Position numbers and translations under genes: made by a program. Positions 1-64,000 of a stretch of DNA of 64,000 bases are shown piece after piece (position 1 is the stretch's first letter; each line of letters opens with the position of its first letter). Under the pieces are notes generated by a model. That model did no database searches. It saw nothing but the letters and a program-made list of their open reading frames with translations, and was not told the DNA's origin. Source of the stretch: Lacipirellula parvula (GTDB lineage: Bacteria > Planctomycetota > Planctomycetia > Pirellulales > Lacipirellulaceae); contig NZ_AP021861.1 in assembly GCF_009177095.1 (NCBI RefSeq), positions 4,384,501 to 4,448,500 on the forward strand. Direction: 5' to 3'.

Positions 1-912
1 TGCGACGTCTTTGGAGGAGATCGTGAGAATATTGAGCGCCGGCTGTCTTCGGTACGCAATCTCCACGAAACTTCCTGCTGTGACGTGCAAATGTTTAAAT
101 CGGGGTCGCCTCCTCGCTGGATTTCCTGGACGTTTAGCGCCATTGAGAACATCGGAGTAGACACGCTAGTACTAGCGGTAGGCCAGGACGTCACTGAACA
201 GAAAAGGGCTGTCGAACAGCAACTGAAGTCTAGCCGCCTCGAGGCTATCGGTGAAATGTACGCCCGGATCGCACATGAGAGTCGCAATTCTCTCCAGCGA
301 CTCCAGGTTTGCTCGGAGCTACTGGCGGAAGAGCTTGCGGGCAATGAAGCTTGCATGCGGCTTGTGGAACGCTCAGCCCAAGCGCAAGGCGATTTGCACC
401 GGCTTCTCGACGAGGTTCGTAGCTACGCTTCTCCAATTGCATTGGAAAAAACTGAATGCCGTGTTTCAGCACTCTGGCAGGAGGCCTGGACGCTGCTTGA
501 GACGGCGAGAAAAGGTCGCGATGCAGTCCTTGTTGAGGACATGACCTTGGCCACAAACCGCCCACTGCTGCTCGATCGCTTCCGCACAGTACAGGTCTTT
601 CGAAACATATTCGAAAACTGCTTGATCGCGGGAGCCGATCCGCTGAAGATTCAAATAGTGTGTCAGGAATGTCGCTACAACGAGGTCTCGATGCTGCAAA
701 TTCGCGTGTCGGATAACGGACCTGGATTCAGCCCGGGGGCGGCCGACCAGGCTTTCCAACCTTTCTTTACCACTCGAAGTCGTGGAAGCGGCCTCGGGTT
801 GGCGATCGTTCGACGAATCATTGAGGCCCACGGGGGTAGCGTTGCAGCGACTAACGTGACCGACCGCGGCGCGGAAGTGACAATTACGCTTCCTCTCGAT
901 TCCTCGACCTAA
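1..912 (+). CDS. PAS-histidine kinase, 5' end outside window
   Basis: Sensor histidine kinase that would phosphorylate the response regulator encoded directly downstream. The frame is open from base 1, so the gene starts upstream of the window; the GTG at 85 lies inside the coding region. The first ~65 visible residues look like the end of a PAS domain, finishing with the usual DVTEQKR. A HisKA helix follows, with the phospho-accepting histidine in IAHESRNSLQ. The HATPase_c part has an N box (FENCLIAGAD), a G1 box (VSDNGPGF) and a G2 box (GSGLGLAIVRRIIEAHGG). No membrane segment is visible in the part seen. Eleven bases separate it from the regulator gene, so they are probably co-transcribed. 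The signal sensed is not readable from the sequence. Confidence 0.93.
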   Translation, partial: CDVFGGDRENIERRLSSVRNLHETSCCDVQMFKSGSPPRWISWTFSAIENIGVDTLVLAVGQDVTEQKRAVEQQLKSSRLEAIGEMYARIAHESRNSLQRLQVCSELLAEELAGNEACMRLVERSAQAQGDLHRLLDEVRSYASPIALEKTECRVSALWQEAWTLLETARKGRDAVLVEDMTLATNRPLLLDRFRTVQVFRNIFENCLIAGADPLKIQIVCQECRYNEVSMLQIRVSDNGPGFSPGAADQAFQPFFTTRSRGSGLGLAIVRRIIEAHGGSVAATNVTDRGAEVTITLPLDSST

Positions 913-923
913 GCAATCGGCAC

Positions 924-2369
924 GTGGAATGCAAGATTACGGATAAATTGCGCCCCCAATCGTCACCGCCCAGTTACCATACTATGCACGAATGCCCTGA
1001 TTTTTCCGAGTGCGACCTATTGCTTGTGGATGATGATCGCGAGTTGCGCGGCGATATGGCCCAGTACTTCGCCTCGAAGGGCTACCGCGTCCGCGAAGCT
1101 GCTAACGGGACCGATGCGCTAGTAGAAACGGAGCGACAGTCGTTCGACGTAGCTGTAATCGACTTTGCGATGCCTGAAATGACGGGGATCGCACTGTTGG
1201 AGCAGTTTAAGGCTCGCGGGGCAGATATGCCCGTGGTGATGCTCACCGGCGAGGCGACGGTTAGTTTAGCCGTCGAGGCGATGAAGCTCGGAGCTAGCGA
1301 ATTCTTAAGTAAGCCAATCAGTCTTCGCGAGCTGGAGCGCCTCGTAAAAAAGGCCGCAGCCGCGGGACGGTTGCGTCGAGAAAATCAGCAATTAAAAGCA
1401 GTGCTGCGACAGCAACGCTCAGGTGCACCTCAATTGGTGGGCGGTTCCTCGGCCATGGAAGAGGTGTTCCGCCTCATCAGCCGGACTGCAGGCTCCGTCA
1501 GACCGATTCTAATCCAAGGGGAAAGTGGAACTGGGAAAGAGCTCGTCGCCCGAGCCTTGCATGAGGCGAGCGGCTTGGCCGACAAGCCGTTGGTCATTAT
1601 CAATTGTGCTGCGCTTCCCGAGGCCCTACTTGAGAGCGAATTGTTTGGCCACGAAAAGGGCGCCTTCACGGGCGCCGTGGCCGCGAAGGAAGGACTATTC
1701 GAAGTAGCTGACGGCGGCACCCTATTCGTCGACGAAATTGGTGAACTAGCAGCTAGTTTACAGGCAAAGTTGCTCCGAGTTTTGGAAGACGGGTCGCTAC
1801 GTCGAGTAGGCTCCGTCAAGGAGCGCCGCGTGCGCGTGCGGTTAATCGCCGCGACGAATCGAGATTTAGCGAAAGAAGTGCAGGCCGGCCGCTTCCGGGA
1901 GGACCTCTTCTACCGGATCAACGTTCTGACGATTGCACTACCTGCGCTGCGTGACCGTGAAGGCGACATAGAACGTCTCGTTCGTCACTTTCTTGGCTTC
2001 GAATGGAAGATTGAAGATCCAGTCTTGCGATTGCTTACGAGCTACAGCTGGCCCGGGAATGTCCGGCAACTTATCAATGCTCTCGAGCGTGCAAAGGTCC
2101 TGGCGGATGACGAATGGATACGCGCCGAGAACTTGCCGCCCGAGATCGTTAGAAGCGCTCATGAACAGCCACTCAGCGTTCCCGGGCAATCCGTTGGAGA
2201 CTTAGAATCCGTGAGCCGTCGGCACGTTGAGGCGACGTATCTGCGTATGCAGGGAAATAAGTCGAAGACCGCCAAGGCGCTCGGAATCGGTCGCCGAACT
2301 CTCTACCGCTTGCTGGATAAATACGGAATCGAGCCGTTGGATCAAGGCGTCGAGCCAACGGGAGAATAA
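924..2369 (+). CDS. NtrC-type sigma-54-dependent response regulator
   Basis: Two-component regulator that activates sigma-54 promoters. The order is a receiver domain (about residues 30-145, acidic cluster DDD near 36, phospho-acceptor Asp80 in VIDFAMP, Lys130 in SKP), a sigma-54 AAA+ domain (Walker A GESGTGKE at 199-206, GAFTGA loop at 246-251, Walker B LFVDE at 267-271), and a Fis-type helix-turn-helix near the C terminus (NKSKTAKALGIGRRTLYRLL). All key residues are present, so it should be functional. The GTG at 924 is used here; an in-frame ATG at 984 would still keep the whole receiver domain, and neither has a clear ribosome binding site. Its partner kinase lies upstream. Its targets cannot be told from the window. 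Confidence 0.95.
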   Translation: MECKITDKLRPQSSPPSYHTMHECPDFSECDLLLVDDDRELRGDMAQYFASKGYRVREAANGTDALVETERQSFDVAVIDFAMPEMTGIALLEQFKARGADMPVVMLTGEATVSLAVEAMKLGASEFLSKPISLRELERLVKKAAAAGRLRRENQQLKAVLRQQRSGAPQLVGGSSAMEEVFRLISRTAGSVRPILIQGESGTGKELVARALHEASGLADKPLVIINCAALPEALLESELFGHEKGAFTGAVAAKEGLFEVADGGTLFVDEIGELAASLQAKLLRVLEDGSLRRVGSVKERRVRVRLIAATNRDLAKEVQAGRFREDLFYRINVLTIALPALRDREGDIERLVRHFLGFEWKIEDPVLRLLTSYSWPGNVRQLINALERAKVLADDEWIRAENLPPEIVRSAHEQPLSVPGQSVGDLESVSRRHVEATYLRMQGNKSKTAKALGIGRRTLYRLLDKYGIEPLDQGVEPTGE

Positions 2370-2656
2370 TTTTGCTGCTTAGCGGGCACGCTGCTCAAGC
2401 CCGCGCACGAGACTACACGGACGCGATTTTCCACCCTCCGTACGTCGTCAATCTTTTTTAGAGTCGTCTGAAGCAGTTGCTTGAGATAGAAACTAGGCAC
2501 CATTCCTTCGACAATGAGCACATCCTCAGCCTGCACAAACGAGAAATGCTGCAGTCGATGCTGAAAGGAAGAATGACTGGAGAGCATCGTAATGGCTCGT
2601 GTCACAGAAGTGGCCATTTTCGCATTAGCAGTTCTGCAATCGGCGGTTGCATTCAC
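2342..2656 (-). CDS. small BON-domain-like protein
   Basis: A 104-residue protein whose middle (about residues 25-90) reads like a BON domain: a short alpha/beta unit in which a 'vLiveGmVPSFYLKQLLQttL' type core leads to 'vRRVENRVRVVS'. BON domains bind phospholipids or other small ligands, and small free-standing versions are frequent in planctomycetes. Its 3' end overlaps the 3' end of the regulator gene on the opposite strand by 28 bases, so the two genes converge. No signal peptide is evident. The family assignment rests on the recognisable pattern alone; function unknown. Confidence 0.6.
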   Translation of the reverse strand: MNATADCRTANAKMATSVTRAITMLSSHSSFQHRLQHFSFVQAEDVLIVEGMVPSFYLKQLLQTTLKKIDDVRRVENRVRVVSCAGLSSVPAKQQNYSPVGSTP

Positions 2657-2811
2657 GTGATAGCTCCTGATTTTGGTGATTGAATCGCCCTATTCTCAAT
2701 TACCTCGCGATGGCTAGCATCGCATTCTGCATGCCGCCGATTTCAGCCCACATCTCTCTCAATGTGGGGTTCGGGCAAGACCCGCGCGTGCGTTCACGCA
2801 CAGGGGTGTGC

Positions 2812-3660
2812 CTACTTGAATCGCTCGGCAAGCTCATGCTCTCCGGCGAGCTCGTGAAGATATTTGCGAGATTGCTGAGCTGCTCCGAAGTCAAAGGTCC
2901 CGGCGGACGTCAGGCCGATCTCAAGGATGATAGCCCCATCGAAATGCACGTGGGCTAATTGGCCGACCAGGGCCTTCCAGTCGATCCGTCCTTGGCCAGG
3001 CGGAAAGTGATCGTCGCGTTCGCCGTAGTTGTCATTGGCATGGACCATCCATAAGTGTCCCGACAGCTTGTGTACCACCTTGGTTATGTCTCCCGATAGG
3101 AACGCGTGCCCGGTGTCTAAGCAAAGCCCTACGTCAACGCGGTCAATAGCTCCCAACATCCACAACATGTCCTTGGTCAGGCCGAAGCAGAGGTGTGGAA
3201 GCATGTTTTCCATGACGAGAGCCGTTCCCAGCTGGCGACAGCGCTCCGCCAAGTAATTCAGCGATTCCGCGCCCCGCTCCATCCTTAATAGGCGCTCTTC
3301 GCCCCGTACCGGCGAGCGTTCGGGACCAGGGTGAATAACGAAATTTCTAGCCCCGAGCTCAGCAGCTGCAATCGCCGCCGTCTCGACGGCGCCCACCGAC
3401 GCGGCTCGGGTAGATTCATCGAGTGAAGTAATATCAATCTGATCTGCAAAAGGAGCGTGAAATGAGTAGGGCTCAAGCTGTAGTTCTCGAAGACGTTGCG
3501 CAGCTTGAGTCACCTCGGCTAAGTCCCGGTAATTAAGATGAGCAGGGTAGGAGCAAATCTCGACGATCGTGAAGCCAGCGTCACGAATATCCTCTAAGCA
3601 TTTCAGGATCGGACGTTGGTAGAACGCGCCAGTGGAGATTCCAATCGGCCAATCGCTCAT
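2812..3660 (-). CDS. TIM-barrel sugar phosphate isomerase/epimerase-like protein
   Basis: A 282-residue protein of the xylose isomerase-like TIM barrel family (AP endonuclease 2 fold). Typical landmarks are the first strand (PIGISTGAFY), an early FHAPF segment, VIHPGPERS in the middle, MENM, the metal-site segment CLDTGHA, then VHANDN and the C-terminal ILEIG strand. The His, Glu and Asp ligands for a divalent metal are present. Length is normal for the family. It starts 11 bases after the primase-like gene on the same strand, so the two may share a transcript. The substrate is unknown; it could act on a sugar, a sugar phosphate or an inositol derivative. Confidence 0.85.
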   Translation of the reverse strand: MSDWPIGISTGAFYQRPILKCLEDIRDAGFTIVEICSYPAHLNYRDLAEVTQAAQRLRELQLEPYSFHAPFADQIDITSLDESTRAASVGAVETAAIAAAELGARNFVIHPGPERSPVRGEERLLRMERGAESLNYLAERCRQLGTALVMENMLPHLCFGLTKDMLWMLGAIDRVDVGLCLDTGHAFLSGDITKVVHKLSGHLWMVHANDNYGERDDHFPPGQGRIDWKALVGQLAHVHFDGAIILEIGLTSAGTFDFGAAQQSRKYLHELAGEHELAERFK

Positions 3661-3671
3661 GTTGTCGCTTT

Positions 3672-4925
3672 CTAAGTTGTGGACGCATGCTTCAAGTTAG
3701 CTGTGGAAAATACTCCCTCGCGATGATTGCAGCGTTCGACTAGACGGGTGCGGTGGTCTTCTAGAATGTCCCCGCAACCTTTCCAGCAGCAATAGCCCTT
3801 CTCTTCAGTTGACTTGCAGTTGTAATCTACGAGCGGGTCGAGTCCGTCAGCCATCAAGCCGGCGAATAACCGAACGTAGAAATCAGCTCGAAGTGATGCG
3901 TCGTAGACAAACCAACCAGGATTCAAATGGTAATCGCGTTCGTATTTCGAGCGTACTAATCCCGCAATATGACGGGGATGCCACCCCTCCGCCGTGAGCG
4001 TGCGTACTAAGTGCTGAAGGCCTGCGGGCTTTAGGAGCAGTTCGTTTGGTTCCTCTAAAAGTCGACGCACGCACTTTGGGAGGCATCCAAGTGGCGTTAC
4101 ATCGTAAGTCTGCGGCCACTGGTCGGGCGCGTCATGCTCGCAATTGTAAAAGTACCGGTGAAAGCGCGCCAATTTCGATCCGCAGTAATCAGCAATCAGC
4201 TGCTCCATTCCGCGTTGGGCGTCCGGAATGGCGGTCGACGCTCGCGTCGCGAGATCGCGGACGGCGGCCGCATCTTGCATGCATTGTAGGCCCTGTTCTT
4301 CGTCCATTTCAAAAAGCGGAATAACGAATCGCGAAGCGCCGAGCGGCGAAGCGTTACTCGCTTGAGCGTGTTCAAATTTTAAATACCTACTGAAGGGCAT
4401 GCGTATGGCTCTTGTATGAAGGGGGTCGCCGTACTCCGAAAGGTCTATGGAGATAATCTCGCGACCATGCTCAATGGGGCCAACCTCGACGGCAGTAAGC
4501 TGGATAGGGATCTGGCATGCTTCTGTGGCTTCGCGAAGCGCACGATGCGCCAGGAACTCCATCACTAAGCCGACGCCCGCGAATGCTCTTCCGGATTCCT
4601 CCGGCACTGAATGTCCCCCTGGGGGCAATTCTTGTTGGTATTTGCCGCGAACGCAATCGGGCAAATGTCCGAGATGAGAGAGAGCTTTAAACGCAAAAGA
4701 CGTTAGCGGCACTTTCCAAATGAGGTGATGTCCTCGCCCGCTAAGCAGGTGCAGCGGAGTGATGCCGTATTCATTCAAGGCTGTCTGCAGAGAGTGAACG
4801 ACCGGCCTTTGTAGCTTCAAGGCCCGAGAAGCTTCATGCAGTGGCAAGGAAGGGTCGTCGAAGTTGACGTACTCTAAGTCGAGGTCAACTAGGAGCGATT
4901 GATCGTCCCATACGGCGGTTTCCAA
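3672..4925 (-). CDS. primase-like protein (AEP core plus PriL-like cysteine domain), probably 5'-truncated
   Basis: Reads as an archaeo-eukaryotic-type primase/polymerase. A DxD-like motif (VDLDLEY) sits at residues 13-19, an sxH-like motif (SGRGHHL) near 62, and a third acidic segment (IDLSEYGDP) near 160. The C-terminal third has spaced cysteines (CLPKC near 280, then YNC, YCC and KGC between about 368 and 385), suggesting a PriL-like iron-sulphur or zinc domain. The start used is TTG at 4925. AEP cores normally have many more residues before DxD, and the first codons overlap phosphoketolase-derived sequence, so the gene has probably lost its true 5' end in a deletion. The remaining 417 codons are intact. 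The assignment is from motifs only; it could be another Zn/Fe-S nucleic-acid enzyme. Confidence 0.5.
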
Positions 4926-5978
4926 GAGGCGCCAGTCGAGCCAACTCGGGGAGGAGACGTCCAGACCCGTCGAACAGCTCTTCAGGGCGGTAGCTTCTCA
5001 TCCACGATTGAAGAAGCGGTACGTGGTCAGGAGCCTCAGGCCCTTCCGATAGAGGCACTTGATGTGAGCGCAAGTTCCCTCGACTTGGACGCCATCGATT
5101 TCCTCAGGCCCCGTCCAGCCCTTAGGCGATCGCAATACGATCATCGGCCATACAGGCAGCTCCAAAGCGCCTTGTTCACGCGCGGACCGCTGAATGTCGT
5201 GAATGCGCTCCACGACGGTATCTAACGTGGAGATCATCAGCTGATGCATGGTCGCGGGGGTCGTCCCCCTCGACGAAAAACGGCTCATAGCCATAGCCTC
5301 GCATCAAGTCGGCGAGCTGTTCGCTGGTGATTCGCGCCAGCACGGTCGGATTGGCAATCTTAAAACGGTTCAGATGCAAAATGGGAAGGACGGCACCGTC
5401 CGTTACCGGGTTAAGGAACTTGTTCGAGTGCCAAGCCGTGGCCAGCGGCCCGGTTTCGGCTTCTCCGTCGCCAACGACGCATGCCGCGATCAACTCCGGA
5501 TTGTCGAACGCAGCGCCGAAAGCGTGACTTAACGAGTATCCCAGCTCACCGCCTTCGTGGATCGATCCCGGAGTTTCAGGGGCCACATGGCTTGGTATCC
5601 CGCCAGGAAATGAGAACTGCTTAAACAGCTTTGCCATTCCTGCTTCGTCTTGAGTGACGTCAGGATAATGTTCTGTATAGGAGCCTTCTAAGTAGGTATT
5701 CGCCACCAGCCCGGGCCCCCGTGGCCCGGGCCGGAAATGTAAATCATGTTTAGCGCGTACTTGTTGATCACTCGGTTGAGATGCGCATAGACGAAATTTT
5801 GACCTGGCGTGGTACCCCAGTGCCCGAGCAGCCGCCGCTTGATGTGTTCTGGTGCAAGAGGCTCGCGTAGTAGAGGGTTGCTGCGAAGATAGATTTGTCC
5901 CACCGAGAGATAATTGGCTGCGCGCCAATAGGCATCCAACAAGGCTACGGGATCATCGGAGCGATCGGTTGGAGTCAT
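4885..5978 (-). pseudogene. phosphoketolase remnant, three frameshifts, 3' half deleted
   Basis: N-terminal half of a xylulose-5-phosphate/fructose-6-phosphate phosphoketolase, a thiamine diphosphate enzyme that splits sugar phosphates to acetyl phosphate. The reading starts at 5978 (family-like [39 protein letters not shown]). It shifts frame near 5718 ([15 protein letters not shown] follows), again near 5259 in a run of C (FVEGDDP then [11 protein letters not shown]), and again near 5066 (VEGT then [15 protein letters not shown]). Homology runs through [15 protein letters not shown] to GNRRMG near 4912 and then stops. The remaining roughly 400 residues are missing and the primase-like gene begins there. 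Each shift is a single-base change in or near a homopolymer, so sequencing error should be excluded, but the missing 3' half alone makes this a pseudogene. Confidence 0.85.
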
Positions 5979-6071
5979 ACGCGACCACCTTTCTTTCGGG
6001 TGATTGTAAGTCAGGAGGTCATGCTCGCTCGTTGCCTGACCAGTCCACGGACATAATGCGACGACAACTGT

Positions 6072-8617
6072 TCAGCTAGTGGCTCGGCGGCGGTTCTCCC
6101 AGCGATAGAAGCCATGTTTGGCGACTTCCACAGTTCCCGCGTACGCGACAACGATTGTCGAAATACCCAGGAGAATTTTTGGCGGCAATGGGGCGAACCC
6201 GGCGGCGCTCGCCCAGGGCAGGCAAGTGAGTAACGCGGCGCCCAATATGACTACAGCGTTCGAAGCAGATAACCATCGCCCAGGAAGGCTTTGCCAACAA
6301 GGTCTTCGCGTTCTTACCACCAGAACGACAAGGCAGGCCGACACCAGAGACTCAAGAAACCACGCAGCACGAAATAACTCATTGCTGACTCCCATCGCCA
6401 TCAAAAAGCCAAACGTTATGAAGTCGAAGATGGAGCTGATCGATCCGAACACGACCATAAATCGGCGAATGAAGGCAATATCCCAACGACGCGGCGCGGC
6501 GAGGAGTTCGTCGTCTACGTGGTCGTTTGCGATGGCCATCTCAGGAAAATCAGTCATCAGATTCAAAAGTAAAATCTGTTGTGGCAAGAGCGGCAGAAAT
6601 GGCAGGAATAAAGAAGCGCCGGCCATGCTGAACATGTTGCCAAAGTTTGCGCTAGTTGCCATGAACACGTATTTGAGCGTGTTGGCGAACGTTTCTCGGC
6701 CCGCTCGAATGCCCGCCGCCAAAACATTAAGATCGCGCTGCAGCAGCACGATATCTGCAGCCTCTTTGGCGACGTCAACCGCCTGGTCGACGGATATGCC
6801 AACGTCCGCGGCATGCAACGCGGTGGCGTCGTTGATTCCGTCTCCTAAATAACCAACCACGGCGCCGGCCTGCTTTAGAGCCAGAATTATTCGCTCCTTC
6901 TGATTTGGCTCGATTTCCGCAAAGACATTGGTTTCGTCCACCCGTCTGAGGAATGCTTCATCGCGGAGTTGACGAATCTCACTACCTGTGAGCATCGATG
7001 GGCTAGCAAGTCCCACTTGCCGGGCTACGTGCTTCGCGACATGGCGATTGTCGCCAGTGATCATTTTTAAGCGGACCCAAGCGAGTCGATGCGTGATATC
7101 GCTTCGACTATGCCATCTTTGGGCGGATCCTCCAGGACTAAGAATCCCACGAAAACCATATCGCACTCCAACTCGACTGCCTGTCCATACTGCGGAACTC
7201 GCTTTTCATAATGGCGTTTCGCGAGTGCGAGGGTGCGAAAGCCCTGTTCGCTCAGCTCTCGGTAGACTCGACTAATTTCCGCTTCGTGCACTGCCAGCTC
7301 GACGCAAGTTCCGTCGCGCAGCCTAACCCGCGAGCATACGCTCAGCACATTGTCCACCGCACCCTTGGTGATGAGCTGATACTCACCACCGAATTCGACG
7401 AGAACGCTGAGGCGTTTCCTGATGAAGTCGTAGGGACTTTCGCCGATTTTTCGGTAGGCGGACGGATCGAAGCTCAGGCGCTTCCGAATCGCTTCATCGA
7501 TGGGATTTCTAAAACCAGTCTGTAAAGCCGCGTTGATCGTCGCTGCGCGGAGTGTGGCGTCACATAAACGTCCAAGGGGATCAAGCGCCGAGTGAACGTT
7601 AACGATTCCAGTCGTCAGCGTCCCCGTTTTATCGCTGCATAGAACATTCATACTCCCGAAGTTCTCGATAGATGACAGTCGCCTAACAATCACCTTGAGT
7701 GCGGCCATGCGTCTTGCGCCCTGTGCGAGATTAACGCTGATAATCGCCGGGAGTAGCTGGGGAGTCAGTCCGATAGCCAACGCCAACGCGAACATCAACG
7801 ATTCCAGCACGTCTCGTTTGCATAGAACGTTTACGGTGAAAATCACGAGAAGTAGGGCCGTCGTCGCCTCCAGTAAGAGATTGCCAAGGTGGCGGATTCC
7901 GCGCTCGAACTCAGTCTCTGGGGGCTGCCGTTGGAGCTGACGGGAGATTCGGCCGAATTCCGTGACATTACCTACATGAACCACTAACGCCTTACCAACG
8001 CCGCTGACGACATGCGTTCCAGCAAACACGGTGTTATTGCGTTGCGACAGTGGAGTATCCGCCGGAAGTACTCCGGGTATTTTCTCAACAGGAAAGGATT
8101 CGCCTGTCAAGGACGCTTCGTCGACGAGGAGATCCCTGCTCTCGATGAGCAAGCCGTCGCCTGGTATGGTCGATCCAGCAGTTAGCTCAATGACATCTCC
8201 TGGGACGACTCTGTCGGAGGGAAGTTCAACACGCCTTCCCTCGCGAAGGATGACGCACTTCGTCGATACGAGAGCGAGCAACCTTTCCATGGCTCCAGCG
8301 GCGCCATTCTCTTGCCAGAAGCTGAGGAATGCGCCTGCCATGACAATTCCCAGGACCATGAGAGCGTCTGCGTGGTCGTGCGCTAAGACTGACAACGCAG
8401 CTGCTCCAAGCAGCAAGATGGTAATGGGGCTCTTCAACTGCGCAAGAAATAGTCGCAGGCGTCGATACTGCTTTCGAGCGGGATGACTCGTTTTTCGAGC
8501 TTTGTAACGAGCGCGAGAGAGAGATTCGGACAGGCCGTTGCGATCGCTCTGCAGCAACCGCAGCTGCTCGTCGAGAGGCCTGACCCAGTACGCTTCAGCG
8601 ATCACGCCGTTGCTCAT
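6072..8617 (-). pseudogene. mgtA: MgtA-type magnesium P-type ATPase with one frameshift
   Basis: Magnesium-importing P-type ATPase in two overlapping frames. The first (8617-7067) has the actuator (LTGESFPVEK), membrane segments, a proline-containing transmembrane helix (AIGLTPQLLPAIISVNLAQGA), and the phosphorylation motif CSDKTGTLT. Family sequence then continues in a second frame (to 6072) with MITGDNRHVAKHVA, the hinge GDGINDA, TSANFGNMFSMA and the C-terminal membrane helices. The switch lies near 7080, where a run of three G appears one base short; without it the chain would read through to about 850 residues, the normal length. Because all motifs are otherwise intact, this is either a very recent pseudogene or a sequence error. 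It lies upstream of the phosphoketolase remnant on the same strand. Confidence 0.88.
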
Positions 8618-8772
8618 TTAACCGACCATGCTGAGGCGGCTTGTGTAGTGGATGGCTAGAATATAACCTCAGGCGCGTACGGTGGCCGCAACTTCTTAAA
8701 GTATGGGCATTCGCGGAAAGGAGCACGGCGTACTGAGCTTACATTTGAAAAGCCCGGCGCAGGCCATCGGCA

Positions 8773-9255
8773 TCAGTCGAGATGCCGTAAAAAATCCTCG
8801 CCAGTGCCGATGCGTAGCTGAGGATATTTGCTCGAAAAGTCGCGCCCCGTCGGGGACTCGTTGTTAGAAAGCTCAAGCAGATCCTTATCCCAGCTGACAA
8901 GCCAATCTGCTGCGGCCTCAATAGCTAGATTGATATACTTGGTGTCCTTCGGGTCTCGCTCCAAATGATAATGCGACGGTACAAGAGGATAGAAGCGAGC
9001 GAGCGACAGCAAGTGATCCAAGAAGAAGTCAACGGCGGCCTGGGTAAGCGCCGGAAACTTGTCGAGATGCTCTGGGCGAGTTAGGACGTCGCGGATCTCC
9101 ACGACGATTTCTCGACTCAACGCTAGGGTTACCGCTCGCGCGTCAATCAACTGAAATAGGCGTGAGCCCCTGTCGGGTCGAGCCGCCGCACGGAAAAAGA
9201 GCATGCAATCGTAGACGACAATTACGCGCTCTTTTTGGGGTGGCTCTCCTGCCAT
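8773..9255 (-). CDS. PIN-domain ribonuclease toxin (PIN_3-like)
   Basis: Putative VapC-like ribonuclease of a toxin-antitoxin pair. The first acidic residue is in VIVVYDCMLFFRA, a second in REIVVEIRDVL, the middle pair in ERDPKDTKYINLAIEAAADWLVSWDKDLLEL, giving the usual acidic quartet of a PIN metal site. Length (160 residues) fits the family. The gene overlaps the antitoxin gene by 34 bases. The ATG at 9255 is used because no other start precedes the first conserved strand in frame. Targets (tRNA, rRNA or mRNA) cannot be inferred. Confidence 0.8.
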   Translation of the reverse strand: MAGEPPQKERVIVVYDCMLFFRAAARPDRGSRLFQLIDARAVTLALSREIVVEIRDVLTRPEHLDKFPALTQAAVDFFLDHLLSLARFYPLVPSHYHLERDPKDTKYINLAIEAAADWLVSWDKDLLELSNNESPTGRDFSSKYPQLRIGTGEDFLRHLD

Positions 9256-9485
9256 ACCTTATCTCGCAAGCCTTCGTAGAAGGAGTCTAATTCGTCGTCG
9301 GACATTCCGCTGTCAGAGACGGCCTGGCGGAAGGAGGCGAGCACTTCGTCCAACGACGTAGACATCAAGGCGCTGCTGAGAAGCTTCTCCGCGTGCCGCT
9401 CCGGTTCCTCGCCGCAAGCCTTTGCCTTGGCGATTAGGCGAGCCTCCGCGTCAGGAGTAAGCGATAGATGAAGTTGAGTAGCCAT
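9222..9485 (-). CDS. putative antitoxin partner of the PIN toxin
   Basis: An 87-residue protein with an amino-terminal segment (ATQLHLSLTPDAEARLIAKA) resembling the start of ribbon-helix-helix or related antitoxins, followed by an acidic, helix-rich tail that probably wraps the toxin. It lies directly upstream of the PIN gene and overlaps it, the standard antitoxin-first order, and would be expected to repress its own promoter. The family is inferred mainly from position and size. Confidence 0.65.
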   Translation of the reverse strand: MATQLHLSLTPDAEARLIAKAKACGEEPERHAEKLLSSALMSTSLDEVLASFRQAVSDSGMSDDELDSFYEGLRDKVWQESHPKKSA

Positions 9486-9552
9486 ATAGTTATTCTACTA
9501 CAGCTTGAAGGGGAAGGCCAGGAAAACCTGTCCCTCCCGAATGTCGCTTCTT

Positions 9553-9867
9553 CTAGGCGGCCAAGGCCGAAGCCTGAAGGGAATCCTTCTGCTCGTGCTC
9601 AGCAATCCAATCAGCGGCTTTACGGCTGACGGAAATAAGCTCTTCGACGTTGCGAGAGAAATAGTTTTTCGAATAGCCGGTACGCTCAGTCGACGCGCTT
9701 TTCCAGGACCGGGACAGCGTAAAGTCGAAATAAGCGAACCCTGAAGGACCCTGTCGCTTCCATATCGAGGCGGCGATGGCGCCTTCTCGAATGATGTGCA
9801 CTGGGTCTCTAGGTTCTTGACTCTTCCGTTCGGAAGAGATTGATGTAGTTTCAGTTTCAATAGTCAT
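9553..9867 (-). CDS. conserved small hypothetical protein
   Basis: A 104-residue protein of a type seen often in planctomycetes: a polar amino-terminal tail, then a core beginning DPVHIIREGAIAASIWKRQGPSG, aromatic-rich strands (FAYFDFTLSRSWK) and a helical end (VEELISVSRKAADWIAEHE). I know no function for it. The ATG at 9867 is chosen because a good ribosome binding site (AGGAGA) lies eight bases upstream; an earlier in-frame start at 9912 lacks one. It may be involved with mobile-element or plasmid-type regions, since similar small genes recur there, but that is a guess. Confidence 0.6.
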   Translation of the reverse strand: MTIETETTSISSERKSQEPRDPVHIIREGAIAASIWKRQGPSGFAYFDFTLSRSWKSASTERTGYSKNYFSRNVEELISVSRKAADWIAEHEQKDSLQASALAA

Positions 9868-10411
9868 AAGCGTTCTCCTATAGAACAATGGTTTAGGAGA
9901 CGATCCTGACACAGATTCAGTCCTTACTCAAACTTATCTTAAGTAGGGCGGGTAAGCCAAATTAGACGGAAGTGGCGCTAAGTCCCGCGTAGTCACCAGC
10001 CCGCTGGCGCGTGCTGCGCGCTCAAACCGGTGGGGGCGTCTACTTGGGAGCCTTCAATCGGAGGTGGAGTCGTCAGTGGCGAACGCTCCGTCTTAACTCG
10101 CGAATTCTGCCAGCAGATCGTGGTGGGATTCATAGATAGCTCCGGTGCGTTTTGAGCGAATACCCCCGATCTCGATCGCGTCTGCGTCGTCGGCGTTGAA
10201 CAACACAACTGAGTGACGGTATCCGTCGCCTGCACGCCGATCCGCGCACAAGCCGTCTATACGATCGCCGCGACGAAAGGATCACTCGCGGCGAAGTGGA
10301 AAGAATTACGATTCTTGGTTGAGCCAATTACCGCGATGCTGCTTTCGCGGGGACTTAGCTCTAGATTGAACCTGCGATGCCAATGATTCTGAGTGTCGTT
10401 ATGAAACCGAC
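9868..10411 (-). other. 544-base gap with a possible gene remnant
   Basis: No intact gene is convincing here. On the minus strand one frame is open from 10281 to a stop at 10093 and gives a protein-like stretch (RHSVVLFNADDADAIEIGG, then AIYESHHDLLAEF). It has no good start codon and begins right after a stop, so it may be the 3' part of a broken gene. The other frames through the same bases give arginine-rich, low-quality translations. Its neighbours on both sides belong to the same decayed region. Confidence 0.35.
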
Positions 10412-11684
10412 CTACGGCTTCACACGCCCAACTCCAGCAAGCGGATCGTCCTCGCGGTCGTCAGTGTCGTGTGTCTGATCGGCAGCGCGGCTGGGCAAAT
10501 ACGCGATCCCGAACATCCGAGCATCATCTTCAGACCAGGGACGGATCTCACATCGCGCGCTGTCGATTAGTTTGAATCGCTCAACATGTGAATCTGCTTG
10601 CGGCAAGCGTTCTTTCAAATCCTTTGGCGAGTGGTGAGCCGTCCAGCACCCTAGCGATCCGTTCATGTAGATACCATGCACGCCTGAACTATGGAGGTTC
10701 GCTTCGGGAAGCTTTGTAGAAATGCTCTGGCGGGACGACGTACTCAGCACCTCCCACATGACCGTCTGATTCGACGAACGCCTGGCGTTGGCCGATCGAA
10801 CGACTCGCCCATTGCGCGGTTTCATGGCTCTTTAGGTGCAGATAGAGACGATTTCCGCATTGGGCGACAAACGCTTCGCCCTGCTCACGGCCGTATACAT
10901 TGTAGAGCGCCCCGATATCCTGGAATCCGAGCACCGAAACACACCCCTTGCTTCGCGCCCGTAGGACGAGAGAGTCGATACCCTGCAGCTCCCCCGCCTC
11001 GGTAAGCTCGTCCAGATAAAGCCAAGTCCGGCTGTCACTATTTTCGGGGGATGAAAGAATCTCCTTAGAGAGTCGATCGACGAACAAACTTGCCAAACGA
11101 TTGATCTCCGCGCGTGCAGGTTCGTAGTTGCCAAGCACAATGATCGATGGTTCATGCAACCAACGCTTGACGGAAATGCTTGCCGACGCTCCGTCCCAGC
11201 AGGCAGCGATTGTTTTATAGGGGCGCAGCTTGGAGACTATGGTTGAGAGGAGATTGCCATGGCCGCGCGGACCGATTTTGTCGAGCACCGCTTGTACCGA
11301 TTCGTAAGAGTCCTGATTCTTCGCGGCGACTTGTTCGATCCGCTCGATTGACTGCATTACGAGCAGCAATTGTCGAAACGTCCATCGTCCTGGGCATACC
11401 CTAATAAATACTTCCAACACAGCGGCTAAAAGCAATCGTGGGGCGTCTTCAAAATACGGTTGGCTAGCCCTCGAACTCTTCGGGATCAGATACTCCGCGA
11501 ACGTCTCAGCGACTGGGATACTGTCGATGTCCTTCGCTAGATCCCACGCAACGCCCCTCTGGTCAAACGGATTAAAGATATACACGGGGCAATATAATAC
11601 CATACCTGCGAGCACTTGTACGGCATCTTGCTTAGAATCGTAAACGAGCGCTCGGCAATTTGAGCCCGGCCGAATTAACGGCAA
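10412..11684 (-). pseudogene. type IV coupling protein-like ATPase (TraG/VirD4/TraD type), frameshifted and 5'-damaged
   Basis: Remnant of a conjugation-type DNA-pumping ATPase. The visible reading begins just after the place where the P-loop should be (PLIRPGSNCRALVYDSKQD), continues with a long ATPase body, and includes a Walker B-like WLYLDELTEAGEL and the TraM-recognition-like region (RARSKGCVSVLGFQDIGALYNVYG, then FVAQCGNRLYLHL). The frame breaks near 10730; family-like sequence (KLPEANLHSSGVHG) goes on in another frame to 10412. Upstream, the P-loop region is spread over different frames near 11690-11710 and has no intact GxxGxGK[ST]. The protein therefore cannot work as an ATPase. It points to a former integrative or plasmid-derived conjugative element. 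Confidence 0.7.
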
Positions 11685-11696
11685 TTGATCCTTGCA

Positions 11697-12041
11697 TCAA
11701 CATGCGAATGTCGCTTCGTTTCCCGCCAGCGACAGGACGAAGTCGGAGCTATGCCACTGATCGGCGATCTGTCCCGATCGAGGGAAGCCTGTAGGCCGCA
11801 CTAGTTCCCACCGCGCATCGTCTGTAGAACTCGCCCAGCCTGTTGTGACTTCGTGAACGAAGCTGTGCTCAGAAGCGAAGATTCCTAAATCTCCGCCACC
11901 CGCACGCCACTGTTGCAACCGATCGCAAGCGTGGAACAGCCTGACTAGTGCGGGCTTATATCGTTCCACCTGCGATACGCTGACCGGTCCCATCCTTGGG
12001 CCGATGAGAAAGATCGCCATCAGCTCGACGCGAACGATCAT
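11697..12041 (-). CDS. hypothetical protein beside the coupling-type ATPase remnant
   Basis: A 114-residue reading frame I do not recognise. It starts with a short hydrophobic stretch (VRVELMAIFLIG), then a mixed alpha/beta sequence, and ends at VLSLAGNEATFAC just where the ATPase P-loop should begin. It may therefore be the amino-terminal part of the coupling-type ATPase separated by a frameshift, not a free protein. Its start overlaps the stop of the preceding gene by four bases (ATGA), showing translational coupling. Confidence 0.45.
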   Translation of the reverse strand: MIVRVELMAIFLIGPRMGPVSVSQVERYKPALVRLFHACDRLQQWRAGGGDLGIFASEHSFVHEVTTGWASSTDDARWELVRPTGFPRSGQIADQWHSSDFVLSLAGNEATFAC

Positions 12042-12313
12042 TTTTCCTTCCCCGTCGCGCCCGCAGAGTGGCGGAGATCGGAAATACGTTTAATTAGCGC
12101 CTCCATCAGGGTCAGCGCCTTGTCGGCAGGAGCGTTATCGGGCGGAGTACCAGGTCGGGTGCTGCTTGGCTGCGACGAGTGGCCTGCGAATGGCGGCTTG
12201 TTGATCATCTCCCATTTGGCCAAGGCATCGCCAATCGACGTCGGCGGGTCCTGCTTCCACTGCTCAACAAACTTATCGATCCTATCTGACATCGACATCG
12301 TACTGCTCCGCAC
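12038..12313 (-). CDS. hypothetical small protein
   Basis: A 91-residue polar protein with an amphipathic start (MSDRIDKFVEQWKQD), a proline/serine-rich middle and a helical end (ALTLMEALIKRISDLRHSA). No family is recognised. An internal ATG (MSMSDRI) a few codons downstream could be the true start. It is coupled by a four-base overlap to the next gene and is probably the first gene of the remnant conjugation-type operon. Confidence 0.45.
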   Translation of the reverse strand: MRSSTMSMSDRIDKFVEQWKQDPPTSIGDALAKWEMINKPPFAGHSSQPSSTRPGTPPDNAPADKALTLMEALIKRISDLRHSAGATGKEK

Positions 12314-12481
12314 AATTCTTTTGCGAGATCGCTTTCGCCCTGCTGGTCGATTGCGGCGCCGGCAGGTACCACACGAGCCGACTAGATGATACCGTGGCCC
12401 TATCTACCTGCAAGTATTTCGGTCGAAATATCTCGACGCTCTCTCATGATTGCCCCGTAGCGAGAAACTTACAGCTTCTGA

Positions 12482-13192
12482 ATGCGCCGGCCAGCACTCG
12501 CTAAGAAACGGACTATTACGATTTTAATCGCTGTGGATGTGATTGAACGTTTTGTCGCCGAATACGACGTTCCCTTCCGTTATGACGAAGCGACTGGGGA
12601 ATTGTGGCGATTAGGCTGTTTTTCGCTGCGTTTTGACAAAGCGTCACTAGCCGATAGGGAAGTCGCCGTAGGTGCGTATTACTGTGCGATGGTTCGCGAA
12701 GACGTGAACCTGCAGCTCGCCGAGGGGTTGCAACTGCTGCGTAGATCGCAAGAGTTGGCCGCTGACCTGAAGAGCGAGGCAGGCCGCCTGTCAGCATTTG
12801 GTTGCTACGCGCTCGCCAGATGGTTTGACGCGAAAGGTCGGTTGCTCTATCGGTGCGGCAATCACGCGTTAGCTCAGGTCGCGTTTCGCGAGGCCAATGG
12901 GCTCGTCGAGCAGGGGATCCGTCGCGGTCTTGCGGGCGTCTCGCGATGTTTGGCCGATATTCAGAGCAATCAAATTCGCAACGAGTTTGAACTCACGCGA
13001 CAGTCGGGTACGGAGGCTAGTAAAGCAGAGGCGTGCCGCAAACGGTTAAAGCAGTCGATCGAATCGGCGGAAGTCTGCCTCAGCTGTGGTCCGTCGGAGT
13101 ACGCGGCGATCGAAATCACTCGAGGGTTAATTAGCTGCCTTCACAACTGGCTCAGCTGCGTGCACGTCGATTCACGTCCCCATTCCAAGTGA
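12482..13192 (+). CDS. helical-repeat-like protein upstream of the CHAT protease
   Basis: A 236-residue protein, mostly helical. Segments such as ADLKSEAGRLSAFGCYALARWFDAKGRLLY and HALAQVAFREANGLVEQGIR have the alternation of small and aromatic residues seen in TPR-like repeats. It ends at 13192, 46 bases before the CHAT gene start. The CHAT frame is, however, open back through the end of this gene and reads sensibly (VPIPSEEETVRNKLQHLLHDEM), so the two may be one TPR-CHAT protein separated by a single frameshift near 13155-13190. No specific family is recognised. It is probably the repeat/sensor part of a CHAT system. Confidence 0.5.
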   Translation: MRRPALAKKRTITILIAVDVIERFVAEYDVPFRYDEATGELWRLGCFSLRFDKASLADREVAVGAYYCAMVREDVNLQLAEGLQLLRRSQELAADLKSEAGRLSAFGCYALARWFDAKGRLLYRCGNHALAQVAFREANGLVEQGIRRGLAGVSRCLADIQSNQIRNEFELTRQSGTEASKAEACRKRLKQSIESAEVCLSCGPSEYAAIEITRGLISCLHNWLSCVHVDSRPHSK

Positions 13193-13238
13193 GGAAGAAA
13201 CGGTTCGGAATAAGCTCCAGCACCTGCTTCACGACGAA

Positions 13239-15206
13239 ATGGACGTCTATCGAAGCGCTCAATTCAAGAATTGGATTGCGGGATCTGCGAGAAAGCACGA
13301 CCAAGACAAGGCTAGAAAGTTTTACAACGAACTGCTAGACAGCCCCTGGAATCGAGGAAGATTCTTTGCGAAGCAAAATCTAGCGGACATGGATCGTGAC
13401 GGCGCTCAACTCGTTGAGCTGTGCGAAGAGATCGAAGATGAGCAAAGAAAGAACGGCGGTATCGACGCGTCGGATATCGAACGGTTCAACTGGACCTTGC
13501 AGCTGGCAGAGCAGGTCCTAAGCGGAAACTTGGCGCACCAGGACAGGCTGACGAGGCTCCAAAGCTCGATTATCGAAACGATCTCCCAGGTCGTGTCCGT
13601 AGCCACCTACATGCCCGTCTTCGAGAAACGGCTGCGGCCGAGAATCCGCAACCTCGCACGGCAGCGGCTGGTGAAGTGGAGAGAGAAGATGACCTCGTCG
13701 ACGAAGCTCAGCAGCGAAGCCTTCGATAACCTCGTCGATGAACTTGAGCGATTCGCGGCCCGCGAGGTGAGCGAAGTGTTGCGGCGAAACAAGAGTCGCC
13801 GTGATCAAGCCAGCGCCGACATCCGGGCGTTTCTACTCGAAAGCGAGGACGTTCCGCAGCACGCCGACCCGAAGGGTCGTACCGCGACGAGGCCCCCGTT
13901 TCTCTTCGCCGCAGACGAGATGTCGCCAGAAGTGAAGTCAGTGATGGTCGAACGCGTCGCGCAGGCTCGAGCGGTCGAAGAACAGTATTGGTTGGACAAC
14001 CCTCTTCAAGTGCAGACCCCTGTGGCGTCCGCTTCTCAGATTGCCAGAAGCATCAGCGTCCGCGATCAGCAGCATCTGCTTTTGAGATACGCGCTGGTTG
14101 GCAACGAAGGCGATGCGGAAATAGTCGCCTTCTGGTGGTACCGGGGCAAAGCGGGCGCAACGCCTCTGGGTCCCGACGCTGTGCAGCTCTCGAAGGAGTT
14201 TGCATCCGAAACTCTGCTCAAGCAGACGCGGCTCGTGATCCGCGGCGAGCACAACAGCATGGCGCCGAGCCTGGAGTATGCAAAGCGATTGTGGGACATG
14301 TTTCTCCTGCCGGCCATGAAGGAGATTTCCGCACTCGACGAAGCCAAACCGCAAGCTGCGAAACGACGCGTCACGCGGGTCACTATCTGCCTCGACTCAG
14401 GGCTTTATCACCTCCCACTGCAAATGGCCTGGGTTCCTACAGATCACTCAAATGCCCACAGCATAGACCTGGGAGTTGAATCGAAGTCTAAAGTTGGCGA
14501 ACCTGAATCGGACGGGACCCCGCTCGGGCTTCTTTGTTACGTGGCCTTCACGTTGAACCTGTCATCTCATCTGCTTGATAATCGTCGATCGTTCGGGACG
14601 TGCCTGGCAAATGAGGACGATGACCTGGTGGTGTTAGAACATGACGCCGAGGGATACTTCCCAGCATGCTCTCCTCCCTTGAAAGAGGAGGTGCAGCACT
14701 GGCACGCCATCAACTCGAGGTCCCGCTACTACGAGTCTGCCGGGGAGCCGGACATTGCTTCCGCATTGAACAACCGCGCGGAATTCTTGATGTTTGCATG
14801 CCACGGTCACTCCGATCCGGAACTCGGGCCTTACCTGACTCTCAAGGAACGCCACCTAATTAGTCACAATCTGTCGTACGGCGCCCCGTTGAAAGGAAAC
14901 AAGGTCTTATTCTTGGGCGCTTGCGAATCTTCATCGGCTAGCAGGGAATCGTACGGCAAGCTGATCGGTTCGTTCATCGCCGCAGGAGCAGGCGCCGTAG
15001 TGGGCAACCCCTGCTCGCCGCTGGTTCCAACAGTTTGTCACGTTGCGGCAGGCATGTTCAGTCAGATTCGGCGGGCGCCCAATGGCTGCGATCTTGCAGC
15101 AGCGCTCCTCCACGCTGCAAGAGAAGCGTACCAGCAACCCAACATACATCTCGATGAAGACCATGAGTTGCTGCTCATGGCGACGACCCATCAGCTTTGG
15201 CTATGA
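13239..15206 (+). CDS. CHAT-domain (caspase-like) protease
   Basis: A 655-residue protein with a helical amino-terminal half and a C-terminal CHAT domain, the caspase-HetF/TPR-associated clan CD cysteine protease fold. The catalytic histidine is in FLMFACHGHSDP (near residue 530) and the catalytic cysteine in VLFLGACESSSAS (near 567), each at the end of a hydrophobic strand as expected. The first half contains short repeats such as DQDKARKFYNELL. Bacterial CHAT proteases often act in conflict or cell-death pathways and process a partner protein. The ATG at 13239 is the first usable start, but the frame is open upstream (see the gene before). A CdiI-like immunity gene follows by 79 bases. Confidence 0.82.
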   Translation: MDVYRSAQFKNWIAGSARKHDQDKARKFYNELLDSPWNRGRFFAKQNLADMDRDGAQLVELCEEIEDEQRKNGGIDASDIERFNWTLQLAEQVLSGNLAHQDRLTRLQSSIIETISQVVSVATYMPVFEKRLRPRIRNLARQRLVKWREKMTSSTKLSSEAFDNLVDELERFAAREVSEVLRRNKSRRDQASADIRAFLLESEDVPQHADPKGRTATRPPFLFAADEMSPEVKSVMVERVAQARAVEEQYWLDNPLQVQTPVASASQIARSISVRDQQHLLLRYALVGNEGDAEIVAFWWYRGKAGATPLGPDAVQLSKEFASETLLKQTRLVIRGEHNSMAPSLEYAKRLWDMFLLPAMKEISALDEAKPQAAKRRVTRVTICLDSGLYHLPLQMAWVPTDHSNAHSIDLGVESKSKVGEPESDGTPLGLLCYVAFTLNLSSHLLDNRRSFGTCLANEDDDLVVLEHDAEGYFPACSPPLKEEVQHWHAINSRSRYYESAGEPDIASALNNRAEFLMFACHGHSDPELGPYLTLKERHLISHNLSYGAPLKGNKVLFLGACESSSASRESYGKLIGSFIAAGAGAVVGNPCSPLVPTVCHVAAGMFSQIRRAPNGCDLAAALLHAAREAYQQPNIHLDEDHELLLMATTHQLWL

Positions 15207-15285
15207 CGGGTTACAGCCATCGTCGCGGTATGAGTGATCCCTGCGCTGTGCCGACTCACTACGTGCTCACTTCGCTACCAAATAG

Positions 15286-15591
15286 ATGGCAGAATTCAAA
15301 GACCATCAGCTGCTCCGCGACTTCTTCTCCGCATACTATCACGAAGACTGGGATGCTGACCATCACGACGCAGCAGGCGTCATTAGGGAGTATATAAATG
15401 AGGGGCGCAACCCGTCCCATTTGTCAGCTTTGGCAGACGCCATCGCGGACCTTGTGCGACGTGCAGGGAACGACGTTGACCTGGAAGATTGCCTGCTTCG
15501 ATCGCTTGGGTGCTATTACATGCCAAGCAGCGACGGGCTGTCAGCATCCGAGTGGCTTACGCACATCTTGCAAATTCTTAGGCAGCGCTGA
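15286..15591 (+). CDS. CdiI-type immunity-like protein
   Basis: A 101-residue acidic protein resembling the small immunity proteins of contact-dependent inhibition and polymorphic toxin systems. Recognisable parts are LLRDFFSAYYHEDWD at the start, a central helix (SALADAIADLVRRA) and the ending LGCYYMPSSDGLSASEWLTHIL. No toxin gene is seen next to it, so it may be an orphan that protects against toxins from neighbours. It follows the CHAT gene on the same strand. Assignment is from pattern memory and is moderately sure. Confidence 0.6.
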   Translation: MAEFKDHQLLRDFFSAYYHEDWDADHHDAAGVIREYINEGRNPSHLSALADAIADLVRRAGNDVDLEDCLLRSLGCYYMPSSDGLSASEWLTHILQILRQR

Positions 15592-16078
15592 GAGTCCTCT
15601 GCCGAGTCACTTTTCACAAGGGCCTGCCGGCATGGCTGTTATCCGCGAACGGCCCGCGCGATTTCGCGCTCTTCGACTAGCACTTTGGCCGCTTCTCGCG
15701 TGACAACAGCTGGCGACTCAATTCTCCGACGAGTACTGGAGTATTCTGGCCTTATTTACAAGCGAACGAACTCTTCAAGCAAGTTCCGAGAAATCGCGTT
15801 AGGCGGCGTACGGCATTCTGTGCGCTGCGGTCGAATTGGCTCCGCTGGGCAGGCTTTCTTCGCAGGAGTTCGCTGATGAAAATCAATCGCATCTGCACTC
15901 TGCAGCGTCTCATTCGCGAGAAACTTTCAAAAGGTTATCGGTAAGTTAGATCAGGTTCCTGAACGCACGTCGCAAACGATTAGACTCTGGCGATGACCTT
16001 CGCTATGATGCCGTCACGCAGAGCATGCCCAAAGACGCTTTTCATGATCGATCGCTGCAATAGCGGAGCGACGCTGCC
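15592..16078. other. 487-base intergenic stretch
   Basis: No complete gene is supported. On the minus strand a short frame ending near 15649 gives a helical peptide (ESPAVVTREAAKVLVEEREI) without a start codon, which may be a gene scrap. The last part probably holds the promoter of the plus-strand cluster beginning at 16079. No repeats or clear terminator were seen. Confidence 0.4.
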
Positions 16079-16381
16079 ATGGCCCTTTACCGACACGGCG
16101 ATCTGTTAGTTTCCCGTGTAGACGCTCTCCCTTCGAGCGCACGCAGACTGCATCACTTGGTACTCGCGCAAGGCGAACTGACGGGCCATTCCCATCGAAT
16201 CGCCGAACGCGACGCCGCCGTGCTGTTCGAGGCCGATCAAGGGTTATTTCTCAACGTGACGCAGAGCGTCGCGACGCTTGTCCATCAAGAGCATGGGCCA
16301 ATCGAACTTCAGGCGGGTTATTATCAAGTCTGGCGGCAGCGCGAGTATACGCCGGCGGAAATCCGCGTTGTTCGCGATTGA
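16079..16381 (+). CDS. 100-residue hypothetical protein heading the STM401x-type cluster
   Basis: A compact beta-rich protein (GDLLVSRVDALP, LVLAQGELTGHSHRI, AAVLFEADQGLFLNV, HGPIELQAGYYQVWRQREY) with several histidines (HSHRI, VHQEHG) that could bind a metal, in the manner of small cupin-like proteins. It precedes the leucine-rich repeat DUF6745 gene by ten bases and points the same way, so it probably belongs to the same operon. I recognise it only as a protein type found beside such leucine-rich repeat genes; function unknown. Confidence 0.6.
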   Translation: MALYRHGDLLVSRVDALPSSARRLHHLVLAQGELTGHSHRIAERDAAVLFEADQGLFLNVTQSVATLVHQEHGPIELQAGYYQVWRQREYTPAEIRVVRD

Positions 16382-16391
16382 GGACCGCACC

Positions 16392-17417
16392 ATGGCCGTT
16401 GCGACAATGACTGCCGGCGAGGCCTACGCGGCGATTAGCAGCGGCGCTGCAATAGCCGGTGCGCGAGTCGAAGGCGTGTTGGACTTTTCTGTTCAATCGG
16501 GTAGACCCTGGCCGAGCCACTTTCCCGAAGACCTGGAAGTCGACGTCCTGAACGTGGCTGGCCAGCCGATCGAGAGTTTGCCGCGCGGTCTTAAGACGTA
16601 CGAACTGGATCTTCGCGACACGCCGATCGTACGTTTGCCCGACGGACTCGAAGTGAGGTCGCGGTTAGATCTCACGGGCTGCGACCGCTTGGAGAGCCTG
16701 CCTGCGGAGCTTACCGTCGGCACGCTAATCCTGCGGGGCTGCGTAGCGCTCCAAGCGATTTCCGAGCATCTGAGCGTCTGGTTTCTCGATCTGTCGGAAT
16801 GCTGGGCCTTTGAACGCTGGCCGCAAAACGCAACGATTCGAGGAGGGCGGCTGCAGCTCCGCGGCTGCACGGCATTGCGCGAGTTGCCGCCGTACATCAC
16901 TCGTTTGTCGGCCCTAAACGTGCGTGAGTGTCCGAACCTCCGCTCGCTGCCGCCGGATCTCGTCGTGACCGGTTGGATCGACTTGGCTCATAGCGGGCTG
17001 ACGGACGAGGAGATGCTGCCGGTTGGCGTCGCGTCCGCTCAATTGCGTTGGGCAGGCGTGAACGTCGATCGTCGCATCGCGTTTCATCCTGAAGAGATTC
17101 GAATTGACGAGTTGCTAGAAGAGCGGAACGCTGAACGTCGCCGCGTGCTGCTCGATCGCTACGGGTATGGCCGCTTCTTGCAGGACGCCGCGGCGGAACT
17201 ATTGGACGCCGACGTCGATCCAGGTGGTCCGCGCCAACTACTCCGCGTGAAGCTTCCTGATGATGAAGATTTGGTGGCGATGTCTTGCTTCTGCCCGTCG
17301 ACCTCTCGGCAATACATCATCCGCGTCCCGCCACAGACGCCGACATGCCGCCACGCCGCGGCATGGATTGCCGGCTTCGACGACCCTAATGACTATCGCC
17401 CTTTGATTGAGACATGA
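16392..17417 (+). CDS. leucine-rich repeat protein with DUF6745-like C terminus
   Basis: A 341-residue protein. The first two thirds are short leucine-rich repeats of about 20 residues (for example SLPRGLKTYELDLRDTPI, then RLPDGLEVRSRLDLTGCDRL, SLPAELTVGTLILRGCVAL), forming a solenoid surface for binding another protein. The last ~90 residues (RYGYGRFLQDA, then ADVDPGGPRQLLRVKL, CPSTSRQYIIRVPP, TCRHAAAWIAGF) match the pattern I know as DUF6745. The ATG at 16392 is chosen because it follows the previous gene; the open frame extends upstream but would overlap that gene by about 100 bases. Likely partner-binding member of the cluster that follows. Confidence 0.7.
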   Translation: MAVATMTAGEAYAAISSGAAIAGARVEGVLDFSVQSGRPWPSHFPEDLEVDVLNVAGQPIESLPRGLKTYELDLRDTPIVRLPDGLEVRSRLDLTGCDRLESLPAELTVGTLILRGCVALQAISEHLSVWFLDLSECWAFERWPQNATIRGGRLQLRGCTALRELPPYITRLSALNVRECPNLRSLPPDLVVTGWIDLAHSGLTDEEMLPVGVASAQLRWAGVNVDRRIAFHPEEIRIDELLEERNAERRRVLLDRYGYGRFLQDAAAELLDADVDPGGPRQLLRVKLPDDEDLVAMSCFCPSTSRQYIIRVPPQTPTCRHAAAWIAGFDDPNDYRPLIET

Positions 17418-17448
17418 CCTCTACTAACCCCCTGTGCGAGGATCGCGC

Positions 17449-18363
17449 ATGTACAGTGAATTGATTAGCGAATTCTCAGGACAAACTGTCATCGATTACG
17501 ACGACGCCGATTCCTGGAAGGGGCCTGCCAAGGCTTACCGGCTACGCGAAGAATATGACGACGAACGCAAGATCTCCGAGCGGTTGGAATCGCTGTTAGA
17601 GCAGCCTGGCGCCAATCAAATTACCGCGTTGATCATTGGCGCATGGACCGGATCGTGCGAAGGCAGTGATTCCGCAGAGATCGTCGAGCTCATTGCAGGG
17701 GTAGCTGGCCGGTTGCCGTCGCTCAAGGCGCTGTTCTTCGGCGAGATGACCTTCGAAGAGTGCGAAATTTCGTGGATTAATCAATCGGACGTCAGCCCGC
17801 TATTGAAGGCGTTCCCGAAACTGGAAACGTTTCGCGTTCGCGGCGGGTCGGCCTTGTCGTTTTCGAGAATCGCCCATCAGTCGCTGCGTGAACTAGGAGT
17901 GGAAACAGGCGGGCTTTCACGATCGACGATCCGCGAGATTTTCCTGTGCGACTTTCCCGCGCTAGAGCATCTTGAGTTGCAGCTTGGGGAAGCAAACTAT
18001 GGCTTCGACGGCTCGGTCGAGGATCTGCAACCTCTACTGGAAGGCAGCCTGTTTCCGAAACTCCGCTATCTAGGCCTGACCAATAGTGAGATTGCAAATG
18101 ATATCGCGGCGGTCGTGGTCAATTCCCCGATCGCCGAACGGGTCGAGACGATCGATTTGTCGCTCGGCAATCTCGACTCGGAAGGAGTCGAGTCACTCAA
18201 AGGATTGAGCAGGAATGGAAACCTAGAGACGCTCATCATCTCGCACCACTACGCTTCCCCCGAACAAGTCGCGTCTTTAACGGCAGCGTTGCCGTTTGAG
18301 GTCGTCGCCGAAGATCCTCAAGAGCCAGAGGACGAGTGGCGGCCCATCGTCCACGCTGAGTAA
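17449..18363 (+). CDS. STM4015-family leucine-rich repeat protein
   Basis: A 304-residue protein with leucine-rich repeats of the ribonuclease-inhibitor style (LKALFFGEMTFEECEI, FPKLETFRVRGGSALSF, SLRELGVETGGLS, FPALEHLELQLGEANYG). This composition and its place just before an STM4014-type ATP-grasp gene identify it as the STM4015 family. The ATG at 17449 is preferred to the GTG at 17434 because GAGG lies upstream at suitable distance. Its stop codon shares one base with the start of the next gene (TAATG). Probably a scaffold or substrate-binding part of the cluster; the biochemical role is unknown in any organism as far as I know. Confidence 0.8.
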   Translation: MYSELISEFSGQTVIDYDDADSWKGPAKAYRLREEYDDERKISERLESLLEQPGANQITALIIGAWTGSCEGSDSAEIVELIAGVAGRLPSLKALFFGEMTFEECEISWINQSDVSPLLKAFPKLETFRVRGGSALSFSRIAHQSLRELGVETGGLSRSTIREIFLCDFPALEHLELQLGEANYGFDGSVEDLQPLLEGSLFPKLRYLGLTNSEIANDIAAVVVNSPIAERVETIDLSLGNLDSEGVESLKGLSRNGNLETLIISHHYASPEQVASLTAALPFEVVAEDPQEPEDEWRPIVHAE

Positions 18364-19496
18364 TGGCAGTGGTGCAAGACAAGATTACGCTCGTCGGCAA
18401 TCGTCACTCGCGGCGCGTGCAAGGCTTTGTCGCGGCAGCCGCTCGTGGGGGCTGCGCAGTGAACGTCGTGCCGTATGTTGATGCGATCTCCGGTCGATGC
18501 CCGCCTCCCACTGAGGGCGTGGTACGGTTGGATTCGCCCGGCGAGGACGCGGATGCCTATCGAGCGATCTTGCGGGCAGGCATCGCCCCCCTTCGTATGG
18601 CCAGCGGTGAACCGCTTGATCAGGATGGCATCGAACGATTGGAGCTCGCCCGCGGGGCCATCGTTCGCCCGCGACAATGGTTCTTCGGATTTCGCGAAAT
18701 CCTGCATCAACTGGCGGTCGACTGGAATGATCCGCGGATTCGCTGGATGTCGACGCCGGCGGCCGTTAGCACGGCATTCGACAAGCTGGCGTGTCTTGAG
18801 CGATGGTCGCAGTTACCGACCCCTCGCCGCATTCCGCAAGTCTGGTCGTACGCGGAGCTTCGCGAGGCCGTTAAGCAGCGACACGCGCGGCTGTTTCTCA
18901 AACTCCGTTACGGATACGCGGCCATGGGCGCGGTGGCGCTCGAATGGCGTGACGGCAACATCCGAGCGATTACCACCGTTGAGACCTGCGTAAGTGGAGC
19001 GACGTCGCAGCTGTACGTGTCGAAGCGGCCGCAGGTGCTGCGACGCGAAGCGGAGATTGCCTGGCTGGTCGATCGACTTGCAGCAGAAGAACTTGTCGTC
19101 GAAGAGTGGTTGCCAAAAGCACGCTGGCTAGGCCGTCCATTTGACGTGCGAGCGGTAGTGATCGGCGGCGAGGTTCAACATGTCGTCGGCCGAGCCAATG
19201 CCTCGCCCTTCACGAACTTGAATCTGGACGCCGTCCGGATCAGCCGAGACGACCTGATGCACCATCTGGGGGGACGCTGGCCCGAGATGACGGAACTTTG
19301 CGCTGCAGCAGCGCGGGAATTGCCCGATGCTGGCATGCTTGGCATCGACGTCCTGGTGAGACCGGGCGGCAAGCAGTTCGCGCTTTTGGAGGCCAATGCG
19401 TTTGGCGACTATCTTCCCGGCTTGCTGCATCAGGGCCTGTCAACATGGGACGCTGAAGTGCGTTGGCTGCGCGGTCGCAAGGAGTTGGCGGCATGA
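18363..19496 (+). CDS. STM4014-family ATP-grasp protein
   Basis: A 377-residue protein whose second half reads as an ATP-grasp ligase: FLKLRYGYAAMGAVAL (nucleotide-binding lysine), LVVEEWLP (adenine-contact region), FDVRAVVIGGEVQHVVGRAN, and the metal-binding end GMLGIDVLV then FALLEANAFGDYLPGLL. ATP-grasp enzymes join a carboxylate to an amine or thiol through an acyl phosphate. The start overlaps the preceding stop and its own stop overlaps the next start, so it sits inside a translationally coupled operon. The substrate is unknown; the presence of two radical SAM enzymes suggests a small-molecule or peptide modification pathway. Confidence 0.82.
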   Translation: MAVVQDKITLVGNRHSRRVQGFVAAAARGGCAVNVVPYVDAISGRCPPPTEGVVRLDSPGEDADAYRAILRAGIAPLRMASGEPLDQDGIERLELARGAIVRPRQWFFGFREILHQLAVDWNDPRIRWMSTPAAVSTAFDKLACLERWSQLPTPRRIPQVWSYAELREAVKQRHARLFLKLRYGYAAMGAVALEWRDGNIRAITTVETCVSGATSQLYVSKRPQVLRREAEIAWLVDRLAAEELVVEEWLPKARWLGRPFDVRAVVIGGEVQHVVGRANASPFTNLNLDAVRISRDDLMHHLGGRWPEMTELCAAAARELPDAGMLGIDVLVRPGGKQFALLEANAFGDYLPGLLHQGLSTWDAEVRWLRGRKELAA

Positions 19497-20302
19497 TGGC
19501 TGATTCTCCCAGCACTGCGCAAGCTGCGGACATTTTGATGGTCACGTTCGATGCGTTGCGATTCGACGTCGCGGAGCGGGCCTATCGCGACGGGCGAACC
19601 AAGAACTTAGCCGCCTTGCTGCCGAATGGGTGGGAGCGTCGCCATAGCCCGGGAAACTTTACGTTTGCCTCCCACGCCGCATTGTTCGGCGGCTTCTGGC
19701 CTACGCCGACTGAGCCGGGCCCCTCGCCTCGGCCCTTTGCGCTGCGATTCCCCGGGAGCCGAACTCTCAATGAGCAAACGCAAGTTCTGGAAGGAAGCAA
19801 CATCGTCGAGGGCTTGCGGAAACTTGGCTTCTATACGATTTGCATCGGGGGCGTCGGCTTCTTCAATAAACTGACGCCGCTGGGGAGCCTCTTCCCGGCG
19901 ATGTTCGATGAAAGTCACTGGCGGCCAGAGTTCTCTGTTTCGCAAATCCACTCGACGCGATCTCAGGTTCACACAGCGCTTGACTGCCTGGCGTCTCAGC
20001 CGCCGTCGCGACCGTTGTTCCTCTTCATGAACCTCTCGGCAACGCATCCGCCGACAGTCGGCTACCTGCAGGGCGCGAGGGAAGACTCGGTCGAGACTCA
20101 AGAGGCTGCGCTTAGCTACGTGGATCGCCAAATCGAGCCGCTGCTCGACGGTCTGCGTCAACGGCGCCGCCCGCTGAACGCGTTTCTGATGTCCGATCAC
20201 GGAACGCTCTTCGGCGAGGACGGCTACACAGGACATCGCGTTGGGCACGACGTCGTTTGGACCATTCCGTACGGCGAGTTTTGCTGGGAGCAACCGTTAT
20301 GA
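19493..20302 (+). CDS. STM4013-family hydrolase (sulfatase/alkaline phosphatase fold)
   Basis: A 269-residue enzyme of the alkaline phosphatase superfamily. ILMVTFDALRFDV carries the first metal-binding aspartate, FTFASHAALF is at the nucleophile position, and SDHGTLFGEDGYTGHRVGH carries the remaining Asp/His metal ligands. The ATG at 19493 is used: AAGGAG lies eight bases upstream and it gives the four-base ATGA overlap with the preceding gene, whereas the longer frame from 19463 has no such support. It is shorter than true sulfatases and lacks a signal peptide, so it acts in the cytoplasm. The reaction could be phosphate, sulphate or phosphoglycerate ester hydrolysis or transfer. Confidence 0.83.
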   Translation: MMADSPSTAQAADILMVTFDALRFDVAERAYRDGRTKNLAALLPNGWERRHSPGNFTFASHAALFGGFWPTPTEPGPSPRPFALRFPGSRTLNEQTQVLEGSNIVEGLRKLGFYTICIGGVGFFNKLTPLGSLFPAMFDESHWRPEFSVSQIHSTRSQVHTALDCLASQPPSRPLFLFMNLSATHPPTVGYLQGAREDSVETQEAALSYVDRQIEPLLDGLRQRRRPLNAFLMSDHGTLFGEDGYTGHRVGHDVVWTIPYGEFCWEQPL

Positions 20303-21618
20303 ACGCTCAGCTTAACGCGCCGGACGAACTTCTCGATTTACGCGCCTACGCCTACTCGTATCCGCATAAGTCGGCATACCGGCCGCTGACTCCGCCGGTC
20401 TCAATTGCGGAAGCCTGGCAAGACGAAGACGTCCGTCAGCTCTCTCTTTACGTGCATGTGCCGTTTTGCGAGATGCGCTGCGGGTTTTGCAATTTATTCA
20501 CTCAATCGCAACCGGCAGGCGAGGCAGTCGAGAGTTATCTCGCGACGCTGCTCAGGCAGTTTCGCATCGTGCGCCGCGCGGTTCCCGAGGCCGAGTTTGC
20601 TCAGTTTGCGATCGGCGGCGGCACCCCGACCTACCTCTCGGCGCTGCAGTTAGAGCGATTGTTGGCGGCAGTGGAGTCGGGCTTCGACCTGTCGATTGCA
20701 ACGCTGCCGACTTCGATTGAAACCTCGCCGCTCACTGCCACCCGAGACCGGTTGGCCATTCTGAAAGAATTCGGCGTCGAGCGAATCAGCATCGGCGTGC
20801 AGTCGTTCGAAACAGTTGATCTTCAAGCGTTCGGCAGACCGCGGCAGTGTCGCGAAGTCTACGCCGCGTTAGAAACAATCCGAGAACTGCAGTTCGCGAC
20901 GCTCAACATCGACCTCATTTATGGAACAGACTCGCAAACGGCCTCCGCCTGGCTAGCGTCACTGACGGAGGCGCAGCGTTTTGAACCGGAAGAGATTTAC
21001 CTCTACCCGCTGTACGTTCGACCTGACACGGGCCTTGATCGGATCGAACGTCGGCAAGATCAGCACCGTCACGACTTGTACCGACTGGCGGTTGAATTTC
21101 TCACCAATCGCGGCTACCAACAGACTTCGTTGCGGTGCTTCCGCCGTTCCAACTCCGCTGCCTGCGTCGCTTACACATGCCAACGAGACGGCATGATTGG
21201 TCTGGGATGCGGAGCGCGTTCCTACACGCGACGTCTGCACTACGCGACGAAGTTCGCCGTGCGTCAAACAGGAATCCGAGCGATCCTGTCCGAATGGATT
21301 CGCCAAACAGACGCTGAATTAGCGCACGCGACGCACGGCCTACGGCTTTCGTCGGACGAACAACGACGCCGCTATCTAATCATGAGCTTGCTCCAGGCGG
21401 AAGGGGTATCACTGTCGGACTACGAGCGGCAATTCGACGGCTCGCCGTTTGACGACGTTCCTGAGCTCGAAGAACTGCGCCATCGCCACTGGCTAGATCA
21501 ATCGACTCAGGGAATGCTGCGTCTGACCGCCCTTGGATTGGAAAACTCCGACCTTGCCGGACCGCTGCTCTACTCCGCATACGTTCGGAGTTGCCTTGAG
21601 GAATTCGCACGGCGATGA
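20299..21618 (+). CDS. STM4012-family radical SAM protein (HemN-like)
   Basis: A 439-residue radical SAM enzyme with the iron-sulphur motif CEMRCGFCNLF (CxxxCxxC) near residue 60, after YVHVPF, which is the HemN-type context. The SAM-binding GGGTPTYLS segment and the ERISIGVQSF motif follow. The C-terminal part resembles the HemN winged-helix cap (IGLGCGARSYT, RRYLIMSLLQAEG). It is not likely to be a coproporphyrinogen oxidase in this setting but a relative with another substrate. The ATG at 20299 overlaps the previous stop by four bases; the frame upstream of it lies inside the previous gene. Confidence 0.87.
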   Translation: MNAQLNAPDELLDLRAYAYSYPHKSAYRPLTPPVSIAEAWQDEDVRQLSLYVHVPFCEMRCGFCNLFTQSQPAGEAVESYLATLLRQFRIVRRAVPEAEFAQFAIGGGTPTYLSALQLERLLAAVESGFDLSIATLPTSIETSPLTATRDRLAILKEFGVERISIGVQSFETVDLQAFGRPRQCREVYAALETIRELQFATLNIDLIYGTDSQTASAWLASLTEAQRFEPEEIYLYPLYVRPDTGLDRIERRQDQHRHDLYRLAVEFLTNRGYQQTSLRCFRRSNSAACVAYTCQRDGMIGLGCGARSYTRRLHYATKFAVRQTGIRAILSEWIRQTDAELAHATHGLRLSSDEQRRRYLIMSLLQAEGVSLSDYERQFDGSPFDDVPELEELRHRHWLDQSTQGMLRLTALGLENSDLAGPLLYSAYVRSCLEEFARR

Positions 21619-22457
21619 CGTACTCGCTCCTCTACCGCGGTTTTCTGAGCAGTTGCAACTACAGTTGCGGGTACTGCCCATTTGCCAAGCGGATAGAAAG
21701 TCGCGCGCGGCTCCATCGCGACCGGCAATCGGTCGAGCGATTCGCCAACTGGATCGCGGAACAAACCAGCGATCAATGGAAGATCTTGTTTACGCCGTGG
21801 GGCGAAGCGCTCACGAGATCTTGGTACCGCACGGCGCTCACTCGTCTTTCTCATTTGCCGCAAGTGCAACGAGTGAGTGCGCAAACCAACTTGTCGTGCG
21901 GCGTTAGATGGATCAACGATTGCAATCTTGAGCGATTGTCTCTGTGGACGACGTTTCACCCATCCGAAGTCAGCGCTGTAGCCTTCGCCGCAAAGGTCAT
22001 CGAGTTGCGAGGGCAGGGCGTTCAGCTTTCCGTCGGCATGGTGGCCATTCCGGGCGCACTGAGCGACGTTGATGCCATGCGAGACCGCCTACCGCCAGAC
22101 GTCAACATGTGGCTCAATGCCCAGCAGCCTCGCCGGCGGCCTTTTACTGAAGATGAAGTTGCGCGCTTCTCCCGAATCGATCCGTATTTTCCGTTGACGT
22201 TGCGACCTGAGCGATCTCTCGGCAGGCCGTGCCCAACAGGCGAAGTCAGCTTCACGGTGGATGGCGACGGGGACATGCGCCGCTGCCACTTTGTCGATAG
22301 CGTCATCGGCAACATCTATACCCCGAATTGGCGAGCTTCGCTGATGCCTAGAGTCTGTCCCAACGCATCTTGCAAATGCTTCTTGGGAACATCGCAACTG
22401 CTATCAACTAATTCGGCGTCAGCACTGAGCAATCGCTTGGCGTTGCTCGAACATTGA
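21615..22457 (+). CDS. STM4011-family radical SAM protein
   Basis: A 280-residue radical SAM enzyme. The cluster motif is CNYSCGYCPFAK near residue 14; the AQTNLS and LWTTFHPSEV segments are typical of the barrel. A C-terminal cysteine group (RPCPTGEVSF, RRCHFVD, CPNASCKCFLG) suggests a second, SPASM-like iron-sulphur cluster. It starts in a four-base overlap with STM4012 and is the last gene of the cluster. The two radical SAM proteins, the ATP-grasp and the hydrolase are kept together in distant bacteria, which argues for one pathway; the product is not known. Confidence 0.87.
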   Translation: MTYSLLYRGFLSSCNYSCGYCPFAKRIESRARLHRDRQSVERFANWIAEQTSDQWKILFTPWGEALTRSWYRTALTRLSHLPQVQRVSAQTNLSCGVRWINDCNLERLSLWTTFHPSEVSAVAFAAKVIELRGQGVQLSVGMVAIPGALSDVDAMRDRLPPDVNMWLNAQQPRRRPFTEDEVARFSRIDPYFPLTLRPERSLGRPCPTGEVSFTVDGDGDMRRCHFVDSVIGNIYTPNWRASLMPRVCPNASCKCFLGTSQLLSTNSASALSNRLALLEH

Positions 22458-22538
22458 GTGAACCGCCGATGTCGCGGATCAATCAACGCTCCTGCGTCGT
22501 CCAAGCGCCTGCCAGCGTTATCGAAGCGGGCCGTGAGG

Positions 22539-25337
22539 CTAAATCTCATACACGGTCGCTACGCCGTTCGCGTCGAAAAGAATGAAACGGTCGGAGGCGA
22601 CCACGGGCAACAGCGCGACAGGGGGGGCGCCATGCTTGTCTAATGTCGCGACAAGCTTGAGTGCGCCCCCTTTGGTCTCGTACGCTTCAATGCGTTCAGC
22701 CGTCGCGGCGATGGCGTAGCCACCGCGATTGATGCAGACGACGGGTTCGATCATATCGCTGGCCATGGGAATCAGGCGATGATGTCCCGAGCCGTCCCAC
22801 AAGACAGCGGCGCCATGCTCCATGCCAATGGCGATCCGATTGAGCGCGTAAAGGTGCGAGCCGGAAACAGAACGGATGGGCGACGCGGTTTCAAAACGCT
22901 GGCTTTCGGCCGTGGCGCTTAGTGAAACCAATCCATTTCCGAATCCGACGTAGAGTCGATCGTTGCGCACATGCATCGGCAGCGGGATAGCCACCTCGTC
23001 CCCTTGCCCGCAAAGCTCGCGTGGAATGGGGATCGTGCCGATCAATCGTCCTTGGTCGTCGGTGCAACTGGCGACGAATCCGTCGCGAATCTCCACGGTC
23101 CAGAGGCTGCCTTGCCCGCCGCGCGAGGCGCCGAACGGTCGTCCCGAGCCAGGCAAGGCGCCGATTTTCACGGATTGCGGGTGATATTCAGTGGGAGTGA
23201 ATACGATCTTTTGCGGCAGCGTTTCGCCGCTGACGACGTAAAGCCCCACCGAATCGCGGTGAAAGTGGTCGACGGCGAGAATCAGCTCGGCGTCGCTCAA
23301 GACGCTGACTTTCGGCCAGGGCGTCGCGAACCGATCGACGTTGCCGGCTGAATCGGCGCGGGAGACCACGATGCGCCCATCGACGATGCCTGCCGCAAAC
23401 AGCACGTCGCCGCTGGCGGCGGCGGTGCGCCAAGAGCCTTTCAAACCGAGCGACATTGAATGAAGTGCTTTGATCTTCAGCGGCGTCGCGCTTGTGCCGG
23501 CGATCGATGCGCGAGGCGGCGGAGACGCTGGGGCGTACCGTCGGGCGTCTCGCCCCAGCAACAGGTCTTCCGGAGCCAATCGCGCCAACGTCGAGCATAA
23601 GAGGCGGGCTTCAGCGGGAGGCGCCGCGCGTAAACGAGCGCCGATGATGCGCGTCGCCGACTCCGCGGCAGCGTCGCGGGTCGAACGATCCGGGTAGCTT
23701 TCAAAAAGTTCCGCCAAGACGACGGACACCGGCAGTTGCATGCGGCGCTCCGCCGCTTCTTCGACGAGTTCGACGGCGCGGCTGCGCGCATCGTCGTGTC
23801 GTCCCGAGCGTTTCAGCGTGGAGAACAGATGTTGCAGCGATGTGATTGGCGCTACCGAGTTCAGCCACCCGCTTTCAAGTTCGACTAACGCCTGATCGAC
23901 GTCGTTAAGACGCGTTTCCCAAACGCGAGCCGAATCGACGTAGTCGTCGTTGCGGCGAAACTCCTCGATGGCCGTGAGATAAGCTTCGCGAGCCGATTCG
24001 GGTTGTTCTAGGCCTTCGTAAAGCTCGCCGACTTTTTCATGCATCTGTAACTGCGAGTATTGCTCGATGGCTTCGGCCCACAGGCCTCCCTGTTCCAGGC
24101 ATCGAGCCGCGTCGAGCGGGCGGTGTAACCGCTCTCGATAGAGGACGGCTGCTTCGCGAAAGCAGCGGCCAGCCGTTAGCGCACCGGCAGCTGCATCTAG
24201 ATCGTTCAGCAGTTCCGCGAAAATATAGGCGGCGCGACGATGTCGCCCGAGGTTCATCTCGCGGTTGGCTAGAGTTCGGTATCGTTCGACGAGTTGCCGC
24301 TGGTAGTCCGCTGCGATATTCCACTGATCGGCCCCGCCTCCGCCGCCAAGGCCTCTCAGGCTGAAATTTACGAGGCGTTCCGTCAGTCGACCGCTCGGCC
24401 GAGCCAAGCCGCGATGGAGCGTTCCGCCGATCGGTAGCGCGAAGCGCAAGCCACGATCAGGATCGTCTTGCAGCAAGTGGAGTAACCGGCGAATTTCCTT
24501 ATTGCGGGCGTCGTCTAGCGACTTCTGGACGCCGGCCAACTTGTCCGCCAGATACGCCCCAAGTTTGCTTGGTTGCCGTGAGCGCTGTGATGCGGAAGAG
24601 CGATGCGTACTCCCTTTCCCTTTGGCGGCGCCCGCTGGAGGCTGGAACGTCGGCAGCAGCTTGCCCAAAGAACCCAGAGCAACGAACGCGAGGCCAGCGC
24701 TCGCCAAACCTGCTTGGACGACGCCCCGTAAGAAACCGCCTTGAGGCTCTTGCGGCGCCTCGGGAAGGTCATGCCACTGCTCGGCGTCGGAGCCAATATT
24801 GTCGCGCCCTGAATCTAAAATCGATTCGAAGCTTAGCGCGACGAGCGGTTCCAGGGCATAGTGCCGCGTTGCGAAGGCGATTCCCGAGACAGCGCACGAC
24901 CAGTCGCGCGGCGTGAGCTGCGGCGGCGCCAATAGCTGCGCCGGCGACAAGATCTCCGCTGGCTCGGCTGCCGTCAGTCCGGCAGCGGCTTGCCAAACAT
25001 AAACGTAGCCTGGAGGCAACAGGGCGGTAAGCTCGCTGGCTGAGAGCCGCGGCTTGATTGCCGCGTCAACTGGAACGTAAACCTGCGGCGCCGTCTCTGC
25101 GAACGGGAGGCAACGTCGCGACGCGGCGACGGGAGTTGGCGGAATCAACAGCGCCGCGACAACCTGGGAAGTTGCGCCGGCGCCCCGCAATGGGATGATT
25201 TTGATTTGAGCGTGGTTCACCGGCCAAGCGGCGATTTCATGCAACCAACTGCCGGCGTCTCCGCAAGCGATCAACCACGCCGCTGCGGGGAGCGGCGGTG
25301 ATTCTCGTCGACAGAGGGTGACGGGGAGTTCAAGCAT
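22539..25337 (-). CDS. bpX-type protein with helical repeats and C-terminal beta-propeller
   Basis: A large (about 930 residues) last gene of the ternary operon. Regions in order: an alpha/beta amino-terminal domain (LPAAAWLIACGDAGSWLHEIAAW), a short hydrophobic stretch (GVVQAGLASAGLAFVALG), a TPR-like solenoid (AAYIFAELLNDLDAAAGALTAGRCF, AARCLEQGGLWAEAIEQYSQLQ), and a C-terminal propeller of WD/PQQ-like blades (LFAAGIVDGRIVV, LYVGFGNGLVSL). The start is the ATG at 25337, which overlaps the upstream gene by eight bases; the frame is open further upstream but only inside that gene. It probably acts as the target-binding part of a MoxR-vWA system. The individual bpX number is not assigned. Confidence 0.7.
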   Translation of the reverse strand: MLELPVTLCRRESPPLPAAAWLIACGDAGSWLHEIAAWPVNHAQIKIIPLRGAGATSQVVAALLIPPTPVAASRRCLPFAETAPQVYVPVDAAIKPRLSASELTALLPPGYVYVWQAAAGLTAAEPAEILSPAQLLAPPQLTPRDWSCAVSGIAFATRHYALEPLVALSFESILDSGRDNIGSDAEQWHDLPEAPQEPQGGFLRGVVQAGLASAGLAFVALGSLGKLLPTFQPPAGAAKGKGSTHRSSASQRSRQPSKLGAYLADKLAGVQKSLDDARNKEIRRLLHLLQDDPDRGLRFALPIGGTLHRGLARPSGRLTERLVNFSLRGLGGGGGADQWNIAADYQRQLVERYRTLANREMNLGRHRRAAYIFAELLNDLDAAAGALTAGRCFREAAVLYRERLHRPLDAARCLEQGGLWAEAIEQYSQLQMHEKVGELYEGLEQPESAREAYLTAIEEFRRNDDYVDSARVWETRLNDVDQALVELESGWLNSVAPITSLQHLFSTLKRSGRHDDARSRAVELVEEAAERRMQLPVSVVLAELFESYPDRSTRDAAAESATRIIGARLRAAPPAEARLLCSTLARLAPEDLLLGRDARRYAPASPPPRASIAGTSATPLKIKALHSMSLGLKGSWRTAAASGDVLFAAGIVDGRIVVSRADSAGNVDRFATPWPKVSVLSDAELILAVDHFHRDSVGLYVVSGETLPQKIVFTPTEYHPQSVKIGALPGSGRPFGASRGGQGSLWTVEIRDGFVASCTDDQGRLIGTIPIPRELCGQGDEVAIPLPMHVRNDRLYVGFGNGLVSLSATAESQRFETASPIRSVSGSHLYALNRIAIGMEHGAAVLWDGSGHHRLIPMASDMIEPVVCINRGGYAIAATAERIEAYETKGGALKLVATLDKHGAPPVALLPVVASDRFILFDANGVATVYEI

Positions 25338-28065
25338 GCACTGAATGGACGAATGAACGAATGGTTGGTTCGAATAGGTTGCGTGAAGTTGCGGCCGAAC
25401 GTTCGTCTCCGGCTTTCTCGGAGCCAGCGATGAAATAAGGCTTGCCCCACATCTGGCCGTCGGAACGCCAGCCGGTGAGTTCGCCTTCATGCAAAACGAG
25501 GGTCAGTTCAGGCAGGCTGCGGTTAGCTGGAACCAAGTGCAGCAGGCCGCGAGAGTCCAGAAAACAGGCGTTCCCGTTGGGCCAACGCGCGACTGACAAT
25601 TGGTAGCCGAAATAGCCTTCGACAGGCTTGAACGCGATCGGCCGCTGCAACTTTAAGCCATGACTGCGGCTGACCATCGCTGGCGTATTCAACGCGAGCT
25701 GAAAGCTGACGAGCTGCTCCTTCGCTGAACGGAGCGCCAAATCGCCCGACGAATCGATGCCGATGACGTTGAAGCGATGACGCAGCGTTAGCGCCCTGCA
25801 GTTTCTCGTGATGCGTTCGTCAAACGCCGTTTCCGTGCAGCGGTGGTTGATTCCGAACGGCATGCCGATGCTGCGATACTCCAGCCTCGACGGTTGCTCT
25901 GGGTGCGGCGCGGCCAGGCAAATCCGCTTGCCATCGAGCGAGATGTCAAGGACGCGAATGTCGCCGCTGAGGTCATGCCAGACCCTCTCGAGTTTCTCAT
26001 TTGCCGTAAGATAGAACTGACCAGTCGGCGTGACGCCGACGGGGCCGTCGCCGCCGGCGTATTCGAACATGGTTGACAGCTTGAGCGTCACGGATGAGTT
26101 CGCGAATACCGGCACGGCTTCAAATCTGGCGGACATTCCGTTGTAAGAGAGCGCGTGCCAAGGCTTGCCGTCATACGTCAAGCGAAAGAAGCGGCCATGT
26201 TGCCAACGCAATCCATGCGGAATAGCCAGCCGATCAAGTTGCGCCCCCGTCGCCGGATCGAACACCGCCACTTTATTTTTTCGACACGCGAACAGAATGC
26301 CATTGTGGGCGCAGACCGATGCGACGGCGCCAAAATCGCCAAGTTGCAGCGGCGTCGGTTGCTGGCGTAGACCCTCGCGGCCAACGCTGAAGACATGAAG
26401 CTTGTGAGCGGAGCCGGCGACGACGAAAACGTTATCGCCGGCGTCTGGTTGGCTCGCCCACCACAGTCTGCCGATCGGGAGACGTTCGGCGATTTGCATC
26501 GCGCCGCGGGCGGGCATCGTCCAGCGCATCAGGCGGCCGTCACTGGTGAGCGACAGAGCGCCCCAATGGCCGCTCCACCAAATTTCGCTCTGGCGGACGG
26601 CATGGGGAAGTTTCAGCGGGAAGGGGGCGACTGCGAAGATCGCCGGCAGGTCCGACGTGCTGCTGCGATCGACCAGGGCGGCTGGCGCCGAGACAATGTC
26701 CGCTAGATCGATGGTCGCCTCGCGCAGCAGTTTGCATCCGCGCGGCGTCCGCTCCCAAAGTCGAAACGTGCCGTCTCGATCAACCGCCGCCATCAAGAGC
26801 TGCGGCGGAGCCAATTGACGGAGGGTTTCCTGCACGTCGGCGGCGTCTAGCGATTGCTGAGAAGTGAGCAGAATCGGCTCCGTCCGGACGTTGTCGCTGG
26901 AGATGCGCTTCAGGAAGTCGGCCAAGGCGGCGGCTGGGTGGAGATCGGGCTCCAACGCGGCGAGATGCTCGGTGATCCCACTGCGCGAGAGTAACTCAAT
27001 CGGCTCGGCGAAGTCGTCGCTCGCGCGGAAGAAATCGACTTTTCCCGCCCGGCCTGACTGAGCGGCGAACGCCAGCGCCGCCGCCGTCGCAAAGAGGCGA
27101 GGAAGTCCCCACATGCGAATACCGGCGTCGATCAAAATCGCCCGGTTCGTTTGCGGCAAGCTCGGCGGCGACTCGCGGCAAATGTAGAGCGCCTCGTTCA
27201 TCGCCACGCGCACGGCAAGCGTATTGTTATCATGCGCCAATTCGCTGGCGAGCAATCGGTCGAGCGGTCCCCGATTCGCAATGTCGCTGTAGCCGCCGGC
27301 TTCTTGCTCCGGCGCCGCCGAGAGACGTCGGGGCAGACTGGTCATCGATTCCAGTCGCTTGGCAATCCGGCCGACGCCGGCGAACTCCGCATCGTTGAGG
27401 AGCGAGCAGATGAGTTGCCGCGCCGTCTCGGAGGGCGAGAGTTCCAATTCAACGGATTGCGGCGCCTCTTCGATTCCGGTCGTCAGCCGCATTCGCAACG
27501 CCTGCGCGTCGACGCGATGAATCCCTGCGGAGAGGAGATGGAGGTCTCGCGCCAGCAGGGCCGGCGCGTAATTACTGGCGACGACCGCCACCTCCGCGAC
27601 GTCGATGAATTCCCCGATTCCCCTGTCCATTGCTTCGGCAATTGCCTCGGCCGTGGAACCTTGGACGACGCGCGGCGCCCCTTCCAAAGCCATTTCAACG
27701 AGCACTCGCTTGGCGGCAATTTGCGTACGCAGTTCCGGCTCAAGCTGCGCTACTTTGTCGAGTTCGCTGAAGGCGTTCGACAGCAGCGATTGAGGAGCAG
27801 ATTCTTGCAAGGCGCCGGCGATGATTCCGAGGCCTGATCGATCTTCTAGCCACGAGTGGCGCGTCGCGGCGAGCAGCAGCAAGATAGCGCTGAATGAAGG
27901 CAACCCCTGCGGCGCCAACCACCGCAGCACTTGCGCCACTTCGGCTCGAAAGGCGATGGTACGGTTGTCCTTCCAGACGATCGCCTCGCCGCCTTCGCGC
28001 CATTCCCAGAATCCGTCGTCTGGAGCACGCAAATATTCTCGGATTGCCATGTCGACGTCGGTCAC
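25330..28065 (-). CDS. ternary-system vWA-like and beta-propeller protein
   Basis: A 911-residue protein. The amino-terminal domain (IREYLRAPDDGFWEWREGGEAIVW, then VLRWLAPQGLPSFSAILLLLAA) is the type found in MoxR-vWA-propeller ternary systems. A helical region follows, then a vWA-like core (AILIDAGIRMWGLPRLFATAAALAFAA) near residue 310, where the MIDAS motif DxSxS is changed to DAGIR, so metal binding is doubtful. The C-terminal half is a beta-propeller (GAVASVCAHNGILFAC, DIRVLDISLDGKRICLAA, RFNVIGIDSSGDLAL). It overlaps both neighbours by 4-8 bases. It would couple to the MoxR ATPase as adaptor; effector chemistry is not evident. Confidence 0.7.
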   Translation of the reverse strand: MTDVDMAIREYLRAPDDGFWEWREGGEAIVWKDNRTIAFRAEVAQVLRWLAPQGLPSFSAILLLLAATRHSWLEDRSGLGIIAGALQESAPQSLLSNAFSELDKVAQLEPELRTQIAAKRVLVEMALEGAPRVVQGSTAEAIAEAMDRGIGEFIDVAEVAVVASNYAPALLARDLHLLSAGIHRVDAQALRMRLTTGIEEAPQSVELELSPSETARQLICSLLNDAEFAGVGRIAKRLESMTSLPRRLSAAPEQEAGGYSDIANRGPLDRLLASELAHDNNTLAVRVAMNEALYICRESPPSLPQTNRAILIDAGIRMWGLPRLFATAAALAFAAQSGRAGKVDFFRASDDFAEPIELLSRSGITEHLAALEPDLHPAAALADFLKRISSDNVRTEPILLTSQQSLDAADVQETLRQLAPPQLLMAAVDRDGTFRLWERTPRGCKLLREATIDLADIVSAPAALVDRSSTSDLPAIFAVAPFPLKLPHAVRQSEIWWSGHWGALSLTSDGRLMRWTMPARGAMQIAERLPIGRLWWASQPDAGDNVFVVAGSAHKLHVFSVGREGLRQQPTPLQLGDFGAVASVCAHNGILFACRKNKVAVFDPATGAQLDRLAIPHGLRWQHGRFFRLTYDGKPWHALSYNGMSARFEAVPVFANSSVTLKLSTMFEYAGGDGPVGVTPTGQFYLTANEKLERVWHDLSGDIRVLDISLDGKRICLAAPHPEQPSRLEYRSIGMPFGINHRCTETAFDERITRNCRALTLRHRFNVIGIDSSGDLALRSAKEQLVSFQLALNTPAMVSRSHGLKLQRPIAFKPVEGYFGYQLSVARWPNGNACFLDSRGLLHLVPANRSLPELTLVLHEGELTGWRSDGQMWGKPYFIAGSEKAGDERSAATSRNLFEPTIRSFVHSVHA

Positions 28066-28778
28066 GGCATGGCCTCCGCGGTGAGCCGTGCCGCCGATCT
28101 TGTCGCCGCGACGAACGCCTCGGGCGGCAACTTCTCACAGGTTCCGGCAGGCGACAGCATGGCAAGTTCGCCGGGCTTGAGTCCGAGCCAGGAACGAATC
28201 ACTGCGGCGTCGAGCGCAGGGCTCCAAGCCCAGCCTGCCGGCACGGCGACGCCGTCGGCGAGCGTATAGCGTACTCCCGGCAGGGGCGGCAACGGTACGC
28301 CTTGAATCAAGCATGATTGATCGGCGCTGACCGCGAAAGTCCAGCGTTTCAGCCGGGCTTGCGGCGCTCTGACGGCGTACTCCGTCCATGCGCCGAGCGT
28401 CGTTTGCAGCAAACTCGCTTCGCGCTCTTCACTACTTCTTACTAGCGAGAGCGTCGTAGGCGTGGGGCGGGAAGCAACGAACATACGGTGGGGAACGCTC
28501 AGAGCGATCCACCTCGACAGCGACGTCCAAACCGTCTTCGGCAGTTCGCCGCAGCTAAGACGCCTGCCGACCGGCACGAGGGCGTTCTGGGCCGTCACCA
28601 TGAATCGCTCGCAGCCGATGACCGATCGGAGCGTTCGATCTAGTGAATCGTTCCACTGCGGGCCGCACAACCAAATTCGCCCGCCGCTCACGCAAACCGC
28701 GACGCCGTCCAGATCGCGGAGCTGCGCGAACGCCGGCGCCGACTCAAGCGGTGCAGAGGCGGCCCAAGTCGGGGTCAT
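28062..28778 (-). CDS. ternary-system accessory protein (bpX-type)
   Basis: A 238-residue protein between the MoxR ATPase and the vWA-like gene, overlapping both by four bases (ATGA). It reads as a beta-rich amino-terminal half (VAVCVSGGRIWLCG, FMVTAQNALVPVGRRL) and a second half with conserved-looking PPLPGVRYTLADGVAVPAGWAWSPAL. This last pattern is typical of a bpX domain in MoxR-vWA-propeller systems. No catalytic residues are apparent. Its position in a tight operon supports a structural role in the same complex. Confidence 0.65.
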   Translation of the reverse strand: MTPTWAASAPLESAPAFAQLRDLDGVAVCVSGGRIWLCGPQWNDSLDRTLRSVIGCERFMVTAQNALVPVGRRLSCGELPKTVWTSLSRWIALSVPHRMFVASRPTPTTLSLVRSSEEREASLLQTTLGAWTEYAVRAPQARLKRWTFAVSADQSCLIQGVPLPPLPGVRYTLADGVAVPAGWAWSPALDAAVIRSWLGLKPGELAMLSPAGTCEKLPPEAFVAATRSAARLTAEAMP

Positions 28779-29932
28779 GCATTGGCTCCGATGCGCGTCC
28801 AGAGTTCGCTGGCCATTTGTTCAAGTTCAGCCCGCTGCCGCGGATCAGTCACCCATTGGCAGCGAGTCGAGAGGAGCGCGAGCTTGTCGCGCACGACGCT
28901 TCGCTGCGCCGAATCTCCTGCGGAGGCTGCGACTTCGTCGCCAAGTTGCGTCAAATCGCTGGCCAACCGTTCGGGATCTGGCGCCTCGGCGACGCGCGAC
29001 TGAGGATGGCCGGCGGCCAAGTCGCTTTCCTCGGCAGCTTCGAGCGCCTGTTTCACCAGTGCCGCCAGAACGTCTTGCTCCTCTTCCGAGTTCCAGATGT
29101 AACGCAGCACCCAGACGTCCGCTTGATTCGCTTTCATCCTACCGCACAGGATAGCGCTTGCCGCGAGCAGGTTTTGCAGCTTTACGGCACGCCGATCGGA
29201 GATCGCGAGACCTGCTCGGCGAAGTTGCTGAATCAACTCGACGTACCGCGGCAGCACGGCGGAGAGGTCGACCTGCTTGACTAGCGACTGCAGCGTTCGA
29301 ATGTCTTCGACGCTCACCTGGCTGCTGCTTCCCTGGGCATGTCCGTCGAGTTTCCAGCCTGCAACCAGCACTTGCTGCAAACTATCGTCGGCAACGTTGT
29401 AACAGCCGACGCGGACGAGGAAGCGGTCGATCAACGCTTGCAGCGACTCGTCCTCCGGCAAGTGATTGCTGGCGCCGACGACCATCAAAGTGTGCAAGGG
29501 CCTGGCTTCTCGTCCGCGGCGAAACACGCGCTCGTTGAGGACCATGAGCAGGCTGTTGAGAATTGCGCTGTTCGAATTCAATAGTTCGTCGAGAAAGACG
29601 AAGTCGGCTTCGGGAAGCATGCCTTCAGTATTCGTCTCAAGCTCGCCGTCGCGCAGCTTGCGAATGTCGAACGGGCCGAAGATTTCGTTCGGTTCCGTAA
29701 ACCGCGTGAGCAGGTAGTCGAAGATGCGTCCGCGAATGCGGCTGGCAAGTTGGTGCACGAGCGCACTCTTCGCCGTTCCGGGCGGCCCGAGCAGAAAGAG
29801 ATTCTCTCGCGCCACCAAGCATAGCCCGAGCAAGTCAATAATCTCGTCTTTGCCGACGAAACTTTGTTTCATCGGCTCCAGAACGCGCTCTCGCAGTTGT
29901 TGCGAGAGGCTCAAAACGTCCGAGTTGGTCAT
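28775..29932 (-). CDS. MoxR-family AAA+ ATPase of a ternary conflict-type system
   Basis: A 385-residue MoxR ATPase. Walker A is GPPGTAKS (near residue 46), Walker B is FVFLDELLNSN, sensor 1 lies in LMVVGASNHLPEDESLQALIDRF with the arginine finger region following, and the C-terminal part has the helical lid (ISDRRAVKLQNLLAASAIL) plus an extra glutamate-rich helical extension of about 100 residues. MoxR proteins remodel partner proteins through vWA adaptors; here the vWA-like protein is two genes downstream. Four-base overlaps on both sides show a single operon. All catalytic motifs look intact. Confidence 0.92.
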   Translation of the reverse strand: MTNSDVLSLSQQLRERVLEPMKQSFVGKDEIIDLLGLCLVARENLFLLGPPGTAKSALVHQLASRIRGRIFDYLLTRFTEPNEIFGPFDIRKLRDGELETNTEGMLPEADFVFLDELLNSNSAILNSLLMVLNERVFRRGREARPLHTLMVVGASNHLPEDESLQALIDRFLVRVGCYNVADDSLQQVLVAGWKLDGHAQGSSSQVSVEDIRTLQSLVKQVDLSAVLPRYVELIQQLRRAGLAISDRRAVKLQNLLAASAILCGRMKANQADVWVLRYIWNSEEEQDVLAALVKQALEAAEESDLAAGHPQSRVAEAPDPERLASDLTQLGDEVAASAGDSAQRSVVRDKLALLSTRCQWVTDPRQRAELEQMASELWTRIGANA

Positions 29933-30591
29933 TCTCCGTTTCCAGCTTGTTCGTCTTCCGATGGAATCGCGTTCAATGCGAGCTGGCGCATCAGCTCAGG
30001 CGCCAGTTCTTGATACAGCCCCAGCGATTCCTCAATCGCTTGCGCCCCCTGCACGCTTTGCATCGCACGCACGTCGCCCGACTCAATTGCCCGATCGGCG
30101 TACATCTGCATCAAGCTAGCAGAGCCGAGCAATGGGGCAATATCGACTTCAGGGGCTTCAATAATTCCTACCGATGACAATGGCCACTGCCGCGCCCATT
30201 CCAGCAGTTCCTGGCGGAGCGGATCGTCCGTTGCCGATCGGCAAAAGGACAACAGATCGGGTAGAAAACGAAAGGCGAGGTCCACGCTGTAGTGGGCTTC
30301 GGGCGAGTTTAACGCTGCGATGGCTTGATTGGCGGGCGTGAAGGCAAAGTCCGGACCATAGTCGCGAAAGAGGGCGTATTGGCAAGCTTTGTAGTAGTGC
30401 GTCGTCGCCCATAACGCCGCCTCGACGTCGAATCGCGGCGGGGCGTCTGGTAGATTGAGGCGATAGGCCTCCTCGAAGTTCGCAAGAAACTCGCGTGTTT
30501 CTTGCAATTCCGACTCGCTCAGGTCGTACGGGGCTGCCGCGCGAGTTCGTCTCCCCTCGAACAGATCTTGCAAGAATTCGCAAAGGTTCAT
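29929..30591 (-). CDS. helical first protein of the MoxR-vWA-propeller operon
   Basis: A 220-residue, almost wholly helical, acidic protein (LCEFLQDLFEGRRTRAA, then LSESELQETREFLANFEEAYRLNLP, ALWATTHYYKACQYALFRDYG). This type heads the MoxR-vWA-propeller operons I know of, where it has no assigned activity. It ends in a four-base overlap with the MoxR gene. The start at 30591 lies 143 bases after the end of rtcA on the same strand, with no clear terminator between, so it may be transcribed from its own promoter or by read-through from the rtc operon. Confidence 0.65.
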   Translation of the reverse strand: MNLCEFLQDLFEGRRTRAAAPYDLSESELQETREFLANFEEAYRLNLPDAPPRFDVEAALWATTHYYKACQYALFRDYGPDFAFTPANQAIAALNSPEAHYSVDLAFRFLPDLLSFCRSATDDPLRQELLEWARQWPLSSVGIIEAPEVDIAPLLGSASLMQMYADRAIESGDVRAMQSVQGAQAIEESLGLYQELAPELMRQLALNAIPSEDEQAGNGE

Positions 30592-30734
30592 TGGGAGTTC
30601 TGGCTGCGATCGTAAGCGATGGCCGAGGTTTCTAAAACATTACCATGAGTGGCGCATGGCGGCCACATAAATCATGTCTGCTTTTGTCGGAGCGTTGCAT
30701 CTCGTCGCCAGAATGGCCGTGGGCAGAGACCGCT

Positions 30735-31793
30735 TCAATTTCCCACCGTTACTCGACAGCAATCTCCTTCGCGGTCGACATTGATCGGAATCTCAAGAAA
30801 GCTGCGTAAGAGATCAATATGCGTCTGCGAGTGTCGAGTGAGGGGCTGCGTGGCGAACGAGCCGCCCCGGCCCGTCTGCCAAGCGGCGATTCCCAGCGGC
30901 AACAGGAGTTGATCCGCCAGGTAAGGGCCGACCGGTGCGCCGCTCGCCAGGTAGCTGCGGGCCTCCTTCACGGCCTCGCCGGCGACGCGCTCCGCCGTGG
31001 CGCCGATGCGGCCGAAGCCAGTGAAGACTTCGCGAACATGCTCCGAGTGAATCTCGATCAGGAAGACGTTTCCCGGTCCGGCCGAGTCGATGCTCGCGTC
31101 GACATGAAGCGCCGAGTCAGGCCAGCTGAGCTTTTCAGCGGCTAGTTCGACTTCGCGCCGACCAATCCGCGGCGACAGGTTCGCCACGAGAGCGGTCGCG
31201 GAGCGCTGGAGGATCTCGCCCCGTTCCAGCAGATCGAAACCTGCAAGCTGCGGCGTTGGTTCGATCGCCACGCTGAAACGCCCGCCGCCGGCTGGATAGA
31301 AGCCGTGGCGTTCCAACCCTGCTGAAACGCGCGGGCCCATGCGGTTGATCAGCGGGAAGAAGGCTTGTGAGAGAAAGTCGAACGGCGGCGCCCAGGGATT
31401 GTGCGTCCCGCCTTCGAGCACGATCTCCGACGGCCCGTGGGCAATCAACAGCGCCGGCAGAATCGTTTGCAACACGAGCGTCGCACTGCCGGCGGTGCCG
31501 ACCGAGAAGGTGCGCTGCCCCGGCCGGATCGCCGTTGGGCGAAAGGAGAGCGTTTGCGAACCGATTTCGTCTCCCTCGACTTCCGCGGCGCCGATTTCGA
31601 CCGCAGCGCGCACCGCGGTGAGATGCTGCCGCATGAGGCCGGGTTTATCGCGTCCGGCGCGGATATTTTCCAAGCGAACCGGACGACCGGTCACGAGCGC
31701 GAGGGCGAGTGACGAACGGAGGATTTGTCCGCCGCCTTCGCCTTGCGAGCCGTCGATTGTGGCGCATTCGGTCCTAATTTTGCTGTCCCTCAC
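30735..31793 (-). CDS. rtcA: RNA 3'-terminal phosphate cyclase
   Basis: RtcA turns an RNA 3'-phosphate into a 2',3'-cyclic phosphate using ATP. Signature parts: EGGGQILRSSLALAL near the start, RAGRDKPGLMRQHL, the GTAGSATLVLQTILP segment, GGTHNPWAPPFDFL, and the catalytic histidine region TRHSQTHIDLL near the C terminus. At 352 residues it is of normal length. It overlaps the upstream unknown gene by 20 bases. The product can be joined by the RtcB ligase of the same operon after opening, so the locus can both heal and seal broken RNA. Regulation is probably through RtcR and the sigma-54 promoter in front of rsr. Confidence 0.96.
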   Translation of the reverse strand: MRDSKIRTECATIDGSQGEGGGQILRSSLALALVTGRPVRLENIRAGRDKPGLMRQHLTAVRAAVEIGAAEVEGDEIGSQTLSFRPTAIRPGQRTFSVGTAGSATLVLQTILPALLIAHGPSEIVLEGGTHNPWAPPFDFLSQAFFPLINRMGPRVSAGLERHGFYPAGGGRFSVAIEPTPQLAGFDLLERGEILQRSATALVANLSPRIGRREVELAAEKLSWPDSALHVDASIDSAGPGNVFLIEIHSEHVREVFTGFGRIGATAERVAGEAVKEARSYLASGAPVGPYLADQLLLPLGIAAWQTGRGGSFATQPLTRHSQTHIDLLRSFLEIPINVDREGDCCRVTVGN

Positions 31794-32829
31794 TTTCGAA
31801 GAGCCACTTCAAAACCACTCGTGTTGGCGCTGGGCAGAGTCCTCTGCTCAACCAGTTTGAGAATTCATGGTGAACCAGTGGTGCGATATTGAATGGCGCT
31901 TCCAGTATATGGCGACATGTAGCATCGAATGCGAACATGAGTGTTTCGCGAGCGCACAGCTGAGAAATGCGAGCCAACTCATCCTCCATCTTCTTATTCG
32001 ACGCTCGGTGGATTAACCCACTTCCGTAAATAAGGGCATCCAGCAGGTCTTCGTTACTAACGCCACACAATTCTTTGATTGGCGGAAATCTCCAATCGCC
32101 TGCAAGGCTTCCGCTGAATCTATCAATCTCGTAGTGCATCCAAGCACGCTTTGAATCGGAGTCAACGTGCTTCGAGTAGAGGTTTGCAATACCCCGAAAA
32201 ACGTCGTCTCTCCTGAGAAGCAACTGCCTTATCAGAGGGAACACTGCAGTGAAGCATTCAATGTCCCCGAGTTGAAGGCGATACGGACCTTTGCCGCTCC
32301 AAGACAGTTTCGGTTTGCTATTCCACCAGCGTCCCTTCTGGATCAACGTAATCAACTGTAAAAAATGCATAACATCATTCGACTCTTGGATGCCCCACTC
32401 CTCAGGAACTAGCATTTCTGACGGGCCGAGTCGCAAGACGCTCGTCACGTTGCCCATGATGATTGGATTTTCAACGCCACTGATAATTGCCAGTAGATCA
32501 ACTTCATCTAGATTCTCGCCACTTTCGTCCTCAAAATAGTCGGTTAGATTTATTCCTCCAAACCCATTGCTGTTGAGAAGCTCGCTCTTAAAAGACTGCT
32601 CATCGTGCTCGCGAAAGAGATGGCGAAAAGCAATGAGCGCTCGATGTTTGCGACGATCGTCGAGCAAAGGTGCAACTGTCTCCAACTCCTCGTCGCTCGT
32701 ACAGAGTGACGGGTCGAAAATTAGCCGTCGATCAAACATCGTCTTCGTTTGGCGATTGATCGCGCTGACATACCACGGAAACTTTTTTGATGACAAGTTG
32801 TACCGAGATAGAATTATTTCTCTAGTCAT
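31774..32829 (-). CDS. unrecognised protein between rtcB and rtcA
   Basis: A 351-residue protein with no family I recognise. It is mixed alpha/beta, rich in polar and aromatic residues (FRHLFREHDEQSFKSELL, MHFLQLITLIQKGRWWN, ELCGVSNEDLLDALIYGSGLIHR). The start taken is the ATG at 32829, which overlaps the rtcB stop by eight bases; the 3' end overlaps rtcA by 20 bases. This coupling means it is made with the ligase and cyclase. Its base composition looks clearly poorer in G+C than rtcB and rtcA, suggesting a later insertion into the operon. It could be an RNA-handling or defence protein, but no nuclease or ligase motif can be seen. Confidence 0.75.
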   Translation of the reverse strand: MTREIILSRYNLSSKKFPWYVSAINRQTKTMFDRRLIFDPSLCTSDEELETVAPLLDDRRKHRALIAFRHLFREHDEQSFKSELLNSNGFGGINLTDYFEDESGENLDEVDLLAIISGVENPIIMGNVTSVLRLGPSEMLVPEEWGIQESNDVMHFLQLITLIQKGRWWNSKPKLSWSGKGPYRLQLGDIECFTAVFPLIRQLLLRRDDVFRGIANLYSKHVDSDSKRAWMHYEIDRFSGSLAGDWRFPPIKELCGVSNEDLLDALIYGSGLIHRASNKKMEDELARISQLCARETLMFAFDATCRHILEAPFNIAPLVHHEFSNWLSRGLCPAPTRVVLKWLFESEGQQN

Positions 32830-34339
32830 CCGCCTGATCTCCATCCTTGACGACAAACTTCGCCTTCAACCGCGCCACTTCGCTCGCCAGCCCCGCGCTC
32901 TTCACTGAACGCAGCACCTCGTCAAAATCTTTGTACGCTGCAGGCGCTTCGTCGATCGGGTACGCCCGGCAATTCGTGAGGATGTCGGCCTCGTCGAACG
33001 AGCGGTCGACTTCTTTTTGGTCAAGCGCACGCTTCGCCGCCTTGCGACCTAGTTGCCGGCCGGCGCCATGGTTGACGCTGTAGCAACTCACCGAGGCTCC
33101 CGCGTCGGCGGCCATCACGACCGAACCCGCCTGCGGATTGCCAGGCAGCAAAATCGGGTGCCCCGTCCCGGCGAACGGCGTATCGCGCAGCGAGTGATGC
33201 CCGGCCGGGAAGGCCCGCGTCGCTCCCTTGCGGTGGACCCACGCGATGCCGTTGTTCACCACTTCCTTCCGCGCGATGTTGTGGCTGATGAAATAGACCA
33301 GCTGGCCGGTGACGCCCGGCAACACTTCTTGGAACGCTTCCAGCACCAGCGCGTTGATCAGCAGGTGATTGACGGTCGCAAAGTTGGCGCCGAGCGCCAT
33401 GTCGTCGATATAGGCGTCGGCCTCAGGCGTGCCGAGCGGGGCGTAAACAAGTTCGCGGTCGCCGCCCGGGAGGGGGATATCCCACTGGGCGAACTTGCCT
33501 TGCAGGGCCTTGAACTGCCCCGACGCCAACTGGTGGCCGATGCCGCGCGAACCGCAGTGCGACAGGAACGCGACGCCGCCGTCGACGAGCCCGAAGACCC
33601 GCGCCGCTTCGCGCGCACGATCGTTTGCTTCGACATGCACGACTTCGCATTCGCCAAAATGGTTGCCCCCGCCGTAGGAGCCAAGTTGCGTCATCTTTGC
33701 GTCGAAGCGGTGCATTTGCGGCATCAGTTGCTCGAGCCGTAACGCCAGGGCGCCGGTCGAGTCGTCGTGGCCCACGTGCGCGGAATCTTCGCAGCGCGCC
33801 GCCCACTCTGGCGGGATGCCGAGTTCTTCGCACACGCCGCGCGAAGCTCCTTCCACCATGACGCGTTTGCCAAGGGCTTCGCTGACGTGGCGCGACTTCG
33901 GGGCATTCCGCTGACCGCGACCGGCGCCGGTGGGCGTCCGTTCGCAGATCGCGTTGATGAGAGCGCGACGCGTCGGCCGGTCGAGAATCGCGTCGGCCGG
34001 CAGGCTGGTTTGCAGCAGGCTCATCGAACACTTGATGTCGACGCCAACCGGGCCGGGATAGATGTGGGTCGGCGAAACCATGACGCAGCCGACCGGCGCC
34101 CCGTAGCCGCAATGGGCGTCGGGGTTCAGCACCAGATCGGTAACGCCAGGCGCCAGCCGCGAGTTGATCGCCTGCTGCAGGCAGAGGTCGTCGAAGGTGG
34201 CGCGAATCGCCTCGGTGCCGATGACGGTGATCGGCTTCTGCTTTCCGCCGGTCGGTAGAATGGCGGTCGCATCGCCATCGGCGATCATCTGGAACTTGCT
34301 CGGCGCCGAGGGCGAATCGTTGTCAGTGGCGATGCTCAT
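32822..34339 (-). CDS. rtcB: RtcB RNA ligase
   Basis: GTP- and manganese-dependent ligase that joins a 2',3'-cyclic phosphate or 3'-phosphate end to a 5'-OH end. Metal-site segments NPDAHCGYGAPVGCVM, GVDIKCSMS, SYGGGNHFGECEVV and FLSHCGSRGIGHQ are all present, as is the guanylylated histidine in SVNHGAGRQLGRKAAKR. Length is 505 residues, as usual. The ATG at 34339 is used because family homology begins soon after; the open frame upstream runs into the RNA gene at 34366. Directly upstream lie five Y RNA-like genes and rsr. Expression is expected to depend on RtcR. Confidence 0.96.
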   Translation of the reverse strand: MSIATDNDSPSAPSKFQMIADGDATAILPTGGKQKPITVIGTEAIRATFDDLCLQQAINSRLAPGVTDLVLNPDAHCGYGAPVGCVMVSPTHIYPGPVGVDIKCSMSLLQTSLPADAILDRPTRRALINAICERTPTGAGRGQRNAPKSRHVSEALGKRVMVEGASRGVCEELGIPPEWAARCEDSAHVGHDDSTGALALRLEQLMPQMHRFDAKMTQLGSYGGGNHFGECEVVHVEANDRAREAARVFGLVDGGVAFLSHCGSRGIGHQLASGQFKALQGKFAQWDIPLPGGDRELVYAPLGTPEADAYIDDMALGANFATVNHLLINALVLEAFQEVLPGVTGQLVYFISHNIARKEVVNNGIAWVHRKGATRAFPAGHHSLRDTPFAGTGHPILLPGNPQAGSVVMAADAGASVSCYSVNHGAGRQLGRKAAKRALDQKEVDRSFDEADILTNCRAYPIDEAPAAYKDFDEVLRSVKSAGLASEVARLKAKFVVKDGDQADD

Positions 34340-34365
34340 TAGTATCAACTCGTGAGAGTAAAAGG

Positions 34366-34504
34366 GCGGCGACAAGAAATCGAAGAAACAAACACCTGAC
34401 GATCTAACCCGTTGATCTACGGCTCGCACGACAAGTCACGCGATGCCGGCGGGGCTCGAACCCGCTCCCTTCAGGTTCCATGTAGTTCCTTCTGCATTCG
34501 CCGC
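34366..34504 (-). ncRNA. Y RNA-like RNA 5, permuted tRNA-like body
   Basis: Last of five tandem units, just before rtcB. Ends pair as GCGGCGA with TCGCCGC; an inner helix pairs GAAGGAAC with GTTTCTTC (8 pairs, one G-U). Between them lies the conserved CGAATGC...ACTACAT. The body then runs in permuted order: T arm GCGGG-TTCGAGC-CCCGC, an acceptor-like stem beginning CGGC and closing with GCCG after a hairpin, then D arm GATC-AACGGGTTA-GATC. In a tRNA the D arm comes first, so a tRNA caller would see halves only. It is attached through the place where a tRNA has its anticodon stem. This matches bacterial YrlA-type RNAs, which bind the Ro protein encoded upstream. Confidence 0.8.
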
Positions 34505-34533
34505 TGGCTTGGGATGTTTTGTAAGTTTCAAAA

Positions 34534-34669
34534 TGAATGGCGACAAAAGACGAAGAAACAGTCTGATGCTCTAACCACTGAGCTACGGGCGCCGCGCGAG
34601 CGACTGCGCCGGTGGGACTCGAACCCACGACCGTCAGGGCAATGTAGTTCCTTCTGCATTCGCCATTCA
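34534..34669 (-). ncRNA. Y RNA-like RNA 4, permuted tRNA-like body
   Basis: Outer helix TGAATGGCGA with TCGCCATTCA is perfect over ten pairs; inner helix GAAGGAAC with GTTTCTTC. Conserved CGAATGC and ACTACAT are present and the 3' strand has TTGTCG. The body carries T arm GTGGG-TTCGAGT-CCCAC, then an acceptor-like stem CGGCGC against GCGC(C)CCG with one bulged C, closed by a short GC-rich loop, then D arm GCTC-AGTGGTTA-GAGC with the GG that normally docks with the T loop. The order T arm, closed acceptor, D arm is a circular permutation of a tRNA. Boundaries are the ends of the outer helix. Confidence 0.82.
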
Positions 34670-34698
34670 AAGCAGTAAAAGTCTTGTTACGTGGAAAA

Positions 34699-34874
34699 AC
34701 CAAAAGCGAAAGGCGCGACGACAAAATTGATGAAACGGATACGCGCTCTGCCAGACTGAGCTACGGCCCCGTAGTTGTACCAAACGAGTAGAGCCGGTGG
34801 GATTCGAACCCACGACCTCGGGTTCCTAGACCATGTAGTTCCATCCGCATTCGTCGCGCTTTTCGCCTTTGGTT
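34699..34874 (-). ncRNA. Y RNA-like RNA 3, permuted tRNA-like body and long closing stem
   Basis: The outer stem is the longest of the five: about 22 pairs with one mismatch and one G-U, including GCGCGACGA with TCGTCGCGC. The inner helix is GATGGAAC with GTTTCATC, a compensated change relative to units 4 and 5 (GAAGGAAC/GTTTCTTC). The tRNA-like body has T arm GTGGG-TTCGAAT-CCCAC, acceptor-like pairing CGGCTCT with GGGGCCG (seven pairs, two G-U) across an 18-19-base loop, and D arm GCTC-AGTCTGGCA-GAGC. Conserved CGAATGC, ACTACAT and TTGTCG are present. The pairing of acceptor strands within one unit, in reversed order, shows that it is a permuted tRNA mimic and not two stray tRNA halves. Confidence 0.84.
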
Positions 34875-34893
34875 CGATATGGATCGAGTAAAT

Positions 34894-34999
34894 CTCTTGC
34901 GACAAACGGGGGCGAGACATCCCGGCCCGTAAGTTGAAAGTGGACCGGAGGGGATTCGAACCCCCTAAAGCCATGTAGTCACGCTGGCATTCGCAAGAG
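34894..34999 (-). ncRNA. Y RNA-like RNA 2, T arm and acceptor only
   Basis: Outer helix CTCTTGCGA with TCGCAAGAG (nine perfect pairs); inner helix GCGTGAC with GTCTCGC (one U-U mismatch). CGAATGC, ACTACAT and TTTGTCG are in the same places as in the other units. The tRNA-like part has the T arm GGGGG-TTCGAAT-CCCCT and the acceptor-like pairing CCGGTCC with GGGCCGG (seven pairs, one G-U), but only three bases remain where the D arm should be. It is therefore a reduced mimic. It should still attract enzymes that read only the T arm, such as a TruB-type pseudouridine synthase; that is inference. Confidence 0.78.
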
Positions 35000-35043
35000 T
35001 TAGGTTGGTTGTGTATTGACTTCAAAAAACATGAGGGCGCAAC

Positions 35044-35123
35044 CACAACAGAATCGACAAGGGTTCGTCGAGACGGTCACATTGGGTTAAATGTAGTCTC
35101 GAAGGCATTCGATTCCGCTGTTG
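35044..35123 (-). ncRNA. Y RNA-like RNA 1, minimal form without tRNA-like body
   Basis: First unit after rsr. The outer helix pairs about 13 bases (ACAGCGGAATCGA with TCGATTCTGTTGT, two G-U); the inner helix pairs TCGAGAC with GTCTCGA (seven perfect pairs). CGAATGC, GACTACAT and TTGTCG are conserved. In place of a tRNA-like body there is only a small hairpin (ACATT with AATGT). It therefore contains essentially the putative Ro-binding stem alone. Its function could be to fill the Ro ring without recruiting tRNA-reading proteins. Confidence 0.7.
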
Positions 35124-35140
35124 CCAGAAGGTCGCCGTCG

Positions 35141-35174
35141 GGGAGGGAGGGCGCCCGAAACGTCCCTCCCTCCC
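35141..35174 (-). terminator. strong GC hairpin between rsr and the Y RNA genes
   Basis: Eleven bases of GGGAGGGAGGG pair perfectly with CCCTCCCTCCC across a 12-base loop, 12 bases beyond the rsr stop codon and 17 bases before the first Y RNA-like unit. No U-run follows on the minus strand, so it is not a classic intrinsic terminator. It may protect the 3' end of the rsr message or mark a processing point that frees the RNAs from the messenger. Confidence 0.5.
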
Positions 35175-35185
35175 GCACTTGCTCG

Positions 35186-36763
35186 TTACAAACTCACCGC
35201 TTCGATCACGCGGACCCAGTGATCGCTGGCGAACTGGCCGCTCGCCACGTTGGCAAGCAGCTCGAACACTTGATCGCTGAAGCCGCCGACGTTGACGACG
35301 TCGTCCCGCTCCTTAGCTTGCACCGTTCCCGACGGCTGAATGTCGATGCAGACCATTCGCGCCCGCGGGTTACGGGCCTTGAAGGCAGACCATTCGTTCA
35401 TCGTCGCGGTTCGGCCTCCGCCGAAACGACCGTAAGCAGGCGTGTCGATCCACGACTCGTTGTCCGAGACGAAGACCACCAAATCGCCGACGGCACGCCG
35501 CTCGTTGAGCGTCCGCAGCGGGGCGCTGCAGTTCGTACCCGACGGCGGTAACGCCGAGAGCTTCTGTGCGTTCGTCATCACGCTGTCGCGCGGGTTGAGC
35601 CGGACATCAACCGTCTTGTCGTTGAACGGCAGCACCTCCGCCTCCGGATTTTGTCGTAGCACGGCCGCCGCGACGAGCGCCGCCACGTCGATGCAACGGA
35701 CCGCGGTCGTCGCGCCTGGGCGATGGCCGGTGACCGGCGAATGCATCGACCCCGACACGTCGGGGCAGATGAACGCCTTTCCCGCGATGCGCGGCACATT
35801 CTTCAAAGACAGTTCCATGGCGTCTTGCAGGGATTCGCGGACCGCCGTCGGCACGCGAGCGTCGGCGTTCGCGTAGGCCGTCATCAACTGGTACGGGAAG
35901 ACTCGCGCCTTCTCCACCAGCCGAGGATCGCGCAGCCGGTTGGCAATGAGCGTCGTCATTTCAGCATCCTCGAATACTTCGTGTCGCAGAAACGTGTTGA
36001 GATTCATCCGCGTCATTTGCCACGGCGCCGTCCGCGCGATCTGTCGCCAATCTTTCTTCGTGAGCGGCAGCCCCGTCAGCATTTGGAACGGCACGTCGGG
36101 CACGGCGACCTTTCCCGGATTGGTGTTGCGATTGAACTTTTCGTACTGCTTCACCAATTCCGGCAAGACTTCGGCGTTGTGCTGGCGACCAATCAAGTAA
36201 CCGTACAGCGCTTCCCGGGTTGAGTTCGCCGGCTTGGGGTGGACCATTCGCAGCACGTCGGCCAGAGACGGAGCGTTGCCTACTGAACCGGTGAAGAGCT
36301 GCGCATCGCTCCGCGCTTCAAGCCATTGAACGATTAACCGCTTCGGCAGCGTACCGAGGCTCTTGCGCCCCACCGCGCCCGATCGCATGATTTGCACGAA
36401 GTTGCGGAGCATCTTCGGCGAATCGATGACGCGATCAAACGCCTCGGCCAGCAACCCCGGCGAGCGGACCGACAGCACCGCCAACAGGAGCGCCGGCATA
36501 TCTTTCATGTGGCCGCGTTCCCGAGCGTAGATGGCAGTGCGAGCGATGAACTCCGGCTCAACGGCGTTGCATAGCATGAGAACCGTTTCGAGCTGCTCTT
36601 CGGCCGAGGCGTAAAAGGTCGCACCCAGGCAACCGGTCGCCGCGTATTGGGCAAGGGCTTGCTTATCGGTGCGCTGGTACGCGAGGCCGCCGGCTTCGTT
36701 CACGGCGTCGGCCTTCGGAGTCAGGACGCCACGGAGGGACTGAAAGAGTGACTTGTTTGCCAT
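35186..36763 (-). CDS. rsr: Ro60/Rsr ortholog (TROVE-vWA RNA-binding protein)
   Basis: Ring-shaped RNA-binding protein that holds Y RNAs and misfolded RNA and, in other bacteria, feeds RNA to polynucleotide phosphorylase. Most of the protein is a TROVE HEAT-repeat ring (QYAATGCLGATFYASAEEQLE, then TAIYARERGHMKDMPALLLAVLS, FVQIMRSGAVGRKSLGTLPKRLIVQWL). The C-terminal vWA domain has a complete MIDAS: PDVSGSM, a threonine in PSGTNCSAPL, and an aspartate in VFVSDNESW. The ATG at 36763 follows AAGGAAACC. At 525 residues it has the expected length. It is the first gene of the rtc operon, with the Y RNA-like genes immediately downstream, so protein and its RNA partners are made together. Confidence 0.96.
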   Translation of the reverse strand: MANKSLFQSLRGVLTPKADAVNEAGGLAYQRTDKQALAQYAATGCLGATFYASAEEQLETVLMLCNAVEPEFIARTAIYARERGHMKDMPALLLAVLSVRSPGLLAEAFDRVIDSPKMLRNFVQIMRSGAVGRKSLGTLPKRLIVQWLEARSDAQLFTGSVGNAPSLADVLRMVHPKPANSTREALYGYLIGRQHNAEVLPELVKQYEKFNRNTNPGKVAVPDVPFQMLTGLPLTKKDWRQIARTAPWQMTRMNLNTFLRHEVFEDAEMTTLIANRLRDPRLVEKARVFPYQLMTAYANADARVPTAVRESLQDAMELSLKNVPRIAGKAFICPDVSGSMHSPVTGHRPGATTAVRCIDVAALVAAAVLRQNPEAEVLPFNDKTVDVRLNPRDSVMTNAQKLSALPPSGTNCSAPLRTLNERRAVGDLVVFVSDNESWIDTPAYGRFGGGRTATMNEWSAFKARNPRARMVCIDIQPSGTVQAKERDDVVNVGGFSDQVFELLANVASGQFASDHWVRVIEAVSL

Positions 36764-36823
36764 GATTGGTTTCCTTCGATTCGGCCAAGTTCGTTGCATG
36801 CCAACTTCGATGGGATGACCTAA

Positions 36824-36839
36824 TGCATCAGGTGTGCCA
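36824..36839 (-). promoter_or_regulatory. sigma-54 type promoter of the rsr-Y RNA-rtcBA operon
   Basis: On the minus strand the sequence reads TGGCACACCTGATGCA, which matches the sigma-54 consensus TGGCAC-N5-TTGC except for one base (A for the first T of TTGC). The invariant GG and GC have the correct ten-base spacing. It lies about 60 bases upstream of the rsr start codon and faces the rtcR gene, whose product is a sigma-54 activator. RtcR sites would be expected in the 170 bases between it and rtcR; I did not identify a clear palindrome. Confidence 0.75.
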
Positions 36840-37009
36840 ATGGAACGTACATTGAGCTGTTAATTTCCATAAGATGTTTTCTTGATTAGTGTTACGAGTC
36901 ATTTCCATGCGTGAAACCAGGAGCACTTCTGTGGTAAACCAGCGGTATTTATGATATTCTTAGATAGCCGTTTATATGACGGTATACGGACTACTTGAAC
37001 ACGAAACCA

Positions 37010-38590
37010 ATGAAGCAAGTCGCCATTGGCCTCCTGGGCTCCCGACTCGACCAGAGCATCGAAGACGCAAACCGCTGGCAAACCTGGCGGCCCTCAGTCG
37101 CGATCTGCCAACACGAAGATTTCTTGATCGACCGATTTGAGCTGATCTACGACGCCGCGGTGTCGCGGTTGGCCAATAGCGTCGCCGACGACATCCGGTC
37201 GGTTTCCCCGGAGACGGAGGTGAGGCTTCACGAACTCACCTTCCAAGATCCGTGGGATTTCGAGGAGGTGTACGGCGGCCTGCATGCGTTCGCGAGCAGC
37301 TACACGTTTCGCCCGGAGTCGGAGCGCTATCTCGTCAACATCACAACGGGCACCCACGTTCAGCAGATATGTCTCTTCTTGCTTGCGGAATCAGGGCATA
37401 TCCCAGGGCAGTTGCTGCAGGCCTCGCCGCCGCGACGCCAACAGGAAGGGCAGGGGACCTATCGGATCATCGATCTCGATCTGTCGCGCTACGATCAACT
37501 CGCGGCGAGATTCGCGCTGGAACAGCAGGAGAGCCTGTCGTTCCTGAAGTCAGGAATTCAAACGCGCAACGCAGCGTTCAACGCGCTCATCGAACAGATT
37601 GAACGCGTAGCCATCCACAGTCGAGCGCCGCTGTTGATCACGGGGCCTACTGGCGCCGGGAAGAGCCAGCTTGCCCGCCGCGTTTTCGAACTTAAGCAAC
37701 AGCGCCGGCAGCTGGCCGGACGCTTCGTGGAGGTGAACTGCGCCACCTTACGCGGCGATCAGGCGATGTCGGCGCTGTTCGGCCATGAGAAGGGCGCCTA
37801 CACCGGCGCAACAGCCAAGCGAGACGGCTTGCTCCGCGCCGCCGACGGCGGCATGCTCTTTCTCGACGAAATCGGCGAGCTCGGGCTGGACGAACAGGCG
37901 ATGCTGTTGCGCGCCATCGAAGAGAAGCGATTCCTCGCCGTCGGCGCCGACCGCGAGGTTGCCAGCGATTTTCAATTGATTGCCGGCACGAATCGCGACT
38001 TGCAGCGTGCAGTGAATGAAGGCCGATTCCGCGAGGATTTGTTGGCGAGAATCAACCTTTGGACATTTTGCCTGCCGGGCCTGGCTGAGCGTCGCGAGGA
38101 TATCGCCCCCAACTTGGAGTACGAGTTGACGCAGTACTCGGCAAAGACGGGGCAAGTCGTGCGGATGAACAAAGAGGCGACGCAACGGTTCCTCCAATTC
38201 GCGGAGACGGACGCCGCGACGTGGCGAGCCAATTTCCGCGACCTCAACGCCGCCGTAACGCGCATGGCGACCCTCGCCGCTGGCGGACGCATTTCAACTG
38301 ATCTCGTTGAAGAAGAAATTCGACGCCTGCAGACGCAATGGCAGCCCTGCGTCGTCGGCCCGAACGATCGCTCGCTGCCGGAGTTGGTCGACGCGAGTCA
38401 GCTGGACGATTTCGACCGCGTGCAACTAGAGGAAGTGGTGCGGGTATGCCGGCAAAGCAAGACGATCTCCGACGCTGGCCGGAAGTTGTTCGCAGTCTCA
38501 AGAAATTTGAAAGCGAAACCCAACGACGCCGATCGGCTGCGAAAATACTTGGCCCGGTTCGAATTAACCTGGGAATTACTGCATCGCTAA
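37010..38590 (+). CDS. rtcR: RtcR, sigma-54 activator with CARF-like sensor domain
   Basis: Activator of the rtc operon. The amino-terminal domain (residues ~1-170: QVAIGLLGSRLD, WRPSVAICQHEDFLIDRFELI, VNITTGTHVQQICLFLLAESG) is the RtcR-type CARF-like sensor, thought to recognise RNA ends or cyclic nucleotides. The AAA+ domain has Walker A GPTGAGKS, the sigma-54 loop as GAYTGA (Tyr in place of Phe, as usual in RtcR), and Walker B MLFLDEIGEL. The C-terminal region should bind DNA. The ATG at 37010 fits the family start better than the TTG at 36995. It is divergent from rsr with the promoter between them. The sensor and ATPase look intact. Confidence 0.95.
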   Translation: MKQVAIGLLGSRLDQSIEDANRWQTWRPSVAICQHEDFLIDRFELIYDAAVSRLANSVADDIRSVSPETEVRLHELTFQDPWDFEEVYGGLHAFASSYTFRPESERYLVNITTGTHVQQICLFLLAESGHIPGQLLQASPPRRQQEGQGTYRIIDLDLSRYDQLAARFALEQQESLSFLKSGIQTRNAAFNALIEQIERVAIHSRAPLLITGPTGAGKSQLARRVFELKQQRRQLAGRFVEVNCATLRGDQAMSALFGHEKGAYTGATAKRDGLLRAADGGMLFLDEIGELGLDEQAMLLRAIEEKRFLAVGADREVASDFQLIAGTNRDLQRAVNEGRFREDLLARINLWTFCLPGLAERREDIAPNLEYELTQYSAKTGQVVRMNKEATQRFLQFAETDAATWRANFRDLNAAVTRMATLAAGGRISTDLVEEEIRRLQTQWQPCVVGPNDRSLPELVDASQLDDFDRVQLEEVVRVCRQSKTISDAGRKLFAVSRNLKAKPNDADRLRKYLARFELTWELLHR

Positions 38591-38668
38591 GCGTCCCGCC
38601 AAATGGAGAATCTTGAGGCTAAAAACCGTCTATCTAGATGGCACTTAGTGCTTAATTCGCGTTGGCGA

Positions 38669-39676
38669 TTAAAAAGGGCGGCGTCTCAAGATCAGCGTGG
38701 CGAGCGCGACGAGAGCAAGAGTTAGCGCGGCCGGTTCGGGGATGGGCTGTGCGACTGGGACGGCGGGCGGGATGGCTGCGAACTGGCTTTTCCAGATGAT
38801 CATGTCGAGAATATTGACGGCGCCGTCGCGGTTGGCGTCGCCGCTCGTGATCGACGCGCCGCTCGTCGTTCCCATGCCTCGTTGCAGGGCGAGGAAGTCT
38901 TTGCCATCGACGGCGCGATCCTGATTGAAGTCGGCAGATGGGTTGATGTTCAACTTAAAGTCGTCAATCGCGAGCCCGTCGTTGGTTCCGCCGATGTTGG
39001 CGTTCGCCAGCCAACGGATGTAGAAGACGCCGCCGTCGGGGATGCCGCCGGAGGGAATGACGGCGACGGGCGCCGTCGTGGTGCGGTTGGCGGCGAGATT
39101 GCCATCCTTCGCGCCGGCAGGCGACGTGTTGTTGGGGGAGACGAAATCGAGCGTGTTGACGGCGGTCCAGACAACGCCGGGGCCTTGGTCCACAATCGAA
39201 GTCGCGTTCACGCTGAACTCAAAGTCGAGGCGATCGACGATAGCGTCAGCGGCGCCGAGGCGCCACATTTCACCAGTGTAAGCGATGGTGAAGGAAGTGA
39301 TCACGAAGCCGGTGTTGTTGAGGAAGCAGGCGCCGAGGGTCGTGTTGACAGTTCCGGAGGTGAGTTCCCCGAAGGCTCGATCGCTGTTTCCCGACGCGCC
39401 GTAGCTATAAGTGTTGCCGGTGGAAAGCGCGCCGTTGTCGGCAGTGTAAGTGAGCGTGCCGCCGGTTCCGGCTTCGCTAAAGGCCCAGCCTTGGGGAAGG
39501 GAGTTGGAGTTGTTTGCCGTCCCGGACGCAGGGAGCGCGTTGAAGTCCTGGAGGTAGGAGGGGCCGGTAAGAAACACGCAAAGTTGAGCATGGGCCGCGC
39601 TGCCCGTGGCGGCGAGCGCGACGATGACGAATAGAAGCTCGACGACGCGGGGCCGCCGGAGGATGGTGGCGCTCAT
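38669..39676 (-). CDS. secreted PEP-CTERM protein with dockerin-like repeats
   Basis: A 335-residue exported protein. The signal peptide is ELLFVIVALAATGSAAHAQ. A beta-sandwich body follows (CVFLTGPSYLQDFNALPASG, AFSEAGTGGTLTYTAD), then paired EF-hand/dockerin-like segments (NPSADFNQDRAVDGKDFLALQ, then SGDANRDGAVNILDMIIWKSQ) that would bind calcium, and a PEP-CTERM sorting tail (PIPEPAALTLALVALATLILRRR). The ATG at 39676 is preferred because it gives the signal peptide directly; the frame is open further upstream without family meaning. Such proteins are common in planctomycetes and are likely placed on the cell surface or matrix. Function unknown. Confidence 0.85.
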   Translation of the reverse strand: MSATILRRPRVVELLFVIVALAATGSAAHAQLCVFLTGPSYLQDFNALPASGTANNSNSLPQGWAFSEAGTGGTLTYTADNGALSTGNTYSYGASGNSDRAFGELTSGTVNTTLGACFLNNTGFVITSFTIAYTGEMWRLGAADAIVDRLDFEFSVNATSIVDQGPGVVWTAVNTLDFVSPNNTSPAGAKDGNLAANRTTTAPVAVIPSGGIPDGGVFYIRWLANANIGGTNDGLAIDDFKLNINPSADFNQDRAVDGKDFLALQRGMGTTSGASITSGDANRDGAVNILDMIIWKSQFAAIPPAVPVAQPIPEPAALTLALVALATLILRRRPF

Positions 39677-40435
39677 GGGTGCAACACGCTGAGAAGTAGG
39701 CAGTGCGGAGCAGCAACGCAGCAGGCGACGTTTACTATAGAAAGCCTGGGGATTGGGGTCCATCAATTCGCAGTCGCGGGGAGTAATCGCCCCATGGCGA
39801 GGCCGTTTCGCGGTTGCTGCGACGAAATAGGCTGCCTGCGACTGGCCTGGAGTCGTCGGCAGTCGTCCGGGGAATGGCCCCGACATAGACGCATTGCTCT
39901 TCGCCCAGAGTCACCCTCATCGCGACGTGTCGCACTGTGCGAAATGGCAGACGCGCCGCAATACTAGACCAATAAATCCCAATTTATTGACAAAGGAGAC
40001 TAGCCGCAAGGCGTTAAGGAATTTCCTGCCACGCTTAAGATAGGTCGCTGCGAACGTGTGTTTATCTCCAAGCGACATAATGATTCAGCACAATTTTGCA
40101 TAGAAACTTCGGGGACCAAATTGAGTTACTTGCCGCAGTGAGGCGACATCGTGACGCCGATGGATACTCAGATTCGCCTTGTTTTCCCGAGCGGTGCGTT
40201 GGTTGGCTAAACCGCTTCGCAGAGTTGCCGCGGCTTGCGGGGCGAGAGACGTCACCTGGGGATGTGGTTTCCCAGCCCTTCAACTGCGATTGCTCACGTT
40301 ACAATAAAAACTTCTCCTGTAAGAAGCTGCGTCGAGAGGTCGACGCCGCGCGCGGCTCCAACTTTTCCACCGCCGATGATTCGATTGAGATCGCGCTCAT
40401 GGCGCGAAGCTCGCAGGCAGGCAAGCATATTGTTC
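39677..40435. other. 759-base intergenic stretch
   Basis: Lies between two divergently read genes (PEP-CTERM on the minus strand, the FGE fusion on the plus strand), so it should hold both promoters. Open frames run into it from both genes but their translations do not look like protein domains. An A/T-richer patch is present at about 39960-40100. No RNA gene, repeat or palindrome was recognised. Confidence 0.45.
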
Positions 40436-41854
40436 ATGAGATTGCATCGCTCTCGCATCGCTCTGATCGCAACGCTGGCGGCAAGCGTCTGCGCGCTTTC
40501 GGCTTCGCCAGTGTGGGCAGCCGTCGACTTTGCCCGTGAGATCCAGCCGATCCTGGAGATGTACTGCGTCTCGTGCCACTCGGCCGATCACACGGACGGC
40601 GACGTTGACCTTTCAACGATTGAAAAGGTCCGCGGCAGCGAGGGATTGCTCGTGCCAGGCCAGCCGGAGGAGAGTTCGCTTTACACGCTGGTGGCCGTTG
40701 AGAAGGACGACCCGCAGCTCATGCCGCCCGCCGATCAGGGAGGGCCGCTGAAGAGCGAATCGATCGAGTTGCTCAAAACTTGGATCGCCGAGGGGGCGAC
40801 CTGGCCGGAGGGAGTGACGCTCAAGGTTCGGCCGAAGCCGCCGGCGGAGATTCCGTCGCCGGATGATATGGAGTTGGTCAAGCGGATCCACGCGAAGATC
40901 GTCGCGCAAGCGCAGGCCGACGGCGACGGCGCGATGGAGAGCTACGAGGCGGAAGTGCCCGAGACGGCCGCTCCCTATGCGATGGTCGCGATCGAGGGGG
41001 GCAAGTTCCTGATGGGAAGCCCCGCCGACGAAGCGGGGCGCGGCGAAGAGGAAGGGCCACAGGTTGAGGTGGAGGTCACACCGTTCTGGATCGGCAAGCA
41101 TGAGGTCACCTGGGACGAATACGAGCCATTTATGATCACCGGGATCGAACGGCTGAAGAACGGCATGCGTAAGGATTTTGACCCCGCCGTTCATACCGAC
41201 GTCGATGCAGTGAGCCAGCCGACTACGCCCTATGTCGAAATGAGCTTCGGTATGGGTCAGTATGGCTACCCGGCGATCAGCATGACGCAGCATGGGGCCA
41301 ATAAGTATTGTCAGTGGCTGAGCGCTCAGACCGGGCACTTTTACCGATTGCCGACCGAAGCTGAGTGGGAGTACGCCTGCCGCGCCGGTACGAATACCGC
41401 GTATTCATTCGGCGATGATCCTGCAGCGCTCGACGACTACGCGTGGCACGCCGGCAACAGCGAAGAGAAATACCAACTCGTCGGACAGAAGGAACCGAAT
41501 CCGTGGGGCCTCTACGACATGCACGGCAATGTCGCGGAATGGACCGCGGATCAGTTTGATCCGAACTACTTCAAACAACTTAAACCAGGCGCTGCGAACC
41601 CGTTCGTGAAGCCGACGACGCTTTATCCGCGCAGCGCGCGCGGCGGCGGCTGGGCCGATGGGCCGGAGCGGCTGCGTGCGGCCGCGCGGCTTGGCTCCGA
41701 AGCGGCGTGGCAAGAACAAGATCCTCAGCTTCCCAAAAGCCAATGGTATCTCACCGACGCCCCGTGGCTCGGTTTTCGTCTCGTTCGCCCGAAGGAAATT
41801 CCTTCGGCTGAGGAAATGTATTTCTACTGGAATAGCTCGTCCAACAAGCGGTGA
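40436..41854 (+). CDS. PSCyt1 (cytochrome c-like) plus FGE-sulfatase domain fusion
   Basis: A 472-residue exported protein. Signal peptide MRLHRSRIALIATLAASVCALSASPVWA (see residues 1-28) is followed by a PSCyt1 domain with a haem-binding-type CVSCHS, and DVDLSTIEKVRGSEGLLVPG, ending TWIAEGATWP. The second half is a formylglycine-generating-enzyme-like fold (MVAIEGGKFLMGSP, FWIGKHEVTWDEYEPF, YRLPTEAEWEYACRAGT, MHGNVAEWTADQF, SARGGGWADGPERLRAAAR). The copper-binding cysteines of true FGE are not apparent, so it is probably a binding or other FGE-like domain and not a sulfatase activator. A Gfo/Idh/MocA gene follows 54 bases later. Confidence 0.88.
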   Translation: MRLHRSRIALIATLAASVCALSASPVWAAVDFAREIQPILEMYCVSCHSADHTDGDVDLSTIEKVRGSEGLLVPGQPEESSLYTLVAVEKDDPQLMPPADQGGPLKSESIELLKTWIAEGATWPEGVTLKVRPKPPAEIPSPDDMELVKRIHAKIVAQAQADGDGAMESYEAEVPETAAPYAMVAIEGGKFLMGSPADEAGRGEEEGPQVEVEVTPFWIGKHEVTWDEYEPFMITGIERLKNGMRKDFDPAVHTDVDAVSQPTTPYVEMSFGMGQYGYPAISMTQHGANKYCQWLSAQTGHFYRLPTEAEWEYACRAGTNTAYSFGDDPAALDDYAWHAGNSEEKYQLVGQKEPNPWGLYDMHGNVAEWTADQFDPNYFKQLKPGAANPFVKPTTLYPRSARGGGWADGPERLRAAARLGSEAAWQEQDPQLPKSQWYLTDAPWLGFRLVRPKEIPSAEEMYFYWNSSSNKR

Positions 41855-41908
41855 TTCGCGGCGGCGCCCGATGACACCCACCGCTTCAAACCCAGGTAGG
41901 AGCCCAAC

Positions 41909-43294
41909 ATGCCACTTCCCGAACTCCCCTCTGATCGTCGCCACTTCATCAAGGTTGCCGGGGCCGTCTCGGCGCTCGGGGCGATGCGTGCTCCGCACGT
42001 GTTTGCTCAGGCGGGGGCGAACCACCAGTTTCAGGTGGCGCTGATCGGCGCCGGCGGGCGCGGCACCGGCGCTGCGGTCGATGCGCTGACGGCTTCGGGT
42101 TACCCGATCAAGTTGGTCGCCGTCGCCGATGTGTTCAAGCAGAAGGCTGACGAAAGCCTGAACGCCCTGCGGCAACAGTTTGCGGATAAGCCGGAGTTGA
42201 TCGACGTTCCCGAAGAGCGCTGCTTCATCGGCTTCGACGCCTACAAAAACGCGATCGACGCGCTCCGCCCGGGCGACATTGCGATCTTTGCAACGCCGCT
42301 GGCGTTCCGCTGGGTGCATTACCAGTACGCGATCGACAAGGGCGTCCATGTGTTCATGGAAAAGCCGCTTGTCTCCGACGGCCCAACCGGCAAGCGGATG
42401 CTGGAGTTGGCGAAGAAAGCCGATGAAAAAAATCTGAAGACGGCCGTCGGGCTGATGGTTCGCCACTGCCGCGCCCGGCAAGAGTTGCATCAGCGGATTC
42501 AGGACGGCGAGATTGGCGACCTCGTCGCTATGCGGGCGTACCGGATGCACGGCCCCGTGGGAACTTGCTTTAGCAACGCGAAGCCGGCCGATCGCGACGA
42601 ACTCGAATGGCAGGTGCAGAACTTCCACAGCTTCCTGTGGGCGAGCGGCGGGTTGTTCAGCGATTTCTACATTCACCAGATCGACGAGGTCTGCTGGATG
42701 AAGAACAAGTGGCCGGTGAAGGCCCAAGCACTCGGCGGCCGCCATTACCGCGGCGACGCGGTCGATCAGAACTTCGACACGTACGCGGTCGAGTACACGT
42801 TCGACGACGGCACGTCGTTCTTCTTCGACGGTCGCACGATGCTTGGCTGTCGCAACGATATGTCGAGCGTGGTGCTCGGCAGCAAGGGCTCGGCGATCGT
42901 CAGCGCTTCGGGCCACCACCCCGGCAAGTGCAAGACGTTCAAGGGTCACAAGCTCGATCGCGACAGCACGGTGTGGGCGTACCCGCAGCCCGAAGCGAAT
43001 CCTTACCAGCTGGAATGGCAAGATTTCATCGACGCGATCGTCCACGACACGCCATACAACGAAGTGCCGCGCGGCATCGAGGCGAGCCTGGTAACGAGCA
43101 TGGGTCGCATGGCGGCGCACACGGGGCAGGAGGTCACTTACGATCAAATGCTCAACTGCAAGCACGAAATGGCGCCGGGCGTGGCGGACTTCGCGCAAAC
43201 AAAGGAAGCGCCGCTGACTCCGGACGATCAGGGCCGGTACCCAGTGCCGAATCCCGGGAAAATTCGCGGCCGCGAGTATTCCGATAAGGCGTAG
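41909..43294 (+). CDS. Gfo/Idh/MocA-family oxidoreductase with Tat signal
   Basis: A 461-residue NAD(P)-dependent sugar oxidoreductase. The amino terminus (SDRRHFIKVAGAVSALGAM) is a Tat signal for export in folded form. The Rossmann part begins VALIGAGGRGTGA; FIGFDAYKNAIDAL and the EKPLVSDGPTGKRML (conserved Glu-Lys-Pro) follow; FSDFYIHQIDEVCW carries the catalytic-type His-Asp. The C-terminal substrate domain ends with DFIDAIVHDTPYNEVPRGIEASL. It starts after a good AGGTAGGAG-like site. The likely role is redox chemistry on sugars in the periplasm-like compartment. It probably shares a transcript with the FGE fusion upstream. Confidence 0.93.
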   Translation: MPLPELPSDRRHFIKVAGAVSALGAMRAPHVFAQAGANHQFQVALIGAGGRGTGAAVDALTASGYPIKLVAVADVFKQKADESLNALRQQFADKPELIDVPEERCFIGFDAYKNAIDALRPGDIAIFATPLAFRWVHYQYAIDKGVHVFMEKPLVSDGPTGKRMLELAKKADEKNLKTAVGLMVRHCRARQELHQRIQDGEIGDLVAMRAYRMHGPVGTCFSNAKPADRDELEWQVQNFHSFLWASGGLFSDFYIHQIDEVCWMKNKWPVKAQALGGRHYRGDAVDQNFDTYAVEYTFDDGTSFFFDGRTMLGCRNDMSSVVLGSKGSAIVSASGHHPGKCKTFKGHKLDRDSTVWAYPQPEANPYQLEWQDFIDAIVHDTPYNEVPRGIEASLVTSMGRMAAHTGQEVTYDQMLNCKHEMAPGVADFAQTKEAPLTPDDQGRYPVPNPGKIRGREYSDKA

Positions 43295-43536
43295 CGACTG
43301 CACTCGCGCTCGTTCCGATCAAGCGATGCGCGGGCGATACGATTGAACGACGAAGCAGCGTCTCTTCGAGCGAGGGACGCCGCTTTTCTCTTTGGTTCAA
43401 CGACGATAGCGCGGTCGCCGCGAGTTCTGAATCGGCCGGTTATGATTGCCGGCGGCGTTGGCTATAATGATTGACGGCCGCCGCCTGCCGACGGGGATGC
43501 TCCGCGCCGGCACGCCTCACTCCGTGAGACGCCGAC

Positions 43537-46500
43537 ATGCTCTTTTCGTCTCGTCGTTGGTTTGAATTACTCTGCTGCGCGGCTGCGTTCGCGCTGTGGT
43601 TGGGACTGGGTGCGCGCGACGCCGCGGCTGACGAGGCGCGCCCGCCGGTCGATTTTACCCGCGATGTGCGGCCGATCCTTGCGGCGAACTGCCTCCATTG
43701 CCATGGGCAGGATCCTTCGCATCGCGAGGCCGACCTGCGGCTCGACGTGTTCGAAGCAGCAGGCGGCGATGGAGTTAGCGGGGCCGCATCAGTAATTGTC
43801 CGCGGGACGCCCGCAGAGAGCGAGCTGATCGCCCGCATCACGAGCGACGACGAATCGCTCATCATGCCGCCGATTGATTCGGGCAAGAAGCTGAAGACTG
43901 AAGAGATTGAGACGCTGCGCCGGTGGGTGGAGCAGGGGGCGGAGTTCAAGCCGCACTGGGCCTTCGTGGCGCCAGTGAAGCCGGCAGCGCCTGCGGTGAG
44001 CGATGTGGCGTGGGTGAAGAACCCGATCGATGCCTTTGTTTTGAATCGGCTCGATCGCGAAAATCTCAAGCCGTCGCCAGCGGCTACGCCGCAGACGCTG
44101 CTGCGACGTTTGTCGCTCGACCTGACCGGGCTGCCGCCGACGCTGGAAGAGCTGTCGGAGTTCGAAGCGGAGCTGGCGACTGCCGAGGCGCTCGCCGGCA
44201 AGTCGTCCGCGGATGCGACGACGGCGAATGTGGCTAGCGCGTATGGCCGGCAAGTCGATCGGCTGCTCGCCTCGCCCGCTTATGGCGAACGCTGGGCGCG
44301 ACTGTGGCTCGATGCGGCCCGCTATGCGGACTCCGACGGGTTTGAGAAGGACAAGCCGCGGTTCGTGTGGATGTACCGCGATTGGGTGATCGACTCCTTC
44401 AACGCCGACATGCCTTACGACCAGTTCGTCGTCGAGCAGGTAGCCGGCGATCTGCTGCCGAATGCGACGCAAGATCAGCGGGTGGCGACAGGTTACTTGC
44501 GGAACTCGATGATCAACGAAGAGGGGGGCATCGACCCCGAGCAGTTCCGCATGGAGGCGATGTACGATCGCATCGACGCGATCGGCAAAGGGGTGCTCGG
44601 GCTCACCGTACAGTGCGCGCAGTGCCATACGCACAAGTACGATCCGATCACGCATACCGACTACTACCAACTGTTTGCCTTCTTAAACAATTGCGATGAA
44701 GGACAAACGTCGGCCTACACCGATGGCGAGTTGGCTGAGTGGGCGGCGACGCGCGAGCTGATTGAGCGTTTGGAAAATCAGCTCAAAACGGCAACGCCCG
44801 ACTGGAAAGATAAACTGGCGGCGTGGGAGGCGAGCGTTACCGACGATTCGTCGCAGTGGACCGTCGTGCGGCCGGAGCTTGATGCCAGCGGCGGACAGAA
44901 GCACTATTTGCTGAAGGACGGGTCGGTCCTCGCGGCGGGCTATGCGCCGACGAAGCATGCGACCGAGTTTACCGTGACGCTCGACGCTGACGCGAAGGTT
45001 TCGGCGGTGCGGCTCGAATTGCTCAACGATCCCAACCTGCCGCATGGCGGGCCTGGGAGGTCGATCGACGGCATGTTCGGCCTCACCGAGATGCGCGTCG
45101 CTACTAACTTCGCGGCAGAACCCAACAAGCGCGTCGAGCAGAAAATCGTTTCAGCAACCGCCGACGTCAATCCGCCCGGCCGGCCGCTCGACGTGGCGTT
45201 CGACGATCAGAGCAAGCAGCGCCGCGTGACCGGGCCGATCGAGTATGCGATCGACGGCGACAATCTCACCGCCTGGAGCGGCGACATTGGCCCGGGCCGC
45301 AGTAACGTGCCGCATCAGGCGGTGTTCGTACTGGAGAAGCCGATCGAAGCGAAGGCGGGGACAAAGCTGACGTTTACGCTCGTGCAGCAACATGGCGGCT
45401 GGAATAGCGACGCGAATCAAAACAACAATCTCGGCCGGTTCCGCTTCGCCGTCACCGGGGCCGACGGCGCCAAGGCCGACGCGATCCCCGCCGCGGTGCG
45501 GAAGATCCTCGCGGTCCCTGCCGCCGAGCGTTCGCTCCAGCAAGAGGCCGAACTTTTTAGCTACTGGCGCACTACCGTCGCCGACTTCGCCGAGACGAAC
45601 CGCCGCCTCGACGCCCTCTGGTTGAGCCACCCGCGTGGCACGACGCAATTAGTACTGGCCGAACGCGAACAACGCCGCCCGACGCACCGCCTCGAACGGG
45701 GCAACTTCCTCCAACCGGCTGAAGAAGTGACGCCGGGCACGCCCTCGTTCCTCCATCCGCTCGCCGCCGAGCAGCCGACGCGACTCGACTTCGCCCGCTG
45801 GCTGGTCGATCCCAAGTCGCCGACCGCCGCCCGCGCTGCCGTGAACCGCATCTGGCAAGCCTATTTTGGCAGCGGCTTGGTGACGACGGCCGAGGATCTC
45901 GGCACGCAAGGCGACCTGCCGACGCATCCCGATCTACTCGATTGGCTCGCCTGCGAACTGATGGAGCATGGCTGGAGCCAAAAGCACATCCATCGGCTGA
46001 TCGTCAGCTCGGCGACCTATCAACAAGCGGCCGCCGCATCCCCGGAACTCCTCGCCCGCGATCCGGCGAACCAACTACTTGCCCGCGGGCCGCGGTATCG
46101 CGTTGACGCCGAGACGGTCCGCGACGTGTCGCTCGCCGTCAGCGGATTGCTCACGCAGAAAATCGGCGGCCCGAGCGTTTATCCGCCCGCGCCGGAGTTT
46201 TTGTTTCAGCCGCCCACCAGCTACGGGCCCAAGATTTGGGACTACGACGCCGGCGCCGACAAGTATCGCCGCGCCCTCTACACGTTCCGCTACCGCAGCG
46301 TGCCGTACCCGGCATTCGAAAGTTTCGACGCCCCCCGCGGCGACGTCGCCTGTGTGCGGCGTCCGCGGTCGAACACGCCGCTCCAGGCGCTCACGACGCT
46401 CAACGAGTCGCTCTACCTTGAATGTGCACGGGAACTCGCTCGGCGGATCGTCGTCGAGGGAGGGCAGGTGGATGAGGAGCGAATTCGCTACGCGGTGCGC

Positions 46501-46734
46501 CGTTGCTTGTCGCGTTCGCCGTCGCCGGCAGAATTGGCGACGCTCGCCAAATTCCTCGGCGAGCAGAAGCAACGTTTTCAAGCCGACGGTGCCGATCCGG
46601 GGCAATTGCTGTCGGACGATGATGGCCAAAAACTGAAACCGCTGCCGGGCAACGCCGCCCCAGCCGACCTCGCCGCGTGGACGGCGCTCGCTCGGGTGGT
46701 GTTGAACTTGGATGAAACGATCACCAAAGAATAA
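43537..46734 (+). CDS. PSCyt1-DUF1549-DUF1553 planctomycete protein
   Basis: A 1065-residue exported protein of the classic planctomycete layout. Signal peptide over residues ~1-31; PSCyt1 with CLHCHG and the usual SELIARITSDDESLIMPP; PSCyt2 (DUF1549) with FVLNRLDRENLKPSP and RLSLDLTGLPPT, WLDAARYADSDGFEKDKP, VQCAQCHTHKYDPI; a central discoidin-like region; then PSD1 (DUF1553) with FARWLVDPKSPTAARAAVNRIWQAYFG, LGTQGDLPTHPDLLDWLACE, and PLQALTTLNE. The two CxxCH-type motifs suggest haem binding. It is paired with the DUF1501 gene downstream, as usual. The pair is believed to act on extracellular polymers, but the reaction is not known. Confidence 0.95.
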   Translation: MLFSSRRWFELLCCAAAFALWLGLGARDAAADEARPPVDFTRDVRPILAANCLHCHGQDPSHREADLRLDVFEAAGGDGVSGAASVIVRGTPAESELIARITSDDESLIMPPIDSGKKLKTEEIETLRRWVEQGAEFKPHWAFVAPVKPAAPAVSDVAWVKNPIDAFVLNRLDRENLKPSPAATPQTLLRRLSLDLTGLPPTLEELSEFEAELATAEALAGKSSADATTANVASAYGRQVDRLLASPAYGERWARLWLDAARYADSDGFEKDKPRFVWMYRDWVIDSFNADMPYDQFVVEQVAGDLLPNATQDQRVATGYLRNSMINEEGGIDPEQFRMEAMYDRIDAIGKGVLGLTVQCAQCHTHKYDPITHTDYYQLFAFLNNCDEGQTSAYTDGELAEWAATRELIERLENQLKTATPDWKDKLAAWEASVTDDSSQWTVVRPELDASGGQKHYLLKDGSVLAAGYAPTKHATEFTVTLDADAKVSAVRLELLNDPNLPHGGPGRSIDGMFGLTEMRVATNFAAEPNKRVEQKIVSATADVNPPGRPLDVAFDDQSKQRRVTGPIEYAIDGDNLTAWSGDIGPGRSNVPHQAVFVLEKPIEAKAGTKLTFTLVQQHGGWNSDANQNNNLGRFRFAVTGADGAKADAIPAAVRKILAVPAAERSLQQEAELFSYWRTTVADFAETNRRLDALWLSHPRGTTQLVLAEREQRRPTHRLERGNFLQPAEEVTPGTPSFLHPLAAEQPTRLDFARWLVDPKSPTAARAAVNRIWQAYFGSGLVTTAEDLGTQGDLPTHPDLLDWLACELMEHGWSQKHIHRLIVSSATYQQAAAASPELLARDPANQLLARGPRYRVDAETVRDVSLAVSGLLTQKIGGPSVYPPAPEFLFQPPTSYGPKIWDYDAGADKYRRALYTFRYRSVPYPAFESFDAPRGDVACVRRPRSNTPLQALTTLNESLYLECARELARRIVVEGGQVDEERIRYAVRRCLSRSPSPAELATLAKFLGEQKQRFQADGADPGQLLSDDDGQKLKPLPGNAAPADLAAWTALARVVLNLDETITKE

Positions 46735-46738
46735 GGGC

Positions 46739-46798
46739 GTCAGTGGTCCGTGGTCAGTTGCTGTTTGATTTCTAAGCAACTGACGATGGACCACTGAC
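46739..46798. repeat. inverted repeat between the DUF1553 and DUF1501 genes
   Basis: Two arms of 23 bases (46739-46761 and 46776-46798) are inverted copies with two mismatches, beginning GTCAGTGGTCC and ending in the complementary GGACCACTGAC. The 14-base loop makes a stable hairpin on either strand. It is of the short 'agtggtcagtggtcag' REP-like kind scattered in many bacterial genomes. It could stabilise or separate the messages of the two genes. Confidence 0.8.
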
Positions 46799-46813
46799 AA
46801 CTGACAAATTTTC

Positions 46814-48256
<1,443 letters not shown>

Positions 48257-48314
48257 CCACGAAGAGTCGCAGAAAACGCAAAAAACGTTTCCGTACTTCG
48301 ATCGTACTCCTCCT

Positions 48315-48405
48315 ATTCTTCTTTGCGTATTCCTTTGCGCCTCTGCGCCTTTGCGAGAGACATCTTCTTCTGCCGACCTCACGCGAAGACGCGGAGACGC
48401 AAACA
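48315..48405. repeat. REP-like palindromic repeat, copy 1
   Basis: Contains a 29-base arm (48332-48360) that is identical to one arm of the element at 50157-50249. A diverged inverted partner rich in CGCGAAGACGCGGAGACGC follows at about 48378-48403. It lies in the gap after the DUF1501 gene. Such 'tttgcgcctctgcgcc' elements are common short interspersed repeats and may form hairpins in the message. Confidence 0.75.
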
Positions 48406-48546
48406 GAGCCATTTCTTGAATGCCTATTGGCGATTCGGAAATCTGGCGGCTCTGACGCCGCGTCGATTGAAATCAGAGCGGGCAAGCGCTAAGACAGGAG
48501 TGGCAAAACTCTTCTCGCTTCTTGTCACTCGACGGACGACTCTTCC

Positions 48547-50121
48547 GTGAAACAGTTCTTCGGTCTGATGGTGGCCGTGGCGTTCGCGCTGCCTGCATGC
48601 GCTGCGGCCGGGGCGACGCCGCAGTGCGAGCAATGGGGCGTGCACGAAGTCGTGCTCGCTGGGCCGGCCGACGGCAATCCGTTTGTCGACGTCGATCTAG
48701 CGGCCGACTTTGCGGATGAGGCCAACCGTCGGCTGCACGTACCGGGATTCTACGACGGCGAGGGGCGCTATGTCGTTCGCTTCAGCCCGCCGAGCGCGGG
48801 CAAGTGGACTTATCGCACGAGTTCCAACGCGCCGGCGCTCCACGGCAAGAGTGGCGAGTTGATCGCGACGGCGCCGACCGGCGACAACCATGGCCCGGTG
48901 GTCGTGAAGAACGGTTTTCATTTTGCTTATGCCGACGGCACGCCATATCGCCCCATTGGGACGACCTGCTATGCGTGGACGAGTCAGCCCACGGAGCTTG
49001 AGGAAGCGACGCTGCGGACGCTCGCCGAGGCGCCGTTCAACAAGCTGCGGATGTGCGTCTTTCCAAAGCGGTACAAGTGGAACGAGAACGAACCGCCGCT
49101 ATATGCGTTTGAGGGGGAGGCGCCCGATCGGTGGGATTTTAGGCGATTCAATCCAGCGTTCTTCCAGCACCTGGAGCGGCGGATCGTCGATCTGCAAAAG
49201 CTCGGCATCGAGGCCGACGTCATTCTGCTGCACCCCTACGACGAAGGGCATTGGGGGTTCGACCGCATGTCGGACGAGGCGGACGATCGTTACCTCCGGT
49301 ACGTGGTCGCCCGGCTCGCGGCGTATCGCAACGTCTGGTGGTCGCTCGCCAACGAGTACGACTTTATGCTGGAGAAGCAGGAGAGCGACTGGGATCGGAT
49401 GATCGAGGTGGTCGATCGAACCGACCCGTACGATCGGCTGACGTCGATCCACAACGGCCGTGTGCTCTACAACCACACGAACCCTCGGCTCACGCACGCG
49501 AGCATCCAGAACGGCTCCGCGGCTGAGGAAGCGGGCCGGGCGGTGCTGTACCGCGATGCGTACCGCAAGCCGATTTTGTTTGACGAGATTAAGTACGAGG
49601 GGGACATACCAAGCCGCTGGGGAAATCTGTCGGCGGAAGAGATGGTTCACCGCTGCTGGGAGTGCATCGTGGCCGGCACGTATCCGGGGCACGGCGAATG
49701 TTATCTCGCTGACGACGATGTGCTCTGGTGGGCGAAGGGCGGAACGCTCAAAGGCGAAAGCCCGGCGCGGATCAAGTTCCTCGCCGAGACCCTCAGCATA
49801 GCGCCAGAAGCGGGGCTGGAGCCGATCGATAGGTTGCAGTACCCGAACATCGTCGGCCAGCCGGGAGAATATTATCTCGTCTACTTTGGGAAGGAAGCTC
49901 CCCGCGAATGGAAGTTTTTCCTGCCGCGGTATGAGCTGAAGGATGGCGACACATTTAGTGTGGAGGTGCTTGATACTTGGAACATGACGGTGACGCCGAT
50001 CGACGAGACGTTCGTCGTGCGACGTGAGTCGGAGTATGTCTTCGTCGATAAAGTGGGGCGAAGTGTCCCGCTGCCGGGGAAACCTTGGCAGGCGCTGCGG
50101 ATCACCAAGATCGCTCAATAG
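48547..50121 (+). CDS. DUF5060/DUF4038 glycoside-hydrolase-like protein
   Basis: A 524-residue exported protein with signal peptide KQFFGLMVAVAFALPACAAAG. A beta-sandwich DUF5060 region follows (CEQWGVHEVVLAGPADGNPF, then FYDGEGRYVVRFSPPSAGKW), then a TIM-barrel DUF4038 domain (FHFAYADGTPYRPIGTTCYAW, ADVILLHPYDEGHWGFDRM, NVWWSLANEYDFM with the acid/base-type Glu, and ILFDEIKYEGDI with a nucleophile-type Glu). A C-terminal beta domain of the DUF5605 kind closes it. It is probably an exo-acting glycosidase; the GH127 gene downstream supports work on arabinose- or similar-containing polymers. The GTG or ATG choice is settled by the signal peptide. Confidence 0.88.
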   Translation: MKQFFGLMVAVAFALPACAAAGATPQCEQWGVHEVVLAGPADGNPFVDVDLAADFADEANRRLHVPGFYDGEGRYVVRFSPPSAGKWTYRTSSNAPALHGKSGELIATAPTGDNHGPVVVKNGFHFAYADGTPYRPIGTTCYAWTSQPTELEEATLRTLAEAPFNKLRMCVFPKRYKWNENEPPLYAFEGEAPDRWDFRRFNPAFFQHLERRIVDLQKLGIEADVILLHPYDEGHWGFDRMSDEADDRYLRYVVARLAAYRNVWWSLANEYDFMLEKQESDWDRMIEVVDRTDPYDRLTSIHNGRVLYNHTNPRLTHASIQNGSAAEEAGRAVLYRDAYRKPILFDEIKYEGDIPSRWGNLSAEEMVHRCWECIVAGTYPGHGECYLADDDVLWWAKGGTLKGESPARIKFLAETLSIAPEAGLEPIDRLQYPNIVGQPGEYYLVYFGKEAPREWKFFLPRYELKDGDTFSVEVLDTWNMTVTPIDETFVVRRESEYVFVDKVGRSVPLPGKPWQALRITKIAQ

Positions 50122-50156
50122 GAATCTTTTCTATCCATGCTTCCAATGCAAAAAGA

Positions 50157-50249
50157 TCTCACGCAAAGGCGCAGAGGCGCAAAGGGGAGAAAGGTAACGT
50201 TACTCAGTTTCTCTGTCTTTCCTTTGCGCCTCTGCGCCTTTGCGAGAGA
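50157..50249. repeat. REP-like palindromic repeat, copy 2
   Basis: Left arm 50157-50185 and right arm 50221-50249 are inverted copies of 29 bases with one mismatch, around a ~35-base loop. The right arm is identical to that of copy 1. The open frame of the GH127 gene runs back through it and would add a spurious arginine-rich tail to the protein if an upstream start were used. Confidence 0.85.
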
Positions 50250-50268
50250 TTTAAAAAGCCTCAACTAC

Positions 50269-52296
50269 ATGCCGACCTGCGCCCTCGCAGCGGCAATTTT
50301 CCTCGCCAGCCAAGTCGCAGCAAGCGAAGTCGTCAATACGCGACAGAGTTCGCACGCGAAGCTACAGTCGATTCCGCTCGCCGACGTGGTTTGGACCGAG
50401 GGGTTTTGGGCTGAGCGGTTCGCCACGCTGCGCGAGCGTTCGATTCCGGCGATGTGGAAGCTGATGCGCGACGGCAAGTACAAGCCATTCTTGGGGCACT
50501 TCAAGATTGCCGCGGGCGAGGCGGAGGGAGAGTATCACGGCGCCCCTTGGAACGACGGCGATTTTTACAAGTTTCTGGAGGCGGTGACGGCGGTCTACGC
50601 GGTGACGCGGGATCCGCAGTTGGCGGCGATTCTTGACGAGTCGATTCGAGTTATCGCGAAGGCCCAGCGGGACGACGGGTACCTCCATACGCCGGTGTTG
50701 ATCGCGCATCGCAACGGCGACAAGTCGCTGCAGCCGTTTGCGGACCGTCACAACTTTGAGATGTACAACATGGGGCACCTGCTTACCGCGGCGTGTCTGC
50801 ATCATCGCGTCACTGGGAACGACCGGTTTCTTGCCATCGCGCAGAAGACGGCCGACTTTCTTTGCCGCACTTTCGCGGCGCCAACGCCGGAATTGGCGCG
50901 AAACTCGGTTTGCCCGTCGCACTACATGGGGGCGATCGAGTTGTACCGCACGACGGGCGAACAGCGTCACCTAAAGCTCGCGCAGACGTTTCTCGACATG
51001 CGCAACCTTGGCGTGAGCGAGTCGGGGCAGCCAGTCGGCGGCGACGACAACCAGGATCGCATTCCCTTCGTCGATCAACGCGAAGCGGTCGGCCATGCCG
51101 TGCGGGCGAACTATCTCTACGCCGGCGCCGCAGATTTCTTCTTGGAGACGGGCGATGAGCGGCTGATGAAACCGCTTGATGCAATCTGGCATAACGTTGT
51201 CGAACAAAAACTCTATGTCACCGGCGGCTGCGGGGCTCTCTACGACGGCGCGTCGCCCGACGGGAGTGAGCAGCAGGAGCAAATCACGCGTGTTCATCAG
51301 GCGTACGGCCGCAATTATCAACTTCCCAACGCAACGGCCCACAACGAAACCTGCGCCGCGATCGGCAACGTGCTGTGGAACTGGCGGATGTTCCTGGCGA
51401 CCGGCGACGCAAAGTACGTCGACGTCATCGAGCTGTCGCTTTACAACGCGATCCTCGCGGGCATGAGTCTCGACGGCGATGATTTTTTCTATGTGAATCC
51501 GCTGCGAAACGTCGAGCCGCAACCGACGCCGCTCCGCTGGCCGCGGACGCGCGTGCCGTTCGTGACGTCGTTCTGCTGTCCGCCGAACGTGCTGCGAACA
51601 TTGGCGGAAGTCGGCGGGATGGCTTACAGCCGCACCGAGAGCGAGCTGTGGGTGAATCTCTATGGCGGAAATCGCATCGAGACGGGGCTCGGCGGACAGC
51701 CGTTCGCGATGTCGCAGCGGACCGACTACCCGTGGGACGGGCGGATTGAATTAATCGTTGAAGAGTGCCGCGAGGAGCCGCTCGCACTCAAGCTGCGCAT
51801 TCCTGGTTGGTGCGAAGGCGCGACGGTACGTCTCAACGACGAGCAGTTGCAGGAGAAAGCTACGCCCGGCAGGTACTTCACGATTGAGCGTGCATGGACA
51901 CGAGGCGACCGGGTGACGCTCAATCTGCCAATGACGCCGCAGTTAATCGAAGCTCATCCACAGGTGGAAGAAACTCGCAACCAACTGGCGGTGCAACGTG
52001 GACCAATAGTTTATTGCCTGGAGTCGCCCGACTTGCCGGACGGGGTTCGAGTCCATGAAATCGCTATCAACGCCGATGCGCCGCTGAACGCGAAGCATGA
52101 CAATCAACTGCTCGGCGGCGTGACGGTCGTGGAGACGACGGCAGCGGTCCGCGCTGGCGGCGATTGGCAGGGGCGACTCTACCAACCGTTGGTACGCGAC
52201 GATGCGAGCCGGTCGGTTCAGCTGCGGCTGATTCCTTACTATGCGTGGGCGAACCGCGGGCCGTCTGAGATGAGCGTGTGGCTCCCGCGACGATGA
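50269..52296 (+). CDS. GH127-family beta-L-arabinofuranosidase-like protein
   Basis: A 675-residue exported glycosidase. The ATG at 50269 is used because it begins the signal peptide (PTCALAAAIFLASQVAAS); the longer frame from 50137 is translation of a repeat element. Family segments: WTEGFWAERF near the start, YKFLEAVTAVYA in the helical barrel, LYVTGGCGALYDGASPDG, HNETCAAIGNVLWNWRMF with the catalytic-type Glu, and SFCCPPNVLRTLAEVG with the catalytic-type cysteine that forms the zinc/thiolate site in GH127. A C-terminal beta domain follows. It cleaves arabinofuranose ends from plant-type polymers in its relatives. It lies downstream of the DUF4038 gene. Confidence 0.93.
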   Translation: MPTCALAAAIFLASQVAASEVVNTRQSSHAKLQSIPLADVVWTEGFWAERFATLRERSIPAMWKLMRDGKYKPFLGHFKIAAGEAEGEYHGAPWNDGDFYKFLEAVTAVYAVTRDPQLAAILDESIRVIAKAQRDDGYLHTPVLIAHRNGDKSLQPFADRHNFEMYNMGHLLTAACLHHRVTGNDRFLAIAQKTADFLCRTFAAPTPELARNSVCPSHYMGAIELYRTTGEQRHLKLAQTFLDMRNLGVSESGQPVGGDDNQDRIPFVDQREAVGHAVRANYLYAGAADFFLETGDERLMKPLDAIWHNVVEQKLYVTGGCGALYDGASPDGSEQQEQITRVHQAYGRNYQLPNATAHNETCAAIGNVLWNWRMFLATGDAKYVDVIELSLYNAILAGMSLDGDDFFYVNPLRNVEPQPTPLRWPRTRVPFVTSFCCPPNVLRTLAEVGGMAYSRTESELWVNLYGGNRIETGLGGQPFAMSQRTDYPWDGRIELIVEECREEPLALKLRIPGWCEGATVRLNDEQLQEKATPGRYFTIERAWTRGDRVTLNLPMTPQLIEAHPQVEETRNQLAVQRGPIVYCLESPDLPDGVRVHEIAINADAPLNAKHDNQLLGGVTVVETTAAVRAGGDWQGRLYQPLVRDDASRSVQLRLIPYYAWANRGPSEMSVWLPRR

Positions 52297-52327
52297 TGCG
52301 CTGTGAAAACGCCACCCGTTCACAGAA

Positions 52328-55300
52328 TTATTCGCGGCGTGTGATCCACGCGATTTTTTCTTGCGGCTGCAGCGAAATTGCCGCGCCGCCACGAATGTCC
52401 GAGCCATCAGCGACGGCGCCGGTCGTCGCGTTGATCCAGCGGACTTCGTACGATGCGTCGCTGTCTGGGAGTTTTAATTTGAGCGGCTCATCCGATGCGG
52501 CAGAGTAGATTAGGTAGGCGCTTCCCGGCTGCGAGAGCGCCCACTGATTTGCGTTCAGTTCTAGCGTTTGGTCTGGTTTCATCGCCGACAGAGCGGCGGC
52601 GAGTTCCGCGGGAAGTCGGGGCACGTCGGCCAGCGAGCCGCCGCCAATGAGGACCGCCCAGCCGTCGTGAGCACTGGGGCAATTCTGGTCGGCATAGTAA
52701 ATGACGGCTTTTTCGGGATAGCGCTCACGGTACTCGCGCACCGCCCGCACGATCGCCGCGGCGCCGCCAGGCTTCAACTTGGTCTGCCGCAAGTGTTGGC
52801 GAGGCGCCAGGTTCTCGCCGCCGTTGGGGGCGTACAGCCCATCGTCGGCGGTATAGGCCCAGTAGCGAACGTCGATCACGTCGACCGCTTCAGTACGCAC
52901 TAGGTCGGACAAAATCGCGTCCTGCACATTTTTTGGCGCACTGACGGCCACGAGCGCGTCGCGGCCTGTTTCACGTTCCCATTCGCTGATGACGTCGATC
53001 CAGAACTCGACGAAATGAAGCGGCCCGGAGTACTCGCCGCTGGTGAGTTGGATCACGTTCGTGCGGTCGGAAACGTTGAAGAGACATTGTCGGATGTACT
53101 CGCGGTGGAGTTCGCGCAACTGCGGATTCGTGACGTCGTAAAACGTCTCCGCGAGAAAGATGCGTTTGTCGCCAACGTAGGGGGGCGGTTCGGGGAAGGG
53201 GAGAAGACCATTAACGTTATTCGCCGGCCGCCAAGGGGAGTCGGCCCAGTGCGCGCCTGCCTCGAGAATGTTGTGCTGAAAATAGTTTTGATGGAGCAAC
53301 ACGAGACCTTTGTCGTCGCACTCCTTGGCGAAGTCGCGCAGTCGATTCCAGTACCAGGGGTTGAATTGCGTGAGGTCGTAGCGACTCAGCCCATCCCATG
53401 CGTCGCCCTCGCCGGTGCGAGCGAAGGGCTGCTCGTAGAACGGCGGTTCGACCTCGCCATTCGCTTGTCGCACATGCGTATGCTCGTCGCGGCGACGGTC
53501 GTACCAGAGGCCGTAGTGATGGTCGTAGGCGACCATGCCGTCGGCGTTCATGCGAGCCGCCAGCGCGGGGAGATCATCAGTGAAACCACTGCCGACGCGA
53601 CCGGGGACGAATCGCGTGATGGCCGGCCCGAAGGCGGGCGCCTCGGCAGGGCGGATGTTGCCGGCCCACCACTTGGGCGTCAGCGTGCGACCGGTCGCGA
53701 CGCGATCGCCGATCATGAGCCAACCGTTAAGCACGCCCAGCGGCTTGGTTTGCGGTTGCTGGTCGACGCTCTTGATAGGGGAACGAGACGGCGCAGTGTC
53801 TTTCGTGAGACTTCGTTGAATGACGTCGCTCTTCACCGCGGCTTCCATTCGCTCACGAATCACGTCGATCAATTGCTTTGGCGGCTCGGCGGATTGTCTC
53901 GTAAAATTTTCGGCTTGAGCGATCGTCGGATTCGTCGAACCGACCGGATCGAGCAAGAGCGGATCGATGCGACGCGCGGCAGCGTCGCCACGGCGTTCGC
54001 GGAGTTGGGCTTGGAACAGACTAAGTGGCTGCGCGAAGTCGCCAATCCCCTCAATCAGCCCATCGCCGGCGACGTTCGCCCACACGCCGATCGTCCAGTT
54101 GTTGGCGCCCGGCGGTTTGAAACAGCGCACCTGCGCCGCTTGGCACTGCCACGCCACGCAATTCGCCGCAGCCCAACCGCAACCGGCCGGCGCGGCCCAG
54201 CGATTCTCGAAAGCGATGCGACCGCCGTCGATACGCACGTTGTCGAACAATAGCCCCGAGGTCCAACTCTCCAGCGGCCCGCTGTCACCATGCGTTCGCG
54301 CGGCGAAGCAGTTTACAAAGGCGTTCGGCCCGGCGGAACAGTGGCCGGTCGCGAAGTCATGAATGCCCTCCGCGCTCCAGCAGCGGAGGAAGAGCGTCTG
54401 TTGCCCTTGAGTGAAGAAGGCCATGCGTCGTCGGCCGCCGAGTTCGGAAACCGGCGAGAGCGACAAGCAATCTTCGATGGTGATGCAGCGGCCGGTTTCC
54501 CACACGGCGACCGCGCCGCCGGCGAAGTGTCGGCACTTGACCCGCCGCAGCCAAGCGTCGACCACGTTCTCGAAGACGACGGCATGCCACGCATGATCTT
54601 CTCCGGCACGATTGTTCTTGTCGAACGTGGAGGCAAGCACGAGGTCCTCAACACCGACATTTTTAAGACGACCGGACCATTGGAGCGATTCCACCGTCGC
54701 TCCGCCAAATTTAGCTTCGATCGCGGTGGTGACCGGCGCGTCGAGCGTCACTCGCTTGCCATCGACGGTGACGACGGTTCGCTCCCAAGAGATGTCGCGC
54801 GAACCAGGACGCCAACCGACGCCGAACGCATCGGCGCCAAGTCGCTTGACCCACTCGACTGAACTGGGGCGTCGTAGAACGATCGCGTCGCCGACCTTCA
54901 GACCGGCGGCTGAGTCGAGCGTGAGCACTGTGCCGCCTACTGGGACGTAATCGTCGACGACGCGGCGAATGGAAGAGGCCGCCGGCGGCTGGCGATCATC
55001 GACGCCAGCGACGCGAATGAGCGTACGCCGATCACTGCCCCTGGCCACGACGATCGTGCCCTCTGCCGTCGCCCCCGCGCCACGGAGCACGACGCCCGAG
55101 GCGTTCATCACGAGTTGGCCGGCGACTTGAAACTCACCGGGCGCGAGCTGCACGGCGCCGCGAAAGCCATTCTCGCGAAGCGGCAACGCCGCGGTCTGGT
55201 CGAGCGCCGCTTGAATGCGCGTCTCATCGTCGCCCTCTCCGGCGTGCACCACGACGACGGCCGGCACGTCGGGAATGTCGCGATCGCCGCCGGCATAGCC

Positions 55301-55477
55301 GCAGGTCGAGAAATCGGGGATGCGATTACCAAGTTCATCGGCTCGGTACTGCAACTTGCCGTCGCTGCCAGACTGCACCGCAAACTCATCAGCCGCGACT
55401 GGTCGCCCAACGAAAAGCTCTCCCGTCACGCCAGGCGCGCCAAGCAGCAGAGCGACAAGCAACAACCGGCGGTGCAT
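52328..55477 (-). CDS. DUF6298 protein with pectate-lyase-like beta-helix
   Basis: A 1049-residue exported protein. Signal peptide MHRRLLLVALLLGAPGVTG begins at the ATG at 55477; the longer open frame has no better start. The first half reads as a right-handed beta-helix (VVVHAGEGDDETRIQAALDQTA, FRGAVQLAPGEFQVAGQLV, GVVLRGAGATAEGTIVVARG, RCWSAEGIHDFATGHCSAG), as in polysaccharide lyases. The second half is a TIM-barrel-like DUF6298 domain (MVAYDHHYGLWYDRRRDEH, QFNPWYWNRLRDFAKECDDKG, NVIQLTSGEYSGPLHFVEFW). It is convergent with the GH127 gene and probably acts on the same polymer. The exact bond cut is not clear. Confidence 0.82.
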   Translation of the reverse strand: MHRRLLLVALLLGAPGVTGELFVGRPVAADEFAVQSGSDGKLQYRADELGNRIPDFSTCGYAGGDRDIPDVPAVVVVHAGEGDDETRIQAALDQTAALPLRENGFRGAVQLAPGEFQVAGQLVMNASGVVLRGAGATAEGTIVVARGSDRRTLIRVAGVDDRQPPAASSIRRVVDDYVPVGGTVLTLDSAAGLKVGDAIVLRRPSSVEWVKRLGADAFGVGWRPGSRDISWERTVVTVDGKRVTLDAPVTTAIEAKFGGATVESLQWSGRLKNVGVEDLVLASTFDKNNRAGEDHAWHAVVFENVVDAWLRRVKCRHFAGGAVAVWETGRCITIEDCLSLSPVSELGGRRRMAFFTQGQQTLFLRCWSAEGIHDFATGHCSAGPNAFVNCFAARTHGDSGPLESWTSGLLFDNVRIDGGRIAFENRWAAPAGCGWAAANCVAWQCQAAQVRCFKPPGANNWTIGVWANVAGDGLIEGIGDFAQPLSLFQAQLRERRGDAAARRIDPLLLDPVGSTNPTIAQAENFTRQSAEPPKQLIDVIRERMEAAVKSDVIQRSLTKDTAPSRSPIKSVDQQPQTKPLGVLNGWLMIGDRVATGRTLTPKWWAGNIRPAEAPAFGPAITRFVPGRVGSGFTDDLPALAARMNADGMVAYDHHYGLWYDRRRDEHTHVRQANGEVEPPFYEQPFARTGEGDAWDGLSRYDLTQFNPWYWNRLRDFAKECDDKGLVLLHQNYFQHNILEAGAHWADSPWRPANNVNGLLPFPEPPPYVGDKRIFLAETFYDVTNPQLRELHREYIRQCLFNVSDRTNVIQLTSGEYSGPLHFVEFWIDVISEWERETGRDALVAVSAPKNVQDAILSDLVRTEAVDVIDVRYWAYTADDGLYAPNGGENLAPRQHLRQTKLKPGGAAAIVRAVREYRERYPEKAVIYYADQNCPSAHDGWAVLIGGGSLADVPRLPAELAAALSAMKPDQTLELNANQWALSQPGSAYLIYSAASDEPLKLKLPDSDASYEVRWINATTGAVADGSDIRGGAAISLQPQEKIAWITRRE

Positions 55478-55606
55478 CGACAGCCGCCGACATTGTCGCG
55501 GCGGTACCCGAGAAGCGAAAAAAGCGATCGCCATTCCAAAGTAAACCGGGGTCGCGACCGCCTCAAGCCGCTCCGCTTGCATTCACCGGCGGCAAAACCG
55601 CAGGGG

Positions 55607-56413
55607 TTACTCCGGGATGAGCACGCCCACGTAAAGATTGCCGTCGGTATGCCATTCGTCGCCGCCGCCGTTCTTCCCTTCGAGCGTCTTGTGGAAGTGC
55701 TGCACGATGTATTCATCGCTCAGGACGCCCGCCTCATTGAGGTCAACGAACAGGGTGTCGCGTTCCTGATCGACGTTGCCGTCGATGTGGTGCGTGATCT
55801 GCCCCGTGCGGTGGCTGAGGCCGACCCCTTTGTCGAACGCGGCCGAACCAATCCAAACGGGCTGGCCATCGGGGTCGATCTTGTCAGTCTTCCAAAACCG
55901 AACGTGGTGGCGCTGGCGAGGGTCGTCGCCGACCTGCTTTTCGAACGCCAAATCCTCCTTGCGGCCAAATAAGTAAAGGCTACTTACCGGCGCCTGATCG
56001 TCGGGGCGTTTTAACACGGTCGCTTCGGCGATTTTGAGGTCACTGCTCAGCGACAACGGCTTCGCTTCCAGCCACTTGGCCGCCGCCATCCCTTTGATGA
56101 GATCGTTCTCCGACCCGATCAGGCTCACATTCAGCGGATCGCCCGGAATGTTGTCGGCCGCACGGGTGACGTCGGGGAGATCATCAAGTGCAGGATGGCG
56201 GGATTCCTTGATCTTCCAGACCAGCGGTAGCAGCAGATAAGCGCCGCCAAGCCAACCGAGAATCAGGAGCAGCATCCAACCAGCCATGCGTCGTTTCCAT
56301 CGGCGGCGAACCCGCTCAGGGACTGCCGTCACGCCCTCCGCCTCGCGCGTACCGCTGGGGTTCTCAGCATCAGGAGGAATGTTCGCCATTGTTGCTTCAG
56401 TTGATTCCGCCAC
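55607..56413 (-). CDS. membrane-anchored LssY C-terminal domain protein
   Basis: A 268-residue protein with a cytoplasmic basic stretch (RVRRRWKRRMAG), one membrane helix (WMLLLILGWLGGAYLLLPLVW, 21 residues as positions ~46-66 with a short tail) and an outer domain of LssY_C type: DPLNVSLIGSENDLIKGM, AKWLEAKPLSLSSDLKIAE, VSSLYLFGRKEDLAFEKQVG, RHHVRFWKT. LssY C-terminal domains are found in putative transport or envelope proteins of unknown activity. It stands alone between the polysaccharide genes and the ubiquitin-like operon, which is divergent from it. Confidence 0.75.
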   Translation of the reverse strand: MAESTEATMANIPPDAENPSGTREAEGVTAVPERVRRRWKRRMAGWMLLLILGWLGGAYLLLPLVWKIKESRHPALDDLPDVTRAADNIPGDPLNVSLIGSENDLIKGMAAAKWLEAKPLSLSSDLKIAEATVLKRPDDQAPVSSLYLFGRKEDLAFEKQVGDDPRQRHHVRFWKTDKIDPDGQPVWIGSAAFDKGVGLSHRTGQITHHIDGNVDQERDTLFVDLNEAGVLSDEYIVQHFHKTLEGKNGGGDEWHTDGNLYVGVLIPE

Positions 56414-56689
56414 GTTCTATTTTCGGTCCGTCTCCGCCGCCTTCTATGCTAACGGACGGCTGCCAGGGGAAGCAACGTGCGATCGGGCCATACCACTGTT
56501 GCACAGCGGCCCTGTCAACCGGCTAATCCGCCGCGCCGCCCGCCGTTTGCGCATCGGCGACGCCTTCGATCAGGCGGTCGCCAATCGCCTCGCCGGATCC
56601 TCCGATATCTCTAGGTATTGGAGCAAAAGGTGGCTATAGTGCAGACGCAAAATTCCTCTCCATGTCTCGGCTGTGGCCGATCGCCCGCA

Positions 56690-56965
56690 ATGAATGAGAT
56701 CAAGATCGAAGTTTGGGACGCCACGGGAAACAAGCGTCAGCTCGTGGAGGTTCCCACCGACGCCGAAGTGAACCGCCTGATCGCCGTGCTCATCGAACGG
56801 ATGAACCTGCCGCGGCACAGCCCTGACGGGCAAATGATGAGCTATAAGTTCCATCACAAGAGTTCCGGGCGGCAGCTGCTCGACTCCGACACGCTGCAAT
56901 CGGCCAACGTGAAGGAAGGCGATATTTTGCGGCTACAACCAGAGATCACGGCTGGCTGCCGCTAA
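56690..56965 (+). CDS. ubiquitin-like beta-grasp protein
   Basis: A 91-residue beta-grasp protein that heads an operon with E1 and JAB genes. The pattern is KIEVWDATGNKRQLVEVPTDAEVNRLIAVLIE, a YKFHHKSSGRQLLDSDTLQS section and the last strand VKEGDILRLQPEITAGCR, as in ubiquitin and YukD/EsaB. It has no terminal Gly-Gly; the end is Ala-Gly-Cys-Arg, so JAB could trim two residues to expose the glycine. The ATG at 56690 is chosen because the fold begins there; the open frame from 56618 adds residues without structure. The likely role is a protein or lipid tag conjugated by the E1 two genes on. Confidence 0.75.
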   Translation: MNEIKIEVWDATGNKRQLVEVPTDAEVNRLIAVLIERMNLPRHSPDGQMMSYKFHHKSSGRQLLDSDTLQSANVKEGDILRLQPEITAGCR

Positions 56966-56977
56966 TAGGGACGGTGC

Positions 56978-57376
56978 ATGACGGTAGTCGAAGCGATCAA
57001 AGTCTGTCCATTTTGCGGCGAAACGATTCTCGCCGTGGCACGCAAGTGTCGTTACTGCCGCACCTACCTCGATCGTGCGCTCGCTCCTGCGGCGAAGGCG
57101 ACGCGATATCCGCTGACCGATCGCGCCATCAAGGGCGTCAATCAACCGAAGTCGGCCATCGTCGCCGGCGGGTTGGGGGTGCTGGCCTGGTTTCCGATTG
57201 TGGGGGCGCTATTCGGTTTGTTGGCCGTTTTGTTTGGCCTCCTCGCGCTGAGAACGATTGGAGCCGACCCGTCGCGCGCCGGTCGCGGACGAGCGTGGTT
57301 TGGCATCGTCTCAGGCGGGGCGATGTCCGTGCTGTGGAGCATCGTGGCCGCAAACGCGCACCTCAACGCAACATAG
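56978..57376 (+). CDS. zinc-ribbon membrane protein (DUF4190-like)
   Basis: A 132-residue protein with a zinc ribbon at the amino terminus (VCPFCGETILAVARKCRYCRTYLD, four cysteines) and two membrane helices (SAIVAGGLGVLAWFPIVGALFG, then AWFGIVSGGAMSVLWSIVA) linked by a loop typical of DUF4190 proteins. Twelve bases after the ubiquitin-like gene and 25 before the E1 gene. The same ribbon type (CxxCGExI...KCRxC) occurs in two more proteins of this operon, which suggests a common partner. It may tether the pathway to the membrane. Confidence 0.8.
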   Translation: MTVVEAIKVCPFCGETILAVARKCRYCRTYLDRALAPAAKATRYPLTDRAIKGVNQPKSAIVAGGLGVLAWFPIVGALFGLLAVLFGLLALRTIGADPSRAGRGRAWFGIVSGGAMSVLWSIVAANAHLNAT

Positions 57377-57401
57377 TCGACCACCGGGACGATCGAAACT
57401 T

Positions 57402-58598
57402 ATGAGCGACGTGCTGCAGATCAACCCCAATGTTAGTGAAGGGCGCTTCTCGCGTTTCGAACTTATCGGTTGGTGGGACCAATCGCGGCTCGCAGCGGCA
57501 AAGGCGCTCGTCATCGGCGCCGGCGCCCTTGGGAACGAGATTATCAAGAATCTCGCCCTGCTCGGCGTCGGGCACATTCTCGTCGTCGACTTCGATCAGA
57601 TCGAACACAGCAACCTCTCGCGATCGGTGCTCTACCGTGAGAGCGACTGCGGTCGACGAAAGGCCGACGCCGCCGCGGAACGTGCGAAGGAGATCTACCC
57701 GCAGTTGCGGATCGAGCCGCTGCATGCGAACGTCGTTTACGATCTGGGGCTCGGTCCGTATCGCTGGGCCGACGTGATTCTGGGGGGTCTCGACAATCGC
57801 GAGGCTCGCGTTGCCATCAACCGCGCCGCCGCGAAGGTCGGTAAGCCTTGGATTGACGGAGCCATCGAACGCCTTGATGGCGTGGCTCGCGTGTTCGACC
57901 CCGCTATCGGCCCGTGCTACGAGTGCACGATGAGCGAGGTCGATTGGAAGATGCTCGAAGCGAGACGAAGTTGCGCGCTGTTGACGCGCAGCGAGATGGA
58001 GCAGGGGAAAACCCCGACGACGCCGACCACGTCGTCCGTGATCGCCGGCATTCAAGTTCAGGAAGCGGTGAAGCTGCTACATGGTTTGGAAACACTTTCG
58101 GGGCAAGGGTTCGTCTTCGATGGGACCTACCACCAAAGCTATTTGGTGAACTACACGCGGCTCGATGATTGTCCAAGCCACGAAGCCTTGGAGCCGGTCA
58201 TCGCGATGCCGTGGAGCGTTGGCCGCACCACCCCGCGCGAGGTGCTGGAACGAGCCCTGCACGACTTGGGCGGCGACGCGGTGCTGGAGTTCAACCACGA
58301 CCTGCTGGCGACGCTCACCTGCCCAACGTGCCAAGAGACGACGACGCACCTCGCCTCGCTCGGCAAGGTCACCGAGCGCGCAGCTGTTTGCCCGAAGTGC
58401 GGCGCCCTGCGCGCGCCAGGCATGTATCACTCACTCGCGCTCGATTCGCCGCTGTGTGATCGCCCGCTGGCGGAACTCGGCGTCCCGGCGTGGGATATTT
58501 TCGGAGCGCGAGCCGGCGATCGGTTCGTCTATTACGAATTAGCAGGAGACCAGCTCGATGTTCTCCGCTCGCTGTCAAACGACGAGGGTTCGACGTGA
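57402..58598 (+). CDS. E1/ThiF-like activating enzyme
   Basis: A 398-residue adenylating enzyme. The Rossmann nucleotide site is KALVIGAGALGNEIIKNLALLGVG, followed by VVDFDQIEHSNLSRSVLYR and the conserved KADAAAERAKEIYP. The region CYECTMSEVDWKMLEARRSCALLTR carries the cysteines, one of which (SCALLTR) is at the place of the thioester cysteine. TTSSVIAGIQVQEAVKLLHG ends the E1 core. A C-terminal extension has a zinc ribbon (CPTC, then CPKC) and a final alpha/beta part. The ATG at 57402 fits family starts. It overlaps the JAB gene by four bases. It should activate the C terminus of the ubiquitin-like protein with ATP. Confidence 0.93.
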   Translation: MSDVLQINPNVSEGRFSRFELIGWWDQSRLAAAKALVIGAGALGNEIIKNLALLGVGHILVVDFDQIEHSNLSRSVLYRESDCGRRKADAAAERAKEIYPQLRIEPLHANVVYDLGLGPYRWADVILGGLDNREARVAINRAAAKVGKPWIDGAIERLDGVARVFDPAIGPCYECTMSEVDWKMLEARRSCALLTRSEMEQGKTPTTPTTSSVIAGIQVQEAVKLLHGLETLSGQGFVFDGTYHQSYLVNYTRLDDCPSHEALEPVIAMPWSVGRTTPREVLERALHDLGGDAVLEFNHDLLATLTCPTCQETTTHLASLGKVTERAAVCPKCGALRAPGMYHSLALDSPLCDRPLAELGVPAWDIFGARAGDRFVYYELAGDQLDVLRSLSNDEGST

Positions 58599-59836
58599 GT
58601 ACTACTGACGTAACCAACTTGGCAAGCGAGGGGTTGGCGGAGCTTCGGTTCCCGGTCGACTACCATGCGCCGTTCCGATTCTTCCTTGTACCCGAGGTGC
58701 ACCGTGCCGTCAGCGCTCACGCGAAGGAAGATACTTCGGTCGAAATTTGCGGCGTGTTGGTCGGGGTATGGGGACGCGATGAGTTAGGTCCATTCGCTCA
58801 AGTGAGTAACTTCATTCGCTGCGACAATGCTTCGAGCAAGGTCGCGGAAGTGACGTTCACCCACGAATCTTGGGCGCAGATCAACCAGGAAATGGACTCG
58901 AAGTACGCCGACAAGCGGATCGTCGGGTGGTATCACTCGCACCCCGACTTCGGCATTTTTCTTTCGGACCGCGACTGTTTCATTCACGAGCATTTCTTCT
59001 CCGGGGCAGGGCAGGTTGCCTACGTCGTCGATCCGGTGCGCGACCTGGAGGGAGTGTTCGCGTGGCAGAAGGGCAAACCGACTCCGCTGGACCACTACTG
59101 GATCGGGCCGGAGATTCGCACCGTGGAAGCGAGCCGGCGAAACGTGGCGAAAGAAAGCGCTGGCCGCTCGCAACCTGCGCTGGATCCGCGCGGCGTGGAG
59201 ACAGCCGTCGCAGCGCCAAGCAACGCCGATCGATCATCGCTCGGAACGATCACGACCATGCTAGGCTGGCTGGCGCTCTTCCTGCTGGGCTACACGCTTG
59301 CCGGTGCGCGAACGCGCTGGGATCGCGAAATGATGATCGAGGGCGCCGTCGCCCACTACGGCATCATGAAAATTGTGGCGCTCGGACTGGATCAAGATCT
59401 CGCCAAAGTTCGTAAGAATCTCGACGCCATCGCGACGGAGACGAAGAAGTTTCCAGCGGCCAATGCGAAACTTACAGACGAGGAGGCGGCCGCGGCCGAC
59501 AAGCAGCGCGAACTCGTCGTCGACAGCCTGGCGCTCACGTCGAAGATGGCGGATCAAATCCAGCAGCGCTATGCGTTGACGTTAGAAGAACGATCAGCGC
59601 TAGTACGACTGGTGGCAGTCAAGGAAGCCGAGGCGGCGGCGATCCTCGCGTCGCCGCCAGCGGCTAGCGGCACGCCGACGCCGCCGGCCGCCAAAGCAAT
59701 CGCCTCGCCGCCGCAGCCTTCCGCCCCGGCGGCCAAAGCTGAAAAAACGCCGAGCACTGCGAAGCCTGGCGATGCTCCAGCAGCCTCGAACGCCGCACCG
59801 GCGGCTAACCCCGCTCCCGCTGCTCCAGGCGACTGA
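58595..59836 (+). CDS. JAB/MPN metalloprotease with membrane anchor
   Basis: A 413-residue protein. The first ~190 residues form a JAB domain with the JAMM motif: Glu in VEICGVLVG, then HSHPDFGIFLSDRD, which fits HxHx7SxxD exactly. This is the deubiquitinase-type zinc site. After a linker, one membrane helix (MLGWLALFLLGYTLAG) and a helical segment lead to an alanine/proline-rich tail of about 100 residues. The GTG at 58595 overlaps the E1 stop by four bases. Expected role: trimming the ubiquitin-like precursor and/or removing it from targets, near the membrane. Confidence 0.93.
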   Translation: MSTTDVTNLASEGLAELRFPVDYHAPFRFFLVPEVHRAVSAHAKEDTSVEICGVLVGVWGRDELGPFAQVSNFIRCDNASSKVAEVTFTHESWAQINQEMDSKYADKRIVGWYHSHPDFGIFLSDRDCFIHEHFFSGAGQVAYVVDPVRDLEGVFAWQKGKPTPLDHYWIGPEIRTVEASRRNVAKESAGRSQPALDPRGVETAVAAPSNADRSSLGTITTMLGWLALFLLGYTLAGARTRWDREMMIEGAVAHYGIMKIVALGLDQDLAKVRKNLDAIATETKKFPAANAKLTDEEAAAADKQRELVVDSLALTSKMADQIQQRYALTLEERSALVRLVAVKEAEAAAILASPPAASGTPTPPAAKAIASPPQPSAPAAKAEKTPSTAKPGDAPAASNAAPAANPAPAAPGD

Positions 59837-59898
59837 AACTCCCGAAGCAACGTCGCGTTCCCTGAAATCGATCTCCACTAGGCGCTTGCCAGCCAGTT

Positions 59899-60960
59899 AT
59901 GGCCGATCCCATACGCATCACAACCGCCGATCTGCAGCGTCCCGAAGTCAACGACTACGTCGAGATGCAGAAGTATCTGCAGCGCGACGTCAGCGACTTA
60001 GGCCGGCAACCGTGGTTGATCCGCGTCATTTACGCGAACTGGTTCTATTTGTCGCTCGCTTCCATGTGCGGCGGCCTGGCCGCGTGGGCGTGTTTGGAAC
60101 CTTGGTTTGACGACAACTCTCTCGACGAAGTGACAGTCGTTGCATTCTTGATGTTTCCAGCGGTCGTAGGCGGAATCGGTCTGTTCTTAGGGGCGGCGGA
60201 AGGAATTATGTGCCGCAACCTTCGCCGCGCGGTAATCAGCGGATCCGTTGGGCTGGGCGTCGGCTTTGCCGGAGGGATGATCGCCATTTTCCCGGCGGGG
60301 ATGATCTTCATGGTGATGACGCTGATTGCCGTCAGCGTCTCAGGCGAACTCGACGAAAATGAGCTGCCAACCGGGGTTGGTCTGTTGATTTTTATGATGG
60401 GACGTTCGGCCTATTGGATGATCGCCGGAATTCCGGCGGGCTTAGGGCAGGGAATCGCGCTGCGTGAAAAGAAAGTCATTATCAACGGCATCGTCGGCAG
60501 CTTGCTCGGAGGCCTCGTCGGGGGCCTGCTGTTCGACCCGATCTCAATTGTTTTGCTCACAGAAGATGGCCAAGCAACCTACAGTCGAGCCGTCGGATTC
60601 GGAACCATTGGCCTCTTTGTGGGACTATTCGTCGGGCTCGTTGAAGGCTGGACGAAGACGGCATGGCTGCTGATGCGCAAGGGCCCGCTGGCGGGCAAGC
60701 AGTTCATCATGTTCAAGGATACGACGATTCTGGGCAGTTCGCCGAAGGCGGATATCTACCTATTCAAAGACGACGCGATCGAACCGCGTCACGCAACGAT
60801 CACCAATCGCGGCGGGAGATTCGAGATTGAAGACTGCAACACGCCCGATGGAACGTACGTCAACGGGATCCCCGTGACGCGCACGATTCTCCGCGACGGC
60901 GACAAGATTGTGCTCGGGAAAACCGTGCTGGAGTTTTCGATGAAAGAGACGGCGTCGTGA
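59899..60960 (+). CDS. membrane protein with C-terminal FHA domain
   Basis: A 353-residue protein with an amino-terminal cytoplasmic part, about six hydrophobic segments (for example FYLSLASMCGGLAAWACL, VVAFLMFPAVVGGIGLFLG, GFAGGMIAIFPAGMIFMVMT) and a C-terminal FHA domain (TTILGSSPKADIYLF, then IEPRHATITNRGGRF, NGIPVTRTILRDGDKIVLG). FHA domains bind phosphothreonine, so the protein may recruit phosphorylated partners to the membrane. It follows the JAB gene by 62 bases on the same strand and is likely part of the same operon. Confidence 0.88.
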   Translation: MADPIRITTADLQRPEVNDYVEMQKYLQRDVSDLGRQPWLIRVIYANWFYLSLASMCGGLAAWACLEPWFDDNSLDEVTVVAFLMFPAVVGGIGLFLGAAEGIMCRNLRRAVISGSVGLGVGFAGGMIAIFPAGMIFMVMTLIAVSVSGELDENELPTGVGLLIFMMGRSAYWMIAGIPAGLGQGIALREKKVIINGIVGSLLGGLVGGLLFDPISIVLLTEDGQATYSRAVGFGTIGLFVGLFVGLVEGWTKTAWLLMRKGPLAGKQFIMFKDTTILGSSPKADIYLFKDDAIEPRHATITNRGGRFEIEDCNTPDGTYVNGIPVTRTILRDGDKIVLGKTVLEFSMKETAS

Positions 60961-61048
60961 TCGCTTGCATCCATTGCGTCCGTCCACCTTCGCTGCCTTC
61001 CGCAACCTTGCCGTTCAACTCATCAATATTTTCTCGGGAGATTTCGAC

Positions 61049-62026
61049 GTGCCCATCCAAGTAACCTGCCCGAGTTGCCAGACGACGCTGAAGACCGCCG
61101 ACTCCTCGGCCGGCAAGCGGGCCAAGTGTCCGAAGTGCGACGGCGTGCTTGACATTCCGTTTCCAGTCGCCGAGATCGTAGAAGACGATGAGTACGAATT
61201 GGAAGTCGTTGCTCCGGCCGCCTCGAACGAACTTGGGGACGCCGAGCCGGCGAGCGAGGCTGATCGTCGTCCGTGCCCTGCCTGCGGCGAGATGATTGCT
61301 CGCAAGGCGATTAAGTGTCGCTTTTGCAACGAGATTTTCGATCGATCGCTGCGGGGGATTGCCTCCGGCCCTGCCGACATTCACGACCCGGACTGGCTGA
61401 AAGTTCGCAGCGGGGTGGCGGCGATTTACTACAGTTATATTTCTATTGTGGTCGCCATTGTTTTAGGGCTCGTTATCGGCGGCGTTGTTACGGCGGTAGC
61501 GGGCCGGGACGGAGACGCCGCGAATATTGCAGGGGGAATTGGCGGGCTTTTGTTTGTACTAGTCTTTGTTGGGGCCGCGATCGGCATCATTGTCGGGCAG
61601 GTCCGCTGCACCAACGCCCCCCAAGACAGTGGCGCCCGGGGTCTCGCCAACGGCGCCGCTATTTGCATGGTGCTCAATATCGTCCTCTCCATGGCGGGCC
61701 GCGGCGCGCAGTTGCCTGCGCTGAATTTGTTGGGGAGTTTGCTCTCAGCCGTCGGATGGATCCTCTTTATCCTCTTTATTCGCCAATCGGCCTCGTACTT
61801 AGGAAATGACGACCTCGCGAGAAGCGCTGTGAGGTTTCTGATTTTTGGGGTGGTCTGCTTCTTTAGCGCGATCGGAGCGGTCGCCGTGGTGGTCGCTCAA
61901 ATTGAGATCCTGTCGATCGTGCTGGGCGTTACGCTCCTGGTGATGGCTATCATGGCATTCATTTGGTTGCTGAGATTGCTCAAGGGGCTGATGACCACCA
62001 TCGATCAGTGCATGAGCGGTTACTGA
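61049..62026 (+). CDS. zinc-ribbon multi-span membrane protein
   Basis: A 325-residue protein starting at the GTG at 61049, which has GGGAG nine bases upstream; the longer frame from 60965 lacks a good site. It has two zinc ribbons: VTCPSCQTTLKTADSSAGKRA then CPKC, and CPACGEMIARKAIKCRFCNEIF. Then come about six membrane helices (YISIVVAIVLGLVIGGVVTA, GLLFVLVFVGAAIGIIVG, and a pair near the C terminus). The second ribbon is the same type as in the second gene of the operon. Function not known. Confidence 0.82.
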   Translation: MPIQVTCPSCQTTLKTADSSAGKRAKCPKCDGVLDIPFPVAEIVEDDEYELEVVAPAASNELGDAEPASEADRRPCPACGEMIARKAIKCRFCNEIFDRSLRGIASGPADIHDPDWLKVRSGVAAIYYSYISIVVAIVLGLVIGGVVTAVAGRDGDAANIAGGIGGLLFVLVFVGAAIGIIVGQVRCTNAPQDSGARGLANGAAICMVLNIVLSMAGRGAQLPALNLLGSLLSAVGWILFILFIRQSASYLGNDDLARSAVRFLIFGVVCFFSAIGAVAVVVAQIEILSIVLGVTLLVMAIMAFIWLLRLLKGLMTTIDQCMSGY

Positions 62027-62059
62027 TTTTATTTCCACGACGACCTGGAACGCTTCCCC

Positions 62060-62806
62060 GTGCCCGAAACCGTCAACTGCGTCTGCGGGGCAATCTTGCG
62101 ATTGCCTCCGCATGCCAAGGGTAAGTCGCTCAAGTGCCCGCAATGCTCTCGGCGGATCAACGTGCCTTTGCCGGGCGCGGCGGTCGCCGCTGCGGCGCCT
62201 TCGCCTTCGCCTCCGCCTTCGAGTCCAGAAAGCGTGCGGGCTACTGCCACGGACGCTCAACTGACCTGTTCGATCTGCTTGACGAAAATCGGCGTCGGCG
62301 AGAGCGTGCGTCGGTGCGCGACGTGCGATCAGCTGTACCACGATGAATGTTGGTCGGAAGTGGGCGGCTGCGGCACGTTCGGCTGCAAAGAGGCGCCGGC
62401 AAGCGACAAATCCGAGCAATCCCCGCAGGCTCCGCTGACTGCCTGGGGAGACCACAAGAACTGCCCGATCTGCGGCGAAACGATCAAATCGATCGCGCTG
62501 AAATGCCGCTATTGCGGCGTTACGTTCGAAACCGCGGATCCGCAGTCCGTCGGCGACCTCCGCCGGAGCGCATCGCAAAAAGCCGAGTTGGCCTCAGTTC
62601 GGCAAAGCGTCATTGCACTGTTCGTCGCGGCGTTGCTCGGTCTGTGCGCCCCGCTGATCGCAATCGTTTCGCTATTCTACCTGATTCCCCGACGTGCCCA
62701 ACTCGCGAAATGCGGGCCTCTGTATATGATCATGGGGTGGACGGCGCTCGGCCTGTCGTGTTGCTACTGCATCCTCTTCTTTCTGCTGGTTGCGTTGAAG
62801 CAGTAA
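62060..62806 (+). CDS. RING-like/zinc-ribbon membrane protein
   Basis: A 248-residue protein with three cysteine-rich parts: VNCVCGAILRLPPHAKG with CPQCSRR, a RING/Prok-RING-like finger (CSICLTKIGVGESVRRC, then CDQLYHDECW, GGCGTFGC), and CPICGETIKSIALKCRYCG. Two membrane helices close it (VIALFVAALLGLCAPLIAIVS and MIMGWTALGLSCCYCILFFLL, both over 20 residues as positions ~180-205 and ~222-245). The finger spacing Cx2C...Cx2C...HxxxC is close to eukaryotic RING or PHD-like E3 fingers, and its place next to ubiquitin-like, E1 and JAB genes makes a ligase role worth considering. Confidence 0.75.
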   Translation: MPETVNCVCGAILRLPPHAKGKSLKCPQCSRRINVPLPGAAVAAAAPSPSPPPSSPESVRATATDAQLTCSICLTKIGVGESVRRCATCDQLYHDECWSEVGGCGTFGCKEAPASDKSEQSPQAPLTAWGDHKNCPICGETIKSIALKCRYCGVTFETADPQSVGDLRRSASQKAELASVRQSVIALFVAALLGLCAPLIAIVSLFYLIPRRAQLAKCGPLYMIMGWTALGLSCCYCILFFLLVALKQ

Positions 62807-62840
62807 TGCCAAGAGAACTCCACCCACTGGACCGCCGGTC

Positions 62841-64000
62841 GTGAGCGAAGCGAATCCGAAACATTTGCAGGCTGGCGAGCGCGAAGCGGGTTCGCTCTGT
62901 GCGCATTGCAGTAGAGAGTTGCGACTGCACGAACCGACGGCGCTCTGCACGCGCTGCGGAGCCGTACACCACGAAGCGTGTTGGCGAGACGGAGGCGGAT
63001 GCGGGTCGTATCAATGCGCCCGCTCGGGGACGTTCGCCAAGCCGCGACAGATCGAGACGATCGCCGTCTCCCATGCGGAACTGGCTGCCGCAACGCCGTT
63101 GCCGCCGCCTGTGCAACATCGCACCTACGAGCCGGCGCCCGAACCGCCGCCGCGCTGGAACCGCATCGCCCTCTGGGCGTTCGGCATCGCAATCGCCGGC
63201 ATCCCGCTGTTCGGACTCGTGACGGGGCTCGCGGCGATCATCGTCGCGTGTATCGCGCTGGTCGCGCACACGGCCAATCGCAAGGGAATGCCGCTGGCCG
63301 TCGCCGCCATTTTTATCGGCATGCTCGACATTGTGGGCTGGTCGTTTGCACTCTTCCAATACTACGGCGGCGCAGCGACCGGAATCGTAGCGATGAGCGA
63401 GTTCTCGATCGATCCGGAGTCGCTCAACGAACTTCCTGACCGCATCTCCCGGGCGATGCGGGCCAACGTGCTGATTCAGTCGAACTTCGGCTTCGGCCGC
63501 CAAGGATTGGGATCGGGCGTGATTCTCAAGATTGAGGACGGCTCCGCATACATCGTCACCAACCGGCATGTGATCGACGAATACTTCAGCGAAGCTGCCG
63601 CCGCGAACGCCGGCGCTCCCAACCTCGCTGACATGGCCGACCTCAATGTGATGACTGTCGAGCAAACATTCGGCCCGGCAAGCGTCGAGTGGGTGGCGCC
63701 CCACGGCGTCGATTTGGCAATCATCGCGATGCCGCTGATCGGCGCCGTCGATGAACTGCGCGAAGCGGTCTGGAACGGCGACGAGACGCCCCACATTGGC
63801 GACGCGGTGTTTGCGGTTGGCAATCCGCATGGATTGGGGTGGACGCATTCATCGGGCAGCATTTCACAAATCCGGCGCCGCTCGCAAGCAGATTTTGATT
63901 TCCGCGTGTTGCAAAGCACGGCAGCCATCAATCCCGGCAACAGCGGCGGCGGCTTGTACGACGCCGACGGAAAGCTGATCGGCATCAACACGATGACCGG
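62841..64000 (+). CDS. RING-like finger fused to a membrane-anchored trypsin-like protease, 3' end outside window
   Basis: The frame is open from the GTG at 62841 to the window end (386 codons), so the C terminus is missing. The first ~60 residues form a second RING-like finger (CAHCSRELRLHEPTALC, then CGAVHHEACW, GGCGSYQC), close to the one in the gene before. After a proline-rich linker come two membrane helices (IALWAFGIAIAGIPLFGLV and an adjacent one). The outer part is an HtrA/trypsin-like serine protease with all three catalytic residues: His in VTNRHVI, Asp in GVDLAII, and Ser in NPGNSGGG. GTG is used because it precedes the finger directly. It is 34 bases after the previous gene and belongs to the same operon. 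Confidence 0.85.
   Translation, partial: MSEANPKHLQAGEREAGSLCAHCSRELRLHEPTALCTRCGAVHHEACWRDGGGCGSYQCARSGTFAKPRQIETIAVSHAELAAATPLPPPVQHRTYEPAPEPPPRWNRIALWAFGIAIAGIPLFGLVTGLAAIIVACIALVAHTANRKGMPLAVAAIFIGMLDIVGWSFALFQYYGGAATGIVAMSEFSIDPESLNELPDRISRAMRANVLIQSNFGFGRQGLGSGVILKIEDGSAYIVTNRHVIDEYFSEAAAANAGAPNLADMADLNVMTVEQTFGPASVEWVAPHGVDLAIIAMPLIGAVDELREAVWNGDETPHIGDAVFAVGNPHGLGWTHSSGSISQIRRRSQADFDFRVLQSTAAINPGNSGGGLYDADGKLIGINTMT

What the first reader, a model, noticed from the sequence alone, without database searches (positions are those of the whole stretch)
34366..35123. Five tandem Y RNA-like genes with graded, circularly permuted tRNA mimicry between rsr and rtcB
Between the Ro60 gene and the RtcB gene there are five RNA-like units on the minus strand. 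Three carry a T arm with a TTCGA loop, then a closed acceptor-like stem, then a D arm with GG: a circular permutation of a tRNA. One has T arm and acceptor but no D arm. One has only a small hairpin. All are joined through a two-part stem at the place of the anticodon stem. Known YrlA RNAs are tRNA mimics bound by Rsr, but the operons I know have one or two; five in a row from no mimicry to full mimicry would be unusual.
Basis: partly seen in the sequence, partly recalled or inferred. Interest (0 to 1): 0.95.

Follow-up and report, generated by a model that had tools for sequence, protein, structure and literature searches.

The report
Five-gene Y RNA tRNA-mimic array
Between the genes for an RNA-binding ring protein and an RNA-repair enzyme, this bacterium keeps five small non-coding RNA genes of which three imitate a transfer RNA, one imitates half of one and one does not; this is an enlarged form of a known gene cluster, and related bacteria often have three to six such genes in a similar order.

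Summary
On the minus strand at 34364-35121, between rsr and rtcB of an RtcR-type RNA-repair operon, lie five Y RNA-like units. U3, U4 and U5 are YrlA-type (Rfam 66.3, 69.0, 52.0 bits; cut-off 69). U2 has a T arm and a closed acceptor stem but no D arm. U1 resembles YrlB (26.3 bits; cut-off 97). Two sister genomes keep all five in order.

Circular permutation is already published for YrlA, and five in a row is not exceptional: in 81 rsr loci a strict scan finds 237 units, with four or more in 30 loci and up to six; controls on 80 of these loci gave none.

The wider pattern is the better find. Units fall into three length classes. The middle one, with a T arm but no D arm, recurs in four phyla with strong covariation. 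Arrays tend to run from short to full mimic (151 rising, 27 falling pairs; shuffled 88.7, s.d. 8.3), but the trend is weak among the most divergent loci and in a small hold-out. Most likely these are alternative Rsr adaptors in tRNA-damage repair. All evidence is from sequence; no expression was tested.

The parts
35049..35117 (-). U1: short Y RNA, basal stem + upper stem + small hairpin, no T or D arm (class 1, YrlB-like)
   Evidence: YrlB 26.3 bits, below its cut-off of 97; fold z-score -4.37; class 1 covariation score 0.642 vs 0.183 shuffled over 20 units
34894..34999 (-). U2: Y RNA with T arm (TTCGA loop) and closed acceptor-like hairpin, no D arm (class 2)
   Evidence: YrlA 34.3 bits, below the cut-off of 69; class 2 covariation over 17 units; a D arm was found in 0 of 35 class 2 units. 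Its MFE fold alone does not show the T arm.
34713..34859 (-). U3: full YrlA-type RNA, T arm, acceptor, D arm (class 3)
   Evidence: YrlA 66.3 bits; basal stem GCGCGA/TCGCGC here, GCGTGA/TCATGC in L065 includes a compensatory change. Its MFE fold alone does not show the T arm.
34535..34668 (-). U4: full YrlA-type RNA (class 3)
   Evidence: YrlA 69.0 bits, at the cut-off; basal stem GAATGG/CCATTC here, GAATAG/CTATTC in L065
34364..34506 (-). U5: full YrlA-type RNA (class 3), ends 24 bases before the rtcB start
   Evidence: YrlA 52.0 bits; MFE shows T arm, acceptor and D arm
34441..34592 (-). Linear-order tRNA-like match made of the D half of U4 and the T half of U5: read as a by-product of permuted units in tandem, not a tRNA gene
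   Evidence: RF00005 34.3 bits with acceptor mismatches; ARAGORN finds no tRNA; the same junction match occurs in L065, 38.9 bits
35186..36763 (-). rsr, Ro60/TROVE ring protein
   Evidence: PF25045 and PF05731; solved relative 2nvo Rsr, E 4.9e-19; far below the NCBIfam Rsr cut-off (73.1 of 900); start placed at MANKS because L064 has a stop at codon 2 of the longer frame
36824..36839 (-). Sigma-54-type promoter TGGCACACCTGATGCA, 76 bases before the rsr start
   Evidence: Read; pattern found in 20 of 48 loci with rtcR and 1 of 28 without
36995..38590 (+). rtcR, divergent sigma-54 activator
   Evidence: NF038308 815.6 bits, over cut-off 650
32822..34339 (-). rtcB, RNA ligase
   Evidence: PF01139 342.7 bits
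30735..31793 (-). rtcA, RNA 3'-terminal phosphate cyclase
   Evidence: NF003246 428.5 bits, over cut-off 352
35136..35174 (-). Strong GC hairpin just after rsr, without a T run; possible processing or stability element
   Evidence: Fold -30.8 kcal/mol, z -3.18 for 35134-35180; seen also in L064 and L065

Best explanation
This is the Y RNA cassette of an RtcR-type RNA-repair operon (rtcR divergent; rsr, five Y RNAs, rtcB, an extra ORF, rtcA) in a Lacipirellula-like planctomycete. Likely working: cleaved tRNA activates RtcR, which turns on the sigma-54 promoter before rsr; the transcript is cut into five Y RNAs (no promoter-like site was found inside, and the one terminator-like site is no more than chance gives); each binds the Rsr ring by its basal stem and so makes a different Rsr particle. 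U1 is a plain gate or lid. U2 shows the T-arm/acceptor top half of a tRNA. U3-U5 show the T arm, acceptor and D arm. The set lets one ring recruit, or be serviced by, different tRNA-handling partners and thus steers damaged RNA to repair or decay. Shown here by sequence: operon layout, units, helices, covariation, classes, order trend. From published work on relatives: Rsr binding by the basal stem, RtcR activation by tRNA fragments, YrlA as substrate of DusA and TruB, Rsr-YrlA binding to PNPase. Inferred: processing into five RNAs, division of labour among classes.
For: Operon genes. Units. Own pairing against permuted pairing in units not selected on pairing: basal stem 0.82 vs 0.524 (s.d. 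0.012, 181 units), T stem 0.952 vs 0.748 (132), acceptor 0.903 vs 0.579 (78). Class 2 covariation: 86.2% of cells paired vs 70.9% shuffled, 18 of 27 pairs with changes on both sides; RNAalifold finds basal, upper and T helices and 3 acceptor pairs unprompted. Class 1. Conserved in two sister genomes. Same kind of array across phyla. Sigma-54 site tied to rtcR. Promoter and terminator scan. Literature: PMC7790460 (passages), PMC8394870 (passages), PMC9879122 and PMC4987338 (passages): the Salmonella operon is rsr-yrlB-yrlA-rtcB-rtcA, also short form first.
Against: No transcript or protein binding was tested. U1, U2, U3 and U5 are below the Rfam cut-offs. Single-sequence folding of U3-U5 is only mildly better than shuffles, and the MFE folds of U2 and U3 miss the T arm. 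Halves of U3 and U4 match different host tRNAs best; U5 has tRNA-Asp best for its D half (weakly) and second for its T half, so no copied tRNA is evident. Division of labour has no direct evidence: prediction of class from the Rsr-binding half alone across phyla was only suggestive once leaked acceptor letters were removed (strict set: balanced accuracy 0.56-0.74; shuffled mean about 0.33 but maximum up to 0.73; on all units 0.47-0.73), and by that test U2 looks class 1-like.
Confidence: 0.75

Rival explanations
1. Only the full YrlA units matter; U1 and U2 are decaying duplicates that have lost parts of the tRNA-like domain.
For: They score far below the Rfam cut-offs. U2 has drifted most between sisters (80% to L064). 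Presence of the T-only class needs at least 14 changes on the Rsr tree (22 of 67 loci have it).
Against: Orthologues are 94% (U1) and 80-96% (U2) identical, with spacers less conserved. Both classes recur in several phyla with covariation in every helix tested. The Salmonella operon keeps the short form too.
Confidence: 0.1
2. The units act in cis: hairpins in the operon transcript that slow decay, guide cutting or tune rtcB translation, with no free RNAs.
For: They lie between two genes of one operon; no promoter-like site was found in 34300-35250, and one terminator-like site (in U1) against 1.4 expected in shuffles. U5 ends 24 bases before rtcB. A strong hairpin follows rsr.
Against: A cis role does not explain the tRNA-like T loop and D arm, the conserved Rsr-type motif in every unit, or acidobacterial loci in which units also lie upstream of rsr. 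Published relatives are RNAs bound by Rsr (PMC8394870, passages).
Confidence: 0.12
3. They are permuted or split tRNA genes that give working tRNAs.
For: RF00005 scores 34.3 bits across the U4-U5 junction, above its cut-off of 29.
Against: No anticodon arm was seen inside a unit, ARAGORN finds nothing, the acceptor stem is closed by a loop, and the junction match has acceptor mismatches. Acceptor strands pair better within a unit: 0.903 own (78 units) vs 0.647 swapped within a locus (47 units).
Confidence: 0.02

Closest known systems
YrlA (Rfam RF02553), tRNA-mimicking bacterial Y RNA
   Same: Basal stem with conserved motifs, then T arm, closed acceptor-like stem and D arm in circularly permuted order; lies by rsr. 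U4 reaches the Rfam cut-off.
   Different: Three full copies in tandem in one operon. U3 and U5 fall below the cut-off, and U2 lacks the D arm and is not filed as YrlA.
YrlB (Rfam RF02565), short bacterial Y RNA without tRNA-like domain
   Same: U1 has the same plan and stands first after rsr, as yrlB does in Salmonella.
   Different: 26.3 bits against a cut-off of 97; called YrlB-like only.
Salmonella rsr-yrlBA-rtcBA RNA-repair operon under RtcR
   Same: Gene order, divergent rtcR, sigma-54-type promoter, short Y RNA before long Y RNA (PMC9879122, passages).
   Different: Two Y RNAs there, five here; a T-only form and an extra ORF between rtcB and rtcA are added here.
Deinococcus radiodurans Y RNA and the Rsr/Y RNA/PNPase complex
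   Same: Y RNA as tether and gate of the Rsr ring (PMC4726728, PMC8394870, passages).
   Different: That complex is studied with its own Y RNA; PNPase binding by the RNAs here is untested.

Membership tests
YrlA (RF02553) | Covariance-model score at or above the gathering score of 69 | tested here: inconclusive
   U4 69.0 meets it; U3 66.3, U5 52.0 and U2 34.3 do not.
YrlA (RF02553) | T arm, acceptor-like stem, D arm in permuted order | tested here: met
   U3-U5 in the model alignments and parser. Not met by U2 (no D arm) and U1.
YrlA (RF02553) | Rsr-binding basal stem with its conserved motifs | tested here: met
   CGAATGC/ACTACAT and TTGTCG motifs and pairing in all five.
YrlA (RF02553) | Binds Rsr; modified by tRNA enzymes | not testable with these tools
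   Needs bench work.
YrlB (RF02565) | Covariance-model score at or above the gathering score of 97 | tested here: not met
   U1 26.3 bits, E 0.009.
RtcR-controlled RNA-repair operon with rsr | Divergent rtcR, sigma-54-type promoter, rsr, Y RNAs, rtcB and rtcA | tested here: met
   regulation itself untested.
Canonical or permuted tRNA gene | Anticodon arm and matching acceptor stem giving a CCA-ended tRNA | tested here: not met
   ARAGORN none; the junction match has acceptor mismatches.

The most novel reading that the evidence does not exclude
Bacterial Y RNAs come as an ordered kit of three classes in one operon. The middle class is an undescribed third family that imitates only the top half of a tRNA (T arm plus closed acceptor stem), so the kit offers enzymes none, half or all of a tRNA's landmarks on the same Rsr ring, with position in the operon setting the supply of each.
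Probability: 0.38. Interest if true: 0.7.

Novelty: new variant of a known kind. Interest (0 to 1): 0.5.

Why it matters
What the tRNA-like part of bacterial Y RNAs is for is an open question (PMC7790460 mentions a role in tRNA decay or as a decoy for the nuclease without deciding; passages). Natural arrays that hold a no-mimic, a half-mimic and full mimics on the same kind of basal stem are a ready-made dissection series: the same ring protein, the same operon, and one feature added at a time. It also shows that Rfam at its cut-offs sees about one unit per locus (12 of 59 scanned units, in 11 of 13 loci, all of them full-length class 3), so bacterial Y RNAs are under-counted in such loci.

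Tried and rejected
Looked for a single host tRNA as the source of the mimics, with 66 distinct ARAGORN tRNA sequences from the same genome: the best matches of the D and T halves differ in U3 and U4; in U5 tRNA-Asp is best for the D half (score 13 over 27 letters) and second for the T half (20 over 30). No source claimed.

Tested whether a third helix stands at the anticodon-stem place in 102 full units: no excess over permuted partners. Not claimed.

Tested whether class can be read from the Rsr-binding half alone. The first version let acceptor letters leak in; after removing them the result is only suggestive. Not used as support.

The order trend was checked for relatedness. One locus per 80% Rsr identity (44 loci): class 1 first 23 vs 11.6 shuffled, 81 rising vs 18 falling pairs. 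At 70% (32 loci): 14 vs 6.5, 60 vs 14. At 62% (17 loci): 8 vs 6.2 (p 0.17), class 3 last 10 vs 9.7 (p 0.56), 19 vs 7 pairs (p 0.04). A hold-out of 12 planctomycete loci with two or more units (of 20 looked at): class 1 first in 7 (4.3 expected, p 0.05), class 3 last in 6 (5.9 expected), 11 rising vs 5 falling (p 0.14). So the trend is clear among moderately related loci and weak beyond. In the main count L064, L065 and L127 were dropped as near-copies, leaving 64 of the 67 loci with two or more units.

Sampling limits: the 80 loci are the best 80 of 91 confirmed relatives of this Rsr; two of the three loci with no unit (L066, L116) have almost no sequence after rsr. Six divergent planctomycete loci (L058-L063) gave no unit with my motif scan, although Rfam shows a YrlA match near rsr in those genomes, so the scan is a lower bound and is tuned to this kind of motif. 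In 41 short exact-motif units, 5 hold a TTCRA motif and 3 of these a T-like stem; at least one unit of that set (window U5) was cut short by an inner TTGTCG.

Key sources not held: the papers I take to be Chen 2014, Wang 2018, Sim and Wolin 2018, Boccitto and Wolin 2019, Wolin 2013 and Sim 2020 (ids of all but the first lookup taken from reference lists). Whether they describe arrays or a T-only form is unknown to me. In the open-access searches (several listings were capped) I saw none in the titles and abstract starts listed, nor in the passages that I read of eight papers.

Full report
WHAT IS THERE. The window is from a planctomycete close to Lacipirellula: its Rsr is 92% identical to that of Lacipirellula limnantheis I41 (L065) and 95% to a Pirellula-labelled bin (L064). 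The operon reads, on the minus strand, rsr (35186-36763), five Y RNA-like units (34364-35117), rtcB (32822-34339), an ORF without family (31774-32856) and rtcA (30735-31793), with rtcR divergent at 36995-38590. A sigma-54-type site, TGGCACACCTGATGCA, stands 76 bases before the rsr start. That pattern occurs upstream of rsr in 20 of 48 related loci with rtcR on that side and 1 of 28 without (four of the 80 loci had too little upstream sequence).

THE FIVE UNITS. With a loose threshold on 34200-35300, Rfam gives YrlA for U4 (69.0 bits), U3 (66.3), U5 (52.0) and U2 (34.3), and YrlB for U1 (26.3). Only U4 reaches its cut-off. The genome search found no other YrlA match at E 0.001 (150 of 503 candidates scored). 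A tRNA match over its cut-off at 34441-34592 (34.3 bits) joins the D half of U4 to the T half of U5: repeats of a permuted tRNA put tRNA halves in normal order across unit borders. Its acceptor stem has mismatches and ARAGORN calls no tRNA in the window. L065 shows the same by-product (38.9 bits). MFE folding of single units shows the T arm in U4 and U5 but not in U2 and U3.

CONSERVATION AND COVARIATION. L064 and L065 keep five units of the same types in the same order. Orthologues are 80-96% identical, paralogues 39-72%; 533 of 604 unit columns are identical in all three genomes against 158 of 258 spacer columns. Among 181 units in 70 loci chosen by exact motifs and not by pairing, each unit pairs with itself far better than with others: basal stem 0.82 own, 0.524 permuted (s.d. 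0.012, maximum 0.559 in 500), 0.533 swapped within the locus; T stem 0.952 vs 0.748 (132 units); acceptor 0.903 vs 0.579 (78 units). Examples in the sisters: U4 basal stem GAATGG/CCATTC here and GAATAG/CTATTC in L065; U3 GCGCGA/TCGCGC here and GCGTGA/TCATGC in L065.

COPY NUMBER IS NOT UNUSUAL. A strict scan of the 1600 bases after rsr in 80 relatives and 1000 bases in the window finds 237 units: 6 in two loci, 5 in eight, 4 in twenty, 3 in twenty, 2 in seventeen, 1 in eleven, 0 in three; on the 80 relatives, the reverse strand, rsr coding sequence and shuffled sequence gave 0. Seven loci had under 1600 bases downstream. Eight of the ten loci with five or more remain if the two sisters are not counted. 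On the Rsr tree the label 'five or more' needs at least five changes. At Rfam cut-offs only 12 of 59 scanned units in 13 of these loci are seen, all of them full-length class 3 units, which may be why one or two per locus is the usual impression (inference). In 30 rsr loci from the planctomycete phylum search the window's five is the highest strict count; the next are fours.

THREE CLASSES. By length the units fall under 80 nt (57; no T or D arm by my parser), 80-104 nt (40; 26 with a T arm, none with a D arm) and 105 nt or more (140; 102 with both). In exact-motif units of the middle class the T arm is found in 26 of 35 (0.4% in shuffled cores) and a D arm in 0 of 35 (0.8% in shuffled cores), against a D arm in 76 of 105 long units; among the 30 with a TTCRA motif a hairpin of at least 5 bp right after the T arm is found in 27. 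The 35 come from Verrucomicrobiota (13), Acidobacteriota (10), Planctomycetota (8) and Pseudomonadota (4). On 17 middle-class units chosen for having a T arm, the proposed structure pairs in 86.2% of cells vs 70.9% shuffled, with changes on both sides in 18 of 27 pairs; sliding the partners by 1-3 columns drops pairing to 43.7-55.4%. RNAalifold finds the basal, upper and T helices and three acceptor pairs unprompted. The acceptor-like helix is the weakest (66.3% paired), partly because its length varies. Twenty short-class units pair in 92.7% of cells vs 69.4%.

ORDER. Among 64 loci with two or more units (L064, L065, L127 dropped), the first unit is short in 39 (17.4 expected by shuffling, s.d. 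3.0), the last is full-length in 54 (36.3, s.d. 3.5), and 151 pairs rise in class against 27 that fall (88.7, s.d. 8.3; maximum of 2000 shuffles 117). Shared descent inflates this. With one locus per 80% or 70% Rsr identity it holds; at 62% and in a 12-locus hold-out it is weak. Salmonella's rsr-yrlB-yrlA-rtcB-rtcA order fits (PMC9879122, passages). There are clear exceptions, such as L069 and L091.

HISTORY. On a quick tree of 87 Rsr proteins the window and its two sisters group with Phycisphaerae bins and one Holophagales bin (forks of 86-87% SH-aLRT, not starred), while Rsr of six other planctomycetes (five of the same order, one of the same class) lie on a separate, fully supported branch. 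Transfer between lineages is a fair inference but not tested further.

HOW IT PROBABLY WORKS. Published work on relatives gives the frame: RtcR is activated by 5' tRNA fragments with a cyclic phosphate end (PMC7790460, passages); Y RNA is bound by Rsr through its basal stem, YrlA is a substrate of DusA and TruB, and Rsr-YrlA associates with PNPase (PMC8394870, PMC9879122, PMC4987338, passages). I infer that the five RNAs are cut from the operon transcript, compete for one Rsr ring, and offer none, half or all of the tRNA landmarks. A natural prediction is that T-arm enzymes act on U2-U5 and D-arm enzymes on U3-U5 only. That T-arm enzymes need only the T arm is recalled knowledge, not checked here.

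WHAT IS KNOWN. Circular permutation of a bacterial Y RNA relative to tRNA is in print (PMC11472068, passages). In the abstract of Chen 2014 as I recall it, at least one Y RNA of each species has a tRNA-like domain, which implies several per species; that paper is not held. I found no open-access description of graded arrays or of a T-only Y RNA in the listings of searches, but the main papers of the field could not be read.

VERDICT. A sound observation of an ordinary kind of locus, with a more general pattern behind it. New variant of a known kind.

Noticed in passing
L074, L078, L079, L080, L081, L084, L088, L089, L092, L097, L098, L102, upstream of rsr: In 12 of 17 acidobacterial rsr loci scanned (two of the other five, L076 and L113, have no upstream sequence), 8 or more tRNA genes in the same orientation are packed before rsr and its Y RNAs, up to 32 in L088, covering all 20 amino acids. 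In the genome of L088, 29 of 62 tRNA matches lie in this stretch, so it looks like a second, nearly complete tRNA set linked to Rsr and Y RNAs.
   Followed up: partly
L074, L081, L084, L092, L097: Acidobacterial loci with Y RNA units both upstream and downstream of rsr, near tRNA genes, and a distant rtcB-like gene (27-28% identity) downstream.
   Followed up: no
31774-32856 (-): ORF of 360 aa between rtcB and rtcA with no Pfam or NCBIfam match at E 0.001 and no tblastn match at 1e-8 in the sequence held for any of 80 related rsr loci, including both sisters: apparently an insertion in this genome.
   Followed up: partly
28775-30591 (-): bpMoxR ATPase and bpX4 genes of the MoxR-vWA-beta-propeller ternary systems follow after rtcA.
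   Followed up: no
L069, L070, L078, L101: Some middle-class Y RNAs have an extra small hairpin 5' of the T arm, where a tRNA would have a long variable arm.
   Followed up: no
G000:C1:5888526-5892167 and 5926223-5926732: The window's own genome has clusters of mostly low-scoring tRNA genes away from rsr.
   Followed up: no
35136-35174 (-): Very stable GC hairpin right after rsr, kept in both sisters, with no T run.
   Followed up: no
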